Shown here: positions 1-64,000 of the stretch, in pieces | Position numbering within the stretch: the stretch's first letter is position 1 | Layout of the letters: every line of letters begins with the position of its first letter | DNA from: Gavia stellata | Taxonomy: Eukaryota; Chordata; Aves; Gaviiformes; Gaviidae | Assembly (NCBI RefSeq): GCF_030936135.1 | Contig: NC_082596.1 | Coordinates: 99,184,449-99,248,448, forward strand | DNA length: 64,000 nucleotides | Direction: 5' to 3' | Notes under the pieces: generated by a model | Seen by the model: only the letters and a program-made list of their open reading frames with translations | Databases searched by the model: none | What the model was told of the DNA's origin: nothing | Position numbers and translations under genes: made by a program

Positions 1-605
1 CTGACAAGGGTGGGGAAGAAAAGAACTTTTTGGATAGAAGTCTTGATAAACTCATATGTAGAATGACCATCAGTACTTAAAATAAGTTTGCATTAAAATA
101 TATACATCAGTTAAGAATGATAGCTATAGTAATGTCTTCAAGAGACAGTTTTTCAGTAATGACGACCTCCCCATTGCATCTCAGCTCTTCTGCACTTGTA
201 TAGCAACTCAGGTGCTGCATTCAGGACTTGGGAGGTCTGAATTTTCTGTTTGGCAACTTTTTGAGTCTTCCTCCCTCCTTGGAATAAAGAAACAAGCAGC
301 TCTGCTGTCTTTGCGTTGTTTATTTCAACTTTTTTTAGCAGGGACTGCTCCAGTCTGCCTGCATACATAGAGCTTCTAGTGAAAAGGGCTTAAAACCTCT
401 TTTGACATCAAGAAGTATTACAGTAATACTAGTAAGGTAATATCACCCACAGCAGCAAGAATAATACAGTTCCCTTAACACACTCTGAGGCAAATATGTA
501 CATCTGCATCAACAAACACCAGACAGCTCCATTTTACAGTTAACCACAAGTAGTGTTTGGGGGGCACTAAAATCCAAGTATTTACTTTGGATTTTGCTTT
601 TATAG
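1..605 (+). other. ELOVL2: last intron of ELOVL2 (3' part)
   Basis: This stretch precedes the terminal ELOVL2 exon and ends in a pyrimidine-rich acceptor (TTTTGCTTTTATAG, ending at 605). The penultimate ELOVL2 exon, which carries the last membrane segments, is not visible here and must lie left of the window. Nothing else is recognised in it. Confidence 0.75.
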
Positions 606-734
606 ACATACTGGAAAGCACCTTCAAGAACAGCTATAAAGGAAACCCCTGTCACAACAGAAATCAAGAACGGTTTCCATAAGGACTACTTTGCTGCTGC
701 CAATGGATTCCTGAACAATAAGAAAGCACAATAA
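606..734 (+). CDS. ELOVL2: ELOVL2, terminal coding exon (very-long-chain fatty acid elongase 2), partial
   Basis: ELOVL2 is the ER membrane condensing enzyme that elongates C20-C22 polyunsaturated fatty acids on the way to DHA. Only the last 42 codons are in the window. The exon opens in phase 0 after the acceptor at 604-605 with TYWKAPSRTAIKE and ends with IKNGFHKDYFAAANGF then LNNKKAQ and TAA at 732-734. The family's C-terminus has the same NGF-x-K-x-YF-x-AANG signature and the same KKAQ end. KKAQ is a C-terminal KKXX di-lysine ER-retrieval signal, which fits the enzyme's location. The catalytic histidine box and membrane helices are upstream of the window. The gene converges on SYCP2L as in human. 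ELOVL5 and ELOVL4 are less likely because of the C-terminal sequence and the neighbours. Confidence 0.92.
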   Translation, partial: TYWKAPSRTAIKETPVTTEIKNGFHKDYFAAANGFLNNKKAQ

Positions 735-2668
735 GTATAGCATTTCCTATGGGTTTTTTTTTCTAAAAAAAAGAAGAAAAAAGACTGAATTACAAGCTTT
801 AGCTTAAAACCTATTTGATTACATTTATCAGTTCTTTGTACCAGATGCTTATTATGTATGCTATTTAGGTTTTAACAAAACGAGTAGAATTACTTGTCCT
901 GTCAAAGATCACCATCGGAACAAAGGCGGCCAAGATCTTTCTCATATGAAAAAGAAAACCTTTCTGATATCTAATGCTGACACAAAAACGCCTTATAAAA
1001 CACTTGATGGATAAATCAATCAATGCCTTCAAAAGGTTAGAACTCTGTTCAGACTAACGCAGTGAGCACTTTCTGTGCATAAGAGGTCTTGAGGCAAGGC
1101 TTCGCAGTGCACCCAACACATTCAGCTAAACTGTGGCTAAGGCCAGGAAGAGGAAGGGGAAAGAAAAAAGGTGAGAATCATACCTTTGCCATCACCATAC
1201 CCCTTGCTGCTTCTTCCCAGCCGTTCCCCAAAGCACACTCCCTCCCGTGGACACCAGCGAGGTGCAGCCCTCCCTTTGGTCCTGTGGGAGCCCTGGGGAA
1301 GGACATAAAAGAGGGCAGAGCCCAGATGCACCATCCCATAGTTTGCAGACAGGCATGCACGGTGCTCACTTCAACCTAACTCAAACACCACGAAGGCTGG
1401 CAGGAGCTTGCTATTTCAGGGGGCTGGACTGATAGCACCTGGGACTGCCCAGTGTTTAGAATACGTGATAGCGCACAATGATACAGGGTTTTGAGCTCTA
1501 GTCAGAGCAAAACAAGTCACTTAGGATGTGCTAAATTAATAGGAGTTCTGAGTAAAAGGATTTTGAAAGAAATAGGAGCTCAACAACTTAATGAAGATAA
1601 ATCCTTTGGGTGTAAATGTGCACAAAGTTAATCCTATACAAACACCGCTGATTTGAAGCAAACTGACATGCCACATATTAATAGACTGGAAGACACAGAA
1701 AAACTTAAAACTGAATTCAGCAATGAGCAAAGCACATTATATAGGAATTTCTGTGATAGGCAGGCCTTACTCAGACTGGTCTCTAACTGGAGAAACAGAT
1801 GGGACTGAGGGATAATCCTCTGTAGGGAAAGCAAGGAGATATTTGCTGTCTGCAGCTGTAATGGTGTGTCTCTCGCAATAGCCGGTCACCATCTCCTCTG
1901 CTTCAGTTAGCTGCATTCACCTCCCACTTAAATGGTTAGAAAAGAAGAATACCCAAGGTTAGTTTTGGGGATCCGCCCTCGTCCTTTTCTCATTTATCCC
2001 ACCTTCAAGATCTCTGCTAAAAGTGGACATGGCCTTTTTCCTCTCCATTTTTCACAGTGAAGTAGTTCTGGGCTCTTCCAATCTGGCGTGTATAAATTCT
2101 CTCAACAAAAACACCTTTCAGAGTCTTCCCAGCCCAGCAAGCCCCTCCAACCAAAGCAGTTCTGTAAAGGGACAGTGTCCCCTCCCTCCCGTCACCCCAC
2201 GGGGACCCAGGGCAGGAAGCGGACAAACCACGTGCCCCGCCAGCACAGAGGAACCAAAGAGCTGCAGAGGGCCCACGTGGACAGGAGGCTGTCCCAAATC
2301 CTGCTCTGCCAATTCTTCTCCACCTCCCGGGTCAGTTATCCCATCTAGATGATATGTCTTGGAGACTGCAGGTGCAAAGGCAGGAAGGTTTGTCCCAGGG
2401 AGCAGTGCTGGTGGCTCGTGGATAGGAGAGAAAGGGACCGAGGAAGCTGTACAGGATGGGGGAAGAACAGACGGGTTTGTCCAGCAAGAGGAGAAAGTGG
2501 CACAGAGAAGAGTGTCTCAGGTTGGAGTTCAGCTTAAATTTGTGCTTGAAAGTCCCATTGGATCCCATCTGTCTCCAGCCAGTTCCTGCTTCATTACAAT
2601 GCGGACAAAACCAGCAGAAAACTGGTATCCCCACAATGCTGCAGCACAGGCAGTACATTAGAGCAGCC

Positions 2669-3089
2669 GGGCTGCTCAGCTGCATCCTCATGGGCTGCTC
2701 AGCTGCATCCTCATGGGCTGCTCAGCTGCATCCTCATGGGCTGCTCAGCTGCATCCTCATGGGCTGCTCAGCTGCATCCTCATGGGCTGCTCAGCTGCAT
2801 CCTCATGGGCTGCTCAGCTGCATCCTCATGGGCTGCTCAGCTGCATCCTCATGGGCTGCTCAGCTGCATCCTCATGGGCTGCTCAGCTGCATCCTCATGG
2901 GCTGCTCAGCTGCATCCTCATGGGCTGCTCAGCTGCATCCTCATGGGCTGCTCAGCTGCATCCTCATGGGCTGCTCAGCTGCATCCTCATGGGCTGCTCA
3001 GCTGCATCCTCATGGGCTGCTCAGCTGCATCCTCATGGGCTGCTCAGCTGCATCCTCATGGGCTGCTCAGCTGCATCCTCATGGGCTGG
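2669..3089 (+). repeat. perfect 23-bp minisatellite, 18 copies
   Basis: A 23-bp unit beginning GGGCTGCTCAGCTG and ending CATCCTCAT is repeated 18 times from 2669 to 3082 with no substitution or indel that I can find, then a 7-base partial copy to 3089. Each unit holds one CAGCTG E-box-type hexamer within a short self-complementary stretch (GCAGCTGAGCAGC on the other strand). The unit contains no forward stop codon and 23 is not a multiple of three, so all three forward frames stay open through the array. This makes artefactual ORFs of 126-225 codons. Perfect identity suggests recent expansion or active homogenisation. Confidence 0.97.
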
Positions 3090-3356
3090 GTAACCAAAAT
3101 ACATGCAAAATTCAAACACTTTTGACAAGATAGATCAATGGTTCAGCTAGTTGCCTTGTGTGCTAAAGCAGGCAACAAAATGGTTGTGTGGCCCAGCACA
3201 GGTTTTAGGCTGAGTGGAGTCCATAACCTTTTGATGGCAAAGCATGCATTTGACTATCAAGGTGGACAACATCAGCATACAAGTGTTGAAGTTTACTATG
3301 GCAACCAAACCCACAGATTTATTTTTTGTCTTCTGTTTTGTTGAAACCTCATTCAA

Positions 3357-3372
3357 AATAAAAATAAATAAA
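3357..3372 (+). terminator. cluster of three AATAAA polyadenylation hexamers
   Basis: AATAAA occurs at 3357-3362, 3363-3368 and 3367-3372 within one A-rich block. It is the first strong cluster downstream of the ELOVL2 stop and is taken as the candidate end of that transcript. The following sequence is A-rich rather than GU-rich, which weakens the call. Confidence 0.4.
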
Positions 3373-3375
3373 TGC

Positions 3376-6300
3376 CTTACTTAAACTCAAAGGGCTGGGG
3401 AAAAAGAAAAAAAAAAAAAGGAAAAAACCAAGATGGTCTCACCTTGCAGATCCAGACTGGCCAGGAAGGCTGGAATCAGGTATGTTTTAAATTCTTCAGA
3501 TCTGTCTTAACATCTTCAAAATGCTGCAACTTTGAAGAAAAAGAAGCATTGACTTTTTAAACTGATTTTCCTGTAATACGTAACAATGTAAATAAACAAA
3601 TTTTACTATCAGGCTGTCTCCACTCCCCTTTAAGGCATCGAATTGCTGGGAAGTGGCTATGTGAGACCACTTTTGTTGTGAAACCTTTTCAGAAAGCTCT
3701 TGGGACATTCGCCTCAGACTGAGAAACAACTTTACACGCCAACTCCATGCACGCCGATGTAAAGCTCCCCTGTGTTTTTTGTACAACTGTTCGCTGTGCT
3801 CTACCCTCCTCATTGACTGGGCAGGTGGTAATTCTGCATATCATGCTCGTGCACACACACTAATTAGATTGATAGGAGACAGTTTTCTACAGCGTGCAGA
3901 TGCAGCATGTTTACACTTCCTATTTGAAATACCTTTTTTTTTATTTCAGCAGGCTGAACATCCCTGTCCCTCCCAGGCAGTCCTGCTTCTTAACAGCGGC
4001 TCTACAGGCAGTGCAGGCTCCCACCTTTGCTCCTGGGTTTTATTTCAGATGCGTGAAGTAGCTGACATGAATGCCTCATACAGAGTTTGCCTTTTCCAGT
4101 GGAGAGAAAAACACTTTAAACCCAAACGTCAGTCCAAACAGACTTCTTAAAATTATCCTGAGTGGTTCTGCTGCCTCCCTGCTCCCAGGCTCGCTTGCCT
4201 TGCAGATTTAGGCTGGTGGGATCCTTTAGATTCATCTACTATAAATGGGTAAAAGGAGCAGTCTCAGCTTTGATGGAGGAAAATTTCCAAATACTGCACG
4301 GGAGGAAGACCATTGCATCCCACTCATTAGCTCAACTGAGTTTGAATTTCAGTTTTTATTCACATTTAATTTAATACACTCTGTAGTGCTACACACACAA
4401 CACCGAAAACATATCTAGATTTTGCTGTGCACGACAGTGTGAGGGCACAGTGAAGCATAACTGGAGCATCACAGTCGAGACATGGTGGAGATACAATCCC
4501 TCCAGACATATCTAGATGTGGTGAGTAACCTGGTTTACCTATTATTTGCCAAGATGTAGAATCCTGTCAGTCTGCCCAGACTTCCTTACTGGCAATGCAG
4601 CTTCTTGTGCCTGCTGTTTCTGCTATATAAAGGCTTTAAAATATCTCATTTGGGAGTTCTACCTGATAAAAATAACTAAATAAAATCAGCAGTCAACACA
4701 ACCTAGACAGAACCATGCGAATTTACAGGAAATCCTGTGCAGACTTGGCATCTATGAGATGCTTTTAATTGAGACACATCTCCTGAAAGATGGAAGATAA
4801 TAGGGTTTAGTTTGTTTCACCAAAGAGAGTGGAAATCAGGTTTCTCCACATGTCACAAGCGTGAGCTAATCACTTGGGCAGCAAGAAAAATGAAACCCTC
4901 CCCTTCACAATGGGAATTCCACTGAAAAAGTGTTTCTGGATTGAACTGTTCAGCATGCCAACAGTTTCCAGTCCATCAAATGCAGAAACTGCATGCAAAG
5001 GAATCCTTGACACCTGGCTCCAGCCACGAAGGGAAACCTGGGAAGTGGTCAAGATACTGAAATGGACAACATTAGAGCAGAGATGCTGCATGGTTACCAT
5101 GCTTACTCTCAAATAGGCAGTGAGTCCGCTGCTTCTCTCACTGCCAAACCCTCATAAAAAACAATCTCAAACTTAGCTAGAGCAGTTCTGAGTGCTGCTG
5201 TAAAGCCCTGTACTGGATGTTACCACACAGAGATGGTGTCTAGCACCATGGATGGAAAAAGCTAGTATTATTCTTGGGAAGAGATAAGAACTGTAACAGC
5301 TGATAGTGGCAAAGAGGATCCAGTCTGAAAGCTGCTCCTACCAACTTATAGGCTGAGAAGGGATTCTAGCAACTACATGTTCACGGGCACCTCAAGTTAT
5401 GCTCATGGCAAGCAGCACTCTCTCTATATTTGACTTCTTTGCAAGGACTGCCAGTCCTTAAATAGTTTAGAAGGAAATTCCACATTCTATGGGCTGAAAA
5501 TGAAGTTTTGTCAGGCATATTTTCACTTGGTAGCATGCTTGGACCACTCCAGGAGAACGGGACAGAAGGAAGCACCTCATCCAGCCCAACAGGCAAAATC
5601 TCAACTGAACAACACCTGCCTTCACTAAGGAACATTTGTTGTGTGGAAAAACACAACATCATGTTTTACCAAGCTCATCTTCTGGCAATACTCCAAACAA
5701 GGGCAGTACCAATTGCCTTTCTAATGTGCTTTCAGGGTATTGACTTTCCTGTGAACGGACGCAAGAGCTTTATGCTGCCAGCAGCACCTCTGTCCTACAG
5801 AGCACCCGAGCCTAGGAAAGGCACTCATAGCCACTGCAAACCTAAAAGACTCTCAGATAAATAAGTCCCTTGTTCAGGTGTCAGCATGAGACAAGCACAG
5901 ATCACAGATCGGTGAAGGGACCAGATACTGCACGGAGGTGCCCTGTAGCACTTCTAATGTCACTCGTGATCTCCCTAACAGTTTGCTACAATTGTTTTCC
6001 TAAATTTCTGTTGTTTGTGAACTGTGTTGGCAACAAGTACTGAAATCTATTCTAGTCCAAAACAAGCCAGGCAGTCAAATCAGTATTTTTCCTACAGATA
6101 CTTTAAAAGAAGATTATGTACCTTATACAGGTATCTAAGCAGCTTCCTCATTTGCAAAAGAGTTTCCTTGAATTTGGCTGAGCCCACCTTTCATCTGAAT
6201 TTCTGGAAGAAAATCAAAGTAAGCAGAAGGGAACAGCTGTATTCACCCACAAGAACTCAAGTCCCATTCGTGCTTTAAGCTTCCTTCAGCCACAAATATC

Positions 6301-9300
6301 CAGCATGAAACACAAGTCCAGCAGCACTTCCTACCTTTGCAAATGAAGGCTGAAGCAGCAAAATATGCACCAGGACAAGATTAAAAAATACTTCCAATTA
6401 ATTTACTGTGAAATAAGACACTCATCACAAAATATCTCTGCCACTGTAGTTGGCTCCAAGGTAAGATTACTCCTTCAGGTGAGTCAGGCTGGTAGCTAGC
6501 AGCTTCGTAAAGACTGCAATATCAGAAGCTGAGGCACAAGGATAGCTCCACAGTCTAACGCCTAACTAATTATCACTACAAGGAGTCACGATTGTCAAGA
6601 ACAAGGGCTGTTCTCCAATAAGATACTGGAGTTTTGGGGAGTTATGTTTAACAAACACTCCCAGCTCTGACCAGTTTGCAGTTTCTAGACTTAGATATGA
6701 TGCCCACTGAAATGCCATGCACATGGCATCTCTTCTGACAATTTTAAACTGGATCGAACTACCCAGCCAATTAGCACTTTTTTTCCTCTCACAGATTACT
6801 GTAGCTGGGAAATCCTAGCTCTCCATACACAGCCCTGCTACCTGTGAAAACATGGGTTTTGAACAAAACGAAGGGTGCAATAACTTGCTTGTTCAAAGCT
6901 CATATTTACCTGTCAGATCACCCTTTGATTCTCAGATTGATTCCTCTCTTGTCTCTCCTCTCAGTTTTCTACAATCACATCCCAACTGAAAACAATCTCA
7001 AAAATATCATTTCTTTCATATTGAAAACACAAACAGGGGGAGATGTGCAAACACTCGATCCTGCTGTTTTGGGCTCACCAGAGGGTGTGTCTGTGAGGAC
7101 TGGGAAGTAAAGCAGAAGAGAGAAAGTTACTGAGTTTGATTCACTGGTTTTGGATATTAGTAGCCTCCCAAGAATGAAGAGGAAGGAATGAGCTTCACTA
7201 AGGCCCTTCCAGGAACACTGGAATTGAAGGAGAGAAGTCAGGCTGCTGATACATGCCGAGGCACAGCTTTACAGGGCTTCTCTCACAGTCTGGCTACAAG
7301 TAATGCTTTCTCAAGTCTTGCTCATGATAAACAAAAAACACCCTATAATATACTACCAGGAAACGCTCTGTTGCTGTGTTTGTTTCCAATACACAACAGC
7401 TCTCAGCTGTTCCTGGAAACGTACCCATTTTCCAGTACGCCATTCTTTTAGACATAGTCCTACCACTTGCAGAAGCAGGACCTGTCCCAGCGCACTCCAG
7501 CCCACATCAGCACACCTTACCGAGAGCAGGGCAAGCCGACCCCAGGCCAGGGCAAACACAAACACACAGTTCCTCTGGTCACTCTGCCCGTTTCCAGCCA
7601 CAGAGGACACCCCTTTCACTGGCGTTGTGCAGCCTTCGTGTGGCCTTGCCAGTAGATAACAGCAGCCCTCCAGACCTTGGACGGACCATTGCATTGATAC
7701 AGAACGTGCAGGTAAACAAGCACTTGGCACAGCATCATCCCTTGAAAGAGATATGGCATAAAGATAGCAGGGGTTATAACAGGGTTTAATATTAAACTGG
7801 TTAAGAGCTTAAAATGCATGAAGCAGTTGCCCTTAACTTACACTTTGTATTTCCCATTTCTTTTTCTGGGTACTGATGCATGGTTTTTGCACTTCAGCAC
7901 ACACATCATCTTTGTTTCTCTGTCTCAGGATAACAGGTTGAAAATTGAGCTTTATCTATTTACACTGAAAGGAATAAAATAAAAGAAATAGCTGGATAAA
8001 TAACGCTTAAAAGAGCATAAGTGAGCAGCCAAAGGAAACCTGCCAAGGTCAATCACCTACCTTCCAAAAGGAAACGTTAGGGTAATGCAGTTACAGGTCT
8101 GTGTTGCCAAGGTATCATCTGCAGAAGCCAGATCAACTTAAGACCTTCAGGGGGGTTTCAGCTCAAACGTGCTGAACTGACCCAACAGTGCAGGAAGCGG
8201 TATGAGATGGGCTGCCCAAGATCAGATCCTACCCAACATGCTGTCTGCCAACACAACTGCTACGGATTACAGATGGAAAGACCATTAAGGAAGACCAAAA
8301 CTTCCAGCATGTCCTCCCACCTTGGGCAGTTCACAGGTTACCAAGCTAGAACTCACTGAGCTTCTCAATAGGTAAAGTATTTTATATGAAGGGATAGAAA
8401 AAGAAGTGCAGAGGTAAGAGACATCTAAGTTGTATGATATCCCTTTCCCCTCTCCCATACCTATCACTAGAAGCAGCCTTTTAGGGTTCAGACTTTTCCA
8501 ATAAAACAGTTAAAAGCAAGTGTAGGCGCATACAACATTATGATGATTTTTAGTAAGTAAGAGATCCTGTTTTCTCCTTTATCCACACCCTCTGAAGTGC
8601 TCAACACCCACCTTCCAGGCTTTGTAGTGACAGGTTACATGGGGATTCAACAGTAAGAGATACAGTGTGCATCAGTCTTGTTTCTGTAAATTATCTAGCA
8701 AAGATACTTGGATGAAAAATGTTCCTAAATTTTTTTTTTTTTTTACAGTCACAGGAGACACCAAGAGAACATTCTGCCAACACACACGAAGGGTGGGGAA
8801 ACATAGCAAAACAAGACTTACTACGCATCTACTCCATTGTGCTGACAAAGCTTAAATGCTTAGCAGCTCTAACTTAGAGAGCAATAAAGCATTAAACAAC
8901 ATCTCAGAAATGAAAGATCAACCATTGTTGTCATAGTTTGAAAAAAAAAAAATTAAATAAGAAAATCCTTAAACCAGAGACAGCCACCACATCTCACCCT
9001 CTTCCTATTTCAAACCTTCACTTTGAGCAGTCAGCTCCTTGGAGATGCAGGTGAGCAAGCCTAAACCAGCCAAGGCAACATCCACCGTGAAGATGACAAC
9101 CCATGCTCCAGGGATGCAGGTTATCGACACTGTTTCTGTGGCTTTGCAGAATTCAGTATACAAGAGCAGCTGCAGCGTGGAAATCTCCTCAATTCTTAGG
9201 TCTGCTTCACCTCAAGCACCTTGTGAAGCCTGGTCGCATCCATCATGTTTGGCCAAATCATAGGGAATAAAAACCATGGGACATAGGTGTTTACCTGGGA

Positions 9301-11162
9301 ACTATTAGAAGACTGACCTTGGTACTTGGGACTGGGAACAACATTGCACAAAGCGTCCCTTTACATTCACTAGTGTGAACTCTGGGTTACTATAACAAGC
9401 CACAGGGCAGTTCAAGCCCTCACCGCGCTCCTACGCCCAGGACCTTGGCGTTACTACTCAGGTGGTAAAAGCTCCAAGTGTTTTTTCTATTTTGGACCTG
9501 CTACAGCCAGGCAATAGGAAGGGATGCTCGGATCACTCTGGCCAATACCTTGGAGCCTGTTTTGGTTAATGACACAGCATACCACCAGCCCAGTGGGACA
9601 CGAAGCATGCTGAAAACTCCTGTTACCGGGCTGCAAAACTTTAGCAGGCACAAGCAGAGCTGTTCATTGAGGTTACAGCTTCATCTCCCGAGAGACACAG
9701 CCACTTTGGCTGACTGCTTTGAGGTTCTGGCTTCAAAGGGCAGCTGGAAAGACACCGAGAAGCAGCAGGAGGATGCAATGTAGTCAGGTCACCAGGGCCA
9801 GCCCTCAAAGAAATAAGGGCAAGGTAGCGGATGCGAAATCCCAGCCTCAGCCCCTCAGGTTGTGAATAGGAGAGAGCGGCCTAATAGATCTGGAGCTTTG
9901 GGAAGGGCAGTATTTTCTTTTAAACCAGCCCAGAAGGAAAGAGCCAACCACCCCTTGACATGGATGAAAGAGTCCTGACTCATGCCAACTCCAGTCAGGA
10001 CTACTTAAGCTAAAGGAATAACCCTAATCTCCAGATTACATGACAGCAACAGCAGCTTCTCGTTGTTGCACTACCCTGCACAATCTTCTCAAGAAGGAAC
10101 AGTTTCAGCCCCCCGAAATACATTCAGTGGTGAAACAAACCCTGGCAGAAGTGGGCTTTTGTCATGAAGGTACACTGTGTGCAGGGAATTATTCCCTCCA
10201 CTCCAACCCACACAGCAATCCGAGGTCAGTTTTATAAGTAGACAGAAAGACAGAGCTTGGAAACTTGCCATGTTCCCACAAATTCATTAAGATGCACGAG
10301 CACGTGTGAAGTCTGCTACAGCATTAAAGGCAGTTTGTGATGAGAAACTGCGATTTAGGGAACTCTGTCGAAGCAGATGATGTTAAGAGCATGGTTTATC
10401 TGCTACTCACTTTCAAGAGACCTTTGATGCTAGTTTATCTAATCCTATTGTTGTTCACTGTACTTTGAACTCTCCTAGAAGCCAATAGTCACTGGTTTTA
10501 AAAATAATTTCTCCAGCTTCACTCGCCATTTTCTCTGCAATGATCCAAGTTTCTTGCCCTCCGCAGTCTCCAGTTTGCCATCAGGCATCTGGCCAACATC
10601 CAGCATATCCCTCTGTGCTTTCATCTCTGCAATCCAGAATTGAGTGGCTCTGGTTCCCACATTGCTGGATGCGCACAAGAAAGGCTACCCCAACACACCC
10701 CATTGCAGGGTACATAGGACTCTAGAGTACCTTTCCACAGGCACACACAGTGCATCAATTCAAAAGAAATGAGATTGTTATCCTATGCAAACAGTATTTT
10801 ACTTAGAATCAATCATTAAATGCTTTTACATTTGATAAAGGTATTAGCAGAATACTCAAAGAAAGCCAGTATACGCATCAGTTTGGTGGCTAAATCATTA
10901 TGTTTCATTCATTTTCTACTTCTTTGATATTTAATGGACTGCAAAATTGCAATTTTGCAGAAACCTTGATGTTATCAACACAGGGGGCAGAACTGGACCA
11001 CTCAGTGTATATTTTTTTAAGCAAAAAAGGTTCAATATCAATGTTATTTTTCTCCCTTTTTTTCTTTCCATTTAAAATAGATTCACAGCCTTCACAGAAC
11101 TGTCTTCTCTATGCTACGTAAGGTGCTCAAATGTTAAGAGCTCTAATGAATTCAGGGGTTTG
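3376..11162. other. intergenic region between convergent ELOVL2 and SYCP2L
   Basis: About 7.8 kb with no exon, RNA gene or full transposon that I can recognise on either strand. Reading frames here are short and do not resemble known proteins. Scattered AATAAA hexamers (for example near 7970 and 8882) could be alternative ELOVL2 ends. An ATTAAA on the minus strand near 10928 could end SYCP2L. Confidence 0.5.
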
Positions 11163-11222
11163 CTAGTCAGAAGGAACAATGAACACGTTGTTTTCTACTG
11201 CATTCTTCGTTGGGCGTTCATA
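11163..11222 (-). other. SYCP2L: candidate terminal SYCP2L exon
   Basis: On the minus strand an excellent acceptor (a run of nine T, then GCTTTCCCGCAG) is followed in the right phase by 19 codons, [19 protein letters not shown], and TAG at 11163-11165. An ATTAAA lies about 230 bases beyond. The peptide is too short to recognise. An alternative is read-through of exon 34, giving [14 protein letters not shown] and a stop at 12429-12431 with AATAAA at 12390-12395. Confidence 0.4.
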
Positions 11223-14200
11223 CTGCGGGAAAGCAAAAAAAAATGTAAATTAAAAACACTTCAAAAGTTTATACAAACATTTGTATTGCATAAGAAAAGA
11301 AACTGTAGAGATCTTAGAAGCACATTTAGATTCAGCTTTTAATTCTCAAGCACCCAACCTGGAACAAGGTGCTGCAGGATGAGCAGCTCCCATGATATGA
11401 TTGCTCCTTCCTCAGCCCTGCCCCTCTTTAAAAGTGTCCTTCATCAGTATCACCTCTGGTAAGGGAAAAGCCTGTGTCCCTAAGCAACTCGGTGCTCGTA
11501 ATAGAAACTTTTTCCTATGGAAAGGCTCAGGATTCCAGCTTTAACAGCTAAAAGAAACAAGCCCTCAGTTTTCAGCATCTTCTCTAAAATCCCAGGCCCA
11601 GTCTACTGTAGCGACCACAGGCATGGTTGTTCCTTCAACACAGGGAGCTTTCTTCAGCTCTGTGCAGTGCAGGCACATGGCATCACACACATCATGGTAA
11701 TCCATCAGTCTTATTGCAGGAATGCTAAACCCCCAAAGCCATCAGGTCTGCGCATAAGAGCTGGAACAGCAGCAAAAATACATGCACATGTGATGGAGTG
11801 CACAAGGTGGAAACTAAGCATTGGATCAAAGTTAACAGAGTATTCAGCTTAATCTACAAATTAAACCGAGGGCATAAGTTAGTGATTACGCTCTGAAGGG
11901 AGTTTAAGTCTGAAGAACTTAAACAAAATATTTAACTGGGATGTAAGGTTAGTGAATAAATTTGCTTTTTGGAAATCAAACTTGGAGGCGTCAAGGCTAG
12001 ATGTTGCCAGACGAAAAAGCAGATGAGAGGAAGCATGCAAGGTGTTGTTAGGCTGCAGAGCTCCTAGCCACAGGTGTTACAGATACACAACTCCAAGGGC
12101 AAGTGGGACTAAGTGACAGAAGAGAACTGCATTAAGGGTCACTAACTACACAGAAACCAGCCTCAGGATGAAGGAATCCCTGAGCTATGAACCCAGAAGA
12201 AACATCACTACCTGATGGTCCTTGTCCTTACCTTCTGCCTTAGGCAAGTGCTTTTTGACCACTTTCCCTAGTCCCTAGCAGGGCAAACGCTGCTTTCTTG
12301 ACGCTGTCCATGCATCACAACCAGGGGTCCCACAAACAACCAGCCCTACAGATCAGCTAACCAAAGGTTTCCCCTCCCAGGATGTCAGTTTTATTTTCTC
12401 ACTTCCAACACATCAGTCAAGCCACAGCTCAGCGTTCACCACCTGTACAGAGCTGCTTGCGTACTGCACATACCGTTGTATTCTGGATAGTGTCGGCAAA
12501 ACTCTCTGCTGTTTCACCCAAGGCTGAGTCAACAGATTGAATTCTAGAAAGAAGAAGTGAGCTTGGCTAGTTTGTCTGTGAAGCATTAGTACTTACTGAT
12601 GAAACTCAAACAGAGATATTTACCAGTAAAAATAAACATGAGGATTCCCCCTTTTGCAGCTTTTTGCCCAGCATTTGCACCAAGATTATCTTTTATAAAG
12701 TAAATGATTGCCTCCTTCCACCTCCTCTGAGCCCTAGATACAGACATGACCAGAATGCGCACCTTCTTCCAGATCCTGGTACAGGTCTCTTGAGGTACGC
12801 GCCTGTCCTGCGCAACTTCCCATGCACAGTCCCTCATTACACCCCAGTCCCAATTCAAAACCCTCATGAAGCTGCAAAGGCTCCATCAATGGACACCAAG
12901 TGAAGATGCCATACTAGCTTTAGAATACTTCCCAAAAGACCAGCAAGGGTACCACCAGCTTAACTAGTGCCCCCTTTGACCATCAGATGACTTGTGAGCA
13001 TGCAAGACAGCTGGTAGAGACGTACCTTTGCTTTTGCTGGTTGCAGAAAGAATTCAGTTTGAGCAACTGTGCATTCCAGAAGTCCTAAAAAGAGCCCCAA
13101 AGAAAACCCCCATTACTTGGGAAGGGGTACCTCCACGGGCTGGCACACAAGAAGTTGTACACACCACCGCCTCTTTCTCCATGTTTGCCAAGATTTGAGT
13201 TTCCTTCTCAAGACTGGCAAGCTCTTCAACAACAATCTTCTGGAAGGTCTCCAACTTACTCAGCCTAGTGATGGGGAACAGAAACAAGTCTAACACTTTA
13301 AGGTGCATTAGCACAAGGCAGATGACAACCCCTTCAGCACCAAACCTGCCTTTAGGCAGAAGCAAACATCCTTGCTGAACTACATGGGGCAGTTTTGTTC
13401 TCAGGAATCCCACAGAGCACGCAAACAACTGTACCAGGTCAAACTGAAGACGAGTTTAGCCAAACAGCCTGTCTCAAATAGCAGCCAGTAACAGGGGCCC
13501 AGGGCAGAGCATATAACATGGTTCTTAGTGCAATACTTGCCCTGCATACTCTCCCAGCCTCCAGGGATTTCAGCAGGGATTTCCCAAGCTGAAGACAGCA
13601 TCTTGGCAGAAATAACCTCGGATGGGTTTTCCTACCATGGGTTTGATATACATGTACAGTGTTGTCACAGGATGCCAGTGATTTCTAAACCTTAACCAGC
13701 AACACCCGTATTCACTTGGGTTTGCCACCTTTCCCCTGGCAGTGGGATGCCAAGCCATCATCTGATGGTGACTTTAGAAACTACCCTTCCGGGGTAGGAC
13801 AGATTTGGCACAGCTCTGCCCCCACTATCCTGCGGCTCTGGTTGGCTCCAGGTTACTGAGTTAATAACATCAAAGCATGGCAGCAGCTCACCACCATCAA
13901 CTCTTATCTCCCACCCCAAAACCTTCCCTGGTTTTGTTTTTGGAACACAAACTTCTCCATGCACCTTAATGACAAGCAAATTCTGCTCATAGCTATCCTA
14001 TTGATACCAGGGATTTTGCATTTTAGAGGCTATTATTTCATACTACATTTGGTCTAAATCCTGCAAACCGAATGTGTAGTAGTTAGATGCCTGATAGACT
14101 TACTCATCTCTTAGGCTGTGCTTTTATTTTGCTTATAACAAATCCATAACTATTATAATTGATTTTTTTATCTAACTCCTACCTGAGAAATTCAACAACC

Positions 14201-17200
14201 TGTAAAGCAAAAGGACCTTCTTAAAGCCGCATCTGGTGAGTGCCTGCAAAGTCCGCTAGCCAGCACTTATTTCGTGCACATGGAAACAATCTACAGAAAT
14301 GGGTCTATAACAGACCCCTTACTTTTCTTCTCCCCCACTTCGTTAAGTAAATCAGTCTGGCTTCTTTCTTAAAAGATGTAGAAACAGAAGCTACTAAGTG
14401 TAACAAGGGGGTTTTTAAACAGATTTGTGAACATTGATGACAATCAGAAGACCGTCTAAGGACTGCTTCATCAACTGGTCCTAATTCAAGGTTGCTTTGC
14501 ATTAATTAATCCATCCACTCTCCCCTTACAGAAAAGCAGGATAAATCACAGGAGCTACACTTCTGAAACTCTTCTTACAGAAAAGCAAGAGACACACACA
14601 CAGGATATTTTGGTTTACAAACCATGATAAGTGCAGTACCTTACTGTCACGTTTGCTTACAAAGAGGCAATCCTTTTCACATCAATCAGAATTTACAAAA
14701 AGCTGAAGTGTTTTCAGCTAGCAGCAGACAACTTACCTGCACTCGTGTATCTGGTTCAGCAGGGCAGACACGTTCTTCTCCGAAGTTGTCAGGGCGTTCT
14801 GTGCGCTGGTCTCCATCCTTTTGTACCGGGACTAGACACAGGACACACCATTAGGGATGGGCAATGGCCCAAGCCAAAACCTAGAAGTCTAGTTTGCAAA
14901 ACCTTTTCCTGGAACGCAAATCCCTCCGCGGGCTGCCGTTCAGCTTAGCAGAAACCATCTTAAGTCAAATTTAAACTGAAGTGAGATGACACTTAGGCAG
15001 CGTACTGCAAATATGAACTGGTTTCATTTAGCCACACTAGTTACACCAAAAAACCTCTATGTAACCCATGTGACTTCAGGTCAGGGTCATGCTATCCAGC
15101 CAGCAAAGAAGTGAGCTTCACCCATACTCCAACACACTTAACTGCACAAAACCTTTGTTAGCACCACTTCAAATCAGCATTAATGCAAACTATGTGCATT
15201 TTAATCACAGAATCACTACGGTTGGAAAAGACCTGTAGGATCATCAAGTCCAACCTGAAAAAAAAAAAAAAAGAAAAAAGCCAACCACCACACAACAACA
15301 ACAAGCCACAACACACCAAAAACCAACCCACCCAACACCACCCAGCACCATGTCCATCAAGCCACATCCCACAATGCCACATCCACACGCTCCTTGAATA
15401 CCTCCAGGGAGGGTGACTCTACCACCTCCCTGGGCAGCCTGTTCCAATGTTTCACTACTCTCTCAGTAAAGAACTTTTTCCTAATATCCAGCCTGAACCT
15501 CCCCTGGCGCAACTTGAGGCCATTTCCTCTTGTCCTGTCACTAGTCACTTGGGAGAAGAGGCCAACACCCACCTCTCTACAACCCCCTTTCAGGTAGTTG
15601 TAGAGAGCGATAAGGTCTCCCCTCAGCCTCCTCTTCTCCAGGCTAAACAACCCCAGTTCCCTCAGCCGCTCCTCATCAGACTTGTGCTCCAGACCCCTCA
15701 CCAGCTTCGTCGCCCTTCTCTGGACACGCTCCAGCACCTCAATGTCCTTCTTGTAGTGAGGGGCCCAAAACTGAACACAGGATTCGAGGTGCGGCCTCAC
15801 CAGCGCCGAGTACAGAGGCATGATCACCTCCCTGCTCCTGCTGGGCACACCATTTCTGATCCAGGCCAGGATGGCGTTGGCCTTCTTGGCCACCTGGGCA
15901 CACTGCTGGCTCATATTCAGCCAGGTGTCGATCAACACCCCCAGGTCCTTTTCTGCGGGGGAGCTTTCCAGCCACTGATTTGTAAATGCAACCACCTCCA
16001 GCCTCGATTCAAGGACTTAGTGCCAAAAGTTTAGTGTGAACACCCAGCACCAGCTCAAAAAAAAAAATCATGTTTGCACAATACAAAGTGCTGATCCAGT
16101 ATAAGTCAGCTCTGCCATGTCTGGTTTGTTCAAAGGTTTTAAACACAAAAAGATTTCGTGATGGGTCAGATACTGTCCTCTCATATTAAACTTGCTTTAA
16201 TGCCCACATTACTTGCTATAGCTAAATCAACAGTAGCAGCTGGTTGCTTGCACTGCATCTCAAGTATGTCCATCCAGTTGAGCGAACCAAGAATACACAG
16301 CTTATATACTATCAATTGTGCAAGCAACACCTCCACATACCATTAATCTCTAAGATACAAATGTGTCCTTATGGATCTACACATGTTCTAGTCAATAGGT
16401 GCAGCCTGTATTGCTTTCTGTTTTACATTATGAAAAAGCTGCATAGTCTTACATCGCAGTGAAACTGCTCTGTGCTCCAAAAGGGAGTTTCTGTATTTTT
16501 GATACGTGCCCACGAGGTCAACAACCCACAGCTCCAATGTAGGTACACTGTCACTACACTGGGTTACCTTTCAAAAAGCTTTGATTCCTTCCCTCCGAGG
16601 AAAGTATTTGAAATGCCTAACCAGATTTGATGTTCCAACATGTAAGAAAAAAAGGAAAAACCTAATTAAAACTTCCTTTACACCTTTCCTGTAGCACTTC
16701 TCAGAGTATACAGGTTGTGCAGAATACTTCTAAGAGCACCGGGCTAACAGACACTGCAGCCAAAACGCTGCTCTTGGGCACAAAATATAGATGGGATATT
16801 TGCACCAACTCCCCTGGTGTTAAAAAGGTAGTTTCATGTACTATGAGAAAATGTCACACACGACACACACGTTAAGAGAGTGTACATTACCCAGAACAAT
16901 TTCTTTAGTTGGCCGATAAAGCTTTCGAATGCAGTAATCACCCCTGAATCGCTGAAGTCTTCACGCAGCATCTTGGAAAAAAATGCATCATCCACACTAT
17001 CATCCATTTCCTGACCTAGGAGAAAGTGTATGCCCAGTTAGTACCGTGCTGGAGGGCTTATTGGAATATAAGCCCTCCTGCTACTGAAGGATTTGTCGTT
17101 AGTGTGAATACTAGTTAAAGAGCTGGAATTTGAGTCTTGCTCTTCTAGACCTCACAAGCAGGAGGGAAACTGCCCCAAAAACGCATTGAGAAAGACTCAT

Positions 17201-20200
17201 TAGAAAGCAGCATGGAAGAAAAGGCACAATACTAACCAAACACAAAGAGCAACATATTTACAGATAATGAGGCAAAAGCACAGCGCAATAAAAAAAAAAG
17301 TCAGGCCACTGTTTTCCACTTAATTGTGAGGAAAGTCTAACCCCCTTCTGTTCAGAGTTAGCAGTGTTTTGCAGTTACTTTGTCCATTATTGGCATGCTT
17401 TTTTCAAGGTTGTTTTTTTTTTTAATAGCTCTGGACAATCACTATTCAGAAAGACTAGAAAGTGTGGACATCATTGAGTGGCTTCCCAAGTGGATTGTGG
17501 TTAGGGAACCCAAATTTCCTTATTCACACCTCTGCGTATGTGGTATAAACCCTCCTGCTACTGAAGGCTTCGTCATTCTGCAATACATGCCTTGCAGTAC
17601 TGCAATACATGCCTTCTGCTACATTTTGACTTTTAGAGAAGATACCCTCTCCCTACAGATAACTCTTCAAGCCTCCACGTGGCTATGATTTCTACCATCA
17701 AAAAAGGAAAGCTGAAAGCATTTAAACACTTCACCTTAGTTGTCAACCTGACTTTACCTGTATGGTTCTCCGCTTCCTTCTCTACAGAATCAAAAAGTTT
17801 CCTTGATTTATAGGAAGTGTCAGAGGACAAATGACTTGTTTCCCAACTGGAAAATTTAGTCTTTTTTATGACAGTGCCACTTAACATATCTAGAAAGAGA
17901 ATAGGTGTTTCAGAACAGGTCTGTTCTTTTGCATGAGGTATGTAGCAATACCTACCAGCTACTCAAGCAGAAATCACCACCACTGCAATTACCAATCCTG
18001 CAGAAAAGCAGGCAACTTCATTTTAGGGTCTGGCATCACACTTACAGGACAGAACAAGACTTCACTAGCAAGTCTCTTCTGTCACAAGCGTGGACAACCT
18101 GACTGCCTAGTGCTATGCAGATAACTGGAAAGCTATATATCTTCATCTTAAAGACAACTTCATTTCTTGCCCCATTATTCTAAGCAGAGAGAAAACTCTT
18201 GCCCAGCTTCTTCCCCTTCTCTTTTCCAGCCCAAGCTCACAGTCTGTTTATGCTCATTTGTTCATGAGCTAATTTCAGCCGTTGCTTAAAGAAAAAAATC
18301 ACATAAATGCATAGGGGAGAGAAAAACTAATCACACCCGTAACAGCCTTCTTTTCTGCAGCTTCACTAGAGTTGCCATACAATTACTTTTAACCCAGGAA
18401 AACCCTTAAGAACATGGTGAGGGAGGCTGCAGCCCATATTTTAAGGAAAACTTGCAATAAAAAAAATCATCCTCTTGTATCACTCTCTGCTTTTCTGAGC
18501 TCAGCAAGGTGTTTGTGTTTGACCAACCCCATCTCTGCAGTCTCCGTAGGGCAGAAAGGAGGAAGGTGGTGGAGCCCAGGACAAGGGGGACAGTTGGACC
18601 ACAAGGAGCTGAAGTAGATTTAGGATTCACAGCGTAAGTGTTCAAATGCAATCACAGACCACAGCTGAAATTTCTGAACATAACCCTACTTCTGCCTTCA
18701 CATGGTATCAAGTCCTCTCTAACTGTAAGACCGTGCAGTAAACAGTGATAAAAATTTAAGTCCTCAGCATTTATCTTCCCCCCAAATTAAGCAGATGTGT
18801 TGGTGCAGCAAAGGTATATTCTGCAAATGCTGGACAGGTAAGAGACATATTGGGAACACTAACATAGCCAGCTCACAAGAAAGGGGATGCTTTTATGCGA
18901 GACCAAAGCTTCAGTAACTCGGTTCGTAGTCACAACAATAACCTTAAGACAGTCTGTCTCAGAACTACATCAGCATCAGGAATATTAGGATGAAGACAGC
19001 CCACTGCTCCTTGACTTGACTTCCTTGAAGTTCTGTTGTTTCAAATCACAAAGAGACTGCACTGCAGTTTTGAATTAGTTTGTGCAAGTTCTGTTTCATT
19101 AAAGAAAGGTCCTTAAAAGCCTCTTACCTAAAAAAAGCTACGGCAGTAATACAAGTCATCATTTACCAAATGCTTATAATGATGGTCTGCATCTATATTC
19201 TTAGGTGTAAAGGAAGTCAATAACTTTCAGAGATACTTTTTTTTTTTTAAATGAAGTTGCACTGCACTTTCAAATAATTAAAAATTAGTTTTCAAGCTGC
19301 TGCTTTTACTAATTTCATATATTTTATCTTGGGTCACTGGGTTTGTAAATCCCCAGCTCTTAATAGCTACACTAGTAGTCCCCCTGTAATCAAGGACAGG
19401 ATTTAAGAGTTAGTGATGAACTCAGGAACGCATATAAAAAATCTTATCATAGCCTGTCGAGATATACAAAACGAGAAATGGAAAATATTTCTTATGCAAC
19501 AAGTATCCTTCAAATATCAAAAATCTTAGTGCCTACTTGTCTTTGAAAGAAAAATGACAACTACGTCACCCCTTTTTAAACAGCTCTTCCATGTTATCAA
19601 GACTGACAAACCTGAGTCCTTCCGCTTAAAACTTCCTTCTTCTTTTGACAATGTGCCAGATGCATCATGAAACTTCTAAGGAGAAGAGAACAACAAAGTA
19701 AGCAGGTACCCACCCTGCACTGCAGACAAGCTGTCTTAGAGGAAGCAAAGGGACACGATGCACTGTTTTTAGATGAGAAGTAGCCTGACAGCACATTAGG
19801 AGGAGTTGAAAAGCTCTGCATACTGCACCTGCGTGGCCTTCTCCTCATCACTGGAATAGCCCTTGGCAGATACATCAAGTGATAGCGGACCCCCTTCGAG
19901 CTCCTCTGAGAGCGTGTCAGCTGCGCAAGAGATCAGCCAAACGACACAATCAGTAGAGGTTGAATCCTGTATTGACTAGAAACCTCAATTTAATGACACA
20001 TGTAGGGAAAAAAAAAAAGAAACCGCCACCAGTAACAGACAGGTGCTCAAACACAGTCCAAAGGCTGTTTTATTTCTGGCTGCCTGTTAAGTTCATTCCT
20101 TCACCTCTCATTAGCCCCAGCTGATATTCTCCCTGCTCAAGAGACTTTATCTACAACCAATATCCAGCCTTCATCACAGGAAATATCACAAGGCAGAACG

Positions 20201-23200
20201 CTTATGAAGAAAACGTGAAGAAAAAGGCAAAATTCAAAAAAACCAAACCAAAAAGCACACACCCACACAGATCAAACCAACTTTTCTAATGCACTGAAGG
20301 AGATTAAAAAAGAAATACCAGCAAGATCCACGGTAGGTATATCATCTCCCTTAGAGCTGGATGTGCTTTTTTTTCTTAACATCTCCTTTTGAGCTCTTCG
20401 CCTTGATGTTTCCTGCTAAAACAAAACCAAGTCTAAGCGTGTCTTTTCTTTAAACATTACTACAGAAGTAGGGGTTTGGGTTGGTTTTTTGGGGGGAGGG
20501 TTTTGTTTGGTTGGTTTTTTTAAACACACTAAGAGCAGAGGTATATGAAATATGAAATATGCCTAACATACTGATAGCTCCCTCCAACACTGAAGGAGAT
20601 ATGTGCCCTGAAGTTCAATGCATGTGTAAGTTCTCCCTTTAGCCATTAGAGTTTACAGTGGATGAAGATATCCCATAAGCAGAATCAAAGTATTTTAGTC
20701 AAGAGAGAAAAGAATAAAAGTTTTCAGGGGAAAATAAAAGCTTTTAATGCAACTACCAGTTCTGGAGAGTTTTTTCCCCAAAATTTCTGTATTTGTGGGG
20801 GGGCCTTTCCAAAACATTTGATACACAGCACTTAATGGCTGGGCACTGGAAAAGTCTGGCATTGCTAAACTGTATTTTATTTTGCCTGATATATGTCTGG
20901 TCCACTAATTCCCCCATCAGTATGGTTAGTTTTCCCATGGTTAGTTTTCCCAGAGCTATAGCTGAAAGTGGAAAAGGACAGTGCATGAACCAGGACTCAG
21001 CATGAGCTTAGGACTTGGAATAAAAGCCCTAAAAATGGCCAGCAAAACACAGAGGAGAACATGAGCTTTCCCAAAGCACCAGCTGTCAGGACAGGGGAGA
21101 CTACAGTGTGGGGACACAGCCTGGTAGGACCCAGCTAGGATTTCTGCAGGTATTTGGATAGGCAGGTCTAGTTCTCAGCACACCCCTAGAGCCAAATCCT
21201 TTCCTGTTGGAGTGACACCTGGGTCAGCCAAGGCAGGTGTCATGCCAAGCATGCCAATTCCTACCCAATTTTCCATCTATCACAGGTAAATATTACAGTT
21301 TTCAAACAACTTGCTCAGGGGTCACGCACAGTTGTTTCTATGAAGTTTCACGTGTTTTCCTAAGACCTCCTTGTTTCCCCAGCCTGTAGGAGACCAATGC
21401 AGTCTCAGCAACACTTAATAGGCAAATTTGTCCATCAGAACATTTGAGAAGATAGATAGCACCAGTTTATTTAATTTCCACTCATTTGTACATTTTGCAT
21501 ATGTAATGTTTTTAAATCTGAGGCACCTAAGCATGACAGCTCTTTACCTTCTTTGTCTGGTAGTCGCTACCGCTACTTGCAGAAGACACTGGAAGCACTG
21601 CAAGGAGAAAAATTTTCATGGTTACTGACAATATAACTGCATGCCTTACCCAGTTAAGGTTTGCATCATGGCTAACTCACGCGGTTTCGAGTTTGGTTTT
21701 CTAGACGTTTACAAGAGAAAACTTCACAACACTCGCATTAAGCTTCAAAACCCCTTTCTAACAAAGCTTTAATGATGCAAATGTATGCAACTCACCACAT
21801 CCAGAGCGGTTGCCGAAAGAAGAGGCAGGCTCAGCAGCTTGTCCAGTGGTGCCCAAGCCCAGCTGGCACGCATGGGCTGGCACTGGAACAAGAACAACTC
21901 CCCCCATGGAAACACCATATAAAGTATAATTTCTCCCTCAACTCCCTTTTGCTTTTTCATCCCTACAAAAACCAACAGCTACCTGAGCAAGGCTCATCCT
22001 CCATGAGAGGGACAGAGGCATTCCAACTCTTTCAGGGCAATTTAGTTTGAATTTGGAGGTCCCAGCAGCTGACACAGCCATGCAGCACAGCCACCAAGGA
22101 GGTTTGCTGTTGGTCAAGCCTGAGCAGAGGATGCTATCAGAGATTATCACATCTGATTTTGTAAAATACTCTGAGGCCAATTGGCCTGTCAGTGTATAAA
22201 CAGGGGAGTAGGGTGCTATGGTCTGTAAACTGCATTGATTTTCAAGGTTTATTCACCACGTCAATTGTATTTCTGGAGAGATGAGGAGTGGAAAGTTGTA
22301 GGGATGAGGCATGGCAGCTCCAGAGAGATCTTCCTCCTCTTGCATTCGAGAGCACCAATGCAGCCATCAGCTCAGCAGCCATGGGCTATTCAGCCCCATT
22401 ACAGAGAGCTGCACCCACACAGACATTTAGGTGCCAAATTTCCACCTGGACATTTGAACCCCAGTAGGTTCACTGGAGGGAAGGGGATGGCACCCGGATC
22501 TTCAAGCACAAGGATGCACAATGCACGTCCTCCATGGCGCAGCCCTCACTGCCGGCCTCGAGCCTGCTCTCTCCTACTTGGTTTGGGACTCAGCCAGATC
22601 TTCCTTCTCAAACCATCATCAGCCGCTTCCTTATCTGCAGTACAGTACGTCACGCGTAGCTAAGTGTCAGCAGGGGACCAAGCTTACCTTTTAATTTACT
22701 TCTCACCCTGGGTCTTTTTCGGGTATAGTCAAGAGATTTTGGCAACGACTGTTTCTGAGAGTCAAGGATCCAGCTTTTTTCACTCTGACCAGTGCTTGTA
22801 TTTTCATTGTTGCTTTCAGAGAAAAGATGTTTCCTGTAAGTGGACTAAAGACATTATTAAGAGTGAGTCCTGCTCAGCCAGCAACCTCTGTCCACCCAGA
22901 AGCCCCCCCAGCCCATTCCCCTTCATTTACTACCAAATTATTCTATTTCTTCCTCCCCACAGTGCAATACCTAAAGTATTTTAAGCTGTGAAGTCTACCA
23001 AAACAGCAACAGTTAACTGTCAAACCAGCAGTAGAAGAACACCGAGAGGCAGATGCTTGCCCTTTGCTCACATGGGGTTTACAGCATCCTCCATCCTCAT
23101 CTCCCCCTCCCTCCTGCATCCAGATAAAAGAGTTCTCGCAAGGAGGAAAGCCTAAACATGCCTGAGCTGCAGCCAAGAGCACAGTGAGGAAAAAAAAATT

Positions 23201-26200
23201 AACACAGACATTCACTTGCTGATCTGGCAGTCCTGCTGCACCCCGAACGCTGCTTTCCGTAGTGGCAAGCAGACTATTCTGAGTCTCCCAGGCTCACATT
23301 CCTCCACCTCTACACTGGGTAAACCTTAAACTTCAGCCTCTTTAAGGGTGCAACCGATTCGTACAGGTGGATACACAGAGCAATCAAAGGCTCTAGCAAT
23401 GAAAAAGCACAGATGACCTACCGGCCTTCTCTCGAGCTTGTTTGATTCCTCATTCTTGTTTTCTATTTCGTAACTCCTGCCAAGTAACCCATAAAGACCC
23501 AAGTCAGACTAGCAGATGCTGTGACAGCACATCACAGCGGTGCAGAAGGGGCACAGCCAAGCAGCAATGGCAGGGGGCTCCTTAAGAGATCAGCAGGAGA
23601 ACCAAACTGTTAATGCCCAGCCATTACCCAAGTTTTTCTTCTTTGGTTGGTTTCTGAAAGTAGCAGTCTGGGGATACCTGGAAATTAGCAGCTTTAAAAG
23701 AAAAAATAGGCTACATACTTAGAGGTGGCAAGTCCCTGGCAGCTTGCTGTAACTGGAGGTGGCCAAAGCGAGGCAGAGTGTTTAAGCGTTCCTCAAAAAT
23801 TAAATCAGTAAGTTAGGCATATGATCAGGGAAGGGTGGTGTTTAAGAGTTAAAGTCTTATTATTGTCAAAGTGGACAGGAGTCATTATTCTCTCTAGTAA
23901 CCTTTATATTCTCAGGTACTGTTTAAATATTAGTATTGATAACATCCACACATACTGTGGCAGCTAAGCAAGGAACTATTTTATTAGAAACATCATGCAG
24001 CCTTTTTGATCCCAACTTAGACCAGCTTAACTAAAGCAATGAACTCTTCTTTCACAGAGCAAAAGGCTCTTAAATGGTGCATGTATAATCCTGTACCTCT
24101 GATTTTGTGAGGACACTTTCTGGCCAAGAATCTTTCCTTTGGCTTCAGCAACCTAAAAAAGAAGTAGGTATTTGTCCTAAATCGAGTTACCCCATAAAAT
24201 AATCTACAAAATTAAAATGTATCAGAACTCAGAAGGGCTAGAGGAGGAATGGATTACGAGTCCAGCATCAAAATTCAACTTTAATAGAGTGGGATTTCTG
24301 GATTGAAACAGTGTCATAAATTATAACAGACAAATGTTTGTCTTCTTAAACAGGGTTACTTTCTCTTTTCTTTGCTTTATGAATAACACTCATTTTAAGC
24401 AATAGCATCAGAAGAAACATCATTTTAAGCACTAACACTGCTAGCAGTAGCACACTGTAAGCGCAGTGCAGGGTACCTGGGCAGCCTTTGGGCAGGGCTG
24501 CTGGGACACGGGGCATGGTACCACAAAGCCAGGTTTTATGCTGACCCAGCAGCAGTAAAAAGGATTGGATGGTGTCCAGTTTATAACAGAAATTTGGGGT
24601 GTCCCATTCAGCACCCATTGCCTCTGAATGAACAGGCAGCAGCAATGGCACCTGCACCAGGGAAGAGGCTGAAAGCCAAAGGGTTTGTATGATGGAGCCA
24701 CCTTGATGGAAGCCATCAGGAGCAAGTTTTCAGCTCCCTGGGAAAACCCGCACTGGTCAAAATTTCAAAGTAGGCAGAGCAACTCATTTTTATTTGATTT
24801 TTGTAACAGTCTGCAAATATAAATCAAGCAGAATTTCCAACAAAAGTTGTGAGGACTGGCTTTAACCAGGGATTCCCAACATGCCAAGTGTGGCTCAAAA
24901 CATATTTCAGTCTCTTCTGGTTTAGCTTAGGAGTGCAAAGTGAAGGATGCTCAACAATCTGCTTTCAATGTTCAGTAAAACGCAGAGGTTGGCCTTCAGT
25001 CACAAAGATATCCCACAGCCTCCCTCAAGCAACAGCTTAAATTCCTACTGCAATTGGGTTTATCATCCAGTACCCACCACAAGATTCAAGAAGCGATGAG
25101 CACTCTCCCCACCCCAAAAAAATATTTCCATGTATAGCACCATACAGAAATACAGAAACCTCACATTCCCAGTTGTCTGTTTTGTTATAACAGCATGTCC
25201 ATCCTTACAGTATTTCCGCAGTAAGAGAAATCCCCCACGTCAAGTTACTACTCTCCATTAGCTGCTAGGCTGGGACCTTAGCGCAGCTCTTAACCACTTC
25301 TGTCTCAACTTTACCTTTTCATGACTTGCAGAGTCCGAGTTTTCAAAGTCATAGATTTCCTTCCTGCAAGACAACGTTTATAAAACTTCACTAAGAATAT
25401 GGGGGGGATAACATGTTTTGTTTACACACACACGAACTCCATTATACAGTAAACTCAAATATTTTATATGCCCAAAAATGCTGTTTTCTCAGCTTCTAAA
25501 AAAAAAAAGACACACTTGTTCCTTTCCTACTTAGTCTCTACTATTGTCTGTCTTGATTCTCACTCTTTCAATTCTAAGTTTTTCATTTTAAGATAAATAT
25601 TCAGAAGATACAAACAAGTTAGCTTATCCTTGTTTATGCAATGGACATTTTATTCCCACATCACCAATAGTAGTACACGGTATGAAGAAATCATGAATGA
25701 AAATATTATTTCAGAAGCATTTCAGAGAAAAAATAAATTTAATTCCCTTTTGAAAATTCTAACATTTCATGTTTGTTCTCTAATCGCTTCTCTGTATGCA
25801 TCTAGATTTTGTTTTCATGTCTTTCAACTTCTAAAATTAACTGTACCTTTATTTCTTTCTCCAAATCATAACTATTTTAAAAAATCCTACAATTATTGCT
25901 CAACGTACAGTACACCCTCCCCTTCTTACTAGTGAAAGAATAGGAAGACTAAAGACCTGAGCTCTTCTGGTTAAAGCTCCCTGAAGGAAAGAAACCTCCT
26001 TTCCACACGAAACACTAGAGGGAGCAGAATGACCGAACTAAGGCCGCCTTCTCCATTTCCAAATTCTACACTGCTACTCCTGTTCTACCACCGCTATTCG
26101 CTGCATCAAGTTATTTGATCTTAAAACCCGGAACCTGTAGTAATGATGAAGTTCTGCATCAATTTTTCCCATTCTTATCTACAAGCAATCAAAAAAAAAA

Positions 26201-29200
26201 TCTAAATATTTGGTTGTTTTTCTTTTTTTTAAGCTAAGAGTCAGTAGACTGAAGCAGGAGACCCAAGGAAGACCTGGAACAGCCAGAACCGCAGTCGGGA
26301 TCCTCACATACAGTTCATTTGCTCTCCTGCACAGCAGACATTAACTTGCACACAACACTTAGCAGAGAGCACGGGAGGAGGTGCAACAAGACAGACTTCC
26401 AGTGCCGCAGACTGCATACAGCCCTCCAACCCTCGAGTGCTTCTGCCCGCAGTGCCATTAACTTTGAACGTGAGCAGATGGATGTATACGGGTGAGGGAG
26501 GGGGACAAACTGAGAAAGAGCCCATCCTGAAACTCTAGGACATGAGAGGCCAAAAAACTGGGGCAATATCAGAAAAAGCTTAGGTATGTGTGAATGAAGC
26601 TGCCACTGATCACTCAATGCACTGAAGGACAGGAAGATTACAGCTGGGTGAGGAAAAATGGAAAAGCCAGCATGACATAGTATCACAGAGGTGAAGGCAT
26701 TTCTGGCAGACTAGAGTTAGCTTCTGAAGTCTTTATTGCTTTGGGGACCCAAAAGTTCCCAGTGAGACAAGTTATGACCCTTCATAGTCTCCTGCTTGTT
26801 TTGCTGTCTGTTCTGTTCGGACAGCACACTCCATGGGCACTCCCTCCCCCCATTAGCTCTAGAAATGGTGTAAAAACCAGGTACAGTAGACCCTGCATGG
26901 GCACAAGGCTTGCATGTCATACCTGCCTTCAGTCCTCTGCTTGGCCAAACTTGTTTTTCTGTTTCTCTTTTCCCAGGTAGCATCCTTCTGAAAAGAAAAG
27001 AGTTGCAGGATCTAAAACCACAATACATCAAGTCATGTTCTTATCCTAGAGACTGCTAAAAGCAGAGATAAGGAGTGCCAGGAAACTCCGTTCCTCCTAT
27101 CACAACAACCGTCCAGCTGCAACTGTTTGCTACCAGTTTCTTCCCTACCAGAAAGTAGGAGAGCCCTGGAGCTGAAATTGGGGGGCCAAAGGGGTGAGGA
27201 TACAGAAAGAAGTAGTTCAAAAGCTTTGAATTCATTGTGCAGTGGGCAAGTGTTACAAAACCTTTGAACTGTCGGTTAAAAAATAATTTAAGAAAAAAAA
27301 TCTAAACCTAGAGAAAAACTAAATCTAGAGAAAATCTAAACCTTTTAAGAAAAAAAATCTAAACCTAGTACCTAGAAATGTAAACCAAAAAACAAGCCTA
27401 AAATGTGATTTCTTATATAACCTAAGTACCTACTCCAAATTAAAATTATTGCTTTGGGAATTTAATTTCTCTTGTGTAGTACATAGATTATTTGTTTTTA
27501 TTATACATGGGCACATCAAAAGACATTTCCAAGTGCTCAAGTTGTCTAAAGAAACACAACTACAGATGGCTCTCGGTTACTTGCTGCTACTTTACCCAGA
27601 TTGCAAGCTCCTATGCCAGGAGTACAGAGACAGATCTAGTGTGGGAGGATCATTAGAGCTCACATACAAAACTCAGTAAACACATCTGTAGACTTACAAG
27701 ACTTGCTTTCCTTCAGGAAGCAAACCCTTGCTCTTGCAGACCACGCATGAGTCTTGTGACATGTGAGCTTGTCCTACACATGGCCAGGCTGGTTGCCCAC
27801 ACGCCGTGCTCCTGGACACAAGAACAGCACAGCACTGCCAGAGGGTATATACACTGAATAAACTCAGCTGAGCTTGAATTACTTGGTTGGGCCACACTAG
27901 AATGAGGTTGACAGCTGTTGCCTCTGCAGCTCACTCCTGGTGCTAAATGGCACGTTACATCAGGTATGACACTACATGGGCTCAGAACACCGCTCAAGGG
28001 CAGGAGTGGGTCAACCCATCCTAGCTTTCTTCTGCAACTTCAGAGTATCTCTCCCCTGCCCCGTGCCTCTTCACTCAGGGGGACCCCAAGGCAAACATAC
28101 CTTTGGTGTTGACTCCTCCATGGGTTCTTCTTCTAGGGGCTTCTCACTGAGGACAAGAGGACACGTGAGGGGAATGCAGTGCTGAGGGGCTGTTTATTTA
28201 AAGCCCAAAGAGTCGGTTTGTAAAGTAGTGAGAGGAAGAAAAACTTGCACCAATTAGCATCAAAGCAGTGGTTTAAAAGGTGTGTAGGGAAGAAAGCTAA
28301 TCAGTAGGTCTAGAGAAGTCCAACTTGTTAACTACAAGAAATGCTGTCCTGCAAAGCTCTGAAAAAAAGGTGTTACCCATGCCAAGGTGAACTCAAATTC
28401 ACATGATCTTTCCCAAAAGTCATGGGCCTCACTATGAACAGCTACATAACTGGTGAGCTCCAGTTACACAGCTGAAGTTAAACACTCTATAACACAGCTG
28501 TACATTCATCTTGTATTTAGATTAAATCAATGATGAGAAAGAAAAGTCACACCAAAGTAGCAGCCAAGCCAGTAACCAAATATCACTGTTCTGCAACTCC
28601 AAAGTGCTGTAGCTCTGGGCAACCAGCCTTGCTAGCCAGGGTGGCAAAACAGAATATTTTTTTCTTATTTAATAATTGGTGGAATAAACCTCAAAAATCA
28701 CATGCATTAAAACCCCAGGGGAGGGCAAACAAAAAAAACAAAACCAGAAAAAATACACCTTGCAACTTTCTGTCTGCAAGACACTCACCTAGGCTTAGCT
28801 TTCATCCTTGGAGATGGAGTTTTGGACTTTTTTGCTGAAGGAGGCAAGGAAACTACAGCTTCACCCTCTGGAGCTACTATGAAATGCTTTATCTGCTTTT
28901 GCTGTAAAGCCCACAAAAGCAGAGCCTTCACCATGTCACCTGGGTGACACTCATCTGTGTCAGACTTAAGGAACTGAAGGGAGCCATGCCTGACCTGAGC
29001 CTTGGTTAGCATCTTCCACGTCGGTCTGCTGGCTCACTGTAATCATGGTGACACCAGAGTTAACCATTTTCTGCTTGGAGACATGAAACCATGAACAGAG
29101 CATGCATATGACCAATGAAGAAGTGGGGGTTTTTTAGAAACAGATTTCCAGTGCTAATCTGTGGCAACAGCTCAATAACAGGTTCATTATCAGCCACACA

Positions 29201-32200
29201 AAAACATTTTAGGTTGCATATAAGCAATACTATGAGCTTCTCACTAAGAGCACCCCACCATCCCCTTGCAAGAGGGAGCAAAATTTCTTTCTTGTTAAAG
29301 CAGTTTTGCCAAAAATTGCAGCTCTGGAGGCAAGTGTTTGGGCTGACTTCCCACTGATATAAGATGGAGTTTGAAAACATTATCACATCTGGGTACAAAC
29401 TAGTTTTCTTTGAAAGAAGGTTTTTACCACACCTATAAAAAAAGCAGACTGGAGGAGGGGGAAAAGGGGCACAAGGACCATACATATGGTTTCACCATAC
29501 ATCAAAACACATACTGCTACAGCGCCTGTTAACTGCTGGCTGTGCTGAGAGGCTGAGTTGTCTGATAGAGTCTCCACATTTTCAGAGTTTGAAGGATCTT
29601 TCCTCCTCTCTGGATTAGCAGGCTCGGGTATCACTGCAGAATAGCAATCGGGGTGAGAATGTCATTGCAGGAATTGAACACACACCCCCACCAACCCCCT
29701 TTCAATTCTTACACACCTGCATAAAAACGTAACAGTAGAACTTATTATGCGCAAACATCTCAAGATCACGTTTAACGGAACAAAAACAAACATCTCCAAA
29801 TTACCTAGTGCAGAATTGCAATGCTAAATAAACAGCATCTTGAGCCTACTTCTAAGCTCCTCGTGCTATATGAATACATATAAGTTTATCATCTTATTGC
29901 TACCTTGACTCTTAGCTCTGGAAGACGTGGAACAACCCTTGGTGTCTGGCTAAAGCAACAGACCAGTGGGATCTTCTACCATCTGTTTCCCTCCATTGAA
30001 TCTCCACCAGGCACTGCAAAAGTTGTTTCACTATAGATGAACTACCTTTTACCCTTTGTACTCCTTGATTGCTTCAAGCAGTGGTGCCCACCTTGTACCT
30101 CTGAGTGTGCTTCATGGTGGACACTGATGAAGGAACTTCTCCCTCACCTGCACCTCCAGAATCTGGAGGACTTCCCTTCTAGCTCATTTTGGGTTGTAAC
30201 TGGAAGAAAATGGGAAGGACTATCGAAGAAGCTACTGCCTCAGACATCTAGAGCTGGAAGCAGCTATTTCAAGTATTCACCTGAAAAAATCTGAAATGCA
30301 CAGTAACTAAGAGGAAAGTAAAACTTTGCTTTTAACATCGGCACAGAAAGAATGCTACCTAACCTAAGGGCTCTTCAAACTTGTGATTCATTTCCGAGAT
30401 GGTGGGTGTGAGCAGTAGAAAAAGTGCTGCGAGTTCATCGTCTTAGAAGATGTGGAAATATCTGTTAAGCAAGTTACACCAAGGAATAATCTACACAAAA
30501 AGTAATCACTTTAAAAACTGAAATACAGCCAGCTTTGCAGCAAGGACACATCCCAGTCTTCAAACAGAAAAGATCACTATACAGAAAAAAGCCACCTCCC
30601 AAATACTTTGATACTGAAATTGCACCAAGGAAATATTTCCTGTTTAAGACCTATTTTGATCATGTGCACCTCTTTTGCTTTTGTGCTGGAAGCAGCTTTA
30701 TCCTCAAACTGTGTCACAGCCTTGGTGGGGAGTTACAGAACTTCAGAGCAGCACAGAGGGAAAAAGAAGGAACTGCATTCTTTTCCCCTCGGATCGTTGC
30801 TGGGCTTGGACCTTCCTTTGGGTAAGGCACCTGAGCATTATGCCTGTGCTTCAGGCTCTGTGTTCCCTTGACATCTATCATTTGGAACAAAATTAAACTC
30901 GGCCAGAAGATCCTGGAAAGACACTTCTTGCAGGAGATGTTCACTGGCAGCATGGAAAGCGACACCATTTGATCACAGAAAATTCAATGCACTCAGTTCA
31001 AAGAAATACAAAGCACTGGCTGTAGGCTGGTGAGAAGAAGGAAATAATGGCTATCCTGGGTCCAGCTAAGAACCTTTCCTACCATAAGGCACGTAGCTAT
31101 GCTTGTAGTTGGGCACACATAGAGACAGCCCTGCAACACGAGGTATTTACGGCAGCACCAGTGATGCCTCTGCGTACGGCAGCGGGTCACCTCTTGCAGA
31201 GAGGAGCTGTGCTGCTGCTCATCTCTCTCTACAAACAGGGACTGCGAGTGAGCGTTTCTGTTCCCCCAGCTGCACTTCCACAACAGCCCCAGGCATCTCC
31301 AGGGCATCATTCACCCTGCATGGGGTAAAGGGACCGGAGCGCACTGTTCTCTATCACACCACCTTGTCAAGAAGGAACAGAAGTCACCTCCCTGCGGGAA
31401 GCCTTGCTGAAGGCTGCCCCACCACACACACCCCACTGAGCGGAGGAGAGCATACTGAGTGCCAAGGTGCAAGCGCTGGTGCATCAGAGGACCTGTGCTT
31501 CCATGGGCACACAGATGCCACTGTCCCCTCCTGCAGGGAATCTCCCACAGGCACCCGCACAGCAGAGCCAAACCAGGAATCATGCACGGGGCAAGCAAGG
31601 GAGGCTAGATGGGTGCATCCCACTGCACCACACCTGCAGGTGGAGAAACACTCCTGCAGACACTTTGCATATCCTAGGTCAGGCAGCAGCTGAGATGTGC
31701 CTTGCCAGGCTACCTGCCAGCACACAGATCCCATCTCCATGAGCAGTTCCCCTGCCCGTGCAATCCCAGCAGCACATGGCCATGGTGCCCCATCCTCGCT
31801 CCGTGGGCTAGAGGGGCTCAGCATCCGCCACGAACAGCAGTTACCAAGCTCACGAGATACGAACAGTAGATCGAGCTTGAGGATTGCTTTTTTTTTTTTA
31901 AATGTAGTTAACTGCAAGCTGTGGACTGCAAGTGAAGATACTAATTTTAAAACTGAACAATTTAAGTTTCACGAAATAAAATAATAATTTAAAAAAATCA
32001 CCTCCTTCATTCTGCCTGGCTTGCTTCCCAGCATGGACAGACTCCTCTTCAGCCACATTTATCTGTTTGTGTGAATTAATCTCACGTGAAAGTGACCTTA
32101 CAAAAAGTAGAGTCTTTATCTAGTAAAGTCAGCTACTTAATAACAAAACTAACAGTTGTTAATCGCCAGCAACAAATCATTGGTAAATCATTGGATACTA

Positions 32201-35200
32201 GCCGAGTTGACCATTTGGAAAGGTCTTGGCTCCTGTAAGGATAAATGACAGGCACTACACTATGGATATTTACTGTCACATAAGGTTTTCTGCAAACGCC
32301 ACAGTCTGTGGATGAATCACAAGTATTAAAAATTAACCATATTAACATTTACCAAAAAAAAAAAGAAACACATCTCCTATGTTTTTACATTTGCTTATAA
32401 AAAACTTGAGTTTTTAAAAGTACTCTATTTTTAATCTAGAGGTACTATCTACAAAGTCAATTAAGATTTGTGTCTTGCAGCATCCTTTTCTCTTGTCCAG
32501 GTCCTCATGTCACAATTTGCTTATCCTGTGCAATGTAATGCTTTGAGCTGGTGTAAGAGCATGTTTATACTTCAAGCTATGCAATCAAATGCCATAGGTT
32601 TTATTTCCTACTTCAGAAACTCAGCAAAAGTAATCATATCACACTAAATTGATTAAAACAAGTTTAACTTTTCAGCTTCTAATCCATAAGTTTGAGTCCA
32701 TTGAAACTTCTTTCCTGAAGCCTCTAATCTCTCTTCCAGGCCAAAGCTAAGAACATCTATACAGACAGTTACAAATCCTCAAGGGGAGGACAGATATATA
32801 ATAAACAGATGTGAAAAAAACCACCAACCCCCAAAAAACCCCACACTGAATGTTTTTGCCCAGTGCATATCAGGTAAAATATAGTTTAGAAGAGGGAAAA
32901 AAACTCACACTAAGAGCTTACCATCATTTTTTCATCTCCCAGGACTTTTCTAAGTATACTTAAGATTTCAAAGTCAGCACTGAAAGATATTTTGATTTTT
33001 GTTGCTTCTGTTTTGTTAAGAGTAGCAGGAATCTTCATGTAAATTTTAACAATCTTTTCTCCACCATCCTCTGCGTAAAAAGGCAGTTAAATCTGTTTTA
33101 GAGCAAGACATTCAGTCTATCACCCCAAAAACATTCGAGTAAGTGTTTGGGGTTTTTTAATACAGTCGCTTTTACAACTTGCCCACGCATTTGCAGTTAC
33201 TCTGTTCACCCATTTTATTCTCATTAATCTAGACGATTATGTTATTCCCTAGCACTGATCCCTCAACACATCCCGCTTGGGTAGGGAGGGCAGGTTATTG
33301 TGCGAAACAGGCCCCCAGACAGTCCAACAAGCAGAGCTGGTGCAAGGTGACCATCGAAGTGCATGACAAGAAGAGGGGAAGACACGGGAACTCTTCAGTG
33401 ATGGTGAGATTTTAGGTTGGCTCCCTGTGTCCTGTGAGCCTACAGCCCAACAGAGGATAATGCTGGTTGGAAAACCTTACCCTTCAGGCTGTAACTGCTG
33501 ACGGCTTCTTTTGACAGTCTCACAGAGTCCCAAAGAGCACCCTTTGAAAACCAAAGCCACCACATCAGAAGGGCTGAGCAAGCACCCGCTGCAGTAGGCT
33601 AACCCAAGCCACGTGGGCTTTGCCGTTACCTCGTTACTGTCCACATAGAAAGTCACACTCTGGCTGCCGGTGTTGAAGTCAATCCAGAATTCCTCCAGCT
33701 TCTCGTCCGATGGCTTCTTCACCTGGGGAAGCACAACAGCAGTGCTGCCATTCCCAGAAAAAAAAACCCACCGCTGCTGTCTCATTCTCAGTTTTCTTTA
33801 ACAAGACAAAATTGGAAAAAGTTGTCCTACATGCGTGTACACACATGTATATGTTACAGATGTAAGAGTTGGGAATAACCTGCAAGTTACCAGCCTACCG
33901 CTTACCCAACCATACCCACAAAGTCAGACACAACTCAACATCAGCCGAGGGAAAGGCAATACACTAAAGTTTGCATGTTTGTGGCAGGAAAGAGCCTGTG
34001 AAGGTTTTTTGTGTTTCTGAGCACTTGAAATAAGCAGAAGCAGTGGAACTGGCTTCCATCGACTTGGTTTTGATTCGATACAACTGTCAGGAACAGTGCC
34101 ACAAATACATTTACTTAAAGACCAGTAAAGCAATCTGCAGGATCTGTAACTGCGACTATGACCTTTCCTACACGGGCATCAGGCTCATCTTGTTTTCTGG
34201 CAGTCTGGGAGCAGCGCTGCCAGAGGAAGCAGGGTTGTCCTGTCCTCCTGTTTCCTTTTAGAGATCTCTCTTCTGTCATCACCACGAAGAGAAGCGCTGC
34301 CTCTATCATTTGGCCGATACAAAAGCAAAGTCAGCAGCAGTAAGCTGGAAGCTAAGCGACAAACAAGCAAACTTTCTGACTAGAATAGAAGGTTACGCTC
34401 TACACTCCAGAAAATTAAGCTCTTTAATGACAAAGAGGGAGGGGGAAAAAAAAACCAAACCAACATATACCACAGAAACTATCATTTTAACAGTGGTAAC
34501 ACCGTAGGGAAGGTGTCACAGCGATAAGGACTATTACCTCATTCATGTCAGCAAAAGCAGATATGCAAGGGAACGAATAGACTCTGGGAAAAAAGCAGAC
34601 TTCACATGATACATTCAACATCAGAATCCAACTTTATGAAAGATAAAATCATTAAGATTTGTTACTAATCTTATTGTTCAAAAAAGAATAAATACCTAGA
34701 AGTAAATTAAGTTTGAAGAAGCTTAGAGAATACAGTATTTTAGTAGTGATGCACTCTCTTCATTGATTTTAATTTCAAAAGAACACCACGAAAATTAATA
34801 AAATCTCCTTCTTAAGAACTTACTCACATGTGATGTAAATACTTTTTTTTATATATAACCCAACTCAGCTTACAATCCTAGTTTTTCCCCTCTGCAGTAA
34901 TGACGGCACCAGTTTATTCTGTTGGTTCACAGCTTACCTTCTTTCATCCCCAAGCCTTTCATTTAGCTGGTTAAGAAATTTTCTGCAGTCCTTCAAGACA
35001 AATTACATTTATTAAAAATAAGGCTACATTTCTTTTGCAAAGAGTTATTCAATTGGGCTGTGTAACCACTACTCCAGTTATAAGCTTTTAACTAGACAGT
35101 GTTATGCCAAAGGCCACTGGGGAAGAAACACTCAAGTTGCTACAAATGTTTGGACCCACCTTACGACCTGCAAGCCTCCAAACATTAACCACAAAAACTA

Positions 35201-38200
35201 ACTTATGTATGCTTTGGAAGTAAAATAACTTAGAAATAAGAGCTATTTTAACAATATGCCATTTTATATTTGCCAGATTAAAGAAAAAAAAGCCATCCAC
35301 AAATAACTAATAACTTTGTGTATTTATAAAATCAGATTTTTAGGAACTTCTTACAAGGACACCCTGACTGAACTCAACCAAAACTAGCCCCTATACAGAC
35401 TTGTCAAGTATGTTGTTTTCAAAATAAGGACCCTCACCGTCTCAAATTCTCTATCCTTGATCTCTTTGAAAGCTTCAGCAAGATAGTTATCTTCAAACCA
35501 GTGGTGAACAAGGTCATCCCTCCATTTTTTTGTCATTAACCTACAAAGTGCTTCTGAAAGGGCAACCTGAAGGTCATAATCTACATGGCAAACATAAGCA
35601 CAGGGTAAATATCCCCCCCAGCATAACAGAGGGTTATAGCATTGCTACTCTTGCACTAATACAGTCCTACGCATCAGCTAGCTTCAGTTTCACCTAGAAA
35701 AACAGCAGAGGGTAACAGCCAAGTGTTAGCTCCAGGCATCCTCAGCTCCCCGAGCCCAGCGAGGTCGAGGCGCAGAGCACTGCTAACCACGACACACACG
35801 CGTGTGTCAGGAGACGTTCTTGGGGGTCAGGGAGGGGATGAGAGCAAAGCCCCATAGCTAACTCACTATGGTTAAGTTACATTTCACACACCACAGTAAC
35901 ACCCTAGAAAGTGTTATTGCTAGGAGAAAACAAACAAGATTTCATTCAAGAGGCTATAAACCTTATTAACTGAGGTTTGTCCACATGGTGGCAAAGTAGT
36001 TAAAATTTGTTTTTTTGAAGACTAACAGGAAGCATACTTTGTAAACACATACATAAAGCTGATGTAATTAATTTCTACATACATCCGTTTAGCTTTTCAT
36101 ATTAGTTAATACGAATTACTAATACTAGCCAGAAAGAACTACTGCATTGTTGCATCTAACAATTTTTGATTAATATTTTCTTAAAGTACCATCTGATTCC
36201 CCCCCCTCCAAAAAAAAATCATCTACAAGGAAATAATTTAAATTACAATTCATCTATAATAAATAAGCAGATGAAGTAAAGCCGGAGAGCCCCAGCTTCA
36301 TAAGAATAACCACTAAATACTTCTTACCACCAACCTCCAGTATAGTTTTTGCAAGGTCTTTCCTGAAACAACATAATGCAATGAGTTAAAGTGAAAATAA
36401 CTTCAACTCTTGTTGCAGGGAAGACAGTGCTTAGCTAGAGGAGCTGGAGGGAAAACCACTTACGTGAGCGAGCACATCTCTTCAGACAGAGGGAACTTCT
36501 TTCTCTCCTCCCGTGGGACACTATCGAGTATAGAGTTGAGGGTCCTCAAAGCCTTTCCCCCCACAGAGGAAGGGGCAGAAGAGAAAGGGAAAGAATTCAG
36601 TAACATATTTTTCACATTTTTTATCTAATTACGCACACTTGTGTGCACACGTATCCGTATTTTCTTCTAGTAGGAGTCTTACCTCCTGCCGCAGAGTGCA
36701 GCAAATATTTGCTTCTGTCACTAGATGCCCTAGTTCAGGTAAAAATAAATTCACTAGCTCTTTCTTCCCTAGAAAAATAATTAGAAAGGTTACAGCTAGC
36801 AGTGAGCTGGTACCCGTATAAAAGATAGTTGAAGCAACTACATTTTGTGGAGTTGAAGGAGTAAAAATATCCCAGTTGGGGATTCAGTTTTAGATAACGT
36901 TTACAACTCTCTAATCCTGGACAGAAAAGAGAACTGGTAACTTCTCTGTAAAAAAGCTCCAGCTAACCAGGTCAGCAGTTGAAGTAACACTTAAATAGGT
37001 ACAGAAAGGAGAAGCTACTTACTAACCACAACAGATAAATCCATAATATATGGCTTTTGACAAAGTCAACAGAGCAAACCGAGTATTAACCAGAACACGC
37101 TCGTGCCCGCTCTGCTCCCACTAGAACAAGCTAGAAGGACAAATAAGCTCAAGTTACTCAGCCCACAATGTAATGCTTCATTTTTACATGACTTGTGAGC
37201 CTGGATCTCTAGGCACACAGATGCTTGCTCTTTCTGAAAGCACCTGCTCCCCGGCCCTAATGGAAAGCCAGCTGCAGCCACAGACAAAATCTCGCTGCTG
37301 AAACGAATGACAGACAGACATCCCTCCGCCTAGTCAGGGTGGCTGAAGGAGTTACCACATTATTCTGCAGAGGTAGTTGCCTTCAGCAAGGGAATAACAT
37401 CTGGAGCCACTACAAATAGATGTGCAAGAGCAGACTGTCTAGCCTCAAGTCCTTTCAGAAGCACCACTTACTGTGACCAGGCGAAAAACTTGATGCCGAC
37501 CATTTAAACAAGATACCACAGCTAGATTTATTTTTTCAGCATATTCAAAAGAAGCAAACAAAGAGAAGTGATAAAAGGATTCGTGCGCCAATGTAAGCGT
37601 TAGTGAACATTAACTGGAGGGAAATTAGGAGGAGGATTTAAAGAAAACATTGCAAAGAGGAGGAGGTAGGGAGTGCAGGGGAGAAGAGAAAGGGGATAGA
37701 GTCCAAGCAGAATTAAGAACCATGCTCCCGAGACTGAAATTCAGGATATAAAGGAATAGAAGGAAAAACAGTACTGACCTTCATTACTACACCTGCAAAT
37801 CACCTGATGGAAAAAGTAAAGGAAGCCTTTGTTAACACACCACAACGCAAGAACAGCGGTACTCAAAGCGCCAAGGTGTTTATGCCCCCACTGTCACACC
37901 TTTCTGGGGCTAAAATAACATAAAACATTACTGTACCCACGTCAGGAAAAGCTGTGCCACCTGATACAGGTATGTCACATACGGTCACCCCGATCATACA
38001 GGTTGGCATTATGCAGGGAGGGTAAAGGGAGCGAGGCGCCCACTTCCCCTGGGGATTTCAGCAGCACTCAGAGTGCAATACCCTCAGGTTCCCTGGAAAA
38101 CCCACATCGTGGCATCACTTCGTTACTTTTATTGCACATATGGGCCTACGTAAAAACACATTTTACATTTACACACTACAGTACTAGATATCATAACATA

Positions 38201-41200
38201 TGTTATCTGAAGAGTGTTAAAGTCCATTGAGGAAAATTAAAAAATTAAAAATAAAACACAAGAAAAATAAAACAACGCTTCATCCTCCACAGTGAAAGAA
38301 TATGGAGGGAATGGACCAGGAAGACAAAGAAATCAGATTTTGACAAATAAATAATTTATAGAGTATTTCATATAATTTCAACGTGGTTAGTAGAGAAAGA
38401 AGAAAATTTTATTTTCCTCAAATATCTTTTATCAAGTCTCCTAAAGAGTCATAAATTTCAAATAAATTCTGATGCATAAAGTGACACAGTTCCAGTAAGC
38501 TACAGACAAGATTGGGGGAACAGCTTGGGGAAAGAAGCTAAAAGCATGCTTCCTACTGAAAAGGTACATCACTAGGCCTCCAATACCTTTAAAGTTAGGA
38601 ATATTTAAAATAGAAACCTAAATGAGACTTGTAAGCAGCTCAAATTATTCTTTAAAAGTAAATCAGCTATTTCAGACACCGTAGGAACAAATTGCCAGGA
38701 CCACCTTGGCAAAACCATTTGCACATAAGGTGGCAGTACCCTCTGTTTCTCAACAAGGGCTTCAGCACAAAAGCTTTTGTTTGCAAAATGCATCAGAACT
38801 TCTTGCACATTTTCCTGCAAAAACAAACACTTGGCTTCCTGTTAGAAAGGCTGCAGCCCCATGCAGCTTCTCCCAGGTGCATCAAACCTCAGCCTAACGC
38901 CAGCCCGGAGCAGGCTCCTGGGCACTGCCCGTCCCCACCACCTGAGCTGTGTCCCAGGCTCAGTCCTAGAGCACAAGGTCTGCGTAACTATTTATTTTTT
39001 AACAGGAAGCTGTTTGTGAACGATGGTTTTCCTATGCAATAAAGGCAACCCTTCTGTCCCTTAATGCACATACATACCAATGCAGAGTCAAAGAAGTCTT
39101 CAAGAAGTGCCATCAAAAATTTATTCTCGTTTGGGTCGATGAGGATCACAAATGCTCTTGCTCTTTCAAACCAAGATACCAGGTAAAAGTTAAAAGAAAC
39201 AGTTAAAACCTGGGAATAATAGTTAATAATCCTTGAACTAGATGTATCTGCAGCAAGCCTTATGCACATAGAAAGTTTTTCAGCCCCTGAATGTAACTAT
39301 CATGTACTGTGTCAAAAGCTACACGGCATTAAGGAGCGTGAATTTTACTAGGAGAACATGGAAAGCACCACCCCACACCCACTCAGCAGGACTTATCCCC
39401 CCCCCCCCTTCCCTCCCCAGCCCTCCTTTTGTCCTCCTTTCTCATCTCAAGGCACCCAGCCATGGCACCCAGGACCTCCTTGACACAACATACGGTGCTA
39501 GTGGCATTGTAACTCCTGTGGAAATTTCCAGATTATGTCAATTCACAGTGAAATAACCTTGTAAAAATGTGTCAAGCTTTTGAAAAGTCATTATTTTAAG
39601 AATTTATGTTATTAAACATATTGCATATCATCACACATCTATGGCCAACTACAAATCTATGCTTCACCAGAGGTACAGAGCTCAGATGGGTGAGACTTTA
39701 TTAATAATCTCTCCAAGCAGGAATTTTGAGCAATTGTATCCCTGAAAAGCATAATTACAAGGCAGGATTACAACATTTTGCACTGAGGACTCCTTGGAAC
39801 AACTCTGCTAACAGAGAGCAAGTGTTAAGTCTCTCCTAGCTACATTAGATCCAGATATTACTCCTCTTAGGCACAAGTGCATTTCTGCTACTACACGTGT
39901 TACCAGCTGAAATCAGTATTGTGCCATTAGAAGATAAATACAATTGCAGATTAGATACACAGTAAACCAGCTGCATTTAAAAAAGGACCTTCATAAAGAG
40001 TATGTCAGCTTTTAAAATTGTAAAAGCACAAACTGCTCATCAAGTCTCTTACGAAAATTGTATTTTGCTGGAGCACTTAAAATATATTTAGAAATTCTAT
40101 ATCATTTCACAAATGGGACTCATGAAAACTCATCTTCTCCTTCCATTGTCAACATAAAGAAAAAACCCACAAACCCATTAAGTCAGGTGGTAAGTGAAGC
40201 CGTGATGTTAGCTGCTGTACCGAAAGCAATGCAATGAAAGTAAGCACCTTTTCTCACTCAGCTCATACAATATATTTAAAAAAATATTTTATTTCTGTGT
40301 GGCCAACAAGCCATCCTCTAGTTCTCACTTCCTTGGAGTTCCTTTCCCGATACAAGCAACCTTAAATCACATTAGTAACTTGTATACAGTATTATACTCA
40401 TCTTTTCTACCAGTCCTTGCTCAATGAACAAACTTGTCCCTTCTTGAAGATCACTTTTAAGGTAGAGCTGAATACATTTCAGCAGCAGCGAAACATTCTG
40501 GAATTCATTCTTATCCAGCTCCTACAGAAACACAGAGTGCCATGCTTTGTTAGTCTGATACCCATAGAGCTGGGCGTTAAGATAGTTAAGATTATTTATG
40601 GTACTCACCTTTCTCAGTGCTTTGTCTAGCTGGTTGAAGAGAGATTCGCTGTATTTCTGGGGAGGCTCTATTTCTCTCTCCTGAAGCAGTTCGCTTATTT
40701 TCTGAAATCCTTTCCCTTTAAAAGCATCAGTGAGAAGCATTTCGAGCTGCGGAAGGAGAAGCAGCAAACAACTAGCGAGTAAAATAAGCGGGCATTTGAA
40801 TTGTTGCAGCACTGATTACAAGAAAATACTTGTAATACTATTTTTAAAGTTGTAGGCTTTTTGTTTATTTGTTTTTACTTCATTTGTTTCTCTACTTTCA
40901 TTTTACTGTTACATCTGGAGGTGAAACATCAGTCTTAGCCTCGAAGGGAGACAGTAGCTTCAAAACTGAGTAATCTTAAAGGATACTGAATAAGGAAATA
41001 AGCAACTCCTTTAGTACACTCAGTTTGTAATTCGTACCATGCCCTGCAACTATTTCTCCCGCTTATTAATGAAAAGATTAAGGGATCTGCTGTGCTTCCC
41101 ACATTACATTAAATTACTAAAAATTCGACATCATGCCATATCCATTTAAGAATGGACCTTTACATGTATATACAACTATTTGTAAGATAAAGCTAAGGAT

Positions 41201-41583
41201 ACATTTCAAAGATACTTACATAATCTTCTGCTCTGGCTGCCATGCTGCCATTCCCCTCTCTGTTCCGTTCTTCACTTTTCTCTTCCTTTAAAAAGAAAAG
41301 GGAGAGAAAAATACAGAAAAAACTGCTTTTGCCACCCAAAAGCTGAGGACCGTTTACTCACCCTCTCTCTCCCAAGAGGCTGCTTTTCCTTCCATATTTC
41401 CTAAGGCAAGTTTCAAAATCACCCCACGCTTCCAAACCGGAGGTTTACCAAAGCCGCGACCACACGAAGCCCATAGCGGTGCCCCGCGGGGGTCCCCCGG
41501 GGGGGGATCCACCGCGTGTCCCTGCCACCCCCCGGCCCCGGTGCCGCTTCCCCGCCGCAGCGAGCGGCCCTTACCTGGGCCAT
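11163..41583 (-). CDS. SYCP2L: SYCP2L, synaptonemal complex protein 2-like, about 35 coding exons
   Basis: Paralogue of the lateral-element protein SYCP2, acting on meiotic chromosome axes; in mammals it is oocyte-enriched and centromere-associated. Coding exons in transcript order: 41583-41575, 41285-41220, 40746-40609, 40521-40402, 39182-39078, 38814-38769, 36768-36683, 36552-36464, 36362-36328, 35580-35438, 34990-34938, 34583-34538, 33722-33630, 33541-33481, 33070-32922, 32062-32002, 29633-29515, 28901-28789, 28146-28101, 26987-26923, 25363-25315, 24152-24097, 23476-23422, 22833-22688, 21597-21548, 20415-20319, 19920-19829, 19675-19612, 17889-17758, 17015-16891, 14831-14737, 13264-13165, 13084-13026, 12543-12474, 11222-11163. 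Phases chain correctly except from 23422 to 22833. The product is about 960 residues, longer than the 812 or so I recall for human. The start sits in GCGCCATGG in the CpG island and gives [11 protein letters not shown]. Diagnostic sequence: [20 protein letters not shown], nearly identical to SYCP2. Weak points: exon 6 donor, a suspected microexon, and the last exon. Confidence 0.9.
12474..17015 (-). other. SYCP2L: SYCP2L exons 30-34: C-terminal coiled-coil region
   Basis: Five exons encode a helical C-terminus like that of SYCP2, the part that pairs with SYCP3 in the lateral element. Exon 30: [19 protein letters not shown] and [10 protein letters not shown]. Exon 31: [20 protein letters not shown]. 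Exon 32: [19 protein letters not shown], close to SYCP2's FQ-x-III-EELENFEK. Exon 33: [19 protein letters not shown], matching the SYCP2 VDFW segment. Exon 34: [20 protein letters not shown]. Heptad-like spacing of hydrophobics is visible. The antisense CR1 at 15204-16012 sits in the intron between exons 30 and 31. Confidence 0.85.
15204..16012 (-). mobile_element. CR1-type LINE, 5'-truncated, antisense to the window
   Basis: A minus-strand frame from 15995 to 15357 stays open for 212 codons. It encodes the C-terminal part of a CR1 ORF2 product: [59 protein letters not shown] and [18 protein letters not shown]. The element ends with the CR1 tail GTTGGACTTGATGATC and TTCCAACC...GTGATTCTGTGATT. 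The reverse-transcriptase catalytic region is absent by 5' truncation. A T-rich and TTG-rich expansion of roughly 100 bp interrupts the part just before the tail. It lies in a SYCP2L intron in the same orientation as the gene. The intact frame suggests a fairly young copy. Confidence 0.93.
17068..17577. repeat. dispersed ~32-bp duplication in a SYCP2L intron
   Basis: A segment containing CCCTCCTGCTACTGAAGG occurs at 17068-17100 and again at 17544-17577, flanked in both by ATAAGC/ATAAAC and by a diverged TTTGTCGTT/CTTCGTCATT. The copies flank no exon and carry no transposon hallmark. Confidence 0.8.
17758..29633 (-). other. SYCP2L: SYCP2L exons 17-29: low-complexity linker
   Basis: Thirteen mostly small exons encode a hydrophilic, Ser/Lys/Glu-rich linker as in SYCP2 and mammalian SYCP2L. 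Within it, exon 24 (22833-22688) carries [15 protein letters not shown] and then [20 protein letters not shown]. This resembles the conserved NLFSDTE ... DYSR block of SYCP2 and fixes the frame of that exon. Exon 27 is acidic ([20 protein letters not shown]). Exon 29 holds [16 protein letters not shown]. The frame fixed by exon 24 does not follow from exon 23 by any GT donor seen, so a small exon between 22834 and 23421 is probably missing from this model. Confidence 0.78.
20922..20951. repeat. 15-bp tandem duplication
   Basis: ATGGTTAGTTTTCCC is present twice in tandem, identical, in a SYCP2L intron. Confidence 0.9.
32002..33722 (-). other. SYCP2L: SYCP2L exons 13-16: Spt16M-like region
   Basis: Four exons encode the segment that follows the armadillo-like domain in SYCP2, where a Spt16M-like fold has been described. 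Exon 13 (33722-33630) opens [20 protein letters not shown] and ends FYVDSNE. Exon 14 gives [18 protein letters not shown]. Exon 15 gives [19 protein letters not shown] and then [13 protein letters not shown], an alternating hydrophobic pattern typical of beta strands. Exon 16 is a hydrophilic tail. All four have consensus splice sites and matching phases. This is the most securely identified part of the gene. Confidence 0.88.
34538..41583 (-). other. SYCP2L: SYCP2L exons 1-12: N-terminal armadillo-like region
   Basis: These exons encode roughly residues 1-270. The first 25 residues are charged and non-conserved. Then comes the helical region that corresponds to the armadillo-like domain described for SYCP2. 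Recognisable stretches are [20 protein letters not shown] (exon 3), [20 protein letters not shown] (exon 4), [10 protein letters not shown] (exon 5), [19 protein letters not shown] (exon 7), [20 protein letters not shown] (exon 10), [14 protein letters not shown] (exon 11) and [14 protein letters not shown] (exon 12). Order and spacing follow SYCP2, which supports the exon joins. The intron between exons 4 and 5 is AT-AC. Exon 6 ends at an unusually weak donor. Confidence 0.85.
39183..40401 (-). other. SYCP2L: AT-AC intron of SYCP2L (between exons 4 and 5)
   Basis: On the minus strand exon 4 ends GTAGAAAAG and the intron begins ATGAGTATAA. It ends TTTCTTTTAACTTTTAC directly before CTGGTATCTTGG. 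Joining at AT...AC gives GLVEK then LVSWFERA in frame, the same junction spacing as SYCP2 (QKMVAWFEK). No AG lies within the last 34 bases before exon 5. The shifted GT donor (GTATAA, four bases on) meets a stop with every AG acceptor I tried. The donor resembles GTGAGT with G1 changed to A, which fits a U2-type AT-AC intron; the U12 AT-AC donor would be ATATCCTT. Confidence 0.7.
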
Positions 41584-41817
41584 GGCGCGGGAGGGGCGGC
41601 CCGGGAGCCCGGCGGGGGGGCCGGGAGCTGGCGGAGGGAAGATGCTGGGGCCGCTTCCCCACGACCCTCGCACGACCGAGACCCGCTGCTGCCGGATAAA
41701 CCCGCCTTTGGGGTGGAGGGGAGACGCTCGCCAGCGTCTCCCGACGGCCCCCAGCGCTCTCCGCAGCAAACCTAACGCTATCCCCGGCCCTGGCAGAGGA
41801 GGGGAAAAAAACGGGGT

Positions 41818-41837
41818 GGGGGGGGGGGGGGGGGGGG
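41818..41837. repeat. G20 homopolymer with preceding GGGGT
   Basis: Twenty consecutive G follow GGGGT within the divergent promoter island. On the plus strand this is a strong G-quadruplex candidate. The exact length is the kind of value that assemblies often get wrong. Confidence 0.9.
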
Positions 41838-42289
41838 AAGCAGAGTTTCGCACCCGCGCTAAAGAGCCGCACCTGTGGGGCGGGCGGCGGCTGGGAAGGG
41901 CCCCTCCGCAGCCGGGGGATGGCTGTCGGCACCCCCCGCCCGAGCAGAGGGCTGCAGGAGAGGGGCCCAAGGCCCCGCGGGGCCGCTCTGGGCCGGGGGG
42001 TCTCCCAGCGCGTTCTCCGCTACAGGCGGGCTTGTAGTTTGCAAAACCGGGAGTCACGTTCGGTACGTTTTTAGAGGGGGCGGAAGCGACTGCGAAAATC
42101 CGTCAGGACAGGTGGGGTCGTTTAAGGGATTATAGCGGCATTAGCCACCCAACCATAATATTATGCGTACTTTTTTTTTTTTCTTTCTGCTTCTGAGGGC
42201 TAAAAGCAAACTTCCCCCCCCCCCCCCAATAGCCCCATCGGCTATTTTTTTTTTCTAAAAGAAGATGGTAAAAACCGTTGCCTGTAATT

Positions 42290-42326
42290 TTCTAGTAAGT
42301 TAAAACAGTTCTAGTAAGTTAAAACA
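42290..42326. repeat. two direct copies of an 18-bp motif upstream of GCM2
   Basis: TTCTAGTAAGTTAAAACA occurs at 42290-42307 and again, identical, at 42309-42326, so the period is 19 bp. It lies about 510 bp upstream of the GCM2 start in the AT-rich gap of the island, immediately followed by CGCTGATCGATCAG. Confidence 0.9.
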
Positions 42327-42789
42327 CGCTGATCGATCAGACGGCACCGACTCGGGTTTTGCGCGTTACACTGCGGAGCGCAGCCTGAGCGGAGAGCGCA
42401 CCGCGGACTCCCTTACCCCGCAGCGGCAGAGCCGGTTCATGCGTGCGCTGGAGGAAGAGCGGGTTATTTGCACAGCCCCTGTGACTCCCCCCCGGGGCTT
42501 TTCCAGCTGCGGGCAGCCCCGAACACGAGGGGCATCCCGGCGGGACAGGGCTGCGCCTGCAGCCGGGCACCCCCCCGGGGCCGCGCCCGCGGGACCCAGC
42601 GGCGGAGCCCGGCTCCCATCCGCGGGGGTCACGGCCCCCCGTGTTGGGGGGGGGGATTCGAGCAAGACCTCCCTCGGCCGCCCTCCACCTCCAGGTAACG
42701 GCGGGGGAGCGGCCCCTGCCCGGGGGGGGGGGGCCGCGCTGCTGCCCCGCCTGCGGAGCCGGCTGGGAGCTTCCCCCCGCCCCGCCAGC

Positions 42790-42798
42790 ATAAAAAAG
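42790..42798 (+). promoter_or_regulatory. GCM2: possible TATA element of GCM2
   Basis: ATAAAAAAG stands alone in very GC-rich sequence 32-40 bases before the GCM2 ATG. If functional it would put the start site within about 10-15 bases of the ATG, an unusually short leader, so the call is weak. Confidence 0.25.
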
Positions 42799-42829
42799 CG
42801 GGAGTCGCCGCCCGCCGTGGCCCCCCGCT

Positions 42830-42871
42830 ATGAAGCTCACCTGGGACATCAACGACCCCAAGCTGCCGCAG
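42830..42871 (+). other. GCM2: GCM2 coding exon 1
   Basis: Encodes [14 protein letters not shown], the start of the GCM domain, and ends in phase 0 at CAG|GTACCG. It lacks the N-terminal extension of about 16 residues found before MQLSWDIND in human GCM2. Confidence 0.93.
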
Positions 42872-45800
42872 GTACCGGGCAGGGCGGGGGGCGCGGTAGG
42901 AGAATCCTTGGCCGGCGGGACCGGGCGGCTGGGGTGCTGGGGACAAACCTTCCCTCTGAGCACAGCTTCGTTTTATGGCTGGCTTACTTCTCCTGCACCT
43001 TTTCAAATATAATTACATGGGTCTGGATGGGCTGCAGTAGTCCTGACAATATAACTGGTAATAAAAATACAGATTTGATACACAGCTTTGGGCAGCTGTG
43101 TATGAACTCCTAAAACAATCTTCAGCTCCACTGTTTGGCCAGTTCCCTTCTCCCTCGTTCTCCATTTAAAGAAATATCAGAAAGAAGCTTAGATTGACTG
43201 TTTTCCGCTACTATAATTCAAGCTATCTAAATATTTCATCAGTTTGCTGATGTGACATTTTATCATCAATGGGCACTCCACTTCTTTCTAGTTGTCGGCT
43301 CCAAATGCATTGTTAATTCACACTTTTTTCATCATAGAGGTTATTTAATTTTACAGAGCCTGTGCAATTACAGACTGGCTTTAACGCTGCAAATGCTGGT
43401 AGTTTACCTGCATTCGCTGGGATTGCTCACATGTAGTGCGTACATACATTAAATGAGTGTTGCAGGAACTCTCTACTTGCACTGTAAATATTTGGAGTTT
43501 AAAATCTCAGTCGTTCTTTCATTGTTCTGGTAATTATATTTTGGTAAGGAACTCCAGAAAGCCAGTGAAATCCCAAATTGAAATGTCCTTTCTCTGAAAC
43601 CCTGTGCGTATATTGGAAGTGTATTTACAATGGCAAATTTTTTTATTTCTATTTTTTGGCAGAAGCCTTATTCAACTCATATTAGATGTGCTTTAAGAAA
43701 CCATTCCTTAGCTAAAACTCCTAATTTCCAGCCTGCGGGTGCACGGTCCCACAACGAGGAAAACTTAATAGCGTCCATGAGCACGGTGGCTTCTGTCCTG
43801 CCTGGGCGCATCGGTGGTAGACCAGTCCCTAAGTTCTGGTAATAAGGCTGATCTCTTGCAGCTGGGTAACCTCACCGTAAAGAGGCATGTGTGGCAACAG
43901 ACTATGTTATTACAGATCATGATGCAAAAGAGGAAAGGATCCTAAATTTCTTTTGAGACGTGGAAGTTCAGACTGCCTCTCCCCTTTTATAGAGCATTTC
44001 TGAATAAGCTATTCTTTCAGTAATTTTTTTTCTGCTGTTTGGGTGGCCTTAGAAAAAGCCCTTTTTTTTCCCATTATGTATTTTGTAACAGGGCAAAACC
44101 ATCAGGTTGCAATAACCTGCTAATGCTCTCTTGCTCTCCTCCTTGCTGCCTTGCTCTCCCACCCCTGCTTGCCCCGTTGCAGGAGCCCAAGCACTTTGAC
44201 GCCTTCCAGGAATGGCCCGACGGCTACGTGCGGTTCATCTACTCCAGCGAGGAGAAGAACGCCCAGCGACACCTCAGCGGCTGGGCCATGCGCAACACCA
44301 ACAACCACAACTGCCAGATCCTCAAGAAGTCCTGCCTGGGGGTGGTGGTGTGCGCCAGGAGCTGTGCTCTGCCCGGCGGAGCCCGGCTGCAGCTTCGCCC
44401 CGCCATATGCGACAAGGCTCGGCAGAAGCAGCAAAGTGAGAGGCGGGATGCCCAAGGGACCCTGTTTCTTTCAGCTGGGCTTGACTTCTAAACGGGGATG
44501 GCCCGTTGCAATGAGTGGGGTGAAAGACACTTAGTTCCACATTTCCTCAACATCTGTCTGTCTGTAAATACTTCAGGGGAAATGGATCTACAATCCTTTC
44601 ACTCATTAGCATTTATATCAAGCATACAGCCCTAGTCCATACCATTCGGTTATGCTTGGTAGTCTATGTTGCGTGTCCTTGAATACCATATTTTAATCTG
44701 AATTTCAGTGAAGGTTGTTCTTGAGCTCCGTTTACTCTCAGATGACACCCTCGCCTTTAACCAGTGTCTTCAGTAGTTTCTTTATCTCTGTTTGCAGAGA
44801 AAACCTGCCCAAACTGTAACTCGGCCCTTGAGCTGATTCCTTGCCGAGGACACAGTGGCTACCCAGTCACTAACTTCTGGAGGCTTGACGGCAAAGCAAT
44901 ATTTTTCCAGGTAAAAAGCGCGCATACACATGCGTGCACGCACACATAAAAGAATTTTATCTATATATATTGAAAAATTATATCTATCTAACTACAAAAA
45001 TTCTATATATTTTTATATATATATATATCTTGAGATATTTCTTTCCCTCTCCCCTTTTTTTCTTCTTTTTCTTTGTGTAACACTGAGCATGGTGGAGTTG
45101 TGGACCATGACTGGATTCCGCTGTAGTACAAACACAGCAAGAACAACTAAAACAGTAATACTTGACTGTCTTTTTAAAAGCAGTACTTGAGGGTTAACTA
45201 TATTTAATTTTAACTATAACATCATTATAGATGTCTAAAATTCTCCTGATTACAGTACACAAATATGAATAAAAAAGTTGTCCTGTACACTGGCGCGTCT
45301 GACAACTGAATCTCACCAAGGACCTAATTCTTATTTTCTATTAAATAAAAGGGGAAAGAAAAGCCTCACTTAAATTGCACAAGTTCGAATGTGAAAATTC
45401 CACTTTATCTGAAAATAACCTTTGAATTTTAAAAGGATTTTAAAACTTGCCAGAAAAAAGGAAATTTAGGAAGCTAAAATTTTAAATTCCATTTTGATTT
45501 GTTCTTTAGCAACATGAGAACAAAAAATTCACAGAAAGCTTCTGTTCTATGAGATCACATTCTGTGCTGGATGATTTTTTTTTTTCCTGACGCAAATTGC
45601 TGTGAATTCTGTTCTCCAGTCAGTAAATGGAAGCAAACTGACCACATTCCCAAATTCTCACGTGGGTTTTGGTGGGTTTTTTTAATTCACATATTCTGTT
45701 ACAGACATGCAAAAGTTGAAGATTTTTACCATCAAAACAGCTGATAAATCTTCACTGAAAGGTTAATTATTATTTGAGAAAGGACAGCATTTTAAAAGCA

Positions 45801-47682
45801 ATTTTAAGTTTCCTACTTTGTATTAGGGACTATTTGCAGGTTCGTTTAGGGAAATGCAATGGGTAAGGACAAGTCAAATATATTGTTTTATCGTATGTCA
45901 ATATAGCTTTGGATACATCAGTCTGTGCATCCGCAGATGTTTGAAAGCATCTTTGGATGGCTTTCCAGGGTATACTTTTCAGTCCTACTCAAGAAGGTGT
46001 TGGTTGTTTTTAGAGTAGAAAGTATTTGTCACCTGGTGGTGTGAAACCTCTCTAAAGCCTATTTACACTGTTCTAGCGGTGGCTGTTATAAAGCAGAACT
46101 GAGATGCTGGACTGCAGAAAACCCACCAAACTAAATTTCTGATCCTTTTTTTCCCCTTGGTTCCGATCAGCTACTCCTGAATGTTAGACATAGGTAACAC
46201 CTTTACTCCTTCATCATCCAGCCTTGCAGCTCTGCAGTCCTTGCTGGCTTCTCCCTCACTTTTTACTTCTGTCTACCTGCAAATCATGATTTATTTTAAC
46301 TTTTTAAAATTTAATCCCTCCTTTTCATTTAGTTTCTCCTCCCTGTTCTCTTGTGCCAAATCACAGACCATACCATGGCTACCTCTCATTCTACTTACTG
46401 CATTTTCTCTTCTTTTACCCCCTTCCAGTTCACATCTAATTCTTTGTTAATCCTACTTTAGGCTAAAGGAGTGCATGACCACCCCAGGCCAGAGAGTAAA
46501 TTGGAGGCAGAGGCAAGACGAAGTGCCATTAAGAAGCAAATGTCCTCTTCTCACCATTCCCAGAAAAAGAGATCTCTAAACTCAGAGGTAAGTCAAAGTC
46601 ATTAGTCAACTAAAAAGGTGTCGTAAGTGAAGACTTGTAGTCAATTAAAAAGGTGTCATAAGCATGTACTGGGGATCCCAGGTCAAGACAAAGTTTTACA
46701 TCATGTTCATTTGGGGCTGAAATGAGCAATAGCACATGTGTCGAGACGTATATGTGTGTGGACAGTACCCGTTCCCAAATCTCAAATACCTACTTGTCCT
46801 TTGCAGGCAGGAAGGTACCACGACAGCAGCAGCTATGTCAATAACGTACAGAGTCTGCCCTGCATGGATGGCCCAGAAAGAGTTGGTGTCATCGCAGACA
46901 CCAATTTTTCAATTCCAGCTCAGTCTTCACTGCAAAATTCTGACCTCTACAAAGCAACTTACGACGCAGCCAGCTTCCAAGAGGACCAGCTATTGCCATA
47001 CCCAAAGTGCCCCAACCCAAGGATCTATGTGCCCAGGCCATGCAGCTACGAGTTTGGAGTTCCTACCTTTATAAGCTCCAGCCCTTACCCAACGTTTTAC
47101 AAAGACCTGACAAGTCCTGCCATCGACACCGACCCACTCAGTTTGAATGGATCTCACTACAACACTGTGACTGCCCATGATAAGAGCTTTGATAACGCTG
47201 GCAGACATTATGGACTGAAACCAGCGTGGGGAAAAACTGGCAGCGGAGACCGAAGTGACTATGGACAGGTGCAAGCAAGCACTAACCACCCTTACTATGG
47301 TGGGGACTACCCCTGCAGGTACGGTCCCAGCCCCTCTCCCATAGCCCCACCGTTGCAAACGGTCATCACAACCACGACCAAGGTGTCCTACCAGGCCTAC
47401 AAGCCATCCGCGTTGAAATACAGCAACAACCTCTGCGATATGAAAAATCTTCAGAGCTATACCCATGTGGCAGAAAATGTCTCGGGCGCTATCTATTCAG
47501 GGATGAAGATTCAGGAAGACTTTGGGATGATAAAGTCAGCGTTACTCTACCAGCACGACCCAGTCCCCACAAAGTCCGAACCAGCCGAGAGCATGGAGAC
47601 CTATCGGTATGGGCCACCGCTGGGGAGCAGCTATGCTGAGCACGAAGGACAGACCTTAAGGTTTGAGAGTGCTGAATATTGA
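42830..47682 (+). CDS. GCM2: GCM2, glial cells missing homolog 2, complete, 5 coding exons
   Basis: Zinc-containing GCM-family transcription factor, nuclear, required for parathyroid development in tetrapods; the family binds ATGCGGGT-like sites. Exons: 42830-42871, 44183-44435, 44798-44910, 46462-46587, 46807-47682, all GT-AG with matching phases; the TGA follows the last exon. The product is 469 residues (human about 506). The start is fixed by an in-frame TAA at 42791 with no ATG between. The GCM domain spans about residues 4-160: [86 protein letters not shown]. The C-terminal activation half has GCM2-specific blocks ([27 protein letters not shown]). GCM1 is excluded by these blocks and by the SYCP2L and MAK neighbours. 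Confidence 0.96.
44183..44435 (+). other. GCM2: GCM2 coding exon 2
   Basis: Follows GCCCCGTTGCAG and ends at CAAA|GTGAGA in phase 1. It encodes most of the DNA-contacting beta-sheet region of the GCM domain (FREW-like [48 protein letters not shown]). The exon is GC-rich compared with its flanks. Confidence 0.95.
44798..44910 (+). other. GCM2: GCM2 coding exon 3
   Basis: Follows TCTGTTTGCAG and ends at TTCCAG|GTAAAA in phase 0. It encodes [20 protein letters not shown] and [17 protein letters not shown], with the Cys and His residues of the zinc-bound part of the domain. Confidence 0.95.
45004..45028. repeat. TA-rich microsatellite in GCM2 intron 3
   Basis: A short run of TA dinucleotides broken by a few T bases, in an AT-rich intron. 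Confidence 0.8.
46462..46587 (+). other. GCM2: GCM2 coding exon 4
   Basis: Follows TCCTACTTTAG and ends at TCAGAG|GTAAGT in phase 0. It encodes [20 protein letters not shown] and a basic stretch (SAIKKQ, SQKKRS) that closes the GCM domain and looks like a nuclear localisation signal. Confidence 0.94.
46603..46662. repeat. imperfect 25-bp direct duplication in GCM2 intron 4
   Basis: TAGTCAACTAAAAAGGTGTC... at 46603-46627 recurs with two changes at 46638-46662, 35 bases on, right after the exon 4 donor. Confidence 0.85.
46807..47682 (+). other. GCM2: GCM2 coding exon 5 (C-terminal activation region)
   Basis: Follows GTCCTTTGCAG and runs 291 codons plus the TGA that ends at 47682. The region is Tyr-, Pro- and Ser-rich and matches mammalian GCM2 in blocks ([41 protein letters not shown]). 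The last 60 or so residues do not resemble the human end and the protein is shorter there. Confidence 0.94.
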
Positions 47683-49177
47683 CTAAGTGTTGCCTAAATA
47701 GCAAATACATGCAAATGGGAAAATACATTCTCGTGCTCCCCATGTGCATGCTAAGTCCAGTGGTTTGGGATTTGAGGAGAGGTGAGGAAGCAGTACATCA
47801 CAACAGCTTGTCCCCCAAAAGTGCCTTTCTGGAGCTGTGCTGAGCGAAGCATATTTCGCACAAAATTTCAAACCAGCCCCACCTGATCTCTAAAATGGCA
47901 TGAGGAGCTGAGCCCCAAACATGCCTGGGGGAAGGCAGCGTGGAGGCACGGCACCTCTGGAAGTCAACAGCTTCCTCTGACGGGGGGTGTGACCAGCTTG
48001 CAGCCACAACTCCTGGCAGACGCCTCCACCTTTGAGAGAAAACGCTCCATCCGTAAAAAAGAAAATGCTTACCAGGTAATGGGAAAAAAAGATGAAGGAA
48101 GGTGGCTATAGATTACAGTCAGCTGGAAGAAGTGAGAGAAAATGAAAGAAACAAAAGAAATGAAAGCAAGACAATTTGCTGAATAATTCACCTGAATGGT
48201 CCGTTTACCTGCCGCGATCCATTTGATGAATGGAAAGACCAGCTAGGTTTCTCTGAAATGAGAAATGAAAAACCTACACGCTAACTTCATGTTGCTTTTT
48301 GATCCCCTGCATCAAGAGTACAGACTGTCCAGCCTTTCTATGCAAAAGGGAAAGCCCAGGCATAGCCCCACCACCACCGGGAACCGACCCCCTGCAACAC
48401 TCGACCTCGGAGGCAAGAAGGCTCAGGTGACCCCCACCAAGCATGCCCAGCATCGCAGGGGTGTCAGGGTTTGCATCTACGGTCCTGAAAGTAATTGGCA
48501 GCGAAACTCTGTTTTGTCTCAGGGGGTCAGGCAAGCTGGTCAGAATAATACTGCGCAGGTATTACTGCAGAAACTCACTTTACCCACAAATACAACTCCA
48601 TCCTGTCCCAAAATGCAACAGCCTAGCTGCTTAGCAGTACAGGTCAGCATTGAACACACCTTCCCAACTTGCCTTTCTGCACTGCATCTCCATTAGATCT
48701 TTCTCCTTCCTCCAAGGGACATCTCCTAGTCATTTTTCTCTCTGCAATCGTAACTCCCCATGAGACGACTATTCTCCTGGAAATGAAGCAACCAACAAAC
48801 TGAGAGGTCAGAAAACAAAATTTCTAGATGCTCTGAGCTAAACAAAGAAAACGTAAGGACTTGCATCCCCAAATTCTTAGCTAACTGAACTAATTCTCCA
48901 GTAGGCCAGGAAGAAGAGAAATGGAAGAGTACTGCTGGTTTAAAACTTAGGTACTTTGAAAGATGCTTAGTCCTGGGGAATCAAACCCATACCCAAACTG
49001 TGCGTGCCAAGCAAGGGAGCTATGTAGACACGGACAACTGGTCAGGGTGACAGAATTTATTTTTTTTATTATTATTATTAAGTTGCTAAGTAACTTTAAC
49101 TTTTTGGACATTCAAATATTTTGGAAAATCTGGGTTTTGTATATTTTTGCTATGCTTTGAGTAACAGTATGCTAGTG
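47683..49177 (+). other. GCM2: probable GCM2 3' UTR, proximal part
   Basis: No exon or repeat is recognised here. With no good AATAAA before the CR1, the GCM2 transcript probably continues through it to the hexamers at 51363 or 51443. Confidence 0.4.
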
Positions 49178-50297
49178 TTACTACCCGGACTTGTGCAAAG
49201 CATTTGACGCTGTCCTACACCACATCCTTGTCTCTAAATTGGGGATATGTGGATTTGACGGATGAACTACTCAGTGGATAAGGAAGTGGCTGGATGGTCG
49301 CACTCGAAGAGCTGTGGTCAGCGGCTTGATGTCCAAGTGGAGACCACTGACAAGTGGCGTTCCTCCGGGGTCAGTATTGGGACCAGCGCTGTTTAACATC
49401 TTTGTGGGCGACATGGACAGTGGGATTGAGTGCACCCTCAGCAAGTTTGCCAATGACACCAAGCTGTGCGGTGCGGTCAACACGCTAGAGGGAAGGGATG
49501 CCATCCAGAGGGACCTTGACAGGCTTGAGAGGTGGGCCCATGCAAAGTTCAACAAGGCCAAGTGCAAGGTCGTGCACACGGGTCAGGGCAAGCCCAAGCA
49601 CAAATACAGACTGGGCAGAAAACGTATTGAGAGCAGCCCTGAGGAGAAGGACTTGGGGGTGTTGGTTGATGAGAAGCTCAATGTGAGCCAGCAGTGTGCA
49701 CTTGCAGTCCAGAAAGCCAACCGTATCCTGGGCTGCATCAAAAGAAGTGTGACCAGCAGGTCGAGGGAGGTGATTCTCCCACTCTACATCACTCTGGTGA
49801 GACCCTACATGGAGTACTGCATCCAGCACCTGGGCCCCCAACATAAGAAGGACATGGACCTATTGGAGCGAGTCCAGAGAAGCACCTCTCCTATGAAAAC
49901 AGGCTGAGAGAGTTGAGGTTGTTCAGCATGGAGAAGAAAAGGCTCCAGGGAGACCTTCTAGCAGCCTTCCAGTACCTGAAGGGGCCTACAGGAAAGCTGG
50001 AGAGGGACTTTTTGCAAGGGCATGTAGTGAGAGGACAAGGGGTAATGGCTTTAAGCTGAAAAAGGGTAGATTTAGATTAGATATTAGGAAGAAATTCCTC
50101 ACCCTGAGGGTGGTGAGGCGCTGGCACAGGTTGCCCAGAGAAGTTGTGGATGTCCCATCCCTGGAAGTGTTCAAGACCAGGCTGGATGGGGCTTGGAGCA
50201 ACCTGGTCTAGGGGAAGGTGTCCCTGCCCATGGCAGGGGGGTTGGAACTAGATGATCTTTAAGGTCCCTTCCAACCCAAACCATTCTATGCTTCTAT
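49178..50297 (+). mobile_element. CR1-type LINE, 5'-truncated and decayed, sense strand
   Basis: Begins inside the reverse-transcriptase domain (LCKAFDAVLHHILVSKLGI in translation) and runs to the CR1 tail, with AACTAGATGATC, CCTTCCAACCC and ATTCTATGCTTCTATG at 50249-50297. RT blocks seen: [20 protein letters not shown] and [11 protein letters not shown]. The catalytic motif that is normally ADD reads AND here, so the first active-site aspartate is lost. A stop near 49283 and a frame break near 49900 confirm that it is dead. Later blocks ([20 protein letters not shown]) match the copy in SYCP2L, but this copy is clearly more diverged. It lies in the probable GCM2 3' region. Confidence 0.93.
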
Positions 50298-51480
50298 GTA
50301 CACTTTCAATAAACATGAAATCACAGTTAAAAACAAAGCACTGCGTAAACTAACATGAGCAGCTGGCTAGTTGGCTTCAACATACAGAACCTTGTAATGC
50401 TATCATCAAACTGCTAAACAAATCTTACTTGCAAAGCATGGTGTACAAACCCCTGACTTCTTAAAATCATTATTTCTGGTGTAGTTTATTTTCTTTCTTT
50501 TTGTATTTTTATGAAAACAATGTGTGCAGTCTATGTGAAATTGAGCCCCACAGGAATTTAGCCAATAGCATCCTGTTTCAGCAGTGGATTGTTCAGCATT
50601 TTAAAAATTCAAGCCATGTGAAGCTGGAATTTACAAAATGACTAAATGAATTCATCTGCAGCAAGCTTACCTTGTCTTTTAGGGCATTTGCTGTACACCT
50701 CACTTGGCTCTTATTCAACTCATGGCAACTCTTCTACCAGGTGTTTTAAATTACTGACAAGAACTGATTCAGGTGAGCAACATCAGTTTGATAGTTAGCC
50801 CATATACTAGCCTTAAAAAAAAAAAAGGGGGGGGGGGGCGACCACAGACAAAAAAACCCCCACGTTACCACCCAGAAAAACTGATGCAAAATTTTATCGT
50901 TCAGGAATATATAACACTATGCCCATTTACAGGACTGGGAGTTCTCATCTGTACTCCAAATCATATTGAGGCATTTGGCATGTACAGCCTTCTAAGTTTA
51001 AAAGAAAACAAAACATCTTGGAGGGGAATAAGGCCAAACAAAATGACTAAAAAATCTGGAAAGATTCACAGCTGATGGGAAAATCAAAGAAAATTTTAAA
51101 GCTGTAAGTTGCTCTATTTTGTATTGAATTTAGAGGAGTTAGTCAACCACAACTCAAGCTTCAAGTGTATAAAACATTGAGACAAGCTGTGCGGGTTTTG
51201 TGGTGTTAATATTACTAGTATAAAACTTGTCATTGTAGCTGTATGCTTAAATCATTATGCTACTCTCTTAAACGCAGTCTTTTAAGCAGAACTTTGTACA
51301 TCAGTTAGGAAAATGCAGCCAATTGTGTTAAGATGCTACTTTTTGGGTGTGGACTTATTTCTAATAAATACGACAGCTGTTTAAGCGCAGTAAAAAGCTA
51401 TGGTAGCAATTACCTCATCGCATCATCTGTAGCACTAGAACAAATAAAACCACTCTAAAGGTTATTGCAGTCTGTCTTCA
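50298..51480 (+). other. GCM2: distal GCM2 3' region with polyadenylation signals
   Basis: AT-rich, no exon seen. AATAAA hexamers at 51363-51368 and 51443-51448 (followed by a TATTGCAGTCTGTCTTC stretch) are the best candidate ends. A hexamer at about 50309 lies just after the CR1. A run of G at 50827-50839 follows an A-run. Confidence 0.35.
51443..51448 (+). terminator. GCM2: candidate GCM2 polyadenylation signal
   Basis: AATAAA with a T-rich stretch about 25-40 bases downstream. The hexamer at 51363 is an equal alternative. Using either implies a 3' UTR of about 3.7 kb that contains the CR1. Confidence 0.3.
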
Positions 51481-54400
51481 TTTACTCCCTTTCATGCAGA
51501 AGTGTCTGGGACAGGATAGCTGTACGTTACCTTTTTCAGATAAAAGATCAGATGGATAAAGTCTAGTGCTGTACATAGTTTTCTCTCCAAAATATATAAA
51601 TGCAAAGGCAATGCGAGCTTCTGTAACAAAAAAGCTGAAATTGAATGCCTCTTTGTTGGTTTATATAGCTGCAGAATTGACTTTAAAAGCGTGTTTCTCA
51701 AGCAAAGCAGCATCCTGAAGAAAGATGTGCCCCCTTCAGTCCCTGAGCAAACAGCTTCTCTTCTATTAATCATCCCCTTCAAGCGCGGTTTCTGGTCCTG
51801 CCTCGAGCACATGAGAGGAGCCCCTCGCCAGCCCGCATCCTGTACTGCAGCAGACGTCTTCATCTAACAAATTCCAGTTGTTATGGCAAAGTCATAACAA
51901 AGAGGGAGGGGGAAAAAGGTGCTTTCAAACCTCCGCCACCTGTGGCTCCTGCTTCATATGGACTACAAGGGCCCTACTGAGGTAAAGTGCCATCTGTCCC
52001 CATGCTGAGGTTGCCCTTTGTACCAAAACAGCAGCCTTTTAATGGCAAAGTTTAAAAGCCCAAGTGTTGAATGGATGCCTCCCAGAGACAAGAGGCCGCT
52101 TGACAACATTTTTCAACCGTGTACCCGCTGAACGCAGCCATGTGTCACACACCTGACGGGTGCACCTACACGTGGGCATCATTTCGTGGTCCCATCTGCT
52201 CCTGCGGGGAGGACAGAGCCTGGCACACTGTCCTGCTCCATGGCCATAGTTGTCCACCCAGTCCTGCCAAAGACCTCTGGTGGGAGCCTGAGCAATTTGC
52301 TTAGCCCTTGCTCCTCTTCTGAAAGCAGGTTACCTCCAGGCTCTTCAAATGCTACAATGCTACAAACAAGGCATGCAGAAACTTGGCTCTTCTGGGCTTA
52401 CTGAGCTTGAAGTAGTTGATCTCTTCGGTTTGGGGTACAGACTATCATCTTTAAAGACAGGGGCAAGCTTTCCTCCTAGCTCTACGGGTGGAAACCAGAG
52501 CTACTCTATAGACACTGATGATGCAACAGAGCAGAATATGATTTGTGAGACTGGGTTGTTGTTTTTTTTCCTGGGGGTTTTATGGGATTTCTTCTGAATT
52601 TCTAGGGTTTTTCTTTGTGTCTTTTTGGGGGAAACTGTCTAATACAACCAAGCTACTCCCATTCACAAAAGTAGATCATGTTGCTTGAGAGACACCATTT
52701 AGCAGGATGCACAATGCAGTTCTAGAGATGCGTTTAGGAAAGTTCTTGTCATTCCCACCCTTATCAGTAACAGTCACATGCAGATAAAAAGGGAAGAACG
52801 GGGACCTTTCATGCTGGAGTAGTTCCTCCCAACACACAGAGTGAAAAGTTAGTCCAGGTCTGTTGAAACCCCTCTGCCTGAGAAGTAATGAGACTGGTGT
52901 ACAGTGGTGTCCCACGTCTGGATAACCGCCTTAGGTGTTCTAGCTGCGTAAAGTAAAACTCCGCCTGTCACTCACGAGCAAAGAGAGGGTGAACCTGTTA
53001 CCGTTTGTGTAGCACTACAGTTGGGATTCTGCAAAAGGGAGAGCGCATTTCAACACGACACTTCCGTGGGCTCTCAAGAGTCCCTATGCAACACGACAAT
53101 CAGTGGGATGATACAGGTGCGAATGAGTATCACACGGAAACATTGTTCGTTTAGATCAAACTCATTCAAACCAACAGAAACCAAAATTTACACAACCCCT
53201 ACAAGCTTCAACATGCATGCTGGCACTTGTGATGGCCTTTGGGAGAAGCTGGTTTCGGGTACTTAGGCTGGCATTTTAGCAAAGCATTGACACCTTTAAG
53301 GACCATAACCAAAGAGGATTCTTTCAACAGAAAATTAGCAATGGGTCTGCTCATGTTGTTGTGTAAAACGAGCAGGGAAGCAGGTGCATGAGGATGTTCT
53401 TGGAGGTCCTTTCGCAAGGCTCACAAACATCGCTGCAGCTCCTGGGCCTCTTTGTTCCAGCCTGTTGCCTTTCCTTTTGTTTCCTGGTTCACAGCAAGAC
53501 CACAGCGCAGCACCTCTCTCCTGTCTTTATGACAAAATGAAGTGTTAAGTGACTGGGTTGCAGTGCTTGTCCTGCAACTCTGCACCGTGTTGCAGTTTGG
53601 CTTAAACACTGGCAAGTTCTGTCTACAGCCTTTCTGTCTTCATGCACGTGAAATGTCGGGGAGCGTTACACAAAGTGCCAACAAGTGACAGTCACAAGGT
53701 CCTGGTAACAGAATTCGGTGCTGCACCTCTGCAAAACTAGTATTGAAATTATTTAAACATCAGACCTCTTGCTTGTGCCAGATCTCTTATAAGTGACTGT
53801 AATTAGGCTGGAAATGCCCCAGAAGCAACCAAGAACATTGTTCTAGGGACTTCCCAGATAAGAATATTAAAGCAGCTGTAGCTTCCTTCCTTTCCACAGT
53901 CTAATCTCTTTGGAGATTTGGGATTAGTTTCACAAACCAGTCTTACAGGCCTCATAACACTCAGGCACACAAGCACAGCAAGATCCCAGGAAGCCTCACA
54001 TGAGCCTGACGGGGCTGGAGGGAAAGGTGGCCGGAGGGATATCCATGGAAATTGGGTGGCAGCACCAGAAGAGGAGGAGGGAGCCCATCACTGGGAAGGA
54101 AGAGCAGCTGTGGGACATGGCTAAGCTGAAGAGGCAGAGAGAAAAGGACATGAGGGCAGGGAGGGGACATCACAGGACAACTGCTGCACTGTCTCCACTG
54201 CTGGTGGAGAGGTACCGCCACGCATGTAATGTATACATGTCATAGTGTCCCAACACATCCTTACAGGTAAACACATGGTTAAAGGCTTTGCTATGGACAA
54301 TCAACTCCTATTGAATCTCTCTCCAAATTCTGCCTGTGCGGGTGATGCTACCCTCTCACATCCAAGTCTCACCCTTGAACTTCATTTTACCTGGGAGGCA

Positions 54401-55337
54401 CCTCTGATGTTTTATTTCAATAAAGGAAATGGGCGTATTCTGTTTCAGAAAAATACAATGTTGTTTTCTTGTACTTTCATTTCAGTACAGTGTGTGAGTG
54501 GTTGAATCCCTTGGATTCCAGAAAACCGATTCCCATAGCCCCACGTTCCACCCCGTTGACTTGAGGCAGAAGCAATTAATCTGTCAACGGTGCTTAAAGC
54601 ATCACAAAGCTACCACACCAGTTAATGAGGAATGGGGGAAGGTATAATTAAGACAGCTTCCCGTTTTCGCTCAGCAAGCCTGAGCTGCCAGCTTGGTGAA
54701 GCAGATATGAATCTGAATTTCTAGAACGATTTTCTGCCTTTCCCTCCATGGTGCCACTAGTAGTTACTGTGTTGAAAAGATCTCTTCCTTTTCTTGCCCC
54801 TCGCTCTCAAAAACATTAAAAAATAGTAAGTTCAAACTGATGTTGAGAATTAAAGCTTAAAATGGGACTTCACTGCCAAAATTCCTCTCTGACTCGCACA
54901 CTGAATATGCAATTTTTATCCACCGTGCCTTCTGCACACACGGGAGAAATGTGGGTTACAAAGGACCGAGAAGAAACTTCATTATTATTTTTAGAATAGA
55001 AATATATATATTAGAATACATATAGCATTCAAAGTTTCCCCCCGCATCAATATTAGCAATGTGCATTTTAATAAATTGCTTACAGTAAATGGTAATAAAA
55101 ACCGCGAGGGGGAAGAAAACCCCTTCAGACCTCCTTGCAGCTCTGAGTATTACAGACAGGATTTTCTGTGCAAACCCTGAGCACGCGGTGGCTTTATTCG
55201 GTATCTAATTATCATTACCACTAACAACAACGACAGTAAAGACGCTCTCAGGACGATTTCGTGTATTATGGTGCCACCTTCAGGAAACACGTCCTGGCTC
55301 TTGCCTTCAGGCCCACACCCTGCCCCACGGCACCCGC
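51481..55337. other. intergenic region between GCM2 and MAK
   Basis: No exon, RNA gene or recognisable transposon on either strand. Reading frames are short and without known motifs. AT-rich near 54980-55080, GC rising after 55260 towards the MAK island. Confidence 0.5.
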
Positions 55338-55426
55338 TTTTTTTTTTTGGGGGGGTTTTTTGGTTTTTTTTATGGTTGGACTTGATGATCTTACAGGTCT
55401 TTTCCAACCTTAGTGATTCTGTGATT
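55338..55426 (+). mobile_element. CR1 3'-tail fragment upstream of MAK
   Basis: Only the terminal part of a CR1 is present: a T/G-rich tract, then GGTTGGACTTGATGATCTTA, TTTTCCAACCTTAGTGATTC and TGTGATTTTC. It abuts the MAK CpG island. The T-rich tract sits at the same position as in the CR1 at 15204-16012. Confidence 0.88.
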
Positions 55427-55539
55427 TTCTGCGCAGCAGTTCGGGCCTGTCACGGCTTCCCACGCTGGTGCCGACCCGCTGCCTTCCGCCTTCCCGCCTG
55501 CTCCGCTGTGGAAACCCCCCTGAACACCGCTGCACACTG

Positions 55540-56340
55540 CGACGTGTCTTACGTCCTCTGCGCACCGCGGCACCGCGCAGGCACGCCTGCGCACGCACAC
55601 CCCTGCGCTCGTGCACGCACACAGACCGCCCCCGGTAAGCAAACACCGCTGTGCCCACGCGCCTGCGCCCACGCCCGCACACAGGTGCGCCCGCGCGCAG
55701 CCCTGCGCCCACGCGCGCGCCCGCGCCTCGCCGGCCCCTCCCGCCCGCCTGCTGCGCCACGCGACCACGGCGAAGGAGGCGGGGCCAGCGGCAGTCCCCG
55801 CCCCGCGCCGTCGCCCCGGCGACGAGGCAGAGCGGCCCGGCGGCGGTTGGCAGCGGGAGGAGGAGGCGGCGGCGGCGGCGGCGGCGGGCGGGCCGGGGGC
55901 TCGGCGGCGGGGCGGCTGGCACCGCCCTCAGCGCCGCAGTGAGTGGGCGGCCGCGCTCGTGTGGCGGCGGGGAGGGGGCTGGGTGCCCAGCGCGGGCGGT
56001 GTCCCTCCGTGTCCGGCCTGTCGGGGGCCGGGCCCTTTGGGGGCGGGGGCAGCCGCGGGGTCCCAGCGGGCTGAAGGAGCTGCCGGTTCAGGCTGGAGCG
56101 GGAGCTGCCCGGGGTCCTGACCGGGATGGCCTCTCCCGGCCCCCAGGCTGGTCTGGGGTGGGCCGGCTCGCCATGGGCGCTCCCTCGCGTGTGCGAGGAG
56201 CCAGCCCGCCCCTCAGGGCTGGGCTTCAGGAGAGCACGCGGAGGCGGCGGTCCTGCCTGCTGGGGCTCCGGCAAGGCGGGTCCAGGCCTTGACAGCCCGA
56301 CGTGCTCAGGGTTAACGAGAGGAGGTGAGTTTTTGTTTGT
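55540..56340 (+). promoter_or_regulatory. MAK: CpG-island promoter of MAK with noncoding first exon
   Basis: Dense CpG and a CGG/CGC-rich core at about 55640-56060, followed by a strong donor GCGCCGCA|GTGAGT at 55938/55939. This would splice to the leader exon at 61340 that carries the MAK start codon. A second strong donor, GAG|GTGAGT, at 56324/56325 could serve an alternative first exon. There is no TATA box. A palindromic X-box-like site is at 55810-55823. Long open frames here on both strands follow from the lack of stop codons in GC-rich DNA. Confidence 0.65.
55810..55823. promoter_or_regulatory. palindromic X-box-like (RFX) site
   Basis: GTCGCCCCGGCGAC is a perfect 14-bp inverted repeat. 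It resembles the RFX X-box (GTNRCC, short spacer, RGYAAC), with G for A in the right half. It lies about 115 bp before the end of the putative MAK first exon. MAK is a ciliary kinase and cilium genes are typical RFX targets. Confidence 0.35.
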
Positions 56341-59300
56341 GGGAGTCAGGGTGAAACTTCCAGGCCGGGAGGTCTTGAGTTTCGTAGCCTGAGCACGTGC
56401 GAGGAGAGTTGTGCTCCCATTTGCACTGTGAGCATATATTAAGGGAGGCGAGTGCGCACTCTTGGGAAGACAGCTGAATGTTACCAGGTGAAACGAAAAC
56501 TGGCATGGGAAAGGGCATTTGCTGAAACTTACAGTGGTGCAGAGACGTTGAAAGATGAGTAGTCGCTGTTCCTTCTGGACGCTGCCCAAGGCTGGAGACT
56601 TGAAGGTCCGGCAGCAGGTCCCACTGAAACCATTACTGTCCTGACGCTCGCTGTACTGCTCGTTGCGCTGCGGGAAGAGGTTTCACAGGAGTGGGAAGAG
56701 GTAACCTTCCTGGCACGGGGCGGCAGCAGCCAGGCAGGTCACTGTCAAAACATCCTGAAAAAGTTGGTGTGGATCATTTTGGTTTGAAACCAAAGCTGGT
56801 CGGGAACAAAAGGGGGGGAAATATTTCCAGCAAACTGGAGTTCCTGCTTTTTTACATGCCCTGTTCTGAATGCCCAATACAAATAAGTGAAACAATATAT
56901 TAGACTTTTGAAGAGTTGTTTTTTTTTTAATGTAGTTAAGGCGGTGTATTTGGAAGTACAACTATTTATTGTCAATGTTATTAACTTCTTGCTTGCAGCT
57001 GAGCAGTCATGCTTTTAAATAACTGCTGGTCTTTGATTTGAGTGATGGATTTGTAGTTAATCACAAGAACTGGATCCACCTGTCATGAGACCTGATTACT
57101 GTCAGCTTTAGTAACACACAGTCACTACGAAGAAGGTTCTTGTAGCAACAATTTGTTGGTTTGTGGTTGTTGCTTTTTTTTAACTTTTAAAATTTGTATC
57201 AGCATGCGTTCTGCACAGTGCGGTACTGCTAGTTTTGATTACTGAGAGTAGTACCATGCTCTGGGAACAGCTTTGGTGATTTCAGCAGTTACTGTAAACA
57301 GGTTGGTGAAATTGGGTTGTAAGTGTTTTGCTTATCCGTGTGGGAGGTCTTTTTTGGGTCATATATTCTAGTTTGTATTTTAATTTGAGAGTAGCCTGTT
57401 TAGCATGCAAATGTAAAACTTCTGGTAATGCATAATACTTGTACAGCAGAAATGCAGATGACTTGCTGTTATTCATTACATTTTGAAATGTAATTCAGGC
57501 ATCTAAAATAACCTAAGGTTGTTGTTAGTGCTTAAAATTAAACAGTAGTAATATAGTAAAAGTGAAAAATTACTTAAATTATTTAGTACTTGTTCAGATT
57601 CTCTAAATTGACACAGATTACTAGATTCTTTCAAGCTATTGAATTTTGTCCTCTATTTGTCCCCTGCTTTAATCCTTCCTTAATCCTGTGTGAAGAGATT
57701 ATGGGCAGCATGTCACTAAGAGTATAAAACAAGCTGTTGCTTACGGTAGGATCTCTCTTTTCAGTTTGGTAGCTGACTGTTATGACAATTTTACATTTTA
57801 GAGCTTCATATAACTGACAAAATAATATCATATAAGTTTTATGATGGGGAAAGGCCACTTCAGAGGCTTGTGTTAACCAGAAAAGCTAGATTGAGCCCTG
57901 GCTTTTCCCCAGCTTGGTACAAAAGAGAAAACTGAACTGAAAATTTGAAAAAAATAGAGATCGGAGAGAAAAAACTGCACACCTGAGCTGGGTACGTGTG
58001 GTGCAAAGTACAAAGTGCGCAAAAGTCTGTTGTGAATCTCTAGAGCATTTATGCTCTAACTCATCATGCTCTGTAATTTTCGTAAGAGCGAAAGAAGCCC
58101 CTGACCCTGATGTCACACCAGGCTGATAAACACAAGTACTTGGCAGCCTCGTTTATTCTAATATTGGTGACGGTTAGAGTCTTGCAGGATCCGGTGCTGT
58201 ACTTCTTGGTCAACAAACCTCTGACACCCTCCAGCGTTTTGTATGGACTACTGCGTGCCATAGCACTGCCGTAAAATAGACTGTTTAGTTTTCCACAGAA
58301 CTCTAACATGTTTCTGTATGAAGGATGAATTCTCTAAAAAGTTGGAGAAGAGCCTAGAGTCAAGTGTGATACCTGCAGTCCTTTTTCTCACTGCATTTGG
58401 TTAGTTTTTGTTGATGATGTCTCACTATAAGAGTCCCCTTGTTTGCCTTTTTTGTTAACTATCAGTGACCATGACTACTCTTTCACAAGAGTCATGAGTG
58501 GAATGGCCTAGCACGCATCAAGGTGGCAGCAAATGTATGCAATGTGTATGATGGTACATAAAAGTTGTTGTCAGGGTATGTAGTTTTCACACCTGGCTCT
58601 TTGCAGATCCATAGAGCGACTGTGACATTTCCATTTGCCTACTGAAGGAATGTGCTGACACTTCTGTACTTTACTTGAATAAGTGTTTTTATACACTAAA
58701 CATTACAGTATACAGCAGAAAAGGAATAAGGCAATAAAATTTATTACAGAACAGACAAAATGCACATTTATGTCTGCAATGTGTTATATTACAGAGGAAT
58801 TCTGGAGGGAAGAAACATTTTCTGTGATGCTGTTTCAAGTGCATATGCTGAAATAATGGTGAGAATTGGACAAAAGGAATAATTGCAAAAGCATGTGATT
58901 AATTTATAGTCCTGAATTCACTTGGAAAGCTGATAGGATTTAGGCACCAAAATTAGAGGATGTAAAGGTCAAAACCTGAGGTTTGTGTCTAGATCTGGGT
59001 CTCTGTTTATTGTAAATGCAGAGCTCTCTATCCTTGTATTTTGGTTCACTTTATTAGAGAGCAAAAAGTTGGGCATGAAATGTAGATATGCGTGTAAGTT
59101 CTCCAAAATTTTTAATGTATGTTACTCCAGGAGTTCAAGCTAGGGCCATCTTTGGCAGGTATTGCTGAATTCCCTCCAAAACCCACCTCTTAAACACTGT
59201 AGCATGATACTTGTTGAAACACAGAAACGCAGGCACCCAAATCCTGTTACATTTAACTTCATGTTATATGTCTATGTATAGCTATACACAACATGCATAC

Positions 59301-59394
59301 ACAGTGTATCATTGTGATGCTTTAGATGCAGATGCTGTGTTTTAAAATATTTATTAGAATACTTCCAGAAACTCTGTTTTGGTTTGGTTTTTTT

Positions 59395-59432
<38 letters not shown>

Positions 59433-61339
59433 TAACAGTTGATAACTTGCAAGGTATGAGTAGCTAGTATGTGTCTTGGCATAAACACTTGATCATGCAC
59501 TTATTACTGGAGTCAACAAATAGTCTGGTTGAAGAATGGCATTATTCAAGGTATTAATGACTAGAGTGCATGCAGCAGGCACTTTGGGGAACAAGATATA
59601 AAGCTGAGAAAAACAATAGGCTTAAATATATGAAAGTCCAATTTAAAACCCAGTCATAACTAGAATTGTCTGTTTATGCCTGTTACTTTCTGTTAAATCT
59701 GGTTTTTAGCTTTGTTACAGAATATGCTATTAACAAGGGATCTTATTTTACTGTAGCGATAGCTTTTTGGGGGGATTCATAAAAACTTCTTTATATTTTT
59801 CACTGCTAAACTGGTTGTCTGCTGCAAAGATGATAAATTGAGTTGTCTACTAGGTCACTTGTTACTGGCTTCTTGACAGCTGATGTAAGATTCCCGTCGG
59901 TAACAGAAGCAACAGTGAGTAACAAGGTACATGTTATGCCTTCTCTAAGGAAGCAGCATTTCAAGTAATAACAGCTTAGAAACATCGGTGTGTTGTCCAG
60001 GCAGACGTTTCCTTTCTTTACACAGCAGGCTAGTCTACTCAAGAATACTGTGTTCATACTAGTTAAGAGGCCGATTTTATTGTTGAATTTTGCCAGGCCT
60101 GTAAATCTCAGGCCCAAGGCTTGTTACCAGCTGAATTTGAGTACCTTAATCTGGTTGGCAGCCTTAGCAGCCTGTTGCTAATTCTGGCATGAAGGACTAT
60201 GGAGTTGCGTGCTGAATTCTGCATCTTCAATAGAGGTAGGCTGACAGTGGATGTCAGTTGATTTGAGCTTTATTTTGCATTTTTAGGCAGCAGAGGCAAA
60301 AGATAGAGGTGATGCTGGAGTTCGGTCAGCAGTCAATGATTTGTTTGCATTTAAGCATTTGGGTTACAGTGAATAAACGTGCAGTGATTGGTTGTTAGTT
60401 TTTTCTAGGCCTCCATAAATAAGTGGATGACTATTGTGAGTTTGCGTAAGTGCCTTAACATCAGTGTTTAGGATTGTGTATAGTAGGCAGCTGCTGCTGA
60501 GGTTAGAATCGGGATTTGTGCAGAGGACCTACGGGAACAGGCCTTCATCATAAGTGTTGGTGACAGATAGTATTGTGTGTAACAAAAATTAGGGTTCAGA
60601 TTCAAGTTTGGATTCAAATTAAGGTTTACATAAATTCAAAGATGAAGAATCAGCATTGTTTAATGTGCACTCTTTTCCAAATGACAATTTAGATCTAGTG
60701 TCCCATACCAATGCACATGAGCTCTATACTTCTCTCTGCAGGCCTTGTAAAACTGAGCTTAACTTTTAACTTAACTCTTCAGCGTTACTGTGCCTAATCC
60801 TAACTGTAGCTATAGAGTAAGAGTTCTGTGAACTTCAGAGTAAGATATCCAGGTACATTTATAACACTTGACTTACCTTGGCGAAGAATGCAGCGCTTAC
60901 CTTGCTTCTTCACCTCCCTTCCTCACTACCTTTAAGCATAGAGAGCCTGCTTGCCCTACCAATCCAAAACCCAGCATTCAGACCCTAGGTTTACCCTAGC
61001 ACCCTGTGCAAAATTGGGGTTCTTCTGTCTGTTTTCCCCAACTTCAGCCCTGCCTTCAGTAGAGCTTAGGAACCTACTGCTTTCTGCAAATTAAGAGGAC
61101 ACCAGCCTTAAACTTCTCTGGAATTATGACAGTAATCTTGACTCTCCAGTCCCTGCTTACTCTAACCCTAATCCTAGACTAGGCACCTTCTGTGGTTTGA
61201 AGGATTTAAAGGAACTAGTTATACTGAAGCGTTCGATTTAAAGAACACACACAGATCTGGCAGTTGTTATTGTTAGATACAAATAGCAGAGCCTAACATA
61301 CTGTAAATTTACACAATTGCCTTTTTTTTTTTTTTTAAG
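55939..61339 (+). other. MAK: MAK intron 1
   Basis: 5.4 kb intron between the CpG-island exon and the leader exon. It holds a TA microsatellite at about 59398-59428. No coding exon is recognised. Its acceptor is a long T run followed by AAG at 61337-61339. Confidence 0.55.
59398..59428. repeat. (TA)n microsatellite, about 15 units
   Basis: An uninterrupted TA run preceded by TTTTTTTTCGA in MAK intron 1. Confidence 0.95.
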
Positions 61340-61581
61340 GATCTATGTGAGAATTACCATGTTCTTCTGTCTCTGAAACTTTCTATCTGAATCTCAAAGT
61401 AGCTGTAATTTGGAGGAGGCTAGTGAATATCCTGCTCCGTTATGAGAAAACGTTCACCAATGTACAACATTCTGGAAGAAGATTTCTCAAAGAAAATCAA
61501 AGAGCATAGAATTCTATAATAAAACAGAAGACATTTAGAATTTCATAAGCTTTTGGCTGTCCGGGTCTTAAAAAAAAAAAA
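61340..61581 (+). other. MAK: MAK 5' leader exon with three short upstream ORFs
   Basis: Between the acceptor at 61338-61339 and the MAK start lie three AUG-initiated ORFs. The first is a minimal start-stop ATGTGA at 61345-61350. The second has five codons plus stop at 61359-61376. The third has 25 codons plus stop at 61442-61519. All end before the main ATG at 61582. A run of A precedes the main ATG. If the leader is used as read, these uORFs should lower translation of MAK. Confidence 0.55.

Positions 61582-64000
<2,419 letters not shown>

Follow-up and report, generated by a model that had tools for sequence, protein, structure and literature searches.

The question raised by this locus is how exons 4 and 5 of a SYCP2-family meiosis gene, probably that of a bird and found on the minus strand of the window (i.e., of the whole 64,000-nt stretch of DNA analysed, in which there are 0 Ns), are joined, and which spliceosome would be doing that joining. 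The answer argued for here is that intron 4 probably is a U2-type AT-AC intron, that is, a member of AT-AC subclass II, a prediction made from the DNA. U2-type AT-AC introns are already known. Intron 4 would be an uncommon example of these, with its interest lying in the gene that it interrupts as well as in the question of its origin.

That the gene belongs to the SYCP2 family is seen from its encoding of both an armadillo-like and a Spt16M-like domain. The product spliced from exons 2 to 5 (129 aa) scores 166.3 bits against Pfam SYCP2_ARLD, with protein positions 9-129 aligned to profile positions 2-122, i.e., 121 versus 121 positions. A longer gene model reaches 181.9 bits against this same profile (PF18581), covering it in its entirety, and a downstream piece scores 77.4 bits against SYCP2_SLD (PF18584). 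Of solved structures, just one emerges as a strong relative, namely 5iwz, which is synaptonemal complex protein 2 (4.7e-11, and 3.4e-36 in a second search). The gene had been called SYCP2L in an earlier, sequence-only reading of this DNA; that label is the naming of that reading, with the evidence here pointing to placement within the SYCP2 family only.

Other features of the window lie beyond this gene. Upstream of it, on the opposite strand, is an open stretch of 318 codons (46726-47679, plus strand) which has no Pfam match and which resembles a final coding exon of GCM2, the gene next to which SYCP2L lies. A further open stretch (49266-49904, plus strand) matches reverse transcriptase (Pfam RVT_1, 35.4 bits) and is a retroelement remnant. 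Also open, over 219 codons and likewise with no Pfam match, is 15360-16016 (minus strand), which I take to resemble the 3' part of the second frame of a CR1-type element. A search of the window with Rfam gave zero matches.

The letters and coordinates on which the sequence-only reading was based (39183..40401, minus strand) are confirmed by direct reading of the sequence. On the minus strand, that is, exon 4 ends with ...GTAGAAAAG at 40402, followed by ATGAGTATAA, and exon 5, from 39182, is directly preceded by TTTCTTTTAACTTTTAC. So delimited, intron 4 has ATGAGTATAATACTG as its first bases and TTTCTTTTAACTTTTAC as its last, with ...GGACTGGTAGAAAAG and CTGGTATCTTGGTTTGAAAGAG as its flanks (Table 1; slashes in motifs indicate exon-intron boundaries). 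As that reading also stated, AT...AC splicing would keep the frame, and exons 3, 4 and 5 are all of phase 0. The gene model begins with a start codon at 41243 and comprises 243 stop-free codons up to 35438, where exon 9 ends. Its other introns, from exon 2 to exon 10, are GT-AG in seven cases of seven, with intron 6 tentative, a count which is partly built in as the exon ends of these introns were set where homology and GT/AG coincide.

Table 1. Features of the exon 3 to exon 5 region, in positions of the window.
Feature	Position	Strand	Description
Exon 3, SYCP2-family gene	40609..40746	-	138 nt, phase 0; open frame, GCAG acceptor, donor AAG/GTGAGT
Exon 4	40402..40521	-	120 nt, phase 0, ends ...LVEK; open frame, TGTAG acceptor, SYCP2_ARLD homology
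Intron 4, putative AT-AC ends	39183..40401	-	1,219 nt; ends as suggested by homology
5' splice site of intron 4, AAG/ATGAGTATAA	40392..40404	-	matrix of major-class frequencies, comparison with U12 consensus
3' splice site region of intron 4	39183..39211	-	CAG (39209 boundary), followed by two copies of TTTTAAC (A at -21 and -8, respectively) and by TTTTAC/CTG; in-frame alternative AC 6 nt upstream
Exon 5	39078..39182	-	105 nt, phase 0, begins LVSWFERA; open frame, donor TTG/GTATGT, homology

Two further observations concern splice sites of this gene. A good-looking CAG acceptor is present at 39209-39211 (minus strand), 26 nt before exon 5 would start if defined by AC. It is in frame with the A donor at 40401 as well as with a weak GT donor at 40410. 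At the exon 6/7 junction (38740-38814 and 36464-36552, both minus strand) the donor, AGG/GTACTG, scores 2.4, and the model there is without eight residues of 5iwz. With VLPPYVQM retained at this junction the Pfam score is 181.9 bits as opposed to 176.6, yet an even poorer-looking donor would be needed. A 24-nt micro-exon, sought for the exon 6-7 gap, gave a top score of -8, no better than that of the in-place VLPPYVQM (-6).

It is homology which defines the ends of intron 4. With an AT-AC join the reading frame is kept and there is no gap relative to the family (Pfam SYCP2_ARLD), and the alignment with 5iwz across the exon 4/5 join, where that protein has KQGLVQKMVSWFEN / KQGLVQKMVSWFENSK, is ungapped as well. 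The sequence-only reading had placed the junction where SYCP2 has QKM-VAWFEK. The alignment is indeed gapless at that point, but 5iwz has QKMVSWFE and the join falls before the M-aligned residue (K/L-V) rather than between M and V. If both ends are slid together from -12 to +12 nt, then 25 gapless joins result, with a recognised end pair, AT-AC, seen only at 0; neither GT-AG nor GC-AG occurs among them. A product with M instead of L at the join (EKM) scores 168.4 bits, above the 166.3 bits of AT-AC, as the family favours M. The end pairs which EKM joins need, however, are TG-CC, GA-CT or AG-TG, none with support known to me, and these joins were rejected. Among the natural joins tested, AT-AC is thus supported as what appears, from homology and end pairs, to be the best-fitting one. 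The motif AGAT[AG]AGTAT occurs just once over both strands of the window, this being the intron 4 donor site, and T[AG]AGTAT occurs 10 times in the window's 128,000 strand positions.

The donor, AAG/ATGAGTAT, possesses every major-class base except that at +1, and has G at +5. Scored using major-class frequencies, AAG/ATGAGT attains 9.98 of a possible 10.86 with +1 omitted and 3.6 with +1 included, and versus the U12 donor consensus it matches at three of nine positions, or at two of seven over +2 to +8. The frequencies used for donors are general background values rather than ones drawn from a reference set, as are the consensus strings and the ends of U1, U11 and U6atac. Predicted pairing of the intron 4 donor with U1 is -5.9 kcal/mol, the weakest of the eight donors of the gene tested, with -6.7 to -12.1 kcal/mol for the seven GT donors and -1.9 to -5.1 kcal/mol for five rival GT sites (-5.1 at 40397 and -5.0 at 40410). 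Its predicted pairing with U11 is -2.4 and with a U6atac-like end +1.1, versus -5.3 and -6.5, respectively, for the U12 consensus. By pairing, then, this donor would rank as weak for the major class but not as a minor-class site, and the earlier description of it as U2-like, not U12-like, holds up. AT and AC ends, given the homology-defined join, along with a donor that is major-class from +2 and has G at +5, are features that would place intron 4 in subclass II. Matters of direct observation are the sequence itself, the reading frame, the homology without gaps and the class of the donor. Some of the above numbers nevertheless count against an AT-AC join: The EKM product outscores it, the donor score of 3.6, i.e., with the penalty for A, is barely above that of the best GT/GC-AG rival, and U1 pairing, besides being the weakest in the gene, is only slightly better than that of the GT donors at 40397 and 40410.

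That intron 4 instead is of the U12-type AT-AC kind, its donor having degenerated, is scarcely credible. Such introns have the same terminal dinucleotides, and TTTTAAC is found twice near the acceptor, a motif whose likeness to a U12 branch site had led the sequence-only reading to leave the class open. The motif is present, but over the last 40 nt no U12-like branch match does better than 6 of 9, its A lying at -8 or -9, and this score is equalled by 27% of 21,320 minus-strand stretches and by 39% of 1,797 pyrimidine-rich ones, i.e., it is at chance level. An A at -8 also is too close to the acceptor relative to the optimum of 11-13 nt that is given in PMC6717393, and the class leans U2. Of the conserved features of U12-type AT-AC introns, intron 4 has neither the ATATCC-type donor nor a TTCCTTAAC branch site at some 11-13 nt before its acceptor, and phase 0 and G at -1 are both atypical for U12. 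On donor, branch motif and spacing the U12 class consequently is rejected. A GT-AG join with some other boundary, such as from donor 40410 (CTG/GTAGAA) to the CAG at 39209, with a short insert in place of VEK, is improbable, though candidates for it are numerous: With donors taken from 40515-40301 and acceptors from 39400-39086, 66 GT/GC-AG joins are in frame and free of stops. The shifted GT donor at 40397, which had been claimed to give a stop with nearby AGs, in fact has stop-free in-frame joins to five of them (39286, 39247, 39160, 39154 and 39097), with residues added or removed; that claim is only partly right. Such joins do have poor donors, however, and they harm the domain. The top donor score among the 66 is only 3.3, and each of the five that were scored with Pfam is down by 11.5 to 59.4 bits, i.e., at 154.8 (40410 to 39209, which retains the domain and uses a good CAG), 148.6 (40397 to 39247), 141.0 (40387 to 39162), 137.5 (40397 to 39160) and 106.9 bits (40454 to 39160). 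A GT-AG join would, in addition, make a coincidence of the strong U1-like sequence at 40401.

The A donor may also be used with a different acceptor, that is, with AC 39189 (adding FY) or AG 39209 (adding VLTVSFNFY), alone or as alternatives, and this is distinctly improbable. Both of these acceptors are in frame, but they score 4.3 and 10.6 bits lower, respectively, than AT-AC at 39183, i.e., 162.0 versus 166.3 bits for AC 39189 and, in the longer construct, 171.3 (with a 9-residue insert) versus 181.9 bits for AT-AG to 39209. An A-G end pair, moreover, would be expected to stall splicing at its second step. There is a known U2-like AT-AG site, in human C14orf37, with RNA editing there to GT-AG (PMC4176328). 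Very improbable, lastly, is a donor which simply is broken, G1 having become A as a private allele, a sequencing error or an aspect of gene decay, with exon 4 read through to a stop or skipped. Read-through from exon 4 does run into a stop, and the exon 6 donor is similarly weak (above). A lone donor lesion, however, would leave AG at the gapless acceptor, where there is AC instead, and the gene model is open from start codon to exon 9, with GT-AG at the other introns. The strongest reason for viewing intron 4 as settled rather than broken is thus that an AC at the gapless acceptor is unexplained by a single donor lesion or base error. Both ends have changed, and in the sole combination known to work, which is not to be expected from a single error or mutation.

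As a U2-type AT-AC intron, intron 4 would be processed as follows, where it is the making of the join in RNA, the branch point and the A-C step that I infer. AAG/ATGAGTAT would be recognised by U1 and then by U6. When the major spliceosome carries out the second step, it brings together the two terminal bases of an intron, for which an A-C end pair is workable and A-G is not. The terminal A consequently may be tolerated by way of the last base being C, and A-C end pairing would account as well for bypass of the better-looking CAG that is 26 nt upstream of exon 5. Major-class branch motifs of the form yUnAy have their A at -41, -21, -8 and -2, with the likely branch point, by my choice, being TTAAC with A at -21.

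Intron 4 has likenesses to known systems. Human SCN4A intron 21, a U2-type AT-AC intron of a sodium-channel gene, shares AT-AC ends and a donor of major-class type in which +5 is G, and its splicing needs the major spliceosome, with interaction between first and last bases discussed (PMC2831892). Sodium-channel introns differ in residing in another gene family, as SYCP2-family genes encode a synaptonemal-complex protein, and no common ancestry is claimed. A proposal of Lin et al. is that existing sodium-channel U2-type AT-AC introns were derived from U12-type AT-AC introns and then trapped (PMC2831892). In an Arabidopsis GFP reporter a U2-type AT-AC intron similarly competes with nearby GT-AG sites, accounting for ~17.5% of the transcripts that the wild-type line makes and for >50% of those of two mutants (PMC5473141), but that is a plant transgene. 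U2-type AT-AC introns of Gallus gallus are of the same class, and their representing 0.01% of U2-type introns in both chicken and human (Table 2, PMC7367187) agrees with the rarity in vertebrates that the sequence-only reading asserted, the chicken figure being a bulk count. Many non-canonical annotated chicken introns, according to the same source, are misplaced boundaries. Major-class AT-AC introns have been termed 'AT-AC type II' (PMC7072748) and are probable in C. elegans, a species seemingly without minor snRNAs (PMC3033335). Among the titles and abstract openings listed (for SYCP2L, those of 30 of 78 papers) there are none about intron 4, and 'SYCP2' has zero occurrences in the available portions of PMC4176328 and PMC6717393; absence from print is not claimed. 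Pattern matches in genome contigs (43) and in viral contigs (16) include no relative, as is expected for a vertebrate gene.

For annotation, programs which allow GT-AG only would move an exon boundary or drop exon 4 or 5. A more speculative, indeed unlikely, extension is that this is a U2-type AT-AC intron outside of ion-channel genes which has been kept across a bird lineage in a germ-cell gene, trapped, and which gives rise to alternative proteins, via AC 39183, AC 39189 and AG 39209, differing by 2 or 9 residues of the armadillo-like domain. Trapping would be a consequence of both ends having changed (A with C), because reverting either end alone would break the intron. The interaction of first and last bases in the major spliceosome is something for which U2-type AT-AC introns provide a natural test. 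If birds share one that lies in an unrelated gene, it would be datable on the bird tree, and it could then be asked whether its forerunner was a U12-type or instead an ordinary GT-AG intron.
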